Part shown: positions 1 through 48,535 of the stretch, piece by piece
How the letters are laid out: each line of letters starts with the position of its first letter
Position numbering within the stretch: the first letter of the stretch is position 1
From: Candidatus Methanoperedens sp. BLZ2
Lineage (GTDB): Archaea; Halobacteriota; Methanosarcinia; Methanosarcinales; Methanoperedenaceae
Length of the DNA: 48,535 nucleotides
Assembly (NCBI RefSeq): GCF_002487355.1
Contig: NZ_NTMG01000044.1
Location: 1 to 48,535, forward strand
Direction of reading: 5' to 3'
Notes under the pieces: generated by a model
What the model saw: the letters and a program-made list of their open reading frames with translations, nothing else
Databases searched by the model: none
Told to the model about the DNA's origin: nothing
Made by a program: the position numbers and the translations under genes

Positions 1-18
1 CATGTGCATGGATAACAT

Positions 19-546
19 TCAGAGCATCCGGACTTTTCGGATAGGCTCTAAGTCGTTAATAATCGCTTGTGAGATTCTTTCAGTTTCTACTGTGGACTTT
101 TCAAATTCATTTGTCGGTGTGATCCCTAAAAAATTAATAACATAATCAAGATTGGCGTCACTAAAACCAGCATCAAAGATTAATAAACATTGACTTGCAG
201 GATTTGCAAGAGTTAATTCAATACCCGGAAATATGGTTATTATCTTTTCAAATTGAGAATCAGCAATAAATGCTTGATTTTCTTCTTTTGCAACCTCTCT
301 AATAAGCTTTGCTGAAACTACATCGTGATGGTCAGTTATAGCAATTGCATTGAGTCCGGCATTTCTGGCTTTAAGCAAATACTCTTTTGCAAACTGAATT
401 CTGTCATCAGTTATTTGCTTTTTCGGTTCAGCGGTTAATGTTTCAAGTGCATCTGGATTAACGCCAATTTGTTTTCCAGTCCAATTTCTATCTCTCGGAC
501 TATGAACTTGAAAATCGCACCTGTAAAAATGTGCTCCCTTATCCAT
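19..546 (-). pseudogene. TrlF-like PHP-domain protein, N-terminal fragment
   Basis: The 175-residue product opens with FYRCDFQVHSPRD, the start typical of TrlF-type proteins, in which a PHP metal-dependent phosphoesterase domain is followed by a large ATPase. The PHP pattern is visible: QVHSPRD near residue 13, AITDHHD near residue 70 and FPGIELT near residue 106. A TGA at 19-21 ends the frame after the sequence LEPIRKVRML, roughly where the PHP part ends, whereas family members run to many hundreds of residues. A GGAG Shine-Dalgarno (SD) motif precedes the ATG at 546. I read it as a decayed or rearranged gene. A stand-alone PHP protein is possible. The window edge prevents checking for the missing ATPase part. 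Confidence 0.6.
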
Positions 547-819
547 AATAAAAACTCCTTTTGCGAAGCCCTATTTCGCATATGCATTCCTCTGGTCGAA
601 CTCTGCAATCGTCAATCACTTTCTCCTCTTTTTATCTGTAAACTATTTGGATGACTTTAATCTTATCTGTGAAATGTTATGCTCATTTCATAAGGAGTTT
701 ATAGTTGTATGAAAGCAGAATCCAAACTCGCTGATTTTCACAAGCATATGAAATTTTATACAATTAACAGCAGCATATATTATTGATTTCAAGGCGGATA
801 ATCTTAAAATAGTGGCATT

Positions 820-1014
820 ATGAAACCACAGGATATGAAGAAAGGCAGCTGTATAATAGTAAGAAATAATGGAAAAGATAATATTCTTGGAATAGTTGAG
901 CATTTAAAGACTTTAAGTACAATGATAGAAATTCAAGTTCGATCACAAGAAATTAATGCTACAGAGGCGAAACATTTTAAAATTAATTTATATATGAATG
1001 AGTTTGATTCATAG
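820..1014 (+). CDS. small hypothetical protein
   Basis: A 64-residue frame beginning MKPQDMKKGSCIIV; the second ATG at 835 is an equally good start, with AGGAT just upstream. The product is short, basic in the first half and has alternating hydrophobic residues, but I recognise no family. There is no nearby gene on the same strand. It may be a real small gene or chance in AT-rich DNA. Confidence 0.3.
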   Translation: MKPQDMKKGSCIIVRNNGKDNILGIVEHLKTLSTMIEIQVRSQEINATEAKHFKINLYMNEFDS

Positions 1015-1355
1015 TATATAAGAAATACTTCCCCCCAATCCCGACGGTCAATTATTGTATGTATGCCAAAGTATACACTTTTTTTCATTTATGCATAAAG
1101 TACGGTAAAAGTGCTTACTTATATTTTCTGGCTTAATTGTGAGCATATAATCAATAGCGCAGAGCTTTGTAAATGAAATTATTATTATATAATTCTCATT
1201 CTGCACCATTGTCTCCTTGAAATACTCCTCCGTCCGATGTTGTCCTCCGCTGCGTTCATCTCGCCATCCGAAAGCAGAGCCGCATATCCATCCGTCGGAC
1301 ACTGGAATAGAATAACCCGGGGAGAGGAGTATCACGAATCTTTCCACAATCGTTA

Positions 1356-1520
1356 TCAGATGCCAAGTTTGCAGCTTATAGAAACCAATTTACCATACCC
1401 ATTTTCAATTGCCTGTGTCATATCAGTGACATCATCAGCATTTAATATCCCTGCAAAACGAAGGAGTTTCTTGCCCGAAACGCCTCTTTGCGGGGATGAA
1501 GCTGCTGCTTCAAAATGTAC
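1356..1520 (-). pseudogene. VapB-like antitoxin C-terminal remnant
   Basis: The minus-strand frame after a TAA at 1521-1523 reads through KKLLRFAGILNADDVTDM and ends with TGA at 1356-1358. The string RFAGI followed by an acidic segment resembles the C-terminal half of archaeal VapB-type antitoxins and matches the HFAGIWKEM segment of the antitoxin at 18304-18558. There is no start codon, no DNA-binding half and no toxin gene after it. This is a tentative call. Confidence 0.35.
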
Positions 1521-1707
1521 TTATTGTATTTTTGTGACCGTTACATTACATGTTGGTGCAATTAAGGCAATTTGATGAAATCAAACATCGAATCTGAATT
1601 GACTTCCATAGTATGCATTTTATTCCCGCCGATTCTATCAGCGCCCCTATTTCATTCTCGACAAGCACATAACCGGGCTTAAAAGAGCATTTGTTGGATC
1701 GAATCTA

Positions 1708-2196
1708 TTATTTCAATATCTTTTGAATATCTCTAATCCTTGTATTATCTTTCTGTTCGATCTTTAAAATAATTTCTTCCACTTCATTTTTGGTCAAAAT
1801 ACCTGATTCCCATAACGATCTTAAAATAGAATGAAGACTTATGGTGATCACACCATTTGCTAATGCAAAAGATATCGCAACTTCATCCATAGATGAGAAA
1901 ATCCATTTCCTGCTGATGCATATTGAAATTGCTTCAAGTTCGCCTTTCCCGATGCGCCGATTTGTTCTTAAAAATGTCCTGTATGTTTCTTGTTCTTCAT
2001 TATCAGGATTTATCACCTTGAAATTCTTGAATATATCCAGAGGAAAAGTGTAGCCGTAATCAATGGGAACGTTGAGCTCACCATAAATTTCAGGAGTTAT
2101 ATAAATTTCATGTTTTGAAAAAAGAGTTTTTAATAACGGCAAAGCTTCTATTTTTGCAAAAGCACTAAGTATGTCCGTATCAAAAATTATAATCAT
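1708..2196 (-). CDS. PIN-domain toxin (VapC-like)
   Basis: 162 residues, the usual size of a PIN ribonuclease toxin. The metal-binding acidic residues can be placed: D7 in IIIFDTDILSAF, E in TPEIYGELN, E in IGKGELEAISI and D in FSSMDEVAISFA. This arrangement fits the DUF3368 branch of PIN proteins, which pair with UPF0175 antitoxins. It starts 2 nt after the stop of the upstream antitoxin, so the two are one transcript. Expected role: endoribonuclease toxin neutralised by its partner; the RNA target cannot be read from sequence. Confidence 0.85.
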   Translation of the reverse strand: MIIIFDTDILSAFAKIEALPLLKTLFSKHEIYITPEIYGELNVPIDYGYTFPLDIFKNFKVINPDNEEQETYRTFLRTNRRIGKGELEAISICISRKWIFSSMDEVAISFALANGVITISLHSILRSLWESGILTKNEVEEIILKIEQKDNTRIRDIQKILK

Positions 2197-2198
2197 CT

Positions 2199-2504
2199 TT
2201 ATCGCTGCAAAATCAAATCGACTTCTTTCTTCATTTTTTCACTTGTGGGGGCTTTGATCTTTCGGACTATACCTCTGCTTGATAGTATTTCTTTGAATCC
2301 TTCTCCTGATACTCCAGCAATTTCTGAAGCTCTGCTCATTGAAATAGTGCCTTTCTTATAAAGTTCCACCGCGATTTCTATTTTAAAAGAGGGTTTGACT
2401 TCCAACAAAGTCCTGACTGCTTCGTCGAGCAATTTCTCTTTACTTCCGAAGAATTTTGATTTCGTCAGGATATCAATACTTTCATGGACAAGACTTTCAG
2501 ACAT
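2199..2504 (-). CDS. UPF0175 family antitoxin
   Basis: About 100 residues. The C-terminal part (AVELYKKGTISMSRASEIAGVSGEGFKEIL in two blocks around residues 45-75) is the helix-turn-helix signature of UPF0175 proteins, the regular partners of DUF3368-type PIN toxins. I chose the ATG at 2504 (MSESLVHESI); a TTG at 2513 is in frame three codons upstream. The 10-bp palindrome AATGATCATT lies just upstream and may be the autoregulatory operator. Confidence 0.8.
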   Translation of the reverse strand: MSESLVHESIDILTKSKFFGSKEKLLDEAVRTLLEVKPSFKIEIAVELYKKGTISMSRASEIAGVSGEGFKEILSSRGIVRKIKAPTSEKMKKEVDLILQR

Positions 2505-2511
2505 ATTAACC

Positions 2512-2521
2512 AATGATCATT
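2512..2521. promoter_or_regulatory. palindrome upstream of the UPF0175/PIN pair
   Basis: AATGATCATT is a perfect 10-bp palindrome centred about 12 bp upstream of the antitoxin ATG, in an AT-rich promoter stretch. Antitoxins of this type usually repress their own operon, so this is a candidate operator. Confidence 0.35.
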
Positions 2522-2641
2522 AATTATGTATGCTCTCTAATAACTGTTTGGTTTTCATTACGATGATTTCTTTCTAATTGGGCTTATTCGAGTATTTTAA
2601 GCATGTTCCTGAGCGCTGTAAACAAAAAGAAAAATAATTTG

Positions 2642-4342
2642 TCACTTATGCGTATAATACGCCACTACCTCATCCCCACTAACGCTATCGATCCTCACAA
2701 AGCCAAACCTCTCAAACTGCACCACCTTATCCAGCTCTTTCTCGATCCCGCGCTCGCCAATTCCCGAATATTCGCCGTCCGGTGAAAGAACTCGCACTTT
2801 CAGGCCATCAAGCGGAGCCCAGTGGATGATGCGCGCTTTCTCCTTCTTGACAAGATCCATATCGGTGCCGATGAATTTGGCTGACAGCGGCGATAATCCT
2901 GTGATCTGGATATTATAAAGATCTTTCAACCGCAGCTTTTCACCTTCTTTCAGGTTTTCCACATCGCTCTGGCATATTAGCACTTTTGTTCCTGCGGGGA
3001 TCTCTCTCATCCCTCCTCTTGAAGGATGAAGCGGCGCCTTTGCAACTTTTGGTTCTGCACCCTCCACTTCAAGTTCAACAGGATTCCATACAAAAAAATA
3101 CCTGTTTGCGATCGGGTCAATGATCTTCCTGTCCTCGGCATAGAGCGTGTCAAGGCTGATGCTGATATCTGTTTCCCCAAGACCAAGTTCTATCATGAAT
3201 TTCCTGAGAGCTTCTGATCGTATGCCGCGCCGCCTCAATGCCCTTATCGTGGGCACGCGCGGGTCATCCCATCCCGTGTATGTTCCGTCAGCTATCGCTT
3301 TCTTTAAGCCGCTTGTGCTTAATTTCCCGAACTCGTGTATCTGTACGCGTCCCCAGTGCATGGTTTCGGGATATTTCCAGCCCATGTATTTATATATATA
3401 TCGCTGGCGCGTCTCGCTATCCGTGAGGTCCTTGCCCCGGATAATAAGCGTCGTGCCCAGGAGGTGGTCTTCCACGGCGCCCTCAAAATCAAGAAGCGGC
3501 CAGGCATTGTATTTATCTGCAACTTCGGGTCTTGGGTGCGGCGTTTTAATGATGCGGAAGGCTACCCAGTCCCTTATTGCCGGGTCTTTATGTGAGATAT
3601 CAGTCTTGATTCGAAGCACTGCTCCCTGCTCTTTAAATTCGCCTGACAGCATTTTTTTCCATAATGTAAGATTCTCTTCCACATCCTTTCCCCTGTGGAG
3701 GCAGGCTTTCTTTTCATCTTTTAGCGCCTTGAATTCCTCCTGCTCGCAGAAACAAACGTATGCTCCGCCTTTTTTGATAAGTTGTTCAGCTACCTCATAA
3801 TATTTCGGGATCCTGTCAGAGGCAATAACTACCTCATCCGGTTTTGCACCGAGCCATTCGCAGTCATCAAGATACCAGTGGTACGCTTCAAGCATGGGGC
3901 GCTTGGTCGCCGGGTCTGTGTCATCAAAACGTATGATGAACTTGCCCTTATATTTTTTTGTGTATTCCGAGTTCACAACAATACCGCGTGAACTTCCAAT
4001 GGTGGGCGGACCATTGGGGTTTGGCGCAAACCTCATCACAAGCAGCCCTTTAATATCAAGCGGTGGAAGGCCTTTTTCCGGCTCTTTCTTTTCCTTGAGT
4101 TCTGCAATGAGTTCAGGCGCAAGCCGGTTCAATTCCTGCTCCCATAAATCGGGAGACATGTTGTTTATCTCATCCAGCACTTCTCCCACAAGTGAATTTA
4201 TCTCTTTGGCCCTTGTCCTTAGTTCCGGGGCCGCCATGACCTTGCCCATGACAGAACCAGCCTGCGGCAGCTTGTTATATTTTACAGCATTCTGAAGCGC
4301 ATATTTCTTAATAAGAATTTTAATATCATCAGTTGTTAACAT
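2642..4342 (-). CDS. gltX: glutamate--tRNA ligase, archaeal type
   Basis: Charges tRNA-Glu with glutamate. 566 residues, the archaeal/eukaryotic-like GluRS length. An N-terminal helical extension (residues 1-100) precedes the class I catalytic domain, starting RFAPNPNGPPTIGSSRG. The HIGH box is degenerate, with TIGS in its place. RFDDTDP and the segment GKLSTSGL, at the position of KMSKS, follow. The C-terminal half is the beta-barrel anticodon-binding domain of the archaeal form. The gene stands alone between the PIN/UPF0175 pair and a divergent PRC-barrel gene. I recall degenerate HIGH motifs in Methanosarcinales GluRS, so this is probably lineage-typical and not damage. Confidence 0.95.
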   Translation of the reverse strand: MLTTDDIKILIKKYALQNAVKYNKLPQAGSVMGKVMAAPELRTRAKEINSLVGEVLDEINNMSPDLWEQELNRLAPELIAELKEKKEPEKGLPPLDIKGLLVMRFAPNPNGPPTIGSSRGIVVNSEYTKKYKGKFIIRFDDTDPATKRPMLEAYHWYLDDCEWLGAKPDEVVIASDRIPKYYEVAEQLIKKGGAYVCFCEQEEFKALKDEKKACLHRGKDVEENLTLWKKMLSGEFKEQGAVLRIKTDISHKDPAIRDWVAFRIIKTPHPRPEVADKYNAWPLLDFEGAVEDHLLGTTLIIRGKDLTDSETRQRYIYKYMGWKYPETMHWGRVQIHEFGKLSTSGLKKAIADGTYTGWDDPRVPTIRALRRRGIRSEALRKFMIELGLGETDISISLDTLYAEDRKIIDPIANRYFFVWNPVELEVEGAEPKVAKAPLHPSRGGMREIPAGTKVLICQSDVENLKEGEKLRLKDLYNIQITGLSPLSAKFIGTDMDLVKKEKARIIHWAPLDGLKVRVLSPDGEYSGIGERGIEKELDKVVQFERFGFVRIDSVSGDEVVAYYTHK

Positions 4343-4394
4343 TGCAGCCTAAATCATCACATAAGAATATTAAACTTGTGCGTAAGGATAATCG

Positions 4395-4461
4395 ACCACA
4401 GAGTACCCAGAGAGCACAGAGCGTTGCAGCTTTTCTCTGTGTACTCTGTGCTCTCTGTGGT
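4395..4461. repeat. 67-nt hairpin repeat, CACAGAG type
   Basis: Each arm is three consecutive 9-mers of the form NNCACAGAG (one unit reads TACCCAGAG); left arm 4395-4421, 13-nt loop 4422-4434, right arm 4435-4461 as inverted units. It lies between the divergent gltX and PRC-barrel genes. The hairpin at 14318-14384 has the same length and plan with a different 9-mer. The arms mostly pair, so it would form a long stem in RNA or single-stranded DNA. Confidence 0.85.
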
Positions 4462-4547
4462 TTTTCAAACCAGAATATAATAAAAGTCTCAAAAAAGATT
4501 CAATAAAGTTTATATTGATATCATTCATATTCAGGTAAGGTGATACA

Positions 4548-4844
4548 ATGCAGGCTGAGGTTTCAACTCTATTTGGATTAAACATTTACACGGAAAAAGG
4601 AGTATATATCGGAAAGGTTAATGATGTGGTTCTTGAAGTAAACGAGAAAAAAGCAACGGGTCTTGCTGCCACAAAATTAAATCCCAATATGTTCGATTCG
4701 GGAAGCAAAGGCGTCGTCGTCCCGTTCAGGTGGGTTGTAGCGGTTGCGGATGTTATTCTCATAAGGCATGTCAAAGACCAGTTCAAGAAACCCGAAGAGG
4801 TTTCTGAAGAGTATGATATTCCCCAGGAAGATGAGGAACAATAA
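4548..4844 (+). CDS. PRC-barrel domain protein
   Basis: 98 residues covering a single PRC-barrel: STLFGLNIYTEKGVYIGKV, then VVLEVNEKKATGLA and GVVVPFRWVVAVADVILI, with an acidic tail (DIPQEDEEQ). Small archaeal PRC-barrel proteins are common in Euryarchaeota, and some (CdpB family) act with SepF in cell division. The sequence alone does not decide whether this is such a protein. A GGTGAT motif lies 5 nt before the ATG. thg1 begins 6 nt after the stop, so the two probably share a transcript. Confidence 0.85.
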   Translation: MQAEVSTLFGLNIYTEKGVYIGKVNDVVLEVNEKKATGLAATKLNPNMFDSGSKGVVVPFRWVVAVADVILIRHVKDQFKKPEEVSEEYDIPQEDEEQ

Positions 4845-4850
4845 TAAATC

Positions 4851-5624
4851 TTGAGTGATGATTTTTCAGAAAATGAAATGAAAGAGAGGGAAATATATTC
4901 CCACCTTCGGGTATTTCCTCCTTTTGCAGTAAGGATCGATGGAAAGGGTTTTCATCGCGCACTGGGGTTACTCGGGCTTTTAAAACCATATGATGAGATA
5001 TTTGCCAGGGCGATGGCGGATTCTATTGAATTATTTTTTAAGGAAAGCGGCCTGAACCCACTTTTTGCTTTTACATTTTCAGATGAAATATCTTTCTTTT
5101 TCTATGAAATGCCTTATAACAACAGGGTCGAGAAAATCGATTCCATTATTCCAGCATTTGTTTCCTCAGCGCTTACAATCCAGTTGAAGCTTGAAAAACC
5201 TGTTTCTTTTGATTCAAGGATCGTCATTCTTGGAAAAGAAGACATTTACAAATATCTTTTGTGGAGACAGGCTGAAGCATGGAGAAACCATATGAGTTCC
5301 TATGGATATTACACGCTGTTAAAATCCGGGATGAGCGAAAATGAGGCTGCAATGAGCCTGAAAAACATGAAAGCCAGCCAGATCCATGAGCTTGTATTCA
5401 GTCATGGGATCAATCTTGCTGAAACACCGGTTTGGCAGCGATGCGGCATAATGGTTTACAGGAAATCGCAGGAGAAAACCGGCTTTGATCCAATAAAACA
5501 AAAGGAAGTTAAAACACAAAGGAGAAGAATAATACAGGATTGGAATCTACCAATTTTCAAGACTCAAGAAGGAAGAAAGCTTATCGAAAGGCTTGTTTCA
5601 TCTTTATATATCGTAATCAAATAA
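4851..5624 (+). CDS. thg1: tRNA-His guanylyltransferase (Thg1 family)
   Basis: 3'-5' nucleotidyltransferase that adds G-1 to the 5' end of tRNA-His. 257 residues. The polymerase-palm metal sites are present: FAVRIDGKGFHRA near residue 27 and FTFSDEISFFF near residue 77. The C-terminal segment LAETPVWQRCGIMVY is characteristic of the family. I take the TTG at 4851 as start because it lies closest after the PRC-barrel gene; an ATG at 4878 would remove nine residues. Its 3' end overlaps rnhB by 21 nt (convergent). The tRNA-His gene in this window (36836-36908) has T, not G, at -1, so this enzyme should be needed here. Confidence 0.92.
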   Translation: MSDDFSENEMKEREIYSHLRVFPPFAVRIDGKGFHRALGLLGLLKPYDEIFARAMADSIELFFKESGLNPLFAFTFSDEISFFFYEMPYNNRVEKIDSIIPAFVSSALTIQLKLEKPVSFDSRIVILGKEDIYKYLLWRQAEAWRNHMSSYGYYTLLKSGMSENEAAMSLKNMKASQIHELVFSHGINLAETPVWQRCGIMVYRKSQEKTGFDPIKQKEVKTQRRRIIQDWNLPIFKTQEGRKLIERLVSSLYIVIK

Positions 5625-6275
5625 TCTTTTCTGGTTTCTATCAAATTTATCAAAAATATTTTTAGAAGTCTCCCAGGAACTACGGGCAAAAGAAGGAAGG
5701 GAATTATTGTCTTTTACCCATTGTTCAAGAAATCCGATAGTTTTAGCATCAGAAGGATAACCGCTTCCTATTTCCAATCCCAATTCGTTTTCGATTTGTT
5801 TTACAAGCAAGTCCCTCTGGACTTTCGCAAGTATGGAAGCAGCCGATACGATCGGGTATTTAACATCTGCTTTATGTTCTGAGGTGATCATTATTTCCCC
5901 TGGGTATTTCATCCTGATATTTTCGCCAAACCGGTTCGCAATTACATCCGCTGCATCTACAAAAGCATGATCGGGTCTTAATTCCTTAAGGACTTTCGTA
6001 AACGAGGCAACCATTATTTCATTCATTGTCATTATCTTCCTGAGTTCATCTATCCTGGAAGAAGTAACTTCAAGGATAAAATATTTTTCAGCCAGTTCCT
6101 TTATTTCCCCGGCCAATACTTCCCGTTTTTTTGCAGTCAGTTGTTTAGAATCCTTCACTCCGATCCTTGAAAGCTCGCCTATTTTTGTTCCATCAAGCAG
6201 TATTCCTGCAACGCACATAGGCCCAAGAACCGGGCCTTTTCCTGCTTCATCGACTCCGGAGATCATAAAAACCAT
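5604..6275 (-). CDS. rnhB: ribonuclease HII
   Basis: Removes ribonucleotides from DNA and RNA-DNA hybrids. 223 residues, normal length. Catalytic residues are visible: D and E in GVDEAGKGPVLGP, D in AFVDAADV, and the block YPIVSAASILAKVQRD. Its ATG shares one base with the stop of the upstream hydrolase gene (TAATG), so the two are translationally coupled. Confidence 0.95.
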   Translation of the reverse strand: MVFMISGVDEAGKGPVLGPMCVAGILLDGTKIGELSRIGVKDSKQLTAKKREVLAGEIKELAEKYFILEVTSSRIDELRKIMTMNEIMVASFTKVLKELRPDHAFVDAADVIANRFGENIRMKYPGEIMITSEHKADVKYPIVSAASILAKVQRDLLVKQIENELGLEIGSGYPSDAKTIGFLEQWVKDNNSLPSFARSSWETSKNIFDKFDRNQKRLFDYDI

Positions 6276-6802
6276 TATAAAACCTTATCAGATGATGAAA
6301 TTTGCGTACCGAATATATTTTTCATATATTTTAGGGCGTATTCATAAGCCTCTTCATCTATTGAAGCAGTGCAGTCACGCGCAACTATAGTCTTATATCC
6401 TGAAAAATATGCATGAGCAACATTATTCTGTACGCAGATATCTGTACTCACACCTGTAAAGATCAGGGTGTCTGCATTCATTTGTTTTAATATTTCAGGA
6501 AGTCGCGTATCCACAAAAGCGCTGTACCATTTTTTTTCTATCACTATATCATTTTTTTCAGGCTGAATCTCCGGTATAATTTCTGATCCCTTACTTCCTT
6601 TCATGGCATGTTCCCCCCATATGCCCATTTCCTTATCTGTCGTACTATGTGCATCCCGTAGAAATATTACCGGAACTCCAAGTTTATGCGCTTTCTTTAC
6701 AAGAGCAACAACATTCGGGACGATACTCCGGGCGCGGTCACTTCCAAGTTTCCCTGTGACGAAATCATTTATCATATCCACAACAATGAGAACTTTCACC
6801 AT
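6275..6802 (-). CDS. isochorismatase-family cysteine hydrolase (nicotinamidase-like)
   Basis: 175 residues with the D-K-C triad of the family: D in LIVVDMINDFV near residue 9, K in IVIEKKWYSAF near residue 90, C in GVSTDICVQN near residue 122. The cis-peptide pair before the cysteine region is typical. Likely substrate is nicotinamide or a related amide, in NAD salvage; the exact substrate is uncertain. A strong GGAGG lies 4 nt before the ATG. First gene of a two-gene operon with rnhB. Confidence 0.88.
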   Translation of the reverse strand: MVKVLIVVDMINDFVTGKLGSDRARSIVPNVVALVKKAHKLGVPVIFLRDAHSTTDKEMGIWGEHAMKGSKGSEIIPEIQPEKNDIVIEKKWYSAFVDTRLPEILKQMNADTLIFTGVSTDICVQNNVAHAYFSGYKTIVARDCTASIDEEAYEYALKYMKNIFGTQISSSDKVL

Positions 6803-6957
6803 ACTACCTCCAAAATTTCATGTTCCATATAATCTAACAACTAAACTAATATATAAATTAAAGTGGAGGTAGACTGTGACTTTATTTGAAGAACCTTGAA
6901 TTCGACGAACCGATCCTTATAACAAAACCAGAGTCAGATGAGTTCATGAACAAGTAT

Positions 6958-7005
6958 CTACTAAAAATAGTAATATAATATATTAGCTACTATAAGTAGT
7001 AATAT
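6958..7005. promoter_or_regulatory. paired operator-like repeats upstream of AbiE-like genes
   Basis: Two 19-bp direct repeats (6958-6976 and 6987-7005) differ at only two positions; both fit CTACTAWAARTAGTAATAT and each contains an inverted CTACT/AGTAG-like pair. Their starts are 29 bp apart and the second ends 9 bp before the ATG. AbiEi antitoxins are known to bind paired repeats in their own promoter, so these are probably autoregulatory sites. Confidence 0.65.
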
Positions 7006-7014
7006 TTATATGGT

Positions 7015-7902
7015 ATGAAGTCAAAATTATCCTTTATGCTTGAATTAATATTAGGCACAAGGACCAAGATAAAGCTCCTGCAGGCACTTGCTCAATCCAG
7101 CAGGTCAATGACCAGGAATGAGCTTGTTAAAATGACAGGCTCAGGTCTTAGGAGCACATATGAGCAGGTTGAAGAGCTAATTGGTCTTGGAGTCTTAAAA
7201 GAAACTGTAAACGGGCGCATCAGGGTAGCTCTTGACCCTGAATTTCCTCTTCATGACAAACTGCGCGACTTGCTTTTGTCAGGCACAGATTATTTGCGTA
7301 CTCCACAGGACGTGCTTGCAGCTGTTGACAGGATTTGCGGTGATAAATACTACCTTGGCTCCTTTACTGCTGCACGCCGGAAGATCAATCCTGTAGATTA
7401 TGATCCTCCTGTCTATGCTGTAAACATATTGAAAGATCACTATAAGCATCTTTATCCCCGCCTCCGGGTACTTGGTAAAATTGCAAATATAAAAGTATAT
7501 GAGAAAAATATGGATGAGGCAGGGGATGTTACTATTATTACTTATGCGTGTAATAACATCCCGCCGGACATTGTAAGGACAGATTTCCTGGGTATCGAGG
7601 TTTGGGTGGCGTCTGTAGAACGGGGAATTATCGAGTGCCTGGTCAGGAAGACACCATTCACCCTATACGGTGCTTATCTTGCACTGCTGCAGAACAGGCT
7701 GGATAATGTTCTGGATATTGCATATTTCAAAAAGCTTGCACAGGAGGAAGGTTTACTTTCTCTTATACTGGCGGTTATGAAAAAGTTCAATGAGATAAGG
7801 GGTAAAAGGCTTTTCGAGGTAACTGGGAAAGAACAGACCATGGCACACGGTTGGGTAGATGAAAAGGAGATAAGGCATGCAATAAACACGGTGATGGGAT
7901 GA
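7015..7902 (+). CDS. AbiEi-like type IV antitoxin (winged helix)
   Basis: 295 residues. The N-terminal 80 residues look like a winged helix-turn-helix (TRTKIKLLQALAQSSRSMTR, then GSGLRSTYEQVEELIGLGVL). The rest is an alpha/beta region of unknown fold. It overlaps the next gene, an AbiEii-type nucleotidyltransferase, by 4 nt (ATGA), the coupling expected of an antitoxin-toxin pair. The family call rests mainly on the wHTH and the partner, so the antitoxin role is an inference. Paired repeats sit in its promoter. Confidence 0.7.
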   Translation: MKSKLSFMLELILGTRTKIKLLQALAQSSRSMTRNELVKMTGSGLRSTYEQVEELIGLGVLKETVNGRIRVALDPEFPLHDKLRDLLLSGTDYLRTPQDVLAAVDRICGDKYYLGSFTAARRKINPVDYDPPVYAVNILKDHYKHLYPRLRVLGKIANIKVYEKNMDEAGDVTIITYACNNIPPDIVRTDFLGIEVWVASVERGIIECLVRKTPFTLYGAYLALLQNRLDNVLDIAYFKKLAQEEGLLSLILAVMKKFNEIRGKRLFEVTGKEQTMAHGWVDEKEIRHAINTVMG

Positions 7903-8855
7903 GAATTTCTTTTGGAGTTGAGGAAAAGATAAAACTTCTATCCACAATACATACGTGGAGCCGGGACCAGCTCACTCAGGATATATTCAGAAAGATACAG
8001 GTGAAATATGGCATTCCTGCATTTCTCACAGAGACTATGTTCTGGCACATGGAGATTTTATACAGGCTTCTGCCCATAAGCGAATATCTTATATTCAAAG
8101 GCGGAACCTGCGTTCAGAGCTACATTGATCCAATGTTCCAGCGTGCATCCAATGATCTTGATTTCAATACAACGATACAGAATCACAATGCATTGATTCA
8201 GAAGATTGAAGAAATAAATAAGCAGCTAAGAAATCAGGGAACGGCAGTTGAGATACAGGGAATCCCATATGGTTTTTTTGAATTTGAGTCCGCTGATAAA
8301 GCATCAGGAACCTTGAACTTCAGGCACAGGATGCCTTCCAGGTTTGGAGAGTACGAGCATGTAGCCGGAAATGATGTTCAGGCAAAGCCCATAAGAGTTC
8401 AGATAAACTGCAAGCATGCATGGCTTCCTGCGATAAAGAAGGTCATAAAGCCAGTGGAATTTTATGTTATGGAAGAAGCAAAACCCGTGGAAGCAGTCGT
8501 CTTTCCCCACTCAAGCATTGAAGATCTGATCGCAGATAAGATCATGGCAACACAAGTACATACAGGCAGGGAGAGGTTCAAGGATGTCTATGATCTTAAG
8601 GTGCTGTTTAACCTTGATTTTGACAGAACTGCGGTCAATACCAAGCTTGCACTCATTGCTAAGGAAACAGGAAGAGACGCTGGTCAATTGCTCAAATCAA
8701 GTGCGAACACAGTAATGGCTTTCGGGGATCGGAGCAATGAAGCACAGGGGTTTGCCAGTATGGTTTGCAGAGGTGGAAAGGAACTCATTAAAGGTTGGGA
8801 GATCATGTGTGAAAAGACTGCCAGGACAATCTTGCTGCTTGGCCAGGAGCGTTGA
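7899..8855 (+). CDS. AbiEii/AbiGii-family nucleotidyltransferase toxin
   Basis: 318 residues. The nucleotidyltransferase core is clear: LIFKGGTCVQSY (GG-S/T motif) near residue 65, then ASNDLDFNTT (D-x-D) about 15 residues on. The downstream motif LIADKIMATQ ... FKDVYDLKVLF is also typical of AbiEii/DUF1814 proteins. Known family members transfer nucleotides to tRNA or act otherwise on translation and mediate phage defence by abortive infection. Translationally coupled to the wHTH gene upstream. Confidence 0.85.
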   Translation: MRISFGVEEKIKLLSTIHTWSRDQLTQDIFRKIQVKYGIPAFLTETMFWHMEILYRLLPISEYLIFKGGTCVQSYIDPMFQRASNDLDFNTTIQNHNALIQKIEEINKQLRNQGTAVEIQGIPYGFFEFESADKASGTLNFRHRMPSRFGEYEHVAGNDVQAKPIRVQINCKHAWLPAIKKVIKPVEFYVMEEAKPVEAVVFPHSSIEDLIADKIMATQVHTGRERFKDVYDLKVLFNLDFDRTAVNTKLALIAKETGRDAGQLLKSSANTVMAFGDRSNEAQGFASMVCRGGKELIKGWEIMCEKTARTILLLGQER

Positions 8856-8865
8856 ATCCGGCAAC

Positions 8866-10848
8866 TTAACTATCCTGGTATTTAGGCTTATAGAACAGCA
8901 CTATCTTGTATTCTGACGGCTCTCGATTCATCTTCCTGTAAAGCAAATAATCAATGGTTATATCTGATTCTTTAAACCAGTACCATGACATCTTTGCGCT
9001 ATCAAGTCGCTCATAATCTGTGCGAAGGTTGCGCTTTACGATATCAGCTTCACTTGGCGCCTCATCGCCCTGATGAACGATTATCAACGGCGCGTCAAGA
9101 GTGGAATTGATATTGGCTTTCCATTGAATATTATTGAAATGGCGCATATACCAGAGGAACTGGGTTTCTAATTCCGGGTCTGTAAGTTGTATCTTTGTAT
9201 AATTACCCTCATACTGCGATGAAATTTCATTTATTTTACTTAAGAATAATGCAAATTTCTGCGGTGGCTGGGCCGCCTGGATAAGAGGTTCAGCGGTATC
9301 TGTATAACGTTTAAAGTTCAATTCAACGCTTGAATATATAAAAAAAGATGATGTTAAAATAATAATTATAACTGTAATAACCCCTTTACGGGAATTCAAA
9401 TCCAGTCCCGGAATAATTTCATTCAGGTAGATCGCTGCAATTAATACAAGGGGAAGTAAGGGATTGAGTACGAGCCATGGTACTTTTTCCTGGACATAGG
9501 AATATACAAAGAAATTAGCCAGTGCCCAGTATGTCAGGAAAGCAACAAAAAGATTTTTTGACTTCAATACGCTTAAGAATGAAAATGGCAGCAACGGTAA
9601 TAAAACGATTATTGAAGCCGGGAGGTAATATACAGGAAGGAACCTGCTTGATGCCGGATATGTTTCTGATATAAGATAAAATATTAAAACTATTATCCAG
9701 TAGATAAGAGAAATCATTAATATCTTTCTTTTCTTATTATCACAACAGCTATAATGTGCAATTCCTAAAATTCCAAATATTAATATTGGAAGATCATAGA
9801 GAGCTATGATCGGCAGGTAAAAAAAGAAAACGCCGCCCATACGTTCGATCTTATGCATCTCGTACCAGTGTAAAACCGCTTTCATGAAGGCATCTTTCAT
9901 CCCCGTAAAGTCAAGGAAATTTCCCGTATAATATAATGAGAAAAAGACAAAAAATATAAAAATAAATAATAGCATTTCTGTAGACAGGATCAAAAATTTA
10001 TTATCGAGATTTTTGATTTTCCCGATCAAATCACTATACCATTTTTCCCTTATGGCGAAAAGAAACAGGAAAAAGACTACCAGAGCCATTATGATGTATG
10101 CATTTTCTTTAAGTGCCACCAGCGATGCAAGCGCCAGTGCCCCGATAACAATGTAAAGAAATCTCATTAAAGGATATCTGCCAAAATATAGAATAATAAT
10201 AACTAATCCAATTAATGCATATGAAACAAAATATAAACCTTTTAAGGTTAACAACGACAGCATCCTGATATATAAACCCGGTATGACCCAGATAAACGCC
10301 AGTGTTAATATTATTAATATAGTTGCAAATAAATATGCATTCCTGATCACTATATTTTTATCATTTGAATAATTCATTTTAGAATAATTCTCTGTATATT
10401 TGATCGCGCAAACAAATAATAATAGTGTGAAAAAGGACATGAATATATCTTCCCTGTAAAACCGGGAATAATACAGGAACGATGGCGAGAATGCAAGGAA
10501 GAAAGCACAGATCAGCAACCCGGTCTTTCCGATATGTTTCTTTAAGGGCAGCAAAAATAACAGCATAGCAGACCCGAGAATTGCTGGCAGAATCCGTGCA
10601 GAATAATCACTATCCCCTATTCTTTTAAATATTTCTGTTGTCACATAATACATGAAAGGCCCATGGAACGAGGGATCGTAAGAATAGCTATGCTGCGTGA
10701 ACAACCTGTACGTAAAATAACCTACAGCAGCCTCATCGTGATGAAATACCCTTTCATCAAGCCTGTAAAGTCTTAAGAAAAATGCAAGGGCTACCAGGAT
10801 AAAAAAACAAAGATAATAAGGAAAGTTTTTTTTATTCATCCACTCCAT
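8866..10848 (-). CDS. Agl23-like membrane glycosyltransferase (GT39-like)
   Basis: 660 residues, with an N-terminal transmembrane segment and about a dozen hydrophobic helices. The early luminal loop RVFHHDEAAVGYFTYRLF carries the acidic pair typical of GT-C enzymes; SFHGPFMYYVTTEIFKR follows. This matches the TIGR03663 family (flippase-activity-associated Agl23), linked to archaeal N-glycosylation. A soluble C-terminal domain of about 150 residues follows the last helix. It is divergent from the MoaD-like gene, so the 55 bp between them serves both promoters. Confidence 0.85.
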   Translation of the reverse strand: MEWMNKKNFPYYLCFFILVALAFFLRLYRLDERVFHHDEAAVGYFTYRLFTQHSYSYDPSFHGPFMYYVTTEIFKRIGDSDYSARILPAILGSAMLLFLLPLKKHIGKTGLLICAFFLAFSPSFLYYSRFYREDIFMSFFTLLLFVCAIKYTENYSKMNYSNDKNIVIRNAYLFATILIILTLAFIWVIPGLYIRMLSLLTLKGLYFVSYALIGLVIIILYFGRYPLMRFLYIVIGALALASLVALKENAYIIMALVVFFLFLFAIREKWYSDLIGKIKNLDNKFLILSTEMLLFIFIFFVFFSLYYTGNFLDFTGMKDAFMKAVLHWYEMHKIERMGGVFFFYLPIIALYDLPILIFGILGIAHYSCCDNKKRKILMISLIYWIIVLIFYLISETYPASSRFLPVYYLPASIIVLLPLLPFSFLSVLKSKNLFVAFLTYWALANFFVYSYVQEKVPWLVLNPLLPLVLIAAIYLNEIIPGLDLNSRKGVITVIIIILTSSFFIYSSVELNFKRYTDTAEPLIQAAQPPQKFALFLSKINEISSQYEGNYTKIQLTDPELETQFLWYMRHFNNIQWKANINSTLDAPLIIVHQGDEAPSEADIVKRNLRTDYERLDSAKMSWYWFKESDITIDYLLYRKMNREPSEYKIVLFYKPKYQDS

Positions 10849-10902
10849 GATAGTTTAAACTTATTCATAGCATTTATGGTTTTGGAAAAACATTCATGGT
10901 GC

Positions 10903-11175
10903 ATGCCAAAAATCAGGATCAGATTCTTTGCAAATTTCAGGGAATTCACAAAAACCGGTGAGCTTGAGATTGAAGGAGATACTGTTCGAGAGATACTTGA
11001 AATGATTTGTAATAAGTTCCCGGGCCTTGATAAGATCTTATTCACCAATGGAAAATTACAGCCCTATGTTAATATCTTTCTGAATGGAGAAAATATTCTT
11101 GAATCAAATGGAATGGATAATTTGCTTCAACCGGGTGAAGAAATAGCTATTTTCCCTCCTGTGTCGGGTGGATGA
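10903..11175 (+). CDS. MoaD/SAMP-like ubiquitin-fold sulfur carrier
   Basis: About 90 residues (MPKIRIRFFANFREF onward) ending FPPVSGG; the C-terminal diglycine is required for adenylation and thiocarboxylation or for conjugation. MoaD proteins donate sulfur in molybdopterin synthesis, and archaeal SAMPs also modify proteins. The stop overlaps the moeA start (GGATGATG), which favours the molybdopterin role. I chose the ATG at 10903 because the family alignment begins there; an in-frame ATG at 10876 would add nine atypical residues. Confidence 0.88.
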   Translation: MPKIRIRFFANFREFTKTGELEIEGDTVREILEMICNKFPGLDKILFTNGKLQPYVNIFLNGENILESNGMDNLLQPGEEIAIFPPVSGG

Positions 11176-12353
11176 TGTTTAAAGAAAGAATAAATGCACA
11201 AAAAGCAAAAGAATTATTTCTCCATTCATTTCAACCAATTTCAAAAATAGAGACCTTGCCCATCGAAGAATGTGATGGAAGGATAATTGCAGAAAATATA
11301 ATTGCAAGTATAGATGTGCCGCATTACAGGCGTGCAGCCATGGATGGATTTGCAGTCATGGCATCTGAAACGCTCGGAGCAGGCACCGGCTCGCCTGTCA
11401 TACTCAGATTAGCAAATAGTATGGAGAAAGGTACATGCATGAGGGTGCATACAGGTTCACCGATGCCGGAAAAATCGGATGCGGTCGTTATGATGGAAGA
11501 TACGGTATTAAGCGGCGATAAGGTTGAGATATTTGCACAAATCCATCCCTTCAAGAACGTTGGGGCAATAGGGGAGGATGTACAAAAAGGTGAAATTATC
11601 TTAAACAGGGGACGCCTGCTTCGTCCCTGTGATATCGCTGTTCTTGCATCCCTTGGTATCGGGAATATTAAGGTTTTTAAAAGGCCTCTTGTTGTTATTA
11701 TTCCGACTGGTGAGGAACTTGCGCCCAGAGGTAAGAAAAACCTGGCGGATGGAGAGGTCTATGAAACGAATGGATTGATGTCTGCGTTGTATATACGAAA
11801 ATGGGGGGGCATCCCTCGCCTGCTTGATATTGTGACTGATTCTCCTGAAAAAATAAAAGAAGCTATTATATCAAATCCTGATGCAGATATGATTTTAACA
11901 AGCGGCGGGACTTCAGTGGGAAAACGCGATTTTGTTCCGGCAGTTGTCGGATCACTTGGAAAACTCCTTGTTCATGGTGTCGGGATCAGTCCTGGGAAGC
12001 CTACAGCTCTTGGAATTATCAATGGTAAACCTGTTTTGTGCATGCCGGGATATCCAGTTGCAGGTATAGTGGCGCTTTTTTTTTATGGAAAGGCCGCATT
12101 TCGAAGGCTCGGGCATATTCCGGATGAGCCTGAAAGAACTGTAAGGGCAGTTCTTTCCGGAAAAATAGCTGGAAGGACAGGGTATAAAACATTTGCCCGT
12201 GTAAAAATAGATAATGGCGTTGCGATACCACTGGCAACAGCAGGGGCCGGGATTTTAAGTTCGGTTTCTAAAGCTGATGGGTTCGTGATAATTCCGGAAA
12301 ATATCGAAGGACGAAATGCTGGTGAAGAAGTGGAAGTAGTGTTAATTGAATGA
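11172..12353 (+). CDS. moeA: molybdopterin molybdotransferase MoeA
   Basis: Inserts molybdate or tungstate into adenylated molybdopterin. 393 residues with the usual domains: the YRRAAMDGFAV block near residue 55, VHTGSPMPEKSDAVVMMEDT, PTGEELAPRG near residue 180, the MPT-binding TSGGTSVGKRDF near residue 240 and GKPVLCMPGYPVAGI near residue 290. The C-terminal beta-barrel domain IV is present. It overlaps the MoaD-like gene by 4 nt, forming a cofactor operon. Confidence 0.95.
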   Translation: MMFKERINAQKAKELFLHSFQPISKIETLPIEECDGRIIAENIIASIDVPHYRRAAMDGFAVMASETLGAGTGSPVILRLANSMEKGTCMRVHTGSPMPEKSDAVVMMEDTVLSGDKVEIFAQIHPFKNVGAIGEDVQKGEIILNRGRLLRPCDIAVLASLGIGNIKVFKRPLVVIIPTGEELAPRGKKNLADGEVYETNGLMSALYIRKWGGIPRLLDIVTDSPEKIKEAIISNPDADMILTSGGTSVGKRDFVPAVVGSLGKLLVHGVGISPGKPTALGIINGKPVLCMPGYPVAGIVALFFYGKAAFRRLGHIPDEPERTVRAVLSGKIAGRTGYKTFARVKIDNGVAIPLATAGAGILSSVSKADGFVIIPENIEGRNAGEEVEVVLIE

Positions 12354-12388
12354 TTATTTTGTCATCATCATGCTCATTTTAGTGTCCG

Positions 12389-12416
12389 AATAAGTATATT
12401 AGTTATGATACTTATT
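12389..12416. promoter_or_regulatory. inverted repeat enclosing a TATA box
   Basis: AATAAGTAT (12389-12397) and ATACTTATT (12408-12416) form a perfect 9-bp inverted repeat with a 10-nt spacer. The TATA-like TATATTA (12395-12401) lies inside it, 30 nt upstream of the hairpin at 12425. This looks like an operator controlling that hairpin RNA. Confidence 0.5.
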
Positions 12417-12424
12417 GTTAGTAT

Positions 12425-12478
12425 GAGCAGGCAAATAATTCATTTATATTTTCCCCACATCCTATCCACTGCCTGCTC
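12425..12478 (+). ncRNA. candidate small hairpin RNA, copy A
   Basis: GAGCAGGC (12425-12432) pairs perfectly with GCCTGCTC (12471-12478). The 38-nt loop is AT-rich in its first half, with TTTATATTTT, then C-rich (CCCCACATCCTATCCACT). A TATA box starts 30 nt upstream of the first stem base, so a transcript would begin at the hairpin. The plan matches copies B (12598-12650), C (34360-34419) and D (34497-34549). It lies 70 nt after moeA on the same strand, so a terminator role is an alternative. Confidence 0.5.
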
Positions 12479-12505
12479 TATCCAATTTGTATATTCAATT
12501 GAGAT

Positions 12506-12584
12506 TATCCTGGTATATTTGAAAATATCCTGATATATTAGACATATCCTGATATATTAGACAAATATCCTGATATATTAGACA
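12506..12584. repeat. four tandem ~20-bp AT-rich repeats
   Basis: TATCCTGATATATTAGAC or a close variant begins at 12506, 12526, 12545 and 12566, so spacing is 20, 19 and 21 bp, close to two helical turns. The core CTGATATATTAG is nearly palindromic. They lie between two oppositely oriented hairpin RNAs and could be cooperative protein-binding sites. Confidence 0.7.
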
Positions 12585-12597
12585 AAATAATGGTGGT

Positions 12598-12650
12598 ATA
12601 ATGGGCAGGTTGGGGGGGTGGTGGTATTTAAAAAAATTCCTGCCCATTAT
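12598..12650 (-). ncRNA. candidate small hairpin RNA, copy B
   Basis: A perfect 12-bp inverted repeat, ATAATGGGCAGG (12598-12609) and its complement (12639-12650). On the minus strand the 29-nt loop is a T-tract (AATTTTTTTAAA) followed by TACCACCACCCCCCC. A TATA-like TTTAAATA on the minus strand (12671-12678) starts 28 nt upstream of the first stem base. Stem, T-tract and CACC-rich segment match copies C and D. It contains no reading frame. Confidence 0.6.
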
Positions 12651-12690
12651 TTTCCTACAAACATACATAATATTTAAAATATTCGATGGC

Positions 12691-13497
12691 TTATCCATTA
12701 TTCAAACCTGAAAGTATCTTCTTTCCCGCCCTTACATCATCAACAGAGAATACCTCAAGATTATACACACCATTAAACCTGAGTTCTTTCAAAATAGAAA
12801 AATCAATAACTCCTGTCCCTGGCGCACCATGAAGATCGCCCCAGAACTTCTCTGTCCACAAACCCTTGTTATCGTGGATATGAGCATGCACTACGTGATT
12901 TTTTAGTTCCTTAGCAAATTCCCGAAGTTTCCCCTGGTTTCCCTCACACGTCAGGTTAGCGTGCCCGATATCAAACGTAGCCCTCAAATTAGGTGAACCT
13001 GTCTTTTCGATAGCCTTTATCAGGTCAGCTGCGCTGATGCACAGGTTATCCGGGTCAGTCCCTTCCTTATTTTCAAGTCCGAGTATAACATTCGCATCTT
13101 CGGCAAATTTTGAAAGGCAGGATAATCCTGACACCATGTTTTCAAATGCTCTGTCTTTATCTCCATTTATCCTTCCCGGATGAATGACCACAACCCCTGA
13201 TCCGAGAGCTTCTGCGATCGTTATACTTTCTTTCATGAGTTTTTCTGTTGTATCATTCAATCTTGCAGTATCCACAATAAGTTCGTGCGGGTAATTTGGC
13301 ACATCGCTAAAATAAGGAGCATGGATAGAAGTTGATAAATCGTATGACGAAAGCGTATCTTTTATTTTGGATACGCGGGATTTTATTAACTTTGTTCCTT
13401 CATAAACTTCAAGCTTTGGTATATACAGTTCTATAGATTCAACCTCGCGCTCCAGTTCAGGAAGTGTTCCTGCAAAAGATGATGCACCAATTATCAT
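12691..13497 (-). CDS. sugar phosphate isomerase/epimerase (AP endonuclease 2-type TIM barrel)
   Basis: 268 residues of a TIM barrel. Metal ligands can be placed: H in STSIHAPYF, H in VVVIHPGR, E in ILGLENKEGTD, D and H in ATFDIGHANL, H in HVVHAHIHDN and E in YNLEVFS. The fold is shared by xylose isomerase-like sugar epimerases and endonuclease IV; the substrate cannot be read. It starts 6 nt after the stop of mfnB and is therefore in its operon, but no step of methanofuran synthesis can be assigned from sequence. Confidence 0.8.
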   Translation of the reverse strand: MIIGASSFAGTLPELEREVESIELYIPKLEVYEGTKLIKSRVSKIKDTLSSYDLSTSIHAPYFSDVPNYPHELIVDTARLNDTTEKLMKESITIAEALGSGVVVIHPGRINGDKDRAFENMVSGLSCLSKFAEDANVILGLENKEGTDPDNLCISAADLIKAIEKTGSPNLRATFDIGHANLTCEGNQGKLREFAKELKNHVVHAHIHDNKGLWTEKFWGDLHGAPGTGVIDFSILKELRFNGVYNLEVFSVDDVRAGKKILSGLNNG

Positions 13498-13503
13498 TTT
13501 CCA

Positions 13504-14208
13504 TTATTTCCTGTTGATCAGGGCTCTTAATTTTTCAACAAGATCTTTCCTTATTGAGGAGTTGCGGTCTCCGCCGCACACGCAACCCCTGACTCCGATA
13601 ATATCAGGAGAAATTCTTTTTAATGCAGGAATATCTTCAAATTTGATCGTGCCTGCAAGTGCTGCCTGGAGCCCGTGGTCTCTTGAACTTGAAACGAAAT
13701 CTTTGAGTTCTTCTTCGGTCAGGAATTCAAATGTGGAGCGGCCATCCTTGATACCCGTATCCATCATAACAACATCTACACCTGCTTTTTCACCGATTGA
13801 TGGCAGTTCAAATGGTGAGATGGAATTAATTCTCTTGTAATCGGAATAACCCGAAGCCACTACTTTCTTATTTTTGTCATATTCCTTTACTGAACGGACA
13901 ATGTTTGTGAGCATGTCAAGGGCCTGCTCCCTGGTCTGTATATCGAATAATCCAACTTTGATATAATCTGCACCTGCGACAGCCGCACCAAGTGCTGCGA
14001 GTGATGCCGTTCCTGGCTTATAATTAAAATCACCGATCGTTGCGCTCAAAGGTACTATGCCTGCCACGTTTTTCACATCTCTGATCATCCATGGGAAATT
14101 TGCGCCAAGTGAGCCTTCTTTCGGATTCTTTACATCTATGATATCAGCTCCGCCTGATTTGCAGGTTTTCGCTTCTTCAACATTGATCGGGCTTACGAGT
14201 AACTTCAT
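13504..14208 (-). CDS. mfnB: (5-formylfuran-3-yl)methyl phosphate synthase MfnB
   Basis: Condenses two molecules of glyceraldehyde-3-phosphate to 4-HFC-P, the first furan intermediate of methanofuran. 234 residues, normal length (former DUF556). The Schiff-base and active-site lysines lie in DVKNPKEGSLGA (residues 26-37) and YIKVGLFD (near residue 85); VVASGYSDY and MMDTGIKDGR follow. Presence of this gene supports a methanogen-type C1 pathway. First gene of an operon with the TIM-barrel gene. Confidence 0.95.
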   Translation of the reverse strand: MKLLVSPINVEEAKTCKSGGADIIDVKNPKEGSLGANFPWMIRDVKNVAGIVPLSATIGDFNYKPGTASLAALGAAVAGADYIKVGLFDIQTREQALDMLTNIVRSVKEYDKNKKVVASGYSDYKRINSISPFELPSIGEKAGVDVVMMDTGIKDGRSTFEFLTEEELKDFVSSSRDHGLQAALAGTIKFEDIPALKRISPDIIGVRGCVCGGDRNSSIRKDLVEKLRALINRK

Positions 14209-14317
14209 ATCAATAGATTAAATTGATGCACTTATACATTTATGTTTCGAATTTGTTGTGATATAGTCACTCAGCGTTAAATAAGCCGATAGGAATTCAA
14301 AGATAAATTGAATGCTC

Positions 14318-14384
14318 ACCGCAAAGAACGCAAAGGACGCAAAGATTTGCTGCTACACTTTGCGTTCTTTGCGAACTTTGCGGT
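14318..14384. repeat. 67-nt hairpin repeat, GCAAAG type
   Basis: Left arm 14318-14344 is three 9-mers of the form NNCGCAAAG, loop 14345-14357 is 13 nt, and right arm 14358-14384 is three inverted units. Arm length, unit length, loop length and the leading ACC are identical to the CACAGAG hairpin at 4395-4461. It sits between mfnB (start 14208) and the YgiT-AbrB gene (stop 14505). No gene is seen in 14209-14504. Confidence 0.85.
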
Positions 14385-14504
14385 TTATTGTATCGTTTCC
14401 TTTCGGATGAAATATGCATGAATTCACTATACAATGCACTTCTAATGGGCTTCCGATCGAAGATCAGGATGTGCTGATGCTTTTGTTCATGAGAAGGGGA
14501 CTTG

Positions 14505-14840
14505 CTACTTAATCTCGACAATAAATCTCTTTTTACCTATCGGAATCATCTCCACTTTTGAACTTTCACTTATCTCTAAACTCTTCGCAAGATCAGCAGG
14601 AATCCTGATTACAAGAGACCTTGCGCTTTTACTTATCGAACGTATGAATCTGAATGCATGTTTTCTGATATCTTCAGTTCTCGTCTCCATAAGAAGCGCT
14701 TGTTCTTCTGTAAAAGTAACATGGCCTTTCGGACAGCGCATTGCTTTGACACTTTCAAGGACTATGCCATCCTCAAATTCATACTCTTTTAGTTCTACTT
14801 CCTTCATTTCCTGTTTGCATTTACCGCATACTATTGCCAT
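14505..14840 (-). CDS. YgiT-type zinc finger/AbrB-like antitoxin
   Basis: 111 residues with two parts. Residues 1-45 carry metal ligands CGKCKQEM and MRCPKGHVTF, a YgiT/MqsA-like zinc finger. Residues 70-111 (ARSLVIRIPADLAKSLEIS, then KKRFIVEI) look like an AbrB/SpoVT swapped-hairpin DNA-binding domain. It begins 2 nt after the DUF4258 gene, so it is the antitoxin and repressor of that pair. The YgiT plus AbrB combination differs from MqsA, which uses an HTH. Confidence 0.78.
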   Translation of the reverse strand: MAIVCGKCKQEMKEVELKEYEFEDGIVLESVKAMRCPKGHVTFTEEQALLMETRTEDIRKHAFRFIRSISKSARSLVIRIPADLAKSLEISESSKVEMIPIGKKRFIVEIK

Positions 14841-14842
14841 AT

Positions 14843-15094
14843 CTACCTCGATTTCCTTTTCACTTCATATACTGTAAGTATAACTATGTCGTCTTTATCA
14901 TAAGCCCATCCCACCATGATTTTTCTTGGGAAAGTATCCTTTAACACTATGGAATGAGTGTATTCGTTGCCTCTTCCTTTTTCGTCTGTCCTTGTAAATT
15001 CCAATTTACCTTTTTCTATTGCTGTTTGCGCCTCATGTTCGCTTATTTCTCTTGTCTCCATCATTTTCTTTGCATGGTCAGTGTACTTATACAT
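14843..15094 (-). CDS. DUF4258 toxin-like protein
   Basis: 83 residues. YTDHAKKMMETREISEHEA, then YTHSIVLKD and VILTVYEVKRKSR follow the DUF4258 pattern, a small RelE-like fold found beside YgiT-type antitoxins. Expected role: ribosome-dependent or free mRNA interferase; not proven for this family. The toxin precedes the antitoxin, as in mqsRA. The palindrome at 15104-15119 is just upstream of the ATG. Confidence 0.75.
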   Translation of the reverse strand: MYKYTDHAKKMMETREISEHEAQTAIEKGKLEFTRTDEKGRGNEYTHSIVLKDTFPRKIMVGWAYDKDDIVILTVYEVKRKSR

Positions 15095-15103
15095 TCATCT
15101 TCT

Positions 15104-15119
15104 TTACATCTATATGTAA
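15104..15119. promoter_or_regulatory. near-palindrome upstream of the DUF4258 gene
   Basis: TTACATCTATATGTAA has inverted TTACAT/ATGTAA arms and lies 10 bp before the ATG of the DUF4258 gene. It is a candidate operator for the AbrB-like antitoxin. Confidence 0.4.
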
Positions 15120-15281
15120 GATGAAAATATAAGAGTTATGGAAGAGAAAATAGCGAAAGCGGTGTCTATCGAATCTGCTTGTGGCTGCTGCTTGTTCTAA
15201 AAAGTCCCCAAGTTCCCAAAGAAAGTATTACAGGCGCTTTTATATCATAAAAAGGAGTGGGATTATAAAAATAGATAAACT

Positions 15282-15671
15282 TCAATAACTCTCAACAACC
15301 AGCCCCGGAACCTTCGAAAAGTGTTGTGCATTCTTCGTAAGCATAGGCTCGCCATGAGTAAGGGCGATACTTGCTATAAGGAGGTCAAAATCCCCGATAT
15401 CATTTCCATATCTTTGGAGTTCTATCGAAAGTTTTCCGAAAGTTTCACTGGCAGCGGTTGAAAATTCCAGGATATCAAGGGTATCGAGCAGATGCCGTAC
15501 TTTTTTAGCTTCTTCGATCGGCCGGGATGAGTTATATGCACCTTTGTAGAGTTCGGATGCGTTAAGAGGCGTTGTGGTTAATTTATCACCATCTGCTGTT
15601 AGCTCTTCCAATTTACTCTCAGCAGCAGGTTTACGGCGCAGCAGGTCAATTATGAAATCAGTTTTGCTTTT
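15282..15671 (-). pseudogene. vapC: VapC PIN toxin lacking its start and first catalytic Asp
   Basis: The minus frame from about 15662 reads TDFIIDLLRRKPAAESKLEE and continues to ESY, stop at 15282. This is a VapC PIN domain: NASELYKG, NDIGDFDLLIA and MLTKNAQHF carry the later conserved residues. The expected opening M-x-L-L-D before T-D-F-I-I-D is absent; the frame opens from a TGA with KKSK and has no ATG, GTG or TTG until a TTG at 15611, which removes the first strand. A small deletion at the vapB-vapC junction explains this. The product should be inactive, barring sequence error. Confidence 0.7.
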
Positions 15672-15808
15672 CTTGTTTCCTGCATTGCTTTTTCAATATT
15701 ATCTGCAAGTTCAGTACTGGTTTTCAGGGAACGTATGTAATCAAGAGCATTCTTTTTCCTGGTCAGTTTGAATATTATGTCCGTAAAGCTTTCGGTTTTG
15801 GATGCCAT
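15650..15808 (-). CDS. vapB: VapB-type antitoxin, 52 residues
   Basis: ATG at 15806-15808, stop TAA at 15650-15652. The product starts MASKTESFTDIIFKLTRK and ends QETRKAKLIS. Its length and charged helical pattern suit a VapB antitoxin, and the toxin remnant overlaps its 3' end. The last residues may be read from out-of-place sequence because of the junction deletion. The inverted repeat at 15811-15838 abuts the start. Confidence 0.65.
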   Translation of the reverse strand: MASKTESFTDIIFKLTRKKNALDYIRSLKTSTELADNIEKAMQETRKAKLIS

Positions 15809-15810
15809 AA

Positions 15811-15838
15811 TATCTATCCATATCGGTGCATATAGATA
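15811..15838. promoter_or_regulatory. inverted repeat at the vapB promoter
   Basis: TATCTAT (15811-15817) and ATAGATA (15832-15838) form 7-bp arms directly upstream of the vapB ATG and overlap a TATA-like stretch on the minus strand. This position suits autoregulation by the VapB protein. Confidence 0.45.
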
Positions 15839-15994
15839 TATAATTCTTGTTATTGGATAAAATCATTTCTTTTTATCTGTCTTGAACAGATGATGAATAT
15901 GTTCTCTTTGTGGTAGCAAGGAGAACTGAACAACATAAATACAATTTGTAAGCCGATTACTGAGAACATGAAAAATAACTGCCGCCCAAGTAAA

Positions 15995-16044
15995 GGATTA
16001 ATACGGGATTATGGTAGATTTAGTTACTTTTAGAATATTAATCC
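15995..16044 (-). ncRNA. weak fifth hairpin-RNA candidate or rloB terminator
   Basis: GGATTAATA (15995-16003) and TATTAATCC (16036-16044) are a perfect 9-bp inverted repeat. On the minus strand the loop ends CTACCATAATCCCG, resembling the ACCATAATCCC of the hairpin at 34497-34549. The stem is AT-rich, unlike the other copies. It begins 20 nt after the rloB stop and could simply end that transcript. Confidence 0.3.
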
Positions 16045-16063
16045 TCCCATTAAACCATATATT

Positions 16064-16675
16064 TTATTTTGAATGTTGAGTAATACTAAGAAGTTCTTCA
16101 ACTATTTTAAAAACCTGAGTTGAGGGATTACTATCAACACTTTTTAAATCTGTCCCTTTCTTTTCATGCATTTCATTTAACCGTTTCGCCCTACTAATTG
16201 CACTTTCTCTTTTACTTTCTAATAACTCAAAATAATCTTTATTCTTTTTATAATTCGGTATATGTCTCTCTAATTTTTCTTTCAACTCATCATTGTTTAA
16301 TTTCGAAAATCTATCAACGAAATGCAAAAGGTACCATAATTCATAAGAAGGATTTGATAGACATAATTTAACATTCTTAGCCTTTCTAAATGCGGTAAAA
16401 ATAGCTTCTTGTTTATTATTATCCCAATCAAAAACACACCAAATAATATCCCCATTTTTTAAATCTAATGGATAATGTTCAATAGATTCTCGACAAAAAT
16501 CAACAAGATTTTTTGGGTCAGTACATCTTGCATTGGGTATTATGACCTCTAAATTATCATATCTAGTTCTGTATTTTTTAAAATATATTGGTTCTGTTTC
16601 CGTTCCTTCACAAACAATAACATATTTCTTGCGACGTTCTCTCCCACCCACTTTTCTACTCAAAGTTTTTGTCAT
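16064..16675 (-). CDS. rloB: RloB-like protein (AbiLii-like)
   Basis: About 203 residues from the ATG at 16675 (MTKTLSRKVGGRERRKKY). The core KKYVIVCEGTETEPIYFK near residue 20 is the RloB signature, a Toprim-like acidic site, followed by DIIWCVFDWDNN (D-x-D) and LSNPSYELWYLLHF. RloB pairs with an ATPase in RloAB/AbiL abortive-infection systems. It begins 1 nt after the ATPase stop. The low G+C content compared with flanking core genes suggests transfer. Confidence 0.85.
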   Translation of the reverse strand: MTKTLSRKVGGRERRKKYVIVCEGTETEPIYFKKYRTRYDNLEVIIPNARCTDPKNLVDFCRESIEHYPLDLKNGDIIWCVFDWDNNKQEAIFTAFRKAKNVKLCLSNPSYELWYLLHFVDRFSKLNNDELKEKLERHIPNYKKNKDYFELLESKRESAISRAKRLNEMHEKKGTDLKSVDSNPSTQVFKIVEELLSITQHSK

Positions 16676-16676
16676 T

Positions 16677-17945
16677 TTAAAATATCCTCTCTTCCATAAT
16701 GAAAGGCTCTGCACCAAATCTACCAGCTAGATACCCTTTCTGGATATTTTCATTTTTACGTGGATTGAATTCTACTAGAGAGTAAAGGTCAGTACTGCCG
16801 ATATCGGGGTTTTTTTCCGTGAACCATATTTGATCCCTGCGGAATAAATTCATATCTAATAAAATTGTGTTGTGCGTAGTGAAGATTAATTGAGCATTGT
16901 TCTTATTTTGATTTGGATCATGAAATAATTTAATTAAAAATTGTATCAATTTATAATGTAGTTTAGTGTCTAATTCATCTACGATTAAGATTCGGCCATT
17001 GCTCAACACATCTATCCATGGACCGATTAAGAAAAACATCTTTTGTGTTCCTCCAGATTCTTCATCGAATTCAAATTGTACATCAAATTCTGTATCTTTA
17101 CCCTTATTGCCTTTATGAGTGGTTTTAATATTAAATTGCTTGAATTCACTCTTTCCTTCACTTATTAAAGCCTTTAACTCATTTGGAAAAGCAGAAGGCA
17201 GATTATCAATAGAAACTTTTTCAATTGAGGCCTTAATATCCTCAATTCCTAAGTCGGTATTTAAAAGTGCTTCTATTATAAGTTCTTTAGATTTTTCATC
17301 TTTATTGAGCAAATTAATAGTAAATTCGGTCAATAAAGGAAATTCGTCAATATTTATAATTTGTAAGTTATCTTTAAACCAATCAAAAGCTTCAGATGAC
17401 TTTATATAATTCAACTGAGTTGAATTTGATAGATAAAGAACATTATCTAAGGTTCTTTCCTTTATGAATTCTTGAACCTTTTTGTCTATAGTAAAATTAA
17501 AATTATTAGTATTCGACCTTTCGAAAATTATAGCTTTATGTCCTTTAGGATAATAATATAGATATTCATCAATAATTTTCTCACTCGTGGCTGATACTCC
17601 ATAAACATATCTAGTTTCATTCTTTATAAAAACAACTTCAAATTTACTGGGTTTAGATAGATACTCTTTGTCTAATTTAAATTGAGAAACATTAATTTTA
17701 GCATCTTTTTGATTTTTATGAGATGTCATGACCAAGTGTACTAAAAAATTAAAGGCAAGAATTACATTACTTTTTCCAGATGCGTTAGGTCCATAAATCA
17801 CTGCGCTCCGTAAAAGACTATCTTTTTTCAATACATCTGTTTTAATCAAATTATTATCTAATGATTTATCAGAAGAAGATACCATACTTAAAGTTACCTT
17901 TTCCTTAATAGAACGAAAATTTTCGACACTAAATTCAATTAACAT
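16677..17945 (-). CDS. RloA-like AAA15-family ATPase (AbiLi-like)
   Basis: 422 residues of an SMC/ABC-like ATPase. Start MLIEFSVENFRSIKEKV is typical of AAA15/OLD-like proteins; Walker A is IYGPNASGKSNV near residue 53. SGGTQKMFFLIGPW gives the signature region, and ILIVDELDTKLHYKLIQFL the Walker B. With the adjacent RloB it forms an AbiL-like phage-defence pair: the ATPase senses, the Toprim-like protein is presumed effector. Mechanism is inferred from family placement. Confidence 0.85.
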   Translation of the reverse strand: MLIEFSVENFRSIKEKVTLSMVSSSDKSLDNNLIKTDVLKKDSLLRSAVIYGPNASGKSNVILAFNFLVHLVMTSHKNQKDAKINVSQFKLDKEYLSKPSKFEVVFIKNETRYVYGVSATSEKIIDEYLYYYPKGHKAIIFERSNTNNFNFTIDKKVQEFIKERTLDNVLYLSNSTQLNYIKSSEAFDWFKDNLQIINIDEFPLLTEFTINLLNKDEKSKELIIEALLNTDLGIEDIKASIEKVSIDNLPSAFPNELKALISEGKSEFKQFNIKTTHKGNKGKDTEFDVQFEFDEESGGTQKMFFLIGPWIDVLSNGRILIVDELDTKLHYKLIQFLIKLFHDPNQNKNNAQLIFTTHNTILLDMNLFRRDQIWFTEKNPDIGSTDLYSLVEFNPRKNENIQKGYLAGRFGAEPFIMEERIF

Positions 17946-18239
17946 TATGGTTCAATCCTCCAAATATAACAATCAAAATGCGATTTTTGCAATAAATTGT
18001 CATTTATTACAATTTAAACTGCAAAATATATATACTTATGCTTATTGAGTTTTGTATCTAAATGGCTTGAAAGTTGTGGTTTAACTTCAAAGTCGGATTG
18101 ATTCGCAAATAAAGCACTTTTTAAAGAATAATATTATAATCTTAATTTTACACAACTCACATTAACCATCCATTGATGTTGATAGTCAATTATTGTATAA
18201 TTGTATATAAGTCAGGTTTGCTCCCATTCACCGGCCACC
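17946..18239. other. AT-rich intergenic region
   Basis: Upstream of rloA and downstream of the decayed vapC. It is AT-rich, with a TATA-like TATATATACTTATG near 18030. I see no gene here. Confidence 0.5.
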
Positions 18240-18311
18240 TCAGGCGCAGATTCCAACCGCATTTCTGAGAATTTCTATTACAATATCAGTATCCAACGTG
18301 AAGCTATTCAA
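18240..18311 (-). pseudogene. VapC N-terminal remnant
   Basis: A frame overlapping the antitoxin stop (TTG at 18309-18311) reads SFTLDTDIVIEILRNA and stops at TGA 18240-18242 after 23 residues. LDTDIVIEILR is the first strand and helix of a PIN domain with its catalytic Asp, in the position expected for vapC after vapB. The other ~110 residues are gone: no later PIN motif is found in the following 300 bp. Confidence 0.65.
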
Positions 18312-18558
18312 TATTAGTCCGTCCCTCGCTGAATTTTTCACGTTCTTTCACAATTTCAGAGAAAATATTTAAATCTTGTATTGGCATTTCTTTCCAGATC
18401 CCTGCAAAATGAAGAATTTCTTGCAAGTTCCCATGTTTTTCCCTGATTATTTCTTCTTTTAAAAAATGTACTGTTTTTATAATTAAAGATATTTCTCGGT
18501 CAGAAAGTCCCTGAATTTCCTTTAATAGGATATTTTCAAATCTATTTTTTGATATCAT
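18304..18558 (-). CDS. VapB-like antitoxin, orphaned
   Basis: 84 residues: helical N-terminus (FENILLKEIQGLSDREISL) and C-terminal HFAGIWKEM followed by an acidic/basic tail, as in archaeal antitoxins that precede PIN toxins. Its toxin survives only as the 23-residue start at 18240-18311. The reading frame is intact, so it may still bind DNA or another VapC. Confidence 0.6.
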   Translation of the reverse strand: MISKNRFENILLKEIQGLSDREISLIIKTVHFLKEEIIREKHGNLQEILHFAGIWKEMPIQDLNIFSEIVKEREKFSEGRTNIE

Positions 18559-18784
18559 TCAGTTCCACATGATTTGATAGTCAAGTTAATACTTATATTT
18601 TTTCCATTTGCAAAATCTTGTATCGTTTCCTGAAATAATTTAAATTGCTCTCAATTGAAAATAAGATTGCTTGAACCGTGAATAGCCCGAAACCATCAAG
18701 GCAAGTAAGAGCTTAATTATTAAATTATCAAATACCCAGCTCAATTTAGAAAACAATATATTGCTTGATAGCGAATATTCCACC

Positions 18785-20104
18785 GTGAAAACAGCAATAT
18801 TAGGCGGTGGTCTTACAGGTATCACTCTTGCCCGCCTGCTTCATGAAAAAGGTGAAGATGTCACAGTTCTTGAGCGGGAACCGGTTTTTGGGGGATTATG
18901 CCGCTCTGTGAGCGATTCCGGGTTCACTTTTGATATAGGGGGCTCGCATATCATTTTCAGCCGTGATGCAGAAGTTCTCACATTCATGAATGATGTGCTC
19001 GGAAAGAACAGCCAGCGCAATATTCGCAATACAAAAATTTTCTATAAGGGATTGTATATCAAATATCCCTTTGAAAACGGGTTGAACCAGCTTCCTAAAG
19101 ATGACCTCTTTTTCTGTATCAATGAATTTATTAAAACCCTGATCGCTGTTGAAAAAGGAAAACTTCCGTCCCCCGGGAATTTTCGTGAATGGATCATCCA
19201 TACCTTCGGGAAAGGCATTGCTGACCTGTACTTGATCCCGTATAATGAAAAGATCTGGAAATTCCCGGCAGAGCAGATGTCATTGCACTGGGTAGAAGGA
19301 CGCATTCCCCGCCCGCCGATGGAGGATATTATAAAATCTGCTATCGGGATAGAAACCGAAGGATATACGCACCAGTCAATTTTCACCTACCCGCGAAAGG
19401 GCGGGATCGAGGCGCTGGTAAGATCAATTGCATCGCCGATTAAAAAGTGCATCCGCACAGGCTTTAACGTATCTTCAGTCAGGAAAGAAGGAGAAAAGTA
19501 TTTAATAAGTGATGGCGATAATATTATTATAGCAGATCGCTGCATATCTACTATTCCCTTACAGAGGCTCTTGGAAAGTCTTGAAAATGTTCCGGATACA
19601 GTCCGGAGATCCTGCAATGAACTGAAATATAACTCGATAGCCTGTGTTTTTATCGGGGTGCGGGGAAAGCTTCCGGATATTTCATGGATGTATGTTCCTG
19701 ATAAAGATCTTGGGCTGTTTAATAGGATTTCATTTCCATCAAATTACAGCCCTGATGTGGCGCCTGCGGGATATCCAGCGATACTTGCAGAGATAACATA
19801 TCATGAAGGGGATGATGTATCAGAAATGTCGGACCGGAAGATAATTGACCATGTAATTAAAGCACTTAAAAATATGAATATCATAAAGAATGGGGAGGAT
19901 ATAGTATATACTGCCCTGGAGCGGCAAAGGTTTGCGTATGTTATCTATGACCTGGATTATAAGAAAAATATCGCCATTGTAAAAGACTTTTGCGAAAAAC
20001 TTGGCATAGGACTCGTCGGACGTTTTTCGGAATTTGAATATCTTAATATGGATGGTTGTATCAGAAATGCGATGAATTTTGTGAGGAAAATAAATGAGGG
20101 TTAA
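18785..20104 (+). CDS. FAD-dependent oxidoreductase, protoporphyrinogen oxidase/UDP-galactopyranose mutase-like
   Basis: About 440 residues. The Rossmann start KTAILGGGLTGITLARLL and LEREPVFGGLCRS bind FAD; FDIGGSHIIF and YNEKIWKFP are typical of the amine-oxidase/NAD(P)-binding_8 group acting on nucleotide sugars. The GTG at 18785 precedes the beta strand directly; a TTG at 18761 would add eight residues. It overlaps the GT4 gene by 11 nt, so a role in surface-glycan synthesis is likely; the substrate is unknown. Confidence 0.8.
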   Translation: MKTAILGGGLTGITLARLLHEKGEDVTVLEREPVFGGLCRSVSDSGFTFDIGGSHIIFSRDAEVLTFMNDVLGKNSQRNIRNTKIFYKGLYIKYPFENGLNQLPKDDLFFCINEFIKTLIAVEKGKLPSPGNFREWIIHTFGKGIADLYLIPYNEKIWKFPAEQMSLHWVEGRIPRPPMEDIIKSAIGIETEGYTHQSIFTYPRKGGIEALVRSIASPIKKCIRTGFNVSSVRKEGEKYLISDGDNIIIADRCISTIPLQRLLESLENVPDTVRRSCNELKYNSIACVFIGVRGKLPDISWMYVPDKDLGLFNRISFPSNYSPDVAPAGYPAILAEITYHEGDDVSEMSDRKIIDHVIKALKNMNIIKNGEDIVYTALERQRFAYVIYDLDYKKNIAIVKDFCEKLGIGLVGRFSEFEYLNMDGCIRNAMNFVRKINEG

Positions 20105-21071
20105 TATTTTTGCAGAAGATTTCCTGAATTTAAAGTATCTGGGATGCGGAACTGCAGCAAAAACGCTGTACAGGCAGTTGGCCAGTATGCCGGATATGGA
20201 AGTGTCATGGAACTCCAGAGGCCGGGATTTTGACATAGTCCATTATCACACTTTCGGCCCGGTGTCGCTTATGAGCCGCAAATACTCAAAAGGCATAAAG
20301 ATACTGACCGCACATGTCACACCCCGCCTTAATGAAGGCGGCCTGGCATTCAGTAAATATTTCACCCCTTATTATCCTTACAGCTACAGGAAGTTTGATC
20401 ATATAATAACCCTGGTAGACTGGTGCCGCAGCGAAGTTCGGGAGATCGCACCTTTTGTTCCTACCACGACCATCCCTAACGGGGTGGACAGGGATTATTT
20501 CAAAAGGGATGAAGGAAAGCGAAAAAGCTTCAGGGAACGGTATAAAATACCTGACGGCGGGAAGGTAGTGCTTGCCGTAGGCCAGCAGACGCCACGCAAG
20601 GGAATATATGATTTTATCGAGCTGTCAAAAATGCATCCTGAAATGCACTGGGTATGGGTTGGAGGGTTTCCTGCCGGGCCATTTTCAAAAGATCGCCTCA
20701 AGATAGAGTGGATGAAAAAGAAATGCCAGGATAACGTAATATTCACGGGATTCGTTCCTGATATTGCGGAAGCTTACAGCGGCGCCGATGTATTTTTAAT
20801 GCCCTCGTATTCTGAGATGTTTGTGCTGGTGATCCTGGAAGCGCTCTCCTGCGGCCTTCCCGTGGTTGCCCGTGGAATACCGGAATTCAAAGAAATTTTT
20901 GGAGGGGCGGTTCAATTCTTTAATAACGTTTCGGAGGCCGGGGAGCAGATTGCGGATGATGAATCATTAAAACAATATGCTCCTGGTTCACGCGACTTTA
21001 CCGAGCAGTATGACATTAAAAAAGTTGCCCAAATGCATTGCAATCTATATAGGGAACTGATAGAATCATGA
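20094..21071 (+). CDS. glycosyltransferase family 4
   Basis: 325 residues of GT-B fold. FGPVSLMSRKYSKGIKIL and TTIPNGVDRDYFKRD mark the domain junction; VLAVGQQTPRKGIYDFIELS begins the C-terminal Rossmann half. SYSEMFVLVILEALSCGLPV carries the E-x7-E donor-binding motif. It transfers an activated sugar onto a glycan or lipid; sugar unknown. It overlaps both neighbours, indicating one operon. Confidence 0.92.
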   Translation: MRVNIFAEDFLNLKYLGCGTAAKTLYRQLASMPDMEVSWNSRGRDFDIVHYHTFGPVSLMSRKYSKGIKILTAHVTPRLNEGGLAFSKYFTPYYPYSYRKFDHIITLVDWCRSEVREIAPFVPTTTIPNGVDRDYFKRDEGKRKSFRERYKIPDGGKVVLAVGQQTPRKGIYDFIELSKMHPEMHWVWVGGFPAGPFSKDRLKIEWMKKKCQDNVIFTGFVPDIAEAYSGADVFLMPSYSEMFVLVILEALSCGLPVVARGIPEFKEIFGGAVQFFNNVSEAGEQIADDESLKQYAPGSRDFTEQYDIKKVAQMHCNLYRELIES

Positions 21072-21766
21072 TATCCGTAATTGTCCCCACTTACAATGAA
21101 GAAGCTAATATTACAGCCTGTCTGCAATCCCTGTGCAACCAGACAATTAGCAGGGATGAATACGAAATCATCGTGGTTGATGGAAATTCGAATGACCGCA
21201 CATATGAACTGGCGCAAGTATATGCTGATGAAGTTATGACCCAGACGAGCAAAAAGGTGGGAGGAGCCAGGAATGACGGTGTATTGCGTGCATGTGGAGA
21301 TATCGTTGCTACAACGGACGCAGATTGCATAATCCCTCCGGAATGGCTTGAGATAATAAAGAATGATTTCGAGTCACATGATATTGTCCAGCTTTATGGG
21401 ACTGTTTATCCGATTGAAGAGGGATTAAAACACAAAATTTCCCTTATGAGTGCAAATACTTTCTCCCGCATCGGGTATTATACCCGCGCCCTGTATTATA
21501 CGCTGGGATGCAACACTGCATTCGATAAAGAAGCTTTCCTCAGGGCTGGCATGTACCAGTGTATCGATGCGGGTGATGATGTTGAGATCGCACTGAGAAT
21601 GCGTAAAATCGGACGTGTAATGCTTGATGATCGTATGAAGGTTGGATTCTCAATGCGCAGGTTCCAGCAATTCGGGATGATAAAATCGGTTTACGAATGG
21701 CTATACATAGTTGCCAGTGGGGGCGAAGCTTCAGGATATTCATACTCGAAACGAAATTACAAATAG
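21068..21766 (+). CDS. glycosyltransferase family 2
   Basis: 232 residues of GT-A fold: ISVIVPTYNEEANITACL, IIVVDGNSNDRT, then VATTDADCIIPPEW with the D-x-D metal site, and AGDDVEIALRMRKIGR near residue 170. No membrane anchor is evident. It overlaps the GT4 gene by 4 nt (ATGA), and its 3' end overlaps the convergent PHP gene by 10 nt. Confidence 0.92.
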   Translation: MISVIVPTYNEEANITACLQSLCNQTISRDEYEIIVVDGNSNDRTYELAQVYADEVMTQTSKKVGGARNDGVLRACGDIVATTDADCIIPPEWLEIIKNDFESHDIVQLYGTVYPIEEGLKHKISLMSANTFSRIGYYTRALYYTLGCNTAFDKEAFLRAGMYQCIDAGDDVEIALRMRKIGRVMLDDRMKVGFSMRRFQQFGMIKSVYEWLYIVASGGEASGYSYSKRNYK

Positions 21767-22629
21767 CGATCTTGCTGTTCTTTCCATACCCTGCGTCCTT
21801 TATGTTTCAACACCCTATCGCCAAGAAGTGTGCAAATAACAGGCAGTGGTGAAAATGCATATACGAGAGAACCCAGCAAATATGATAATTTACGTGAATT
21901 TCTTACCTTTGATATTTCGGCAGACATGGGGCAATCTACATCATTGAACTTCAGTATTGTCTTTGACGATTCAAACGCTACCCGGGCACCGTAATAGACA
22001 AAATCTTTAATAGATGCAACTCTTCCACCATGAAGTGTCTGCCTGTTCTTTATGGCTGTCCTGAAATCTTCCTGGGAACTGCCGTCAAATAACGTATAAC
22101 CGTTTCCTATCATAAAACTTGCATGCGCATCACTTCCGCCAAGTTTTGCATGCCCGTTACAATTTTTAAAAGCGAGAGCATTGGAATATCCATCCCTGTG
22201 TAATGAATTGAATACTTCTATCCCATCAAACTTCAATGTGTTCATTTTCGTGCCAACACAGGAACAATATCCACTATAAGGGTGTGGAGCAACGGCTATT
22301 CCATCCTGGCTGTGTATTTGTTCGATCGTTTCTTCGGCACTTAAGCCGGGCTCGACCTGCTCTTGAAGGAACAATCCCAGTATCTCACCCTCGTTTGAAG
22401 ATATCTCTTCACCGATCACCACTATATCCTTATTGAATTTTTGAGCAACAAGCGCACCTTTGATAGTGTTATGATCTGTTATGCAAAGTACACCAAGTCC
22501 CATCTTTTCAGCGACCTTAATGGATGTCCTGGGAGTGGTCACACTGTCCGGGAATGACAAAAATTTATAATTCGTAAAACCTGAATACATGGTATGAGTA
22601 TGTATGTCACCGACTCCTATTTCCTGCAT
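21757..22629 (-). CDS. PHP-domain metal-dependent phosphoesterase
   Basis: 290 residues. Metal ligands are all visible: GDIHTHTMYSG (residues 7-17), LCITDHNTIKGA, VIGEEISSNEGEILG, VAPHPYSG and LGGSDAH. This is a complete PHP domain without the polymerase or ATPase partners, like YciV-type nucleotidases or cyclic phosphodiesterases. The C-terminal 80 residues include a hydrophobic run (LLGSLVYAFSPLPVICTLLG) that may lie against the membrane. Substrate unknown. Confidence 0.85.
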   Translation of the reverse strand: MQEIGVGDIHTHTMYSGFTNYKFLSFPDSVTTPRTSIKVAEKMGLGVLCITDHNTIKGALVAQKFNKDIVVIGEEISSNEGEILGLFLQEQVEPGLSAEETIEQIHSQDGIAVAPHPYSGYCSCVGTKMNTLKFDGIEVFNSLHRDGYSNALAFKNCNGHAKLGGSDAHASFMIGNGYTLFDGSSQEDFRTAIKNRQTLHGGRVASIKDFVYYGARVAFESSKTILKFNDVDCPMSAEISKVRNSRKLSYLLGSLVYAFSPLPVICTLLGDRVLKHKGRRVWKEQQDRYL

Positions 22630-22718
22630 ATTTCGCTCCCTACCTCTATTATTAGCCTTTATAGTATAAAGTTTTTAGTGAATTATTTTAAATTTTGCTC
22701 CAGTTCTCCTGATTCTCC

Positions 22719-23972
22719 TTATTGTTCAAACCGCAGTGCATCTACCGGATTCATCTTTGCAGCTGACCTTGCGGGTGCGACGCCTGATATTATGCCTACG
22801 AATATCGAGAAAGCAAGCGCAAATATAACAAGTTGGGGCGTTACAACTGCGTTCATTGTTCCACCCGGTCCTATAGCCTGCCCGCCCACAATGGATACGA
22901 GTACGGATATCAGTATGCCGATAAATATTCCGAGCATTCCCCCGACAAATCCGAATAATCCGGATTCCATAAGAAACAGTTTCATAACTTCGTTATCAGT
23001 AGCTCCAAGAGCCTTCAGCAATCCAATCTGCCGTGTTCGTTCCATGACAGACATGAACATGGTATTTGCAATACCTACAGCGCCCACGAGGAGTGAAACT
23101 GCTGCAATCGCAGCAAGGAATAGCGATATGGACTGGACAACACTGGTTATTTGCTGTTGTATCACCGCAAATGCAGTGACGGTAAAATCCCTGGTTCTTG
23201 GATTTACATGCCTGGAAGGCATAAGTTTAGTTACAATATCTGCAGCCACCTGGTTTGCAAGCGCCGGGTCAGTTACCTTCACCATGATAGAAGTAAAAGT
23301 ATTTCTGGGTATGGTTGTAGTTATCACATCCCTGGCGTAATCAGCAGGCATATATACTGCATTATCACCTCCGCCTCCAAAACCTCCTCCTGATTGGACG
23401 AAGATTCCCACGACTTTGAAAGTCTTACCTCCTATCGTGACCGGCCTATTCAGGGTTATCGGCTGCAAAAAAGTTTCATGGGCTAAAGAATAGCCAATAA
23501 CTACTGCATTTGAGTCACCTGGCTGAAGGTATCTGCCAGCTTCAAGCTGTGTTGTGACCATGGAGCGCCACACTATGGGATCAACACCTGTTATGGATAC
23601 CGACGTCTTCTCCGTACCCAGTAACATATCCGACCTGCCTGAAACCATGCCGTTCACATATAGCACACCGGGTACCTGCTTGATCACGTTTACGTCTTTA
23701 TCTGTGAGGTTAATACTGGTGCTTCCGCCCCCTCGTCCCCCATCAAAACCGCCACCGCCAGTTGCCCGTGAAAAACCCGGGGTGACAGTGATCAGGTCGG
23801 CCCCAAGACTTCCCAGACGGGAAGCCACGCTTTCCTGCATACCCTGACCTATGGAGATTATAGCTACGACCGCTGCTACACCAATTACAATTCCGATAAT
23901 AGTGAGCCAGCTTCGCATCTTGCTTTTTTTCACATGGCTCAAAGACAGCCTGAAAGTATCATAAGTCTTCAT
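22719..23972 (-). CDS. ABC transporter permease, MacB/FtsX type
   Basis: 417 residues: one N-terminal helix (SWLTIIGIVIGVAAVVAI), a periplasm-side MacB-PCD domain with a Gly-rich loop (GFSRATGGGGFDGGRGG), then three C-terminal helices of the FtsX domain (ERTRQIGLLKALGATDNEV is the coupling signature). Such permeases drive extrusion from the outer membrane leaflet and do not translocate through a channel. It is the last gene of an operon with ATPase and surface protein. Confidence 0.92.
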   Translation of the reverse strand: MKTYDTFRLSLSHVKKSKMRSWLTIIGIVIGVAAVVAIISIGQGMQESVASRLGSLGADLITVTPGFSRATGGGGFDGGRGGGSTSINLTDKDVNVIKQVPGVLYVNGMVSGRSDMLLGTEKTSVSITGVDPIVWRSMVTTQLEAGRYLQPGDSNAVVIGYSLAHETFLQPITLNRPVTIGGKTFKVVGIFVQSGGGFGGGGDNAVYMPADYARDVITTTIPRNTFTSIMVKVTDPALANQVAADIVTKLMPSRHVNPRTRDFTVTAFAVIQQQITSVVQSISLFLAAIAAVSLLVGAVGIANTMFMSVMERTRQIGLLKALGATDNEVMKLFLMESGLFGFVGGMLGIFIGILISVLVSIVGGQAIGPGGTMNAVVTPQLVIFALAFSIFVGIISGVAPARSAAKMNPVDALRFEQ

Positions 23973-23991
23973 AAAGTCCTCTTAAGGGATT

Positions 23992-25185
23992 TCATTTTTG
24001 TTTTTTGAAATATGTTTTTATTTTTCCGCGCTGCCAGTATAATACCAGTATGATCACTACAATGACTATCCATAATGTATAATTCGTACTGCTCTTCCCT
24101 CTCGATTGTGTGCTTGTTGAGGATAATATCACGGGCAGGGATTTTGTGATCGTATGTCTCTGCCCACTGGTGTCGGTATATTGTATCTCTAATTCAAGAA
24201 TGCTTCCGGCTTCAGCAGTTTTCGTTATCTGGAATATTGCAGATGTATAATCACCGGGATTCAAATTCCCGAGCACAGAGGTACTGCTCCCTGTTATTGA
24301 GAAGTTCTTCTGGCGCGGCAGGTTGACCGCTACTGCATTTGCGGGGCTTATCCCGATATTGGCGACATTAAGCGAAAAAGAGCCCACAGTCTCCACATAG
24401 CTTACATCAAAATCGGTTATTCCTGCAACAACCAATCCGATGAGATTATCGGTTGAATAATTGTTCTGTCCTGTGATCTTTACAGGAATATTATAAACAC
24501 CAGGGCGCGCGGCGACATCTACTGCCAGATTGAATGTTATCGATGCAATATCTCCTGATTTCATAGTACCCAGGGAAAATTGCTTTCCTCCCCCAAGCAC
24601 AGAAAACGCTGAATTCGTATTGTCAATGTTTATTTCAGCAACAGTATTCTGTACCGTACCTGTGCCAGTATTTTTAAATGTTAGCGTTTCTGTGTTCTTG
24701 CTCCCCGGTGCTACGGTACTGATCGTTGAATTTACCAGCATTATCATGGGCTTTCCTCTAATAGTCAATATCTGGTCATCCAGCTTGGTTGTGGCGCTCA
24801 TCTGTTGATTAGAGCGGTCTGTTTGCAATCCTTTGTAGGTAATAAAAACATTAAAATAATAATCTCCTTCCACCACATCAGGATTTATATATATCCTGAA
24901 CTTTGCAGTTCGCTGATCGCCCCAGTCAGTAATAGTTCCAAGTGAATATATATCGTTAAGGAGCGTTACAGCGTTAATAGATGCGTTGTCCTTTGGCGCA
25001 AGTTTTACAGTAACATCCTCCATAAAGTTCCCAAATCCCTTGTTCTGTATCGGTACATAGACATATGTCGTATCTCCGGGATATACAGGCGCGCTTTCGG
25101 TCACAAGATAATTAGAGGCTGCTGATGCAACCTGTGCTATCATTAATGTCGATACGATTATTAAAAATATATTGAATTTTTTCAT
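23992..25185 (-). CDS. COG1361-type secreted, membrane-anchored protein with CARDB/NEW3-like repeats
   Basis: 397 residues: N-terminal signal peptide (FLIIVSTLMIAQVASAA), several Ig-like beta repeats rich in N and T, and a C-terminal helix (LWIVIVVIILVLYW) with a basic tail. COG1361 proteins often accompany MacB-like ABC exporters in methanogens and are thought to act as their extracytoplasmic partner. It overlaps the ATPase gene by 4 nt and precedes the permease by 19 nt. Confidence 0.85.
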   Translation of the reverse strand: MKKFNIFLIIVSTLMIAQVASAASNYLVTESAPVYPGDTTYVYVPIQNKGFGNFMEDVTVKLAPKDNASINAVTLLNDIYSLGTITDWGDQRTAKFRIYINPDVVEGDYYFNVFITYKGLQTDRSNQQMSATTKLDDQILTIRGKPMIMLVNSTISTVAPGSKNTETLTFKNTGTGTVQNTVAEINIDNTNSAFSVLGGGKQFSLGTMKSGDIASITFNLAVDVAARPGVYNIPVKITGQNNYSTDNLIGLVVAGITDFDVSYVETVGSFSLNVANIGISPANAVAVNLPRQKNFSITGSSTSVLGNLNPGDYTSAIFQITKTAEAGSILELEIQYTDTSGQRHTITKSLPVILSSTSTQSRGKSSTNYTLWIVIVVIILVLYWQRGKIKTYFKKQK

Positions 25186-25862
25186 GTTTCACCTACTATT
25201 TTTCCATCAAGCATTTTCACAACTCTTCCTGCATATCCTGCAATTTTGGGGTCGTGTGTTATCATAACTATAGTCAATCCCTCAGTGTTTAAACGTTTAA
25301 AAACATCCATGACTTCCCCTCCTGATTTAGTATCCAGGTTCCCTGTCGGCTCATCTGCAAGGAGAATAGAAGGGCCTGTGGAGAGCGCCCTTGCGACCGC
25401 TACTCTTTGCTGCTGCCCGCCTGATAGCTGGGCAGGGAAATGATTTCCCCGTTCGGATAAACCCACCATTTCCAGCAATTTTCTTGAAGTGTTTTCTATT
25501 TCTACTTCAGGAAATTCATGAATCCTCATGGGCAGCTGGATATTCGCAATAGCTGTCAGGGTAGGATACAGGTTAAAAGTCTGGAATATGAACCCGATTT
25601 TTTTACCTCTTATCCGCGCCAGTTCGTCACTTTTAAATTCTGATATATTCCTGCCTTCGAGCAAAACCTTTCCACGTGTGGGCATGTCAAGACAACCGAT
25701 CATATTTAACATCGTTGATTTGCCGCATCCGCTGGGGCCTGTTATAGCCACGAACTCGCTTTTTTTTATTACCAGGTCTATTCCCGCAAGTGCGGGTACG
25801 TCAAAATCGCCCATACGATAAATTTTCCAGACATCCTGCATCTCCATTATGATTTCCATCAT
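25182..25862 (-). CDS. ABC transporter ATP-binding protein, MacB/LolD type
   Basis: 226 residues. Walker A GPSGCGKSTMLN near residue 40, Q-loop GFIFQTFNLYP, signature LSGGQQQRVAVARAL, Walker B ILLADEPTGNLD and switch His in MITHD. The LolD/MacB subfamily matches the FtsX permease downstream. It powers the exporter encoded by the next two genes. Confidence 0.95.
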   Translation of the reverse strand: MMEIIMEMQDVWKIYRMGDFDVPALAGIDLVIKKSEFVAITGPSGCGKSTMLNMIGCLDMPTRGKVLLEGRNISEFKSDELARIRGKKIGFIFQTFNLYPTLTAIANIQLPMRIHEFPEVEIENTSRKLLEMVGLSERGNHFPAQLSGGQQQRVAVARALSTGPSILLADEPTGNLDTKSGGEVMDVFKRLNTEGLTIVMITHDPKIAGYAGRVVKMLDGKIVGET

Positions 25863-25863
25863 A

Positions 25864-26262
25864 TCACCGGTCGAATAAACGTTGATGACCCCAGCGCTTT
25901 GATCTTTGATCCTTATAATCGATCATCCATCCACTCGATTCCATTTTGCTTTTTTCAACTAAATTTCCAGTATCCATATCAACAAGAGCAGTCAGGGTCA
26001 TATTTTCCCGGATAAGAACAACACGTACAACTTTTTTATCCCCGTTCAAGGTAGAAATTATCCGCCCACGATCCTGAACTGTAACACTATAATTGTTATT
26101 TCCTATTTCCGCCCGTAGCCCATTGTGGGCTGCATTTACTGCAAAAGATCTTTGCTCCTCATTAATTGGAAATGTATGCGCCCCTAAATATGTAAATCTC
26201 AGCCCAATGGCAATAGCCAGAAGGGCGATCATAATTAATGCAAATGCTTTCCATCTATTCAT
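25864..26262 (-). CDS. membrane-anchored hypothetical protein
   Basis: 132 residues: one N-terminal helix (FALIMIALLAIAIGLRF) and an extracytoplasmic part with VTVQDRGRIISTLNGDKK and LTALVDMDTGNLVEKSK, reminiscent of PepSY-like beta-alpha units. It ends 1 nt before the ATPase start and so belongs to the exporter operon. No known function. Confidence 0.6.
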   Translation of the reverse strand: MNRWKAFALIMIALLAIAIGLRFTYLGAHTFPINEEQRSFAVNAAHNGLRAEIGNNNYSVTVQDRGRIISTLNGDKKVVRVVLIRENMTLTALVDMDTGNLVEKSKMESSGWMIDYKDQRSKRWGHQRLFDR

Positions 26263-26357
26263 ATTTTGTCAGTGTATGAAAGACCTTATAAGAATTCCCT
26301 GAAATTATCCTGAAAGCAGTTTCAGAAAAATGAAATTAAGCCGCTGCTTCCATAATT

Positions 26358-26891
26358 TCATTTTTTCAGAAATATCCTGTTTCCCATCCCGTCCCTGTGG
26401 CGAACTATCAATCCTCTTCTTTCGGCTTTGTCAAGCAGCCTGCTTACCTTTGGCTCTGAAAAACCTGTCTTTACAATGAGTTCTCTTTGCAGTATCCCGT
26501 CGTTATCCAGGATATTCTGGAATAATATCTTCTCATCGCCTTCAAGAATTGTGGCTGCTAACATGGCTGTGTTTTTACTTTCCGGTATTAATGCATCTCC
26601 TTTTAATTCAGGTGTTTTTTCATCGTTTGATCCGGGTATTTGATTTTCCTTTGAAAAGAGTATTATATACAGAAAAGACATACCGCCAAGCCAGGCAGTT
26701 ATTATGAAAAATAACACTTCATTTATTGAAAACAAAGAAGCACTCTCTACAGGAACAGCTCTACCGTCCGCCAGGATAAGCTGTACCGGACCTGTTGCCA
26801 GCAGTCTATCGATTATTAGAAGTACTGATATAATTAATACGATTGCTGATATTAAAATACCGTTCTTTCCAAAATTTACTCTGGGTGCCAT
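26358..26891 (-). CDS. membrane-bound winged-helix transcriptional regulator
   Basis: 177 residues: two transmembrane helices (ILISAIVLIISVLLII and VLFFIITAWLGGMSFLYIIL) enclose a short outside loop. The cytoplasmic C-terminal part is a winged helix (GILQRELIVKTGFSEPKVSR, then LDKAERRGLIVRHRDG). This one-component sensor layout is common in methanogens. It is first in line with the exporter genes, 95 nt upstream, and may regulate them. Confidence 0.8.
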   Translation of the reverse strand: MAPRVNFGKNGILISAIVLIISVLLIIDRLLATGPVQLILADGRAVPVESASLFSINEVLFFIITAWLGGMSFLYIILFSKENQIPGSNDEKTPELKGDALIPESKNTAMLAATILEGDEKILFQNILDNDGILQRELIVKTGFSEPKVSRLLDKAERRGLIVRHRDGMGNRIFLKK

Positions 26892-26969
26892 TTGATCAGG
26901 GGATAATTTGTTTAATCTGGACTTTATTGATTGGAATTGCTATATCTTTTTCCATAAACTCATCAAGGC

Positions 26970-27752
26970 TCATTTCAGAAATTCAAGCTCTTTCCTCAAA
27001 TCAGCTATGATTGTGTCAAACACCGGGATTTCCTTCATCAGTCTTCCCAAGCCTTTTCCCCAGAAATCTCTTGCTTCATTTAGCTTTGTTTCATCGAAAA
27101 ACATTTCATAGTCTGGATTGATTTTCTTGAATTTGCATTTTTCCAAGAAAAGATATTTGATCTTGCTTTTATCAAACTTTTTTTTATTCAGGAGCATCCA
27201 GACATCAAAGTAATCCCTGCTCTTGCCGCGCTGTATAATTGAGCGAAGCTTTTCCAGAAATATCTCATCCAGAGAGTAAACAAGAATTGTAAAGCTTATA
27301 CTATCAGAATAATCATCAGCTTTTTCCATTTTCAAAAGTTCAGTGACCAGCATCTCAGTGATGCTGATATCCATTCTGATAACGTTCTTGCCAAGTGATC
27401 CTGTGAATTGTATTGCTGCTATGGCATGATCTGGATTGGAATGAAAACTGGCAATATTGAAATTCATTCCTGTCTTTTCATTGAGCAGGTTCAGACCGTT
27501 TTTCAGCATCGATTCTATTTCTTCTGGCCGGATTTCTTTCGTAAGTGTAAAATCCAGATCCTCGGACAGCCTCCAGAATTTCGGGAAATACACTTTACTC
27601 AATGCTGTTCCTCCCTTGAACGCCAGAACATCTTTGAGCTCGGAATTATATACTCCATAAAGCAGCCAAGTCAGAGCGTAATCCTTTTCTACAACTCCTG
27701 CTGGAAATCCTTTGTTCCTTGCTGCTTTCTTTACTTCATCTGCAGTTATCAA
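26970..27752 (-). CDS. AbiEii/AbiGii-family nucleotidyltransferase toxin (second AbiE system)
   Basis: 260 residues with AFKGGTALSKVYFPKFWRLS, SEDLDFTLT and FLEKLRSIIQRGKSRDYFDVW, the full motif set of the AbiEii family. It overlaps its antitoxin gene by 4 nt. It belongs to a different branch from the 318-residue protein at 7899-8855, so the two systems were probably acquired separately. Confidence 0.9.
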   Translation of the reverse strand: MITADEVKKAARNKGFPAGVVEKDYALTWLLYGVYNSELKDVLAFKGGTALSKVYFPKFWRLSEDLDFTLTKEIRPEEIESMLKNGLNLLNEKTGMNFNIASFHSNPDHAIAAIQFTGSLGKNVIRMDISITEMLVTELLKMEKADDYSDSISFTILVYSLDEIFLEKLRSIIQRGKSRDYFDVWMLLNKKKFDKSKIKYLFLEKCKFKKINPDYEMFFDETKLNEARDFWGKGLGRLMKEIPVFDTIIADLRKELEFLK

Positions 27753-28570
27753 AGCTCTTCACCTATTTTTCTGTTTATCAACAGCTTCCATTTTTCATTA
27801 TATTTTCCTTTTCTTGATTTTATGGACGGGTCGAGGACTGAATACCCTTTTGAAATATATTCCAGCATCATTTTTTTTAATTCTTCATCCAGTTTTATAT
27901 CCAGGATTTCTGACAAATATCCAAGCCTTTTTAGTATTGTTGCATTTCCCATCTTATTTGCATGATCAACTATTTTTATGAAGGACAGACCTTCAGATTT
28001 TAAAGCTTTTGCAACTTCTGTTATATCGCCGCAATACTCTGGATGGTCAAGACAGTCTGCTATGGTCTTTTCCTTATCTGATATTACGATGTTTTTTCCA
28101 GCAATGTTTATGGTATTATAGCCAAAAAACTTCTTTTTGGATAATGTTACAAAAAGATACTCTACATCCAATATTTTCCTGTTACTCTTTCTCTTTGTGG
28201 TTGCAATGAAAACAGAGAAAGGTATCTGCTCGGTCAAATGATAATAATTCAATGCGCTCCAGTACGCGATATAATATGGTTCGATAAGCTTTGACCCGAT
28301 CACGAACTCATGTTCCGTATATTTTGGCTTAACGCCAGCGGATAATGGTATTATTAGATATTTTCCTGCCTCTATTTTTTCAATCCACCTTTTAGCCTTG
28401 AGATTGCTTATTATTTTTCTGGACTGTACGTAAGATTTTTTTAGAACATCAGTTGCATCTCTTACCGTAAAAATTTCCCTTCCTTCCTCTGACAATTTTG
28501 AAAGTAGATAGGACTCTGTTTTTGAAAGGCTTTTTCTAATATCTGTAAGATATATCCCGGATTTAATCAC
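27749..28570 (-). CDS. AbiEi-family type IV antitoxin
   Basis: 273 residues. N-terminal winged helix (GREIFTVRDATDVLKKSYVQ, then KIISNLKAKRWIEKIEAGKYL) and the C-terminal AbiEi domain (YYIAYWSALNYYHLTEQIP, KEKTIADCLDHPEYCGDI). AbiEi counteracts AbiEii activity without stable binding and represses the operon. The ATG at 28570 has no strong SD and lies near an AT-rich promoter, so it may be leaderless. Confidence 0.9.
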   Translation of the reverse strand: MIKSGIYLTDIRKSLSKTESYLLSKLSEEGREIFTVRDATDVLKKSYVQSRKIISNLKAKRWIEKIEAGKYLIIPLSAGVKPKYTEHEFVIGSKLIEPYYIAYWSALNYYHLTEQIPFSVFIATTKRKSNRKILDVEYLFVTLSKKKFFGYNTINIAGKNIVISDKEKTIADCLDHPEYCGDITEVAKALKSEGLSFIKIVDHANKMGNATILKRLGYLSEILDIKLDEELKKMMLEYISKGYSVLDPSIKSRKGKYNEKWKLLINRKIGEEL

Positions 28571-28817
28571 AAATATTACAATGATTATATGTATTTATAA
28601 ACTTAACTACGATCAAAGTCTCTGGATTACCACAGTTCTTTGATATTTCTGACAACATGATCCGGCTTTATGTGCATTCAGCCATTCTGGAGTTAAGGCT
28701 ATTCAATGGCCGTCAATATTCGCTTTTTCATGGAACGCTTCACTACCGGTTTACTTTGAGGAGTGCTGTCCGGTCACCAAGCTATGTTATATAAGTTAAT
28801 CTGAATATTGAGTGAAA

Positions 28818-29129
28818 ATGGACAACGATAACAAAGCACTGTTCACCTTCGGATTCGTGTTTTATTTCATCGGGGACCTGGCAACGACATATATCGGCCT
28901 GAATAATGGAGTAACGGAAAAGGGATTTATCAGAGTGATCGGGAATCCTGGCCTTGCGGATATGGTTATCATGAAGCTGATTTTTTTCATAGCCCTATAT
29001 TTTCTGATCGCATTTCTTGAAAAACGGGATAATCATTTATGCGGGGCTATCCTGGGGTTGATTGCTGGTATGGGAATGACGGTTACGTGGATGAATGCTC
29101 TGACGATCCTGGAATATTTGAGTAATTGA
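28818..29129 (+). CDS. small multi-pass membrane protein
   Basis: 103 residues with three hydrophobic helices: LFTFGFVFYFIGDLATTYIG, MKLIFFIALYFLIAFLEKR and AILGLIAGMGMTVTWMNAL. The first helix, with G-D-L-A-T-T, resembles the DUF5658-like group of small archaeal membrane proteins. An ATG at 28818 is used; GTG at 28812 is in frame. No operon partner. Confidence 0.65.
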   Translation: MDNDNKALFTFGFVFYFIGDLATTYIGLNNGVTEKGFIRVIGNPGLADMVIMKLIFFIALYFLIAFLEKRDNHLCGAILGLIAGMGMTVTWMNALTILEYLSN

Positions 29130-29195
29130 AAGGCACTTATACAGATACTTTCACCGTGCTCTTTCCAATCGCTTTTATCCTTTCGGATCGAATTA

Positions 29196-29396
29196 ATGGA
29201 CGTGAAAAATATGAATCCGATTGATACACGAAAAATCCCGCTTTTCATAGAGCGGTTAGAAAAGGCAGGGTATATTTTGGATGTTGAACATTCGAAAAAC
29301 GAACTCAAAATAACATACAGCAAAAGTCCTCCCAAACATCTGATTATCCCATTTGGACAGACAAAACTAACTGATTTTCGAAGTCTATATTTCTAA
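29196..29396 (+). CDS. small hypothetical protein
   Basis: 66 residues, MDVKNMNPIDTRKIPLFIER onward, with mixed beta-alpha character and no Cys or membrane segment. Its stop abuts the convergent GOGAT-like gene. The pattern of a short two-strand, one-helix protein is plausible but no family is recognised. Confidence 0.45.
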   Translation: MDVKNMNPIDTRKIPLFIERLEKAGYILDVEHSKNELKITYSKSPPKHLIIPFGQTKLTDFRSLYF

Positions 29397-30872
29397 TTAT
29401 TTTAAATATTCTCCATTTAACCACCTGGTGTTAGTAAGGATTGCCAATTCCCTGTTCATTGAAACAAGATCATTGCTATCAAGCTCGTTGACATTGTTTT
29501 TTCCCACGATCCTGGTCAGGCCAGCTATTTCCCGGGTACATACATTAATAAAATTAGATAGTTTTTCAATACTCTTTTCAATATTTACCTGCTTTGTAAG
29601 CACCGGATTTGTGGTGGTCACACCTGTGGGGCACATGCCGGTATAACAGATCCTGTATTGCTCACAATTGATAGCAATCAATGCAGCTGTGCCGATATAA
29701 ACAGCATCTGCACCAAGTGCAAGGCATTTTGCAAAATCAGCAGAAGTGCGTAATCCCCCTCCTGCGATAAGAGAAATATTATCTTTGACACCCAGATCAG
29801 AAAGTAATTTAAAAGCACGCGGCAGGGCCGCAAAAATTGGAATTCCCACATTTTCCCTCACGTAAAGGTCCGTGGCCCCGGTACCTCCGCCAAAACCATC
29901 AAGAGCAATAAAATCAACCCCGGCATCAACCAGAACCCGGATATCTTTTTCAACATTGCCGCATCCCAGCTTCGCACCGATGGGAATACCGCCTGTGAGA
30001 TCACGCAGCCAGGAAACCTTTTCTTTAAGTTCTTGCGTTGTGGTTATGTCGGTATGGTGTGCCGGGGAATATGCAGCTTCACCGCTCCTTAAGCCTCTTA
30101 TCTTCGCAATTTCCGGAGTGACTTTACTTGCAGGCAGATAACTCCCTTTACCCGGATATGCTCCCTCCCCAAATCGGATCTCTATAGCTGCGGCATGCTT
30201 CAACATGTCTTCATTAATGCCGAACCGGCCTGTAGCATACTGGGCAATAAGATAATCACGGGCGGTACTGAGTTCATCATCCAGAATTCCACCTTCGCCT
30301 GAGTTAAAGGCAATCTTTAAATTTGAAGCTACCTGCGCAATTACCAGTCTGACATTCTTTGAAACTGCTCCGAAACTCATCCCTGAAATCAGAAGGGGGG
30401 ATGAAACTTTTAATGGGTTTTTCGCATCAGGTCCGATACAAATTTCAGTATTCACTTTATCGTCCATATTTAAAGGAATCCTATCCACCTGTGCAGGAAC
30501 AAAATGCAGGTCATCGAGAGAGAAGGGGAGCTTTTTCAATGAACCCATCGCGACTACAACGCTTTCTCCCCTGGCTGCCATATCTTTAATTCCCACTACT
30601 GTCCGATAAAAGGAATCATCTTCAGAAGACCTTTTCCTGCGCATCAGGGTATTACTTGCCCCGACTTCTTCTGTATCACAAAAATATAATCCTTCCAGCT
30701 TATATTCATAATAAACAGGGCAATAAACACAATTGCATCCTCTTGCGTTAATTTCACAGGCACTCTTACCCCTGCCGCAATACAGAATCTCTCCTTTACA
30801 GTCATAAGGATAACTCGGGCAATCCGGGCAAAGGCATTTCTTCCTATTTTCCTCAGTATCTTGAACTATCAT
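29397..30872 (-). CDS. FMN-dependent glutamate synthase-like protein with DUF2769 N-terminus
   Basis: About 490 residues. N-terminal Cys-rich module (CLCPDCPSYPYDC, YCGRGKSACEI, GCNCVYCPVYYEY) is DUF2769-like. The rest is the GOGAT alpha/beta-barrel: LLISGMSFGAVSKNV, GEGGILDDE, GAKLGCGNVEKD, LDGFGGGTGATD, and the 3Fe-4S-type Cys set in CEQYRICYTGMCPTGV. No amidotransferase domain is present, so it may use free ammonia or another substrate. I chose the ATG at 30872, with GCAGGGC upstream; a TTG at 30902 is in frame. Confidence 0.88.
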   Translation of the reverse strand: MIVQDTEENRKKCLCPDCPSYPYDCKGEILYCGRGKSACEINARGCNCVYCPVYYEYKLEGLYFCDTEEVGASNTLMRRKRSSEDDSFYRTVVGIKDMAARGESVVVAMGSLKKLPFSLDDLHFVPAQVDRIPLNMDDKVNTEICIGPDAKNPLKVSSPLLISGMSFGAVSKNVRLVIAQVASNLKIAFNSGEGGILDDELSTARDYLIAQYATGRFGINEDMLKHAAAIEIRFGEGAYPGKGSYLPASKVTPEIAKIRGLRSGEAAYSPAHHTDITTTQELKEKVSWLRDLTGGIPIGAKLGCGNVEKDIRVLVDAGVDFIALDGFGGGTGATDLYVRENVGIPIFAALPRAFKLLSDLGVKDNISLIAGGGLRTSADFAKCLALGADAVYIGTAALIAINCEQYRICYTGMCPTGVTTTNPVLTKQVNIEKSIEKLSNFINVCTREIAGLTRIVGKNNVNELDSNDLVSMNRELAILTNTRWLNGEYLK

Positions 30873-31006
30873 TATGATTGCCCTGCCTTCCCATTTTTGC
30901 AAAAATACCGGAATTTTTGTTCATTTCATAACCCCTATATTTTAATACAATCTAAAGATTAAAAGGCTTTCTATTATCTGAGAATATCTAATTCTGGGAT
31001 CTTTTA

Positions 31007-31594
31007 CTACGGGTACCACTGTTTATGCCATTCTCGCATCTGGGTTATCTCGCGGCTTTGTGATGTGATGATATTCTGAGCAAGCGTTCGGATTTCATCC
31101 CGGTCGGACGCTTGAAGCATCATTTGCGCCATCATGACCGCCATTTGATGATGGGGTATCATCTGTTCAATGAACTCTTTATCAAAAGGACTGGCGTTTT
31201 TGAGACGTTCGATATCTGCGTCCTCGCTCATCATGCCTCTTCCCATTCCCATCGAATTTTGCGGAACTTCGGTTCCATACCATGATTTGTACCAGGAGCG
31301 CATGTCACTGATCTCCCTATTCTGTGCGGTCTTTATATCCGCTGCAAGCTGCTTTAGCTCCTCATGCTCTGCTTTCTGCAGCGCAAGATCAGCCATAAGA
31401 ACGGCATCTTCATGATGAGGAATCATCTGCTCGATGAAGGTGCGATCCATATCTCCCATCATTCCATCACCCATCATACCGCTGTGACCGATCCACCTAT
31501 TAGTGTAAGGAGAGTTACCGGAAATAAGAACCAGTCCGGCGATGCCTGCAACAATCAATACAATACCCAATATACCGAGTGTTTTCTTCTCCAT
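31007..31594 (-). CDS. DUF305 protein, two-domain, membrane-anchored
   Basis: 195 residues: N-terminal helix (LGILGIVLIVAGIAGLVLI), then two DUF305 units, each with F-I-E-Q-M-I-P-H-H: one near residue 53, one near residue 143. The paired His and Met-rich segments (SGMMGDGMMGDMD, SMGMGRGMM) suggest metal binding, as proposed for copper-related members. A strong GGGAGGT lies 6 nt before the ATG. It follows a 27-residue membrane peptide gene. Confidence 0.88.
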   Translation of the reverse strand: MEKKTLGILGIVLIVAGIAGLVLISGNSPYTNRWIGHSGMMGDGMMGDMDRTFIEQMIPHHEDAVLMADLALQKAEHEELKQLAADIKTAQNREISDMRSWYKSWYGTEVPQNSMGMGRGMMSEDADIERLKNASPFDKEFIEQMIPHHQMAVMMAQMMLQASDRDEIRTLAQNIITSQSREITQMREWHKQWYP

Positions 31595-31633
31595 AATTAA
31601 CCTCCCATTCCAATTGAAAAACTGCCTGATATT

Positions 31634-31717
31634 TTATATCAGGATCCAGAATATAAGCCCCAGTATCCACATGCCTCCGCCCATCATGCCATAGCCGTAA
31701 CCGGCCATCATTCCCAT
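31634..31717 (-). CDS. 27-residue Gly/Met-rich membrane peptide
   Basis: ATG at 31717, preceded by GGAGGT at ideal spacing, encodes MGMMAGYGYGMMGGGM and then a short hydrophobic helix WILGLIFWILI, stop at 31634. It resembles the first half of SHOCT-domain membrane proteins without the SHOCT part. It is 39 nt upstream of the DUF305 gene and shares its Met/Gly-rich character, which suggests they work together, perhaps in metal handling. Confidence 0.55.
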   Translation of the reverse strand: MGMMAGYGYGMMGGGMWILGLIFWILI

Positions 31718-31825
31718 AATTTTACCTCCATTAAATAATTGGTTATGGTGGTATAAAAAGACTATTGTAAGAACCAGTACATCCGCAGGTAAAAGATTTT
31801 GGATAAAAAAAAACAATTCTTAACC

Positions 31826-32107
31826 ATGAAAAAGACCTGGTATCAGATTGAGGGTTCAAAGCGGGCTGAGATATGGACTATACTGCACCTTCCGTATACG
31901 GCAATGAATCTGAGCTTCCTGGCTATCGGGTTCGGGATCGCAGGTATCCACAGGTGGGATGTTTTTGCATGGATTACTGCTGCATATTTCCTGGGGCCGG
32001 GGATTGCAGCCCATTCCTTTGATCAACTGCCGGGGATGGGCAGCAGTTACGTGAAATACTTGATGCCCACAGAACTGCTGCTACTTGGACTGGCTGAAAA
32101 GAGATAG
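31826..32107 (+). pseudogene. truncated multi-pass membrane protein (prenyltransferase-like?)
   Basis: 93 residues from the ATG at 31826: WYQIEGSKRAEIWTILHLPY, then two helices (FLAIGFGIAGIHRW; AWITAAYFLGPGIAAHSFDQ). It looks like the N-terminal part of a larger membrane protein, possibly UbiA-related, although no aspartate-rich motif remains. It stops at 32107 just where a different frame starts to encode a polyprenyl synthase fragment, so a deletion has joined two genes. Confidence 0.5.
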
Positions 32108-32397
32108 CATCTTTTGCAGAATATGGGCCTGGATGCGGTAAAGCCATGCAGATAGCGGATGATATGGTAGACCTGCGAAAAGTAATTGAAGGAAAAAAGT
32201 CTGGTGTGCCAGGCTCAGATCATTTGCTTCGTGGATACACGAATATAGGCATCAACAGCATTCTTGATAAGGAAATTGCCAGATCCAGGATGATCATTTC
32301 CTCAATTAATGTACTATATGAATATAGAGAGATGCTGCTTAACGTGCCATCCGGGATTGCAGATATGATGCTTGGCGAGGAGTACTTGTTAAAATAA
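32098..32397 (+). pseudogene. polyprenyl diphosphate synthase C-terminal fragment
   Basis: From 32098 the frame reads EIASFAEYGPGCGKAMQIAD and goes on DMVDLRKVIEGKK, carrying the second aspartate-rich motif (D-D-M-V-D) of trans-isoprenyl diphosphate synthases with the preceding helix. The N-terminal two thirds, including the first D-D-x-x-D, are missing. An in-frame stop (32095-32097) precedes it. The only start is the ATG at 32146, just before QIADD. Confidence 0.65.
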
Positions 32398-32411
32398 GAG
32401 TTCGAGAAAAT

Positions 32412-32651
32412 ATGCCAGAACAAATAATATTAATTGCTCTTTTGATAGCTATAATATTTTTCTCAGAGGTTGCTATCTTCGGTATTGCATTCATAGGCTT
32501 TCTCGTGTTCTTCATATCAGAACATGCTGCAATACACTCACGCCGCCATATTGCAAGAGAGGCCGGACAGCATATGGATTCCACAGCCTTATCTGGAGCA
32601 GTACTGTTCTCTGATGCCCTGATTAATCTTAAACGACTTTACTTAATCTGA
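32412..32651 (+). CDS. small membrane protein
   Basis: 79 residues with one long N-terminal hydrophobic region (IILIALLIAIIFFSEVAIFG, continuing) and a soluble tail ending LINLKRLYLI. It follows the synthase fragment by 14 nt on the same strand, and the ends overlap the convergent gene by 13 nt. It could be an intact partner of the decayed prenyl genes. No family recognised. Confidence 0.45.
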   Translation: MPEQIILIALLIAIIFFSEVAIFGIAFIGFLVFFISEHAAIHSRRHIAREAGQHMDSTALSGAVLFSDALINLKRLYLI

Positions 32652-32905
32652 TCCGACTTGCCTGATAATCGTATGATTAGAATAGAGATAATATAAGCAG
32701 TAGTTACAAGTAAAAAATATGCTATCCCTCCCTCAATAAGCCAGCCCCACCAAGTCGTATCAGTCTCATGGTAAAAATAAGCCTGATATGCTTGAAATAG
32801 ACTTACAATAAGAGGATGAGGAAGCATATACAGCCTGATGAGCTTCCATCCACGTAGATTCAAATATTGATGAACAAGTATAAGCAATAAAAAGGAAGCT
32901 GTCAA
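32639..32905 (-). CDS. small membrane protein
   Basis: 88 residues, two hydrophobic segments (MTASFLLLILVHQYL; GIAYFLLVTTAYIISILII) with an aromatic middle. It lies 23 nt downstream of the secreted-protein gene and may be co-transcribed with it. No family recognised. Confidence 0.45.
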   Translation of the reverse strand: MTASFLLLILVHQYLNLRGWKLIRLYMLPHPLIVSLFQAYQAYFYHETDTTWWGWLIEGGIAYFLLVTTAYIISILIIRLSGKSDQIK

Positions 32906-32928
32906 CCCGATGATAGTAATAGGGTGTG

Positions 32929-33498
32929 TTAGTACCGGGAAAATAATTCTAGTCCCGAATGATAGTTATAGAAGGTACTCCAGTCTTCAGATACTGAATA
33001 GCCCTTGCTGCTAGCTATGGAGGCAAACTCTTCTTCGGCAGCTTCGCTATATCCGCTCCATGATTCAAAAGGATATTCGTCGTAATGAGTCGTACCAATA
33101 ACATAGTAACCCCAAGCTAGATTATACATCCGGTCATCGCTATCTGCATATACTCTCATGTGCAACCAGTGTCCATACCTTGAAGATATTCCTTTGGTAC
33201 CTCCGTCAGAATCCCAGACCCACCCTGCACCATCGTTAAGTCTTCCTTTCAGGATCGATCCAAAGCCAATAAAGAAAATACTCTTAACCTTGTTAATATC
33301 AGCGTTATTGTAAAAGAGCATTGATACAGGCCAATCAACATTAGTATTGCTATCTGTCTCACTTAGGAAGTCATAATTACGGAAGGAGTCCTCTCTTATG
33401 TAAAGAGTAGTTAGATTATTAGTACTTGCTGCCATCACTGGCGATACAGTAATTGTTATTAGTAAAGCTGTAAGATAGAATATTTTTAGAAGCCTCAT
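32929..33498 (-). CDS. secreted hypothetical protein
   Basis: 189 residues from the ATG at 33498, chosen because GGAGG lies 7 nt upstream. A clear signal peptide (LLKIFYLTALLITITVSPVM, A-A-S) precedes a Tyr/Trp/Asp-rich extracellular domain (GHWLHMRVYADSDDR, WGYYVIGTTHYDEYPFESW). No Cys and no anchor, so it is probably exported. No family recognised. Confidence 0.65.
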   Translation of the reverse strand: MRLLKIFYLTALLITITVSPVMAASTNNLTTLYIREDSFRNYDFLSETDSNTNVDWPVSMLFYNNADINKVKSIFFIGFGSILKGRLNDGAGWVWDSDGGTKGISSRYGHWLHMRVYADSDDRMYNLAWGYYVIGTTHYDEYPFESWSGYSEAAEEEFASIASSKGYSVSEDWSTFYNYHSGLELFSRY

Positions 33499-33511
33499 TT
33501 TTATTCCTCCT

Positions 33512-33981
33512 CTATCCAACAATAGGAGACATATCAACTACCTTTTTTGTTCCGAGATCTACTGCTATAGCTATACAAGTCGCCTGAATTACTGCACTCT
33601 GGCTCTCTCCTTTGGATATCAAGGTGTATTCATCTTTGTAGCTTTTATCAAAATGAACCTGGAATGCTGCTATATTTTCAGGATGCCATACCCCTACGGG
33701 TTCAACTGAGTAATTCTTCCCTTTAAGCATTCCTTTCACGGTTATATTGCTAAATGCTATATCTTTCGCTTTTGTAAGTTCAGGGATGGAGACCTCTTTT
33801 GGAGATTTTTCACCTCTTCCTGATATCGGTATTATTCCTACCACTGTATTATTCCTTAAATCCACCCGTTCCAGTAGTTCTTATCGAGCTGTAATTCCAC
33901 GGATGCACCTAATTTTTCAAGGCTTTCATGCCATACTCCAATCTTAGTGAATTCGTAGCCCCTCCCATTGTTACAATCCAT
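33512..33981 (-). pseudogene. frameshifted protein with two VWH repeats
   Basis: The ATG at 33981 opens MDCNNGRGYEFTKIGVWHES and reads to DKNYWNG, then hits a stop. A second frame picks up at VDLRNNTVVGIIPISGRG (33865) and ends at 33512. One extra G in the GGG run at 33865-33867 would join them as YWNGVDLRNN. Both halves carry the motif GVWH-x-E followed by a D-K-x-Y pair, so the intact protein had two PepSY-like repeats. Sequencing error is possible. Confidence 0.55.
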
Positions 33982-34327
33982 GCAAGCCTATAAAATTACA
34001 AGTATATATTAGTAATTTTGTATAATATCAAATCAATTCTATAACATTAGTTGAATCGTATAATCTTACATATGACATTACTAATATCAGAAAGCTACTA
34101 ATTTACTGGGATGTGGGCTTCAGGGCAACAATCACTCTTCTAAATACTCCAACATTGGTGGCGATTTCAGGAGCGTTCAAGCTATACATAGCTGTTCTTT
34201 TCTTTTGATCTTGGATATAATAATACATGTAGGTATGCTATTAGCGATTACTATGAATTTTATTTCATTCGAACCAATAATACTGATAATTTATATATCA
34301 ATGCTCATAATTATGATAACAGTAAAC
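33982..34327. other. AT-rich intergenic region
   Basis: Very AT-rich DNA between the frameshifted gene and the twin hairpin RNAs. A TATA-like AATATATAC near 34000 on the minus strand suits leaderless transcription of the VWH-repeat gene. I see no coding frame of note. Confidence 0.5.
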
Positions 34328-34357
34328 TATAAATACGTTAGTTCGCATATATACGAA
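34328..34357 (+). promoter_or_regulatory. promoter and operator of hairpin RNA copy C
   Basis: TATAAATA at 34328-34335 is followed 6 nt later by TTCGCATATATACGAA (34342-34357), a 16-bp palindrome with one mismatched pair. The hairpin starts 32 nt after the first T of the TATA box. Spacing is identical to the promoter at 34463-34492. Confidence 0.65.
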
Positions 34358-34359
34358 TT

Positions 34360-34419
34360 GTAGTGGGCCGAGAAAATTTTTTTTTCGATCTACACACCAT
34401 AAATCCCACAGCCCACTAC
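34360..34419 (+). ncRNA. candidate small hairpin RNA, copy C
   Basis: GTAGTGGGC (34360-34368) and GCCCACTAC (34411-34419) are a perfect 9-bp inverted repeat. The loop has an AAAATTTTTTTTT tract and then ACACCATAAATCCCACA. The same order (stem, T-tract, ACCATAATCCC-like segment, stem) occurs in copy D, 135 bp downstream, and in copy B. The T-tract is inside the loop, so a simple terminator is unlikely. No reading frame. Confidence 0.62.
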
Positions 34420-34462
34420 CTCCTATTCAGAATAAATGCTTATGTTTACAACAACCGTAAGC

Positions 34463-34492
34463 TATAAATACTATTGTTCGTATATATACGAA
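34463..34492 (+). promoter_or_regulatory. promoter and operator of hairpin RNA copy D
   Basis: TATAAATA (34463-34470), then the perfect 16-bp palindrome TTCGTATATATACGAA (34477-34492). It occupies the space between TATA box and predicted start site, where a bound repressor would block RNA polymerase recruitment. Confidence 0.65.
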
Positions 34493-34496
34493 TCGT

Positions 34497-34549
34497 AGTG
34501 GGCAGAGAAATTTTTTTATACACCACCATAATCCCCCTTTCTGCCCACT
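34497..34549 (+). ncRNA. candidate small hairpin RNA, copy D
   Basis: AGTGGGCAG (34497-34505) pairs with CTGCCCACT (34541-34549), and flanking AGAAA/TTTCT can extend the stem with a bulge. The loop reads T-tract, then ACACCACCATAATCCCCC. It is a diverged tandem copy of the unit at 34328-34419, including promoter. The exposed C-rich segment could pair with purine-rich SD sequences (speculation). Confidence 0.62.
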
Positions 34550-34613
34550 TACTTATCATATTTGGAATGGGAAATATTACCTAACTGATTTTTTCAAGGA
34601 TACCTTTTTAAAT

Positions 34614-34650
34614 CCGTTACGCGAATCAATCCAAAAAATCGCGTTACGCA
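34614..34650. repeat. CGTTACGC iteron pair, 27-bp period
   Basis: CGTTACGC begins at 34615 and again at 34642, exactly 27 bp apart. The second is followed by AATT. The motif and period match the five-unit array at 36598-36732. Located about 90 bp upstream of the membrane-protein gene at 34735. Confidence 0.65.
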
Positions 34651-34734
34651 ATTAAATGTAAATTAAATAACATAAATTCACATTTATAGAAACAGTTATT
34701 ACCTCAGAGGAGAAATATATTTTATGTAAATTAA

Positions 34735-35049
34735 ATGACGAAAAAGGGACTGATCTATATGAATACAAATGAAATATTCAAGAATAAAAAATTAGCATAC
34801 GGTTTTACCTCATTAATAGGGCTGGCTTTTATGAGTTTTGTGGCTGGCTGGGTATTCCTTATCCCGATAGCAACAATGGCCTTCCTTTTATATGGTTATA
34901 CTGTTTATTCGAAAGACCAAAAGCACAGGATCAGTGTGAATTATAAACCGAGTGAAGCAATGAAAGCGATTGCTCGCAGGGAAATGGAACTCAATAAAGA
35001 GAAAGACAGATTGATGTATGAACAAAGCCAGGGCGAAATAAAATGGTAA
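34735..35049 (+). CDS. small membrane protein with charged C-terminal helix
   Basis: 104 residues: two hydrophobic segments (YGFTSLIGLAFMSFVAGW; VFLIPIATMAFLLYGY) and a 50-residue charged helix (SEAMKAIARREMELNKEKDR). The start may be the ATG at 34735 or at 34759 (MNTNEIFKNK). The CGTTACGC pair is upstream. It is convergent with the recombinase gene. No family recognised. Confidence 0.6.
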   Translation: MTKKGLIYMNTNEIFKNKKLAYGFTSLIGLAFMSFVAGWVFLIPIATMAFLLYGYTVYSKDQKHRISVNYKPSEAMKAIARREMELNKEKDRLMYEQSQGEIKW

Positions 35050-35092
35050 TAAAATAAAATTTATATTATTTCATTTTATTTCATTTATAACA

Positions 35093-35929
35093 TCACAGCA
35101 TATCCAGCGGACTTTTGATCTTCTTTATCTCATCACTTGAGACCTGAGTATATATCTGCGTAGTCTGCAAATTCGAATGCCCAAGGAGCTTCTGGATTTT
35201 TCGTATGTCCACCCCGTTCTCAAGAAGATGTGTGGCAAAAGAATGCCGGAGCGTGTGCACATGCACGGGTTTATCGATCCCTGCTCGCTCGGCGGAGATT
35301 TTGATCGCATGTTGAATACCGCTTGATGACATTTTCCTGCCTTTTATCGAAAAAATATAACCTCTTCCTCCTGCATTTGTTTTTTCGATATAGTCGAGAA
35401 GATCCTTCTTGAATATTTCAGAGATAATAAATATCCTGTCCTTTGCGCCTTTTCCAAGCCGCACCCAGCCTGTTCCATCATTCAGGTCAAGGTCGCAGTA
35501 TTGCAGGTTGATGCATTCCGAAAGCCGAAGGCCCGTGGAATAAAGGAGTTCAATTAAGAGCCTGTGCTTTATGTTTTCAGTATTATCGATGAGGTCTTTT
35601 ATCTCCTTATGGGTCAGCACCACAGGCAGCTTTTTTGATGCTTTTGGCGTTTTTATCAAAGACATGTTTTTTCCAAGCATATCTGTATAGAAAAATTTTA
35701 GTGATGCTTTTATGAGTGCGATCGAGGAATTTGACAGAGAATCGTCTGATATCTTGGAGGCCAAGAACTCCTTTATATCATCATCCTTTATCTCTTCGAT
35801 ATCCTTTTCAATAAATTCAAGGAATTTGCGATTATAGAAAAGATACATCTTTGATGTCTGTTTTGAAAAGCCACGGAGTTTTAACTCAGTCTCAAGCTTT
35901 TTCAATTCTGGTGGGAGTTCAACTGGCAT
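35093..35929 (-). CDS. xerA: tyrosine recombinase, XerA-like
   Basis: 278 residues: N-terminal SAM-like core-binding domain, C-terminal catalytic domain with the full residue set: R in STGLRLSECI, K in LGKGAKDRIF, H-x-x-R in HVHTLRHSFATH, H in KLLGHSNLQT and nucleophile Y in QIYTQVS. The length and compact form suit archaeal XerA, which resolves chromosome dimers at dif. An integrase of a small mobile element is the alternative, given iterons on both sides and a tRNA gene 0.9 kb away. No dif-like site was recognised. Confidence 0.88.
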   Translation of the reverse strand: MPVELPPELKKLETELKLRGFSKQTSKMYLFYNRKFLEFIEKDIEEIKDDDIKEFLASKISDDSLSNSSIALIKASLKFFYTDMLGKNMSLIKTPKASKKLPVVLTHKEIKDLIDNTENIKHRLLIELLYSTGLRLSECINLQYCDLDLNDGTGWVRLGKGAKDRIFIISEIFKKDLLDYIEKTNAGGRGYIFSIKGRKMSSSGIQHAIKISAERAGIDKPVHVHTLRHSFATHLLENGVDIRKIQKLLGHSNLQTTQIYTQVSSDEIKKIKSPLDML

Positions 35930-36085
35930 AACAGTTTATTTTTATGTATTTAAGGTATATAAAAACTCCGTCTAATTTTCCGAGGTTGCTGAAAAAGAAT
36001 CGCAGAAACTAAAAAAAATCGATTTTGCTTAGAAAAAAACTTTAGTATTCCAGTTGCCAATATGTATTTATTTGATTTAGTCATT

Positions 36086-36391
36086 ATGAAAAAATATCAT
36101 GAAAGGACTCGACCAGACCGCATAAAAAGGGGGGCGGTGCTTCGTGGATTGGAGGCAGATGTTTTTATCAATCAACCATTCTCTGGATCGGAAGCTCATC
36201 ATATCGATAAAAAAACTGTTGTTTATATACCTAACTGGCTTCATTCTTCGTTACCCCATCAACATAAAAAACCTGAAACTATGGTTATAATCAATAAGTG
36301 GTCAGACCGATGGGTTCAGTTGGAAGAAGCTCACAAAGATGAAACGCTAAAAACAAAATTATTAAAATTTTATGAGATGTTTTTAGAATGA
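36086..36391 (+). CDS. small HNH-like protein
   Basis: 101 residues from the ATG at 36086 (MKKYHERTRPDRIKRG); an ATG at 36062 is in frame. The centre FSGSEAHHIDKKTVVYIPNW resembles the EAHHI-D core of HNH nucleases, with a later His in HSSLPHQHKK. No zinc Cys pairs. It may be a minimal HNH nuclease or its remnant; nuclease activity is unproven. It lies between recombinase and iterons. Confidence 0.55.
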   Translation: MKKYHERTRPDRIKRGAVLRGLEADVFINQPFSGSEAHHIDKKTVVYIPNWLHSSLPHQHKKPETMVIINKWSDRWVQLEEAHKDETLKTKLLKFYEMFLE

Positions 36392-36597
36392 TTTATAACA
36401 AAAAAAGTACGTATAATCTACCTTATATGTACTTTTTGACAAAATGCGGCGGAAAAAACCATAGATTTCTGTTGTCAAATTCATTTTTTTTTGAAAATCT
36501 TGTTTTGGGATTGCCAAGGTATGAAATGTAAGACTTGCTATAGAACTATCGCCATAAATTAAAATAAGAGGTTTAAATAAAAATATTGTATTCACTT

Positions 36598-36732
36598 CCC
36601 GTAACGGAAATTTGTTGAGTAAATCCCGTAACGGTATTTATACAATGAAATCCAGTTACGGAATTTAACCTGCACAATTGCGTAACGGGAATTTATTAAA
36701 TACATTGCGTAACGGAATTTATGTGCTTTAAT
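36598..36732. repeat. five 27-bp CGTAACGG iterons
   Basis: Five units start at 36598, 36625, 36652, 36679 and 36706, exactly 27 bp apart. Each begins with a core such as CCCGTAACGG, TGCGTAACGG or CCAGTTACGG followed by an AATTT-like run and about ten variable AT-rich bases. A regular array with a conserved core is typical of iterons bound by an initiator or repressor. They are too short and too continuous to be CRISPR repeats and spacers. Confidence 0.85.
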
Positions 36733-36835
36733 TTTGACCCCTTTTTACTTCCATATTTTTGGCTTAACAATTTTTAACTGGCAAATGAGAAATGTTATGT
36801 TCAGTCATACGCATAGCTCTAAATAAAAACAATGA

Positions 36836-36908
36836 GGCCCGGGCCGGGATTCGAACCCGGGTCGTAGGATCCACAGTCCCATAGGATAACCAGCTACCCC
36901 ACCCAGGC
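36836..36908 (-). tRNA. tRNA-His (GTG)
   Basis: Acceptor GCCTGGG (36908-36902) pairs with CCCGGGC (36843-36837); anticodon loop CTGTGGA gives GTG; T arm CCGGG TTCGAAT CCCGG is perfect. The discriminator is C73 (36836), followed by TCA, so CCA is not encoded. The base before the acceptor stem on the minus strand is T, so the G-1 that HisRS requires is not in the gene. Thg1, encoded at 4851-5624, would add G opposite C73. Confidence 0.95.
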
Positions 36909-37405
36909 ACATTGATTCAATGATGGGGGTACCCCGTAATTGTATCGGTAAATGATAAAGGTTTTGTTCCATAATTCTCTTTTTAGTATTATGGGGATGT
37001 TAGGGGGGTTTCAATTCGTATTGGTAATTTTGGCGTGATAAAATATAATCCATGTTGTATAGAATTAAACGCATAATCGTAAGTTTTAAGGCTTGATAAA
37101 TTAAGGCTATATTATTCAATAAGATCATATATAGTTAAAACGTATCTACAGGTTCCATGACATTTGTACGGGGTTTGGGGTGACTGCACGCGACGAATAT
37201 TTATGCTCAAAAAGTGATTGAAACCCTAAATACCGCGTTTAAGCCCTAAGAATAGGCGCGAATAGTAACTTCAAAAGTTGTATTGTTAGATATAAGAATA
37301 CTGGAAATTTTTAACCGTTTTGATGGAAATTGAAGTCTTTATTTTTTACAGAAATAGAAGTTTCCATTATAGGATAATTATATAACTGTTCATGAAATAA
37401 TAGTT
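36909..37405. other. intergenic region upstream of tRNA-His and the kinase
   Basis: About 500 bp with no gene seen. It holds the divergent promoter regions: an ATTATATAAC TATA-like box at about 37378 in front of the kinase, and no strong TATA box in front of the tRNA. A short inverted AACTT/AAGTT lies near 37270. Confidence 0.5.
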
Positions 37406-37447
37406 TTGGGAATAAGCTTAAGCAATCAAAATATTATTATATGCAAA

Positions 37448-38668
37448 ATGTATTCTTCAGAACCATCTATTTTCCTGAAAATTTTAAGAAAAATTCTCAT
37501 TGAACATGGCGAAAAAATATTATTTCTTTCATTTATAATAGTTTTTTTTGATTTATATTTATTTAGGTATATTCAGAATGTAGGTGATTATTTATCACTA
37601 TTTATAATTTTTATATTGATGTACATTTCTTTCTTAAGTTTTAGAATTAAAGATGATTTGAAAGAAATGGAATCATTTATGCAAAGACGGGAAGAGCTAA
37701 GAGAACTAGAAAAAGTTAGGATTGAGAATGATGAAATAATCAATCTATTAAAAGGAATGCGCTCCTTCAAAGCATACTTTAATGATTCGAAATATAACGA
37801 ACCCAGAGAATTAAGGCAGATTGTTAATAAACTTGACTTTTTTCTTAACGAAATAAGACCATTATATAAAAGTAATATCAAAGAATCTAATATTAATATA
37901 TCCTCAAATGCAATCACCATACCAGCAGCAATTTACAAATCTGAAAAATCACTCAATTCGGATAAGCTCCTATCAGTTTACAGGGAGGTTTCTTCTGAGT
38001 TTTCTCATAGTATCAAAACACCCCTTGCATCCATAGAACTTGCCATCGTTAATTTAAATGAAAAGATTTATGGACTTAATCAAGAAAATAAAGATAAAGA
38101 CGAAAATTCAGAAATTTTTATTTCTTTACTTGAAAATGCTTCGATATCGCTTGATTATATTAAAGGGATTCTTAAGCGAGGTGCAGGATTCTTTCCTGGC
38201 GAACCAGAACGGTTTTCAATCCAATCAGTAATTCGAAAATCGATAAGGATAACAAGAGAGGCCACAAATAATAAAGCAGAAGTTTCATTATCATTAGACA
38301 ATATACCTCAAATTAAATATTACCGGTTGAATTTATTATTATCGATTATACAAATACTTGAGAATGCATTTGAATCATTAGGTCCTAATGGGAAAATCGA
38401 AATAGCAGGTTCGTACAATAAATTAAATGGAGAGGTCGAGATTTTAATTTCAAATAACGGAGCACCTATTCCTTCGAAAGTTCAAAGCAAGATTTTCGAA
38501 CCAGGCTTTTCTACAAAAGGTTCATCAAGGGGTTTAGGACTTTCAATTGCAAAGAGATGTCTTGAGACAGTAAATGGACAAGTTGAATTAGTACAATCTA
38601 ATAATACTAGAACATGTTTTAAAATCCTCTTTAAGCCAGAAGAAGTTTATCAGATAAAAGAAGGTTAA
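37448..38668 (+). CDS. membrane sensor histidine kinase
   Basis: About 406 residues. Two N-terminal helices (ILFLSFIIVFFDLYLFRYI; YLSLFIIFILMYISFLSF) with almost no outside loop, then a coiled coil (MQRREELRELEKVRIENDE) and a linker. The H box is SEFSHSIKTPLASIE near residue 205; N box QILENAFESL; G boxes FEPGFSTKGSSRGLGLSIAK. With no sensor loop it probably detects an intracellular or membrane signal. ATG 37448 chosen; TTG 37406 is an alternative. The response regulator starts 2 nt after its stop. AT-rich, unlike the core genes. Confidence 0.85.
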   Translation: MYSSEPSIFLKILRKILIEHGEKILFLSFIIVFFDLYLFRYIQNVGDYLSLFIIFILMYISFLSFRIKDDLKEMESFMQRREELRELEKVRIENDEIINLLKGMRSFKAYFNDSKYNEPRELRQIVNKLDFFLNEIRPLYKSNIKESNINISSNAITIPAAIYKSEKSLNSDKLLSVYREVSSEFSHSIKTPLASIELAIVNLNEKIYGLNQENKDKDENSEIFISLLENASISLDYIKGILKRGAGFFPGEPERFSIQSVIRKSIRITREATNNKAEVSLSLDNIPQIKYYRLNLLLSIIQILENAFESLGPNGKIEIAGSYNKLNGEVEILISNNGAPIPSKVQSKIFEPGFSTKGSSRGLGLSIAKRCLETVNGQVELVQSNNTRTCFKILFKPEEVYQIKEG

Positions 38669-38670
38669 CT

Positions 38671-39672
38671 ATGTCACGAGATATATTAATAGTTGATGAT
38701 ATTAGGAGCACTCTAGAGAACTTGGGAAATGAGGTAAGACTTAACCTTGCTATTGAGCCATTCCTTGCTGATGATCCTTACCAAGCTTTTGATATATTAC
38801 GTTATTATCCAATTAAAGTGTTGGTTACCGACCAAGAAATGCCTGGCATGACAGGAACAGAGTTAGTCCGAAAAGTAAAGGATGATTTAGGCTTAAAGAT
38901 ACCATGCATAATGCTAACGGGTTTTGCCGACAAAGTGAGCGCTTCCGACGTAGTGAATCTAGGCTTTTTCCGTTTTATTGACAAAGACAATGCTCGAGCT
39001 GAACTCACGCAATCGATCCGACAAGCTCTTCGACATTACGAGATGAGTGCATTACATGAGTCCTTAATAGAAGTTAACAAACCTCTTATAAGTAAAAAAT
39101 CATTTCTTAAGTTTAAAAATCAAGTTTCTTTAAAACTCTTGCGTGTAAGCTCAATCGTTAATCCTTTTATTCGAGAAAAAGATTGGCACACCGAACTAAT
39201 CGCTCAAAGAAATATACATGGAGTTCACAGAGTCAGTGTTCGCCATAAAGCAAACTTATCTATAGAATATGGCGTTAATTCAGAAATTCTCCTTAGTGTA
39301 GGTCTTAATCTCAAAAAATTATTCGGTGGATTGGAGTCGATACTTGAAAATAAAATTTCACTGGAGGCAAAGATAAAAAATGAATATGAAATAGAAATCC
39401 AAGCCGAAAACACACTAGAGGTAAAGGAAATAACTGATGAACCTACCAATGAAGGAATGATTCTCCAGTCAAGAGAATACCAAAGTGCCCCGGTGTATAC
39501 TCGAATAAATTGTGTGTTTCAAATTGAATGCTCTTGTTGTCGAATTCCTAGAACTTTTGACATATCTCTTGACGTACCAACTAATACTATCGCATTAAGG
39601 CAAGTTGAGCATTTTGATAAAGGACCTTCAAAAAAAATATATACTGGATTCTTCACAGGTACAATTATATAA
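38671..39672 (+). CDS. response regulator with novel C-terminal domain
   Basis: 333 residues. Receiver domain 1-120: acidic pair in LIVDDIRST, phospho-Asp in VLVTDQEMPGMTG near residue 52, Thr in MLTGFAD, Lys in FIDKDN. The C-terminal 200 residues have no HTH; they look beta-rich (VSVRHKANLSIEYGVN, KNEYEIEIQAENTLE) and include a Cys cluster CVFQIECSCCRIP near residue 290. Output is therefore not DNA binding by a known domain. Paired with the kinase upstream; the two form a self-contained signalling unit. Confidence 0.82.
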   Translation: MSRDILIVDDIRSTLENLGNEVRLNLAIEPFLADDPYQAFDILRYYPIKVLVTDQEMPGMTGTELVRKVKDDLGLKIPCIMLTGFADKVSASDVVNLGFFRFIDKDNARAELTQSIRQALRHYEMSALHESLIEVNKPLISKKSFLKFKNQVSLKLLRVSSIVNPFIREKDWHTELIAQRNIHGVHRVSVRHKANLSIEYGVNSEILLSVGLNLKKLFGGLESILENKISLEAKIKNEYEIEIQAENTLEVKEITDEPTNEGMILQSREYQSAPVYTRINCVFQIECSCCRIPRTFDISLDVPTNTIALRQVEHFDKGPSKKIYTGFFTGTII

Positions 39673-40018
39673 ACTCGTAAATAGTATAAAATCCACCAAG
39701 AATGTGGATTATCCCTATAAACATTCTGCTAAAATACAATTTTCTACCTATTATATCAATGCAATGATACATGTTACTCCTTTTAATTATATATTTGCGC
39801 CTGTATTGGAACTTAGAAATCAAGAAACTCAGAGAAAATAAAATCCTGAGCATCTATCTGATGCCTCGTGATTCATCATGAGGTCAGTGACTCAAGGCAA
39901 TAGATTTTTATGCCACTAAAGATTAATAAATTCTATACTCTTTCTTAATACTTGAAAAATCAGGCGCCAAAAAGATATAATATAATAGATCATAATAAAT
40001 GAAAAAGAGGTATCAGAC
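39673..40018. other. intergenic region
   Basis: AT-rich DNA between the response regulator and hicB. CCTCGTGATTCATCATGAGG at about 39865-39884 is a near-palindrome that could end the kinase operon or act as an operator. A TATA-like GATATAATATAAT near 39975 precedes hicB. No gene seen. Confidence 0.45.
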
Positions 40019-40270
40019 ATGTTGATCCAATATATTAAGGCTGCACTTGAACATGCCAAATATGAAATAATAGATGACGAAGAACCATATTATGGCGAAG
40101 TGCCAGAACTTCAAGGTGTATGGGCAAGCGGAGAAACTCTTGAAGAATGCAGAAAGAATCTTGAAGAAGTGATCGATGAATGGATAATAATCAGATTAAG
40201 AAAAGGATTAACAATACCTCCTATCGGAAATTCCCATATAGAAACAACTGGAGAAATGGCAGTTGCCTAA
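40019..40270 (+). CDS. hicB: HicB-like antitoxin
   Basis: 83 residues of the degraded-RNase-H fold: YYGEVPELQGVWASGETLEE is the HicB signature, with LEEVIDEWIIIRLRKGLTIP after it. No C-terminal DNA-binding domain, as in the short archaeal HicB form. AGAGGT lies 8 nt before the ATG. Antitoxin-first order, the reverse of E. coli hicAB, as is common in archaea. Confidence 0.9.
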   Translation: MLIQYIKAALEHAKYEIIDDEEPYYGEVPELQGVWASGETLEECRKNLEEVIDEWIIIRLRKGLTIPPIGNSHIETTGEMAVA

Positions 40271-40478
40271 GCTTATCCCAGTAAGTTGGAAATTTTTGGT
40301 TAAGCGCCTTAATGAACTGGGTTTTGAAGGACCCTATTCTGGCGGCAAACATCCATTTATGATAAAAGGTGATCTGGTTTTGACTATTCCCAATCCTCAT
40401 AAAATTAAGATCGGGGTAGACCTAATATCAAAAATACTAAAACAGGCAAAAATATCAAGAGAAGAATGGTTGAGATGA
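40263..40478 (+). CDS. hicA: HicA-like mRNA interferase toxin
   Basis: 71 residues with a dsRBD-like fold: LIPVSWKFLVKRLNELGFEG, then YSGGKHPFMIKGDLVLTIPN, where the catalytic His sits in GGKHPF. It starts at a TTG (40263) inside the last codons of hicB, overlapping by 8 nt; no ATG is available before the conserved start. Coupling to hicB keeps toxin translation low. Confidence 0.9.
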   Translation: MPKLIPVSWKFLVKRLNELGFEGPYSGGKHPFMIKGDLVLTIPNPHKIKIGVDLISKILKQAKISREEWLR

Positions 40479-40537
40479 CTATTTTTGTTTTTCATGCTTT
40501 TTAAAAATGGTAGAAAAAATAATCCGAAACTGCCGGA

Positions 40538-40957
40538 TCAGAAAAGCGTTTCCGCAGCAACAAGCGCTTTTTCGTAATTGGCCGGATATGCTCTAATTTT
40601 TATTTTTGCAGTAATCGTATCGGCAGTCGCTGCAAGCCTGACTTTTCCTTCAAAAGCAGCCTGCTTATCGAACCTGATATGCAAGCAGCATTCTTCATCG
40701 ACCCTCTCGCACCGTTCCTTCCTCAACTTTTCAAGTTCATATTCAGGCAAACCTGACTTTAAAATATCGATAAAACGAATGCAGTCTTTACCTTTGATCT
40801 GTCCCTGAAGTAAGGTGATCGGATTGCCAAAATGACCTTCGGTCTGTGTTTCATTAATTTTATTATCAAAAAGAAAAAGTGACAGGGCAGTTTTTACCCT
40901 GTCATCACTTTCGGTGGCGTGAACGCTTGCCCGAAAAGTGATATAATGTATATTCAT
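40538..40957 (-). CDS. COG1325-type RNA-binding protein
   Basis: 139 residues: [20 protein letters not shown] at the start and [20 protein letters not shown] in the middle match the archaeal COG1325 family, described as exosome-related RNA-binding proteins with a dsRBD-like fold. It overlaps rpl15e by 4 nt (ATGA), a neighbourhood shared by many archaea. Probable role in RNA processing. Confidence 0.85.
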
Positions 40958-41541
40958 TTGCCAGTATTGTCGTGAGATCTCAGGCTGGGTCTTGTTTTCT
41001 CGGTACCTATGCCCTTGAACCTCTGGCCCCTGCCCTTTCTGCCTGCGCTTGTCTTTCCTCTGAATACGCGGCCTTTCTGGGTATTACTGCACATCCATTT
41101 AAGGTTTTTATCAACCTTTATCGAAGGATGGTTCGGGTCAACGACTATTACCTCATACCATTTGTGTTTGCCGTCCTGGCCTACCCAATAACTGTTCAAT
41201 ACCTGCATATTTGGGAATCTGCGTGCAACACGCTCTTCACCAATACTCTGGATGCTCTTCCCGGGTGTGATCTTATTGACGCCCATGTGCTTGGTTCGTC
41301 TCCCACGCTGCCATCTTGATTTTCGCCTGCCACCGCGTCTTATTCTCACACGTGCGACTGCAATACCCTGTTTGGCCTTAAAACCAAGGGCTCTTGCCCT
41401 GTCAAGTCTTGTCGGATGGTCCAGCCTTGTTACTGCCGGTTCGCGTCTCCAGACCTGCATCCTTTCCCATAAGAGTTCACCGACATCTGATTCGTCAGGT
41501 TTTTTCCATGCGTCCCTGATGTACGCGTACATTGATTTCAT
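40954..41541 (-). CDS. rpl15e: 50S ribosomal protein L15e
   Basis: 195 residues, the normal length. Basic throughout, with [20 protein letters not shown], the [20 protein letters not shown] block and [20 protein letters not shown]. It is a large-subunit protein that binds 23S rRNA. Its leader (41542-41650) contains a GC-rich hairpin and a possible upstream frame. First gene of the operon with the COG1325 protein. Confidence 0.97.
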
Positions 41542-41576
41542 TGTTTTCTCCAGTGTAGTTTTACGGTTCAGCCTTA

Positions 41577-41633
41577 TCAGGCCACATCCCTGCGGGATTT
41601 TCTCCCGCCACTTCTTGCCTTTAATAAGTTCAT
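41577..41633 (-). promoter_or_regulatory. rpl15e leader hairpin and upstream frame
   Basis: The leader has GCGGGA/TCCCGC (41592-41597 and 41603-41608) as a 6-bp stem with a 5-nt loop. An upstream frame (ATG 41633 to TGA 41577) encodes [18 protein letters not shown], basic like L15e itself. Either could serve autoregulation by L15e; the upstream frame may be chance. Confidence 0.35.
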
Positions 41634-41706
41634 TGTAGTTAAAGATATCTTATATTTTCGTTTTATCTGAATATCTATAATATAAAAAGGTGAATTGTAC
41701 CCCAAC

Positions 41707-41745
41707 ATATATAAAGCTTTAAATACCCTATATAAACGTGAGAAT
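41707..41745 (+). promoter_or_regulatory. tbp promoter region
   Basis: A TATATAAAG box near 41707 lies about 38 nt upstream of the tbp ATG; other TATA-like boxes follow (TTTAAATAC, CTATATAAAC). GTGAG precedes the start codon by 4 nt. Several overlapping TATA boxes in front of the TBP gene could allow autoregulation (inference). Confidence 0.5.
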
Positions 41746-42312
41746 ATGGTAAATACTACGGAACCAAAGAAAACTATAAAGATAGAAAATGTGGTTGCAT
41801 CGACAGCTATTGGGGCAAAACTTGACCTTAATGAAGTTATCAGGGTCCTTGAAGGAGCAGATTATAATAAGGAGAGATTCCCGGGTGTTGTTTACAGGAC
41901 TGCAAACCCTAAAACCGCAGCATTGATCTTCGGAAGCGGAAAGATCGTCTGCACAGGAGCAAAAAGTATTGCTGACGTAGGTGTGGGTCTTAACAAGGTG
42001 TTTGATAAATTAAAGACGATGGGTGTTGATATACCAGCAAAACCGGAAATAGTGATACAGAATATCGTGGCCTCAGCCGATCTCGGAAGAGTGCTGAACC
42101 TTAACGCCATAGCCATTGGCCTTGGACTTGAGAATATCGAATATGAACCTGAACAGTTCCCTGGTCTTGTTTACAGGCTGTCAGTCCCGAAAGTTGTCAT
42201 GCTCTTATTCGGATCAGGTAAACTGGTCGTAACGGGTGGAAAGAAACCCGAAGATGCTGAAGCAGCAGTTGAAAAGATAGTACTTGAACTTGACGGACTG
42301 GGTCTGTTATAG
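41746..42312 (+). CDS. tbp: TATA-box-binding protein
   Basis: 188 residues. Two imperfect repeats of about 90 residues: [20 protein letters not shown] with [20 protein letters not shown], and [20 protein letters not shown] with [20 protein letters not shown]. These form the DNA-binding saddle. I chose the ATG at 41746 over an upstream frame beginning at 41695, because the TATA box itself lies inside the latter. Core archaeal transcription factor. Confidence 0.97.
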
Positions 42313-42395
42313 GCCAATATTCAAGTTTCTTTTCATTTTCAAAATAATCAAATAGACCAGAACATTTTTATTTTTAGACACATTCTGGTGTACCT

Positions 42396-43697
42396 ATGAA
42401 AGTCCTTTTGATCGGAGGCGGAGGAAGGGAACACGCCATCGCAGAATCCGTTGCCCGAAGTTCTAAGAATCCACAGCTTTTTGCCGTTATGAGCAAGAAA
42501 AATCCCGGTATAGCACGTTTATGTAAAGATTTCCTGCTTATAAAGGAGACAGACCTGACAGTTGTAGATTTTTCTGTAAAAAACAATATCGAACTTGCCA
42601 TAATAGGTCCTGAAGCTCCTCTTGCGGCTGGTATTTCGGATAGGTTATGGAATGCCGGGATCCCGGTCGTCGGGCCGCTGCGGCTTGCAGCCCGGATTGA
42701 ATTTGACAAGGCATGGACCCGCGATTTTATGACAAAATACAGAATTCCGGGATGTCCGGGTTTTAAAGTGTTCAGGAAGGGAGAAAGCGGTACAGATGAA
42801 TTCATCGACGAGCTGGGTGATGTCGTGATAAAACCAGCAGGTCTCACAGGTGGAAAAGGCGTCAGGGTGATGGGAGACCATTTTGGCATTGAAGGTGCGA
42901 AGGACTATGCAAAAGAAGTCCTGAAAAATGACGATGTTGTGATCGAAGAGCGGTTGATTGGCGAGGAATTTACGGTACAGGCATTCGTTGATGGTAAAAC
43001 CCTTGCGTTTGCTCCTTCGGTTCAGGATCATAAACGGGCGTTCGATGGCGATAAAGGGCCCAATACAGGCGGGATGGGCTCATACAATGATTCAAAAGAT
43101 ATTTTGCCTTTTATGAAAGAATCCGATTACATCGATGCCAAAAGAATCATGAACGATACAGTGAGGGCAATCCAGAAAGAAACAGGTGTTCCTTACCAGG
43201 GCATACTGTATGGCCAGTTCATGGCAACGGCTTATGGTATATCGGTCATAGAATTCAATGCGCGCTTTGGAGACCCGGAGGCAATGAATGTTCTGCCTCT
43301 TCTTGAAAATGATTTCCTTGAGGTCTGTTCAAATATTGTCAGCGGGACACTTGATAAGATCAATGTCAAATTTAAAAAACAGGCAACGGTATGCAAGTAT
43401 GCAGTCCCTTCAGGCTATCCTGATGATCCGGTAAAGGATTCTATTGTGGAAATTGATAAAATGAAAGATTCTCTTCTTTTCTATTCAAGCGTGTATGAGA
43501 AAGATAATAAAATATATACGACTGGTTCAAGGGCTCTTGCTGTCCTTGGGATTGCTGATACTATCAGGGACGCAGAAAAGAAGGCCCAGGATGGCCTGTC
43601 ATGTTTGAAAGGAGAATTGCACAGCAGGCGTGATATCGGAACAGATGAGCTCATCATGAAAAGAATTCAGCATATGAAAGAATTAAGGGCTAACTAA
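42396..43697 (+). CDS. purD: phosphoribosylamine--glycine ligase
   Basis: Purine synthesis step 2: PRA + glycine + ATP to GAR. 433 residues, normal length. [20 protein letters not shown] start, [16 protein letters not shown] in the ATP-grasp lid, [13 protein letters not shown] and [20 protein letters not shown] near residue 290. A TATA-like TTTTTATTTTTAG lies about 25 nt before the ATG. It precedes a small helical protein gene by 18 nt. Confidence 0.96.
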
Positions 43698-43715
43698 AAC
43701 ATATAGAATATTATT

Positions 43716-44108
43716 ATGGATAACGATACTACAAATAAGGAACTGGAAAAGAAATTGGAGAAGCAGCCTGAAAAAGATAAATCCCTTGAAAATCTTGAGC
43801 GGATGCTTGAGAAATTGCCTGAAAATGCACGAAAGCCAATCCTTGACCTGATAAATAAACGAAAAGTCGAGCTTGGACTTTTAAAATCGGAATTAAAGCC
43901 GCTGGGTTATAAATTGAAAAAAGGAAGAGCAAAACCACAGCCTAAGCCGCAGACGAAAGAAAGCATGGAATCACTTCGAAAAATTGCCGCGAATATTGGA
44001 AAGGTTAAAGAAATACAGAAAACAGATTTTCACGATGTGGATGTCAAAGACCAGCCTCTGAAAAAAGAGACAAAAGCATTGGAAGAGGTTGATTCGTACA
44101 AATACTGA
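43716..44108 (+). CDS. charged helical hypothetical protein
   Basis: 130 residues with high Lys/Glu content: coiled-coil-like KELEKKLEKQPEKDKSLENL, then LDLINKRKVELGLLKSELKP and a Pro/Lys linker. No membrane segment or Cys. It lies between purD and the methyltransferase gene on the same strand and may share their transcript. No family recognised. Confidence 0.65.
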   Translation: MDNDTTNKELEKKLEKQPEKDKSLENLERMLEKLPENARKPILDLINKRKVELGLLKSELKPLGYKLKKGRAKPQPKPQTKESMESLRKIAANIGKVKEIQKTDFHDVDVKDQPLKKETKALEEVDSYKY

Positions 44109-44137
44109 ACCATTCATTTTCATTGCTTTTTATCGCT

Positions 44138-45238
44138 ATGACATTATCCAGGCTTATAGTCCAGAAGATCAAACAGCAAGGACTTATTTCTTTTCATGAT
44201 TTCATGGAAATGGCATTTTACTACCCCGGGCTTGGGTTTTACACATCAGATAAAGAGAAAATAGGACGAGCAGGAGATTATTATACAAGTTCAAATCTCA
44301 CTTCCGCATTTGGTGAACTGCTGGGAAGACAAATCGAAGAGATGTGGCATATACTTGGAGAAAAAGAATTCACTGTTGTGGAAATGGGCGCTGGAATGGG
44401 TATTCTTTCAGGAGATGTATTATCATATCTAAAAAGAAATCACGAATTTATCCAGAAATTAAATTACTGCATCGTGGAAAAAAGCCCTTCTTTGCGAAAA
44501 GAACAAAAAAAACGATTGAGTGATGAAAACATAAAATGGCTCGATTCGATAAACGATCTTAAGGGAATGGAGGGTTGTATTTTTTCCAATGAACTTCCGG
44601 ATGCATTTCCCGTGCATGTGGTAGTAATGGAAAATGAACTCATGGAGGTCTTTGTGGGGTATGAAAAAAATTTCATTGAGGTATTAAAACCTGCTTCTAC
44701 TCAACTAAAGGATTATTTCAAAGAACTGAATATAACATTGCCTTCTGGATATCGCACAGAAATAAATCTTGATATGATAAAATGGATCCGGGAGATCAGT
44801 TCAGCTTTAAAAAAGGGTTTTGTCATAACGATAGATTACGGTTATCCATCCAGTGAGCTTTACCAGGAATACAGGAACCTCGGCACTCTAATGTGCTATT
44901 ATAACCACTCGGTGAATGAGTCGCCGTTTGAGCATATCGGGGAACAGGATATGACATCTCATGTCAATTTCTCGGCATTGGATCACTGGGGACGAAAATC
45001 CGGGTTTGAATTGAGCGGTTTCACAGACCAGGCGCATTTTCTAATGGGGCTCGGGATTGACGAGTACCTGAAGGATTTGCAGGAAAAAAGTCCAATGGAT
45101 TATTATAAGAAAATGCTTCCCCTAAAATCGCTGATAATGGATATGGGCGAGACATTCAAAGTCATGATACAGAAAAAAGGGGTCAAGCGTGCGGAATTAT
45201 CGGGTTTGAAGTTCCCGTCCCGCCAATTCTTGAAATGA
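44138..45238 (+). CDS. SAM-dependent methyltransferase, NDUFAF7/MidA-like
   Basis: 366 residues. ISFHDFMEMAFYYPGLGFYT at the start, GRAGDYYTSSNLTSAFGELL, SAM motif I VVEMGAGMGILSGDVL near residue 80, and IFSNELPDAFPVHVV. These are the marks of the COG1565 family, whose mitochondrial member NDUFAF7 dimethylates an arginine of complex I. The archaeal target is unknown. ATG 44138 preferred over TTG 44123. Confidence 0.88.
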   Translation: MTLSRLIVQKIKQQGLISFHDFMEMAFYYPGLGFYTSDKEKIGRAGDYYTSSNLTSAFGELLGRQIEEMWHILGEKEFTVVEMGAGMGILSGDVLSYLKRNHEFIQKLNYCIVEKSPSLRKEQKKRLSDENIKWLDSINDLKGMEGCIFSNELPDAFPVHVVVMENELMEVFVGYEKNFIEVLKPASTQLKDYFKELNITLPSGYRTEINLDMIKWIREISSALKKGFVITIDYGYPSSELYQEYRNLGTLMCYYNHSVNESPFEHIGEQDMTSHVNFSALDHWGRKSGFELSGFTDQAHFLMGLGIDEYLKDLQEKSPMDYYKKMLPLKSLIMDMGETFKVMIQKKGVKRAELSGLKFPSRQFLK

Positions 45239-45263
45239 AGATCAAAAAGAAAAAAATGTGAAA

Positions 45264-45557
45264 TCAGACGACGACAAGACACATCGGTTCTTCGCAGCAG
45301 ATAACTTCACCTGCGCTATCTGAAGCGCAGACCATTTCACATCCGCAAACCTCACAATAATATGTTTGTCCTGATTCTGCTTTGGTGGCTTTCTTTGTTC
45401 TCACTTTCCTTTTTGGTTTTGCAGTTCCTGTTTCGGATTTCCTTGCTGTTGTTTTTGCAGCTTCTGTTTCGGATTTCCTTGCTGTTATTTTACCTCTTTC
45501 ACTCCACCACGAAGACGCGGGCGATGTGGTAGGTTTTGATGCAGTTTCTTTAGCCAT
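45264..45557 (-). CDS. desulforedoxin-like protein with basic N-terminal tail
   Basis: 97 residues. The last 35 (TYYCEVCGCEMVCASDSAGE, then VICCEEPM) follow the desulforedoxin/rubredoxin-like C-x2-C ... C-C-x2-P-M metal site. The first 60 are low-complexity Lys/Thr/Ala with two copies of TARKSET, from a tandem DNA duplication. GGAGG precedes the ATG. The fusion of a tail, perhaps nucleic-acid-binding, to an Fe-S4 knuckle is unusual; function unknown. Confidence 0.7.
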   Translation of the reverse strand: MAKETASKPTTSPASSWWSERGKITARKSETEAAKTTARKSETGTAKPKRKVRTKKATKAESGQTYYCEVCGCEMVCASDSAGEVICCEEPMCLVVV

Positions 45558-45662
45558 AAAATTTTACCTCCATTCCTTATGATAAATAATTAGACAATGC
45601 TAGCATTTATACATATCGGTCTGTCAAAACTCTTAACTATGTTGCATCAAATATTAGTGAAT

Positions 45663-46298
45663 ATGGCGGATGATACGGCTAATGAAATAATCGCCTTATT
45701 GAAAAAAGAATATCCCGGAGTAAAGATCGCACTTCATTATTCAGATCCCCTGGAATTATTGATCGCTACAATTCTATCCGCACAATGCACGGATAAGCAG
45801 GTAAATGGGGTCACAAAAATACTCTTTAAGAAGTACAGGACACCACAGGATTATATCAAAACCTCCCAGGAAGAACTTGAAAAGGACATTTATTCGACAG
45901 GATTCTACAGGAACAAGGCAAAAAATATTAAGGAATTGTCTAAAATAATCGTTAATGATTTTGATTCAAAAGTCCCTGATACCATGGAAACTCTCCTTAC
46001 GCTCCCGGGTGTGGGGCGAAAGACTGCAAATATTATATTATCAGGCGGGTTCGGGAAAATTGAAGGGATAGCTGTTGATACTCATGTAAAAAGGATTGCT
46101 TTCAGGCTGGGATTGACTGCTAACACGGATCCAGAAAAAATTGAAAAAGATCTTATGAAGATCATTCCTAAGAATGATTGGGATATTTTAACACTTCTTC
46201 TGATACATCATGGACGAAAAATATGCAGGGCCAGGAAACCACTGTGCGGGGAATGCGTACTGAATAAACTATGCAAAAGTGCTTTTACTTTTGGATGA
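45663..46298 (+). CDS. nth: endonuclease III
   Basis: Base-excision DNA glycosylase/AP lyase for oxidised pyrimidines. 211 residues from the ATG at 45663 (MADDTANEIIAL). Helix-hairpin-helix LPGVGRKTANIILSG with catalytic Lys, catalytic Asp in GIAVDTHVKRIAFR, and the 4Fe-4S loop CRARKPLCGECVLNKLC. Upstream in-frame starts to 45597 add residues outside the family alignment. The aldolase gene begins 4 nt after its stop. Confidence 0.95.
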   Translation: MADDTANEIIALLKKEYPGVKIALHYSDPLELLIATILSAQCTDKQVNGVTKILFKKYRTPQDYIKTSQEELEKDIYSTGFYRNKAKNIKELSKIIVNDFDSKVPDTMETLLTLPGVGRKTANIILSGGFGKIEGIAVDTHVKRIAFRLGLTANTDPEKIEKDLMKIIPKNDWDILTLLLIHHGRKICRARKPLCGECVLNKLCKSAFTFG

Positions 46299-46302
46299 GA
46301 AC

Positions 46303-46887
46303 ATGGCGCTTTCGAAATACCAGGAAATAAGGGATTTTGCAAAATTCGGGAAAAAACTCGTTGACAGCGGGCTTGTGGAATCGCAATTCGGGAATATCAG
46401 TATCCGTAATGGCGATAAGATGCTTATCACCAGAACTGGAGTTCATCTTGATGAGATTAACAAGAACAGTGTTGTGGAACTGGATATTGATAAATCCTCA
46501 AATCTTGATACCATTGCTTCATCAGAGACCATAGTCCACAGGACTATATACAAAAATACTCCTGCACTTACGATCATCCATGCACATCCTTTTTTTTCGG
46601 TTATTGAGTCAATGCTTGTTGAAAATGAAACCATTGTCCCGATAAACATCGAAGGTGAATATTTCCTTCAGGAAATACCAGTAGTGAAAGGCGCTACCGG
46701 ATCGCCAGGACTTGCAGATAAAACCTCGCAGGCGCTTCGCACCCATAAAGGCGTTATCGTTTTTGGCCACGGGACATTTTCTGCTGGAAAAACGCTGGAG
46801 GAAGCTTATTTTATTACGGCGCTGGTGGAGCAGAGTTGTAAAATGAAGTACTATTTAGATATGGCAAAAAGATCGATAATGCATTGA
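46303..46887 (+). CDS. class II aldolase/adducin-family protein
   Basis: 194 residues from the ATG at 46303; GGATGAG overlapping the nth stop is the SD. Zn ligands: E in NIEGEYFL region and H-x-H in TIIHAHPFFS; later His in VIVFGHGTFS. The N-G-N-I-S-like phosphate loop appears as QFGNISIRNGDKM. Related to fuculose-phosphate aldolase; methanogen members may act in other sugar-phosphate steps. Substrate unknown. Confidence 0.85.
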   Translation: MALSKYQEIRDFAKFGKKLVDSGLVESQFGNISIRNGDKMLITRTGVHLDEINKNSVVELDIDKSSNLDTIASSETIVHRTIYKNTPALTIIHAHPFFSVIESMLVENETIVPINIEGEYFLQEIPVVKGATGSPGLADKTSQALRTHKGVIVFGHGTFSAGKTLEEAYFITALVEQSCKMKYYLDMAKRSIMH

Positions 46888-46911
46888 AGCATCTCGATCA
46901 TAACCCGACAT

Positions 46912-47049
46912 TCATTCTAAAAGGCGGCTGAAATCGAAAGGTTCAACTTCCTTTTTAAGACTGGATTTTTCTTTTGGTTTGGATTCAGGAGCTTTGCCTT
47001 TGCCCAGAGTTTTGAAGATTTTATCTTCTGTAACATCAAGTATATTCAT
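46912..47049 (-). CDS. 45-residue hypothetical protein
   Basis: ATG at 47047-47049, stop at 46912-46914: MNILDVTEDKIFKTLGKGKA then a Lys/Pro/Ser linker and ending PFDFSRLLE. A GTG at 47061 would add MAKS. A TATA-like TTTATATT about 25 nt upstream of the GTG fits leaderless translation. Codon-like composition and a clean promoter suggest a real small gene; no family known. Confidence 0.5.
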   Translation of the reverse strand: MNILDVTEDKIFKTLGKGKAPESKPKEKSSLKKEVEPFDFSRLLE

Positions 47050-47100
47050 AGATTTCGCCACTGCCCATATGACTTTCACTAATATAAATTAAAGCTTTTT

Positions 47101-47607
47101 TCAGATATTCTCATTCTGGTATACGCCGGAATATCCTTTCCTGACCTCTTCCCCAAGCCTGAAAAACAAAAGCTGCAGAACACGTGCATCTTTTTTTACC
47201 CTGAATCCCTTCTCATTATATACAACAAGAAGGCTCTCGGATCTTCCGCTGTAACCCGCATCCCATACAGCAGTTTCCACGGTCACACCGCAGCGGAGTA
47301 AGCTTGAGCGCGGTTTTGCGATCGCTGCGATATCTTTGGGGATGTTCACGACCTCGTTGAATACGATCTTATAGCTTCCCTGTGGTAAATGCAGCCACCC
47401 TTTCTCATCGAACTCAAGGTTTTTTGTCTGCGGGAGTTTCCTTTCCGAGTTATCAAAAGCGATAAAGCCTGGACCGTCATGAAATTCCACGCGCGCAAGG
47501 GTCAGTTCGACACCGTTGGGCTGGACCTGGATATCCGGGTCGATCATTTTTTCGACAAGGGGGGGCTTTTCATTGATGAGGAAGATCAATTCGTCATGTG
47601 ATAACAT
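47101..47607 (-). CDS. dut: dUTP diphosphatase/dCTP deaminase-family protein
   Basis: 168 residues from MLSHDELIFLINEKPPL. Conserved blocks: QPNGVELTLARVEF, KPRSSLLRCGVTVETAVWDA (substrate and Mg site) and GYSGRSESLLVVYN, with C-terminal QLLFFRL and YSGVYQNENI. Archaeal Dut enzymes of this form belong to the DCD superfamily; hydrolysis of dUTP is most likely, deamination of dCTP less so. An upstream in-frame ATG at 47640 lies within a promoter-like stretch, so I prefer 47607. Confidence 0.88.
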   Translation of the reverse strand: MLSHDELIFLINEKPPLVEKMIDPDIQVQPNGVELTLARVEFHDGPGFIAFDNSERKLPQTKNLEFDEKGWLHLPQGSYKIVFNEVVNIPKDIAAIAKPRSSLLRCGVTVETAVWDAGYSGRSESLLVVYNEKGFRVKKDARVLQLLFFRLGEEVRKGYSGVYQNENI

Positions 47608-47667
47608 AGGTGCAAAATTACAGCGGGAACTGATAAACATTTTGAAAAAAACCGCAAATAAGAGAAT

Positions 47668-47728
47668 ACGTTACGCAATTTTTTGATCCATTTAGCGTTA
47701 CGTAATTTATTCATACATACCGTAACGG
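47668..47728. repeat. three CGTWACG iterons upstream of dut
   Basis: CGTTACGC at 47669, CGTTACGT at 47696 (27 bp on) and CGTAACGG at 47721 (25 bp on), the first two followed by AATTT. Same core and spacing as the arrays at 34614 and 36598. Confidence 0.65.
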
Positions 47729-47802
47729 GATGTAGTCGAAAGGCTTAGCGGAAATTTAGCAGGGATTAACACAAAGGTTGTAGAATTTTAAAATTGAAAT
47801 GT

Positions 47803-47936
47803 TTAATAATTCTTTAGTTCGTCCTGTGGCGATGCTACCTCAATACACTCCGCAGCTCTCTCACTCTGCTGTTTATCAAGGCTGATTAATTTCACATTTC
47901 GGAATTTATGAAAACACTGGCATCTATGCAGTACAT
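47803..47936 (-). pseudogene. VapC with large internal deletion
   Basis: ATG at 47934-47936, 1 nt after the vapB stop, reads MYCIDASVFINSEM then TGA. In another frame the same 134 bp continues VKLISLDKQQSERAAE and ends DELKNY at 47803. The first piece is the N-terminal strand of a PIN domain with its Asp; the second is the typical C-terminal end (L-D-K-x-Q). About 260 bp of the middle is missing and the frame is broken, so no functional toxin is made. Confidence 0.75.
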
Positions 47937-47937
47937 A

Positions 47938-48141
47938 TTATCTTCTTGCTTCGGATATTAGCTGCCAGCTTGGTTTTTTACTTTTCCACTCTTTTGTTAT
48001 TTCCTTGCCAACAGCATGTAATCTATCCCATGCTTTCGGGTCTTTTTTCTCCATAATTACACCATGCATTCTACGCATGATGTTAAGCTCTGTTTCAAGG
48101 GCGTCGATACGGATCTTGAGTGACTGGATGGTATCTGTCAT
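47938..48141 (-). CDS. VapB-like antitoxin, orphaned
   Basis: 67 residues, MTDTIQSLKIRIDALETELN onward: N-terminal helix with heptad pattern and a basic C-terminal part (KSKKPSWQLISEARR). AGGAG lies 6 nt before the ATG. It is followed at once by the gutted vapC, so it was the antitoxin of that pair. Its frame is intact. Confidence 0.65.
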   Translation of the reverse strand: MTDTIQSLKIRIDALETELNIMRRMHGVIMEKKDPKAWDRLHAVGKEITKEWKSKKPSWQLISEARR

Positions 48142-48230
48142 TTCTTGCTCCTGAATTATAATATTGTATTTGGCTGATGAGATATAAAATAGTAACCTGA
48201 GTAAATGGATATATTTTCAGGCAATTGGGG

Positions 48231-48296
48231 CCTCGCTCCAAATCCGGGCGCTTAGTCAGCGAAAGGAAGGAGCACAGGGATGATTTGGGCTGGAGG
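48231..48296 (+). ncRNA. possible structured RNA
   Basis: CCTCGCTCCAAATC (48231-48244) is nearly complementary to GATTTGGGCTGGAGG (48282-48296); between them CGCT/AGCG forms a small hairpin. It is GC-rich against an AT-rich background, and a TATA-like GATATAAAATAG begins about 50 nt upstream. It could be a small RNA or the leader of the gene at 48493. No reading frame is apparent. Confidence 0.3.
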
Positions 48297-48492
48297 ATGT
48301 GGAAAACCGAATAACGATAGAAGAGCATGGGATAATTGAAATTCAATTTAAAAACGGTTCATAACCATAATTATTAAATCAAAACAATAAAATTTCAGCG
48401 CGCCCGAAAATCACGATGCGTATCTGCGTTGCGTGCCCCGAAGCACAAGAAGGAAAGAATAACAAACAGAACATTTGGAGGAAAAAAAAAGA

Positions 48493-48535
48493 ATGTATGT
48501 TCAAAGGGTTAAAATCCCACTGCATGGGTCTGCTC
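48493..48535 (+). CDS. start of a gene cut by the window edge
   Basis: ATG at 48493, with GGAGG 11 nt upstream, opens MYVQRVKIPLHGSA and runs off the window. Fourteen residues are too few to name the family. The opening MYVxRV is reminiscent of some transposases, but this is a guess. Confidence 0.45.
   Translation, partial: MYVQRVKIPLHGSA

Follow-up and report, generated by a model that had tools for sequence, protein, structure and literature searches.

The palindrome arrays of the analysed DNA (the window, i.e., all 48,535 nucleotides of the stretch from Candidatus Methanoperedens sp. BLZ2) are located around a dif-like site and the gene of a XerA-type recombinase. With a probability of roughly 0.55, we read this as a XerA/dif locus for chromosome-dimer resolution, whose arrays would be bound by a putative dimeric protein that either controls the synapsis of dif or has an organising role in the region. 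Directly visible are the arrays, their palindromic units, their confinement to one place per genome, a single dif-like site with covarying arms, an intact recombinase and a fixed geometry. From these features we infer protein binding to the arrays and its action on recombination, as well as the activity of XerA on the dif-like site. The key feature, i.e., the dif-like site between array and recombinase, is absent from the earlier note on this DNA.

The 5' array (36598-36716, plus strand), delimited by core matches and the unit consensus, comprises five palindromes in 27-bp register. CGTAACG is found at positions 36600, 36627, 36681 and 36708, whereas the core at 36654-36660 is a degenerate AGTTACG. 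That is, the five-fold register described in the earlier note holds at 36600-36714, with the refinement that four cores are perfect and the third is degenerate. The related sites it had reported at two other loci are also there. A second array of two palindromes (34615 and 34642, 27 bp apart; 34615-34648, minus strand) lies on the opposite side of xer from the 5' array. The third (47669-47727, minus strand) has its cores at 47669, 47696 and 47721, i.e., at distances of 27 and 25 bp, and is found 11.3 kb from dif. It was correctly placed before a gene that had been called dut. The respective gene downstream of the array (47101-47640, minus strand) is rather the dCTP deaminase-like dcd, given its Pfam match to DCD, which overlaps with the dUTPase family.

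Since the core is itself a palindrome, its plus and minus forms differ in the central base only. The window contains 10 CGTWACG sites and 4 pairs of them at 27 bp, compared to a mean of 1.2 sites and zero such pairs in 300 simulated windows (second-order Markov model). Within the whole 3.74-Mb genome, CGTNACG pairs spaced by 24-28 bp are restricted to the three array places, while the reversed control pattern shows zero matches in the same genome. Single CGTWACG cores, by contrast, number 104 in this genome.

Based on 100 arrays with 307 units, the unit consensus is a palindrome of about 19 bp, wAAT.CCGTNACGG.ATTw, with a variable centre. Half-sites that face out of an array at its ends are nearly as conserved as the inward-facing ones, and the unit is therefore the self-contained palindrome itself. 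For the same reason, the 27-bp interval was rejected as a dif-like recombination site of its own. A palindromic unit fits a predicted dimeric DNA-binding protein. Distances between neighbouring units in the first set of loci are mostly 27 bp (119/180), followed by 26 bp (26/180) and 24 bp (12/180).

Next, we consider how the arrays are distributed among genomes. A strict pair pattern matches in 27/34 Methanoperedenaceae genomes, and outside the family it yields three isolated, chance-like pairs among 152 other genomes of the order. When the central base is allowed to vary, four more genomes (G001, G003, G008, G010) join, such that arrays are present in 31/34 family genomes. The array-free genomes (G014, G025, G033) are each 68% complete or less. 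Except where contigs break, the arrays of a genome share one place or lie no more than about 50 kb from it. The array locus is chromosomal, sits among housekeeping genes (in the window tbp, L15e and others, as judged from translations) and is kept at a single place across the family, which argues against the trace of an integrated replicon suggested earlier.

The recombinase (35093-35929, minus strand, 278 aa; Pfam PF00589 and PF13495) has P. abyssi XerA (4a8e, E=1.2e-46) as its best relative in the PDB. Its named relatives come from Candidatus Methanoperedens and other Methanoperedenaceae assemblies. Its catalytic hexad, i.e., R135, K160, H225, R228, H251 and Y260, is invariant in 29 aligned recombinases. 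In relatives, arrays are found on both sides of the gene and the other neighbours differ between species. A small membrane-like ORF convergent with xer (34735-35049, plus strand) is conserved in a subclade. Between dif and xer, the window carries an ORF (36062-36391, plus strand) that had been described as HNH-like; the ORF is present, but a Pfam match is absent. At least two kinds of HNH-type ORFs have repeatedly been inserted at this position, including clear HNH ORFs in four relatives (L040 9229-9624, L045 7748-8104, L046 13431-13772, L053 7430-7783), as if the dif-xer gap were favoured by homing-endonuclease-like genes. One relative (G016; L124 9299-10126) has an additional Xer-like gene of 51% identity; a TTATTTTAATTTAT stretch is found about 90 bp from it, but no palindrome array.

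Another reading of the recombinase, the HNH-like ORF and the nearby tRNA gene is the remnant of an integrated mobile element, with the recombinase as its tyrosine integrase and the tRNA-His gene as its attachment site. We give this hardly any weight: the recombinase is single-copy, is found with 73-96% identity in 29/34 family genomes and goes with the array locus in all but one of them, and its neighbours are housekeeping genes. Furthermore, 94 stretches of a viral collection fit the two-unit pattern, but those fetched show no arrays of at least three units in register, and the AT-rich element discussed below is absent from the viral contigs of this collection. Integron-like cassette arrays were considered as well, since gene content between the arrays varies among family loci, but are not favoured.

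The dif-like site, AGTACGTATAA-TCTACC-TTATATGTACT (36406-36433, no strand assigned), follows an 11-6-11 bp format and is part of an extended inverted repeat (36402-36437). We identified it by its inverted repeat, covariation and single copy. Relatives show perfect or near-perfect 11-bp inverted arms around a 6-bp spacer between array and recombinase, e.g., ACTGCGTATAA-N6-TTATACGCAGT. A 28-base pattern matches in 30/34 family genomes. Of these, 28 show a single match, G011 two and G024 three; weak extra matches occur in G011 and G024 only. The single match sits at the array locus in 27/28 cases. The remaining one (G026) is a chance match elsewhere, and both this genome and G007 carry a dif with one mismatch at the array locus. 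The three genomes without a dif-like site are 68% complete or less. The reversed control pattern matched in 1/34 genomes.

Among 26 distinct sites, the arms are paired to 96.7% with 23 compensated cells, a level reached by 0/500 shuffles, and the 6-bp spacer varies freely while the arms covary. Archaeal dif sites have an 11-6-11 format and a single copy per genome (PMC2958812, PMC8371274). Single copy, format, covarying arms and variable spacer together make up the anatomy of a dif, and the assignment of 36406-36433 is well supported. In many family genomes, the dif centre is found 48-52 bp upstream of the xer start codon. In the window, the HNH-like ORF lies in between and the distance is about 490 bp.

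Besides dif and arrays, nearly all family loci show a conserved AT-rich element, TTTTTATTYAAACCTCTTATTTTAATTTATRGCG..GTTCT (36542-36588 in the window, minus strand; TTTTTATTCAAACCTCTTATTTTAATTTATRGCG in relatives). Its distance to the final palindrome of the array on the dif side is 29-36 bp in all measured loci except one with a degenerate last core, and dif follows after roughly 100-300 bp. Considering 275 units, the palindrome-dif distance has a median of 0.94 kb and 94% are within 6 kb. Most loci have arrays flanking dif on both sides, with the nearest palindrome roughly 150-330 bp from the dif centre; a set distance is seen solely to the AT-rich element. One metagenome-assembled genome (G013) separates the components: here, xer is found on a contig without arrays (C117), while dif, AT-rich element and arrays are together on another (C61). 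The arrays thus stay with dif although xer is elsewhere, i.e., they belong to dif and not to the xer gene. In G010, the recombinase is missing because the contig stops some 140 bases beyond dif. Counting against our main explanation are that the separation seen in G013 comes from a single metagenome-assembled genome, and that one array at p82-ubiD in G004 is about 48 kb from dif.

A further point against it is that some arrays are located at promoters (p82-ubiD, dcd), as would be expected for a simple transcription factor. Two palindromes spaced by 24 bp enclose the TATA box before the small conserved gene p82 and ubiD in most of the relatives examined. This arrangement is classic for repression and looks like promoter occlusion, and the array before dcd is likewise found in relatives. 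The putative array-binding protein thus probably also represses nearby promoters (p82-ubiD, dcd). Taken further, a local transcription factor with few target genes (xer, p82-ubiD, dcd, neighbours of S8e) would use the palindromes as ordinary operators, and their closeness to dif would be a matter of gene order; the dimer-type palindromes of the units fit this view. We consider it unlikely. Arrays are also found 5-13 bp behind the xer stop codon and, at a fixed distance, on the far side of the AT-rich element. Where xer has moved, arrays remain with dif. In addition, it would be unusual for a regulon to stay within about 50 kb of dif despite gene neighbourhoods that vary between species. As for the array-binding protein, p82 is a candidate only; its structure model is poor (pLDDT 46) and it belongs to no Pfam family.

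The earlier note had proposed a replication initiator or a repressor with dispersed sites. Clustered repeats of the protein-binding type with dispersed copies stand, and repressor-like action is likely at some promoters given the palindromes that flank the p82-ubiD TATA box in relatives. Initiation is not supported. ORB motifs with the usual G run are found at 29/30 Orc1 loci and, at a chance-like level, at 1/38 array loci; none is present in the window, and the ORB-flanked Orc1 gene is on contigs other than that of the array locus. A replication origin was thus rejected as the main reading. Likewise, the palindrome units are used in both orientations, i.e., they are not the directional direct repeats of an iteron origin, and no Rep gene is consistently adjacent to the arrays among the family loci compared.

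A more specific variant is a second chromosomal origin, in which iterons next to an AT-rich unwinding element would be bound by a second Cdc6 paralogue. Such an origin would be expected to show spacing of the iteron type and, at a fixed distance, an AT-rich element, as found here. A second Cdc6/Orc1 paralogue (about 370 aa) directly adjoins an array solely in G021 (L048 9618-10724), and in G030 the paralogue shares a contig with the array. In almost all genomes, however, this paralogue is on another contig, and apart from G021 the loci read have no arrays beside it. Together with the ORB distribution, this makes a second origin very unlikely. GC and third-codon-position skew show no switch at the array locus (G001; stretches of 360 kb and 340 kb around dif and Orc1), but they are flat even at Orc1, which served as positive control, and the assemblies are fragmented. 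Upstream of Orc1 in the same genome (L126 8200-8900), a long tandem repeat, ATTATCAGTAGGATTATCTATCAA..., partly masked, is found beside canonical ORBs.

For the main reading, we propose the following mechanism. When sister chromosomes are fused, XerA would recombine the two 28-bp dif copies. A putative dimeric DNA-binding protein would bind each palindrome of about 19 bp, with adjacent dimers packed at a period of 27 bp. Protein and DNA would thereby form a complex to either side of dif that controls the timing of dif synapsis or the choice of copies, or that tethers the sister dif regions. Its role would be similar to that of FtsK with KOPS and matS in bacteria, or of ArgR/ArcA with PepA on the cer and psi sites of plasmids. 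ArgR is also a transcription repressor, and the same array-binding protein would, like ArgR, probably repress nearby genes as well. In its fullest form, this is a dedicated, FtsK-independent control of dimer resolution: the putative protein would coat the arrays on both sides, cooperate with the AT-rich element, license only correctly paired sister dif sites and repress neighbouring promoters. For this complete version, we would give a little under even odds.

Bacterial chromosomes time Xer recombination at dif with FtsK, KOPS and matS, and small plasmids carry ArgR or ArcA sites and use PepA beside their Xer site (PMC11724359). Archaea are without FtsK, and Cortez et al. 2010 suggested that inverted repeats flanking the Thermococcales dif bind a partner (PMC2958812). 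Xer control in archaea without FtsK is a stated open question in the literature (PMC2958812, PMC8371274). The system described here shares with P. abyssi XerA/dif a single Xer recombinase with the catalytic hexad, one 28-bp dif in 11-6-11 format, inverted repeats around dif and the archaeal lack of FtsK (PMC2958812). It differs in that dif is found within the xerA promoter region, while the Thermococcales dif is not next to xerA, and in its up to about 14 bracketing palindromes, mostly at 27 bp, plus the AT-rich element. It is a new form of XerA/dif and not a new kind of machine.

As in the xerA-linked dif of Sulfolobales and in bacterial XerS/difSL and XerH/difH, site and recombinase gene form one module. 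The consulted portions of the respective papers describe no comparable palindrome arrays for these systems, and they give difSL a longer central region than that found here (PMC2958812, PMC5357621). ColE1 cer and pSC101 psi resemble our locus in having regulator sites in a stretch of about 200 bp beside the Xer site and in their FtsK-independent control (PMC11724359). They are, however, sites of small plasmids and not of a chromosome of about 3 Mb, and here arrays flank dif on either side, at distances of up to 11 kb and, in one relative, 48 kb.

MatP/matS of the E. coli Ter region is similar in its concentration of protein-binding sites around dif (PMC11724359). It is also a precedent for a Ter-like fork barrier or centromere-like array, in which the bound protein would stop forks or segregate the region and dif would merely be co-located, as could be the case for arrays that lie on both sides of dif and cluster within a few kb. 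We regard this as clearly unlikely since the palindromic units are without polarity, unlike known fork traps, and no segregation gene consistently adjoins the arrays. The matS sites extend over a wide terminus region, unlike the tandem arrays within a few kb found here, and the palindrome core differs from the 13-bp matS palindrome.

Our literature searches revealed neither a dif site nor such arrays described for Methanoperedenaceae. If the main reading holds, the arrays may show how archaea without the FtsK motor control chromosome-dimer separation at dif. With this locus, a dif site becomes available for a methane-oxidising lineage of environmental importance. Compact and family-wide, it combines dif, recombinase and a precisely spaced repeated site that is usable as bait for the missing partner.

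Finally, two further repeats were observed in the window. One is a 36-bp tandem repeat within a small zinc-finger-like ORF (45413-45491). The other consists of two copies of a candidate small RNA of about 60 nt (34360-34420 and 34495-34554, together 34360-34554, plus strand) next to the array locus, each preceded by a TATA-like box and a palindrome, TTCGYATATATRCGAA, and with a GUAGUGGGCAGA...CACCAUAAUCCC...UCUGCCCACU hairpin. It shows no Rfam match. The family has 23 distinct copies, most of them close to xer or p82 (L034, L037, L051, L055, L060 and others). Both window copies fold far better than shuffled sequences.
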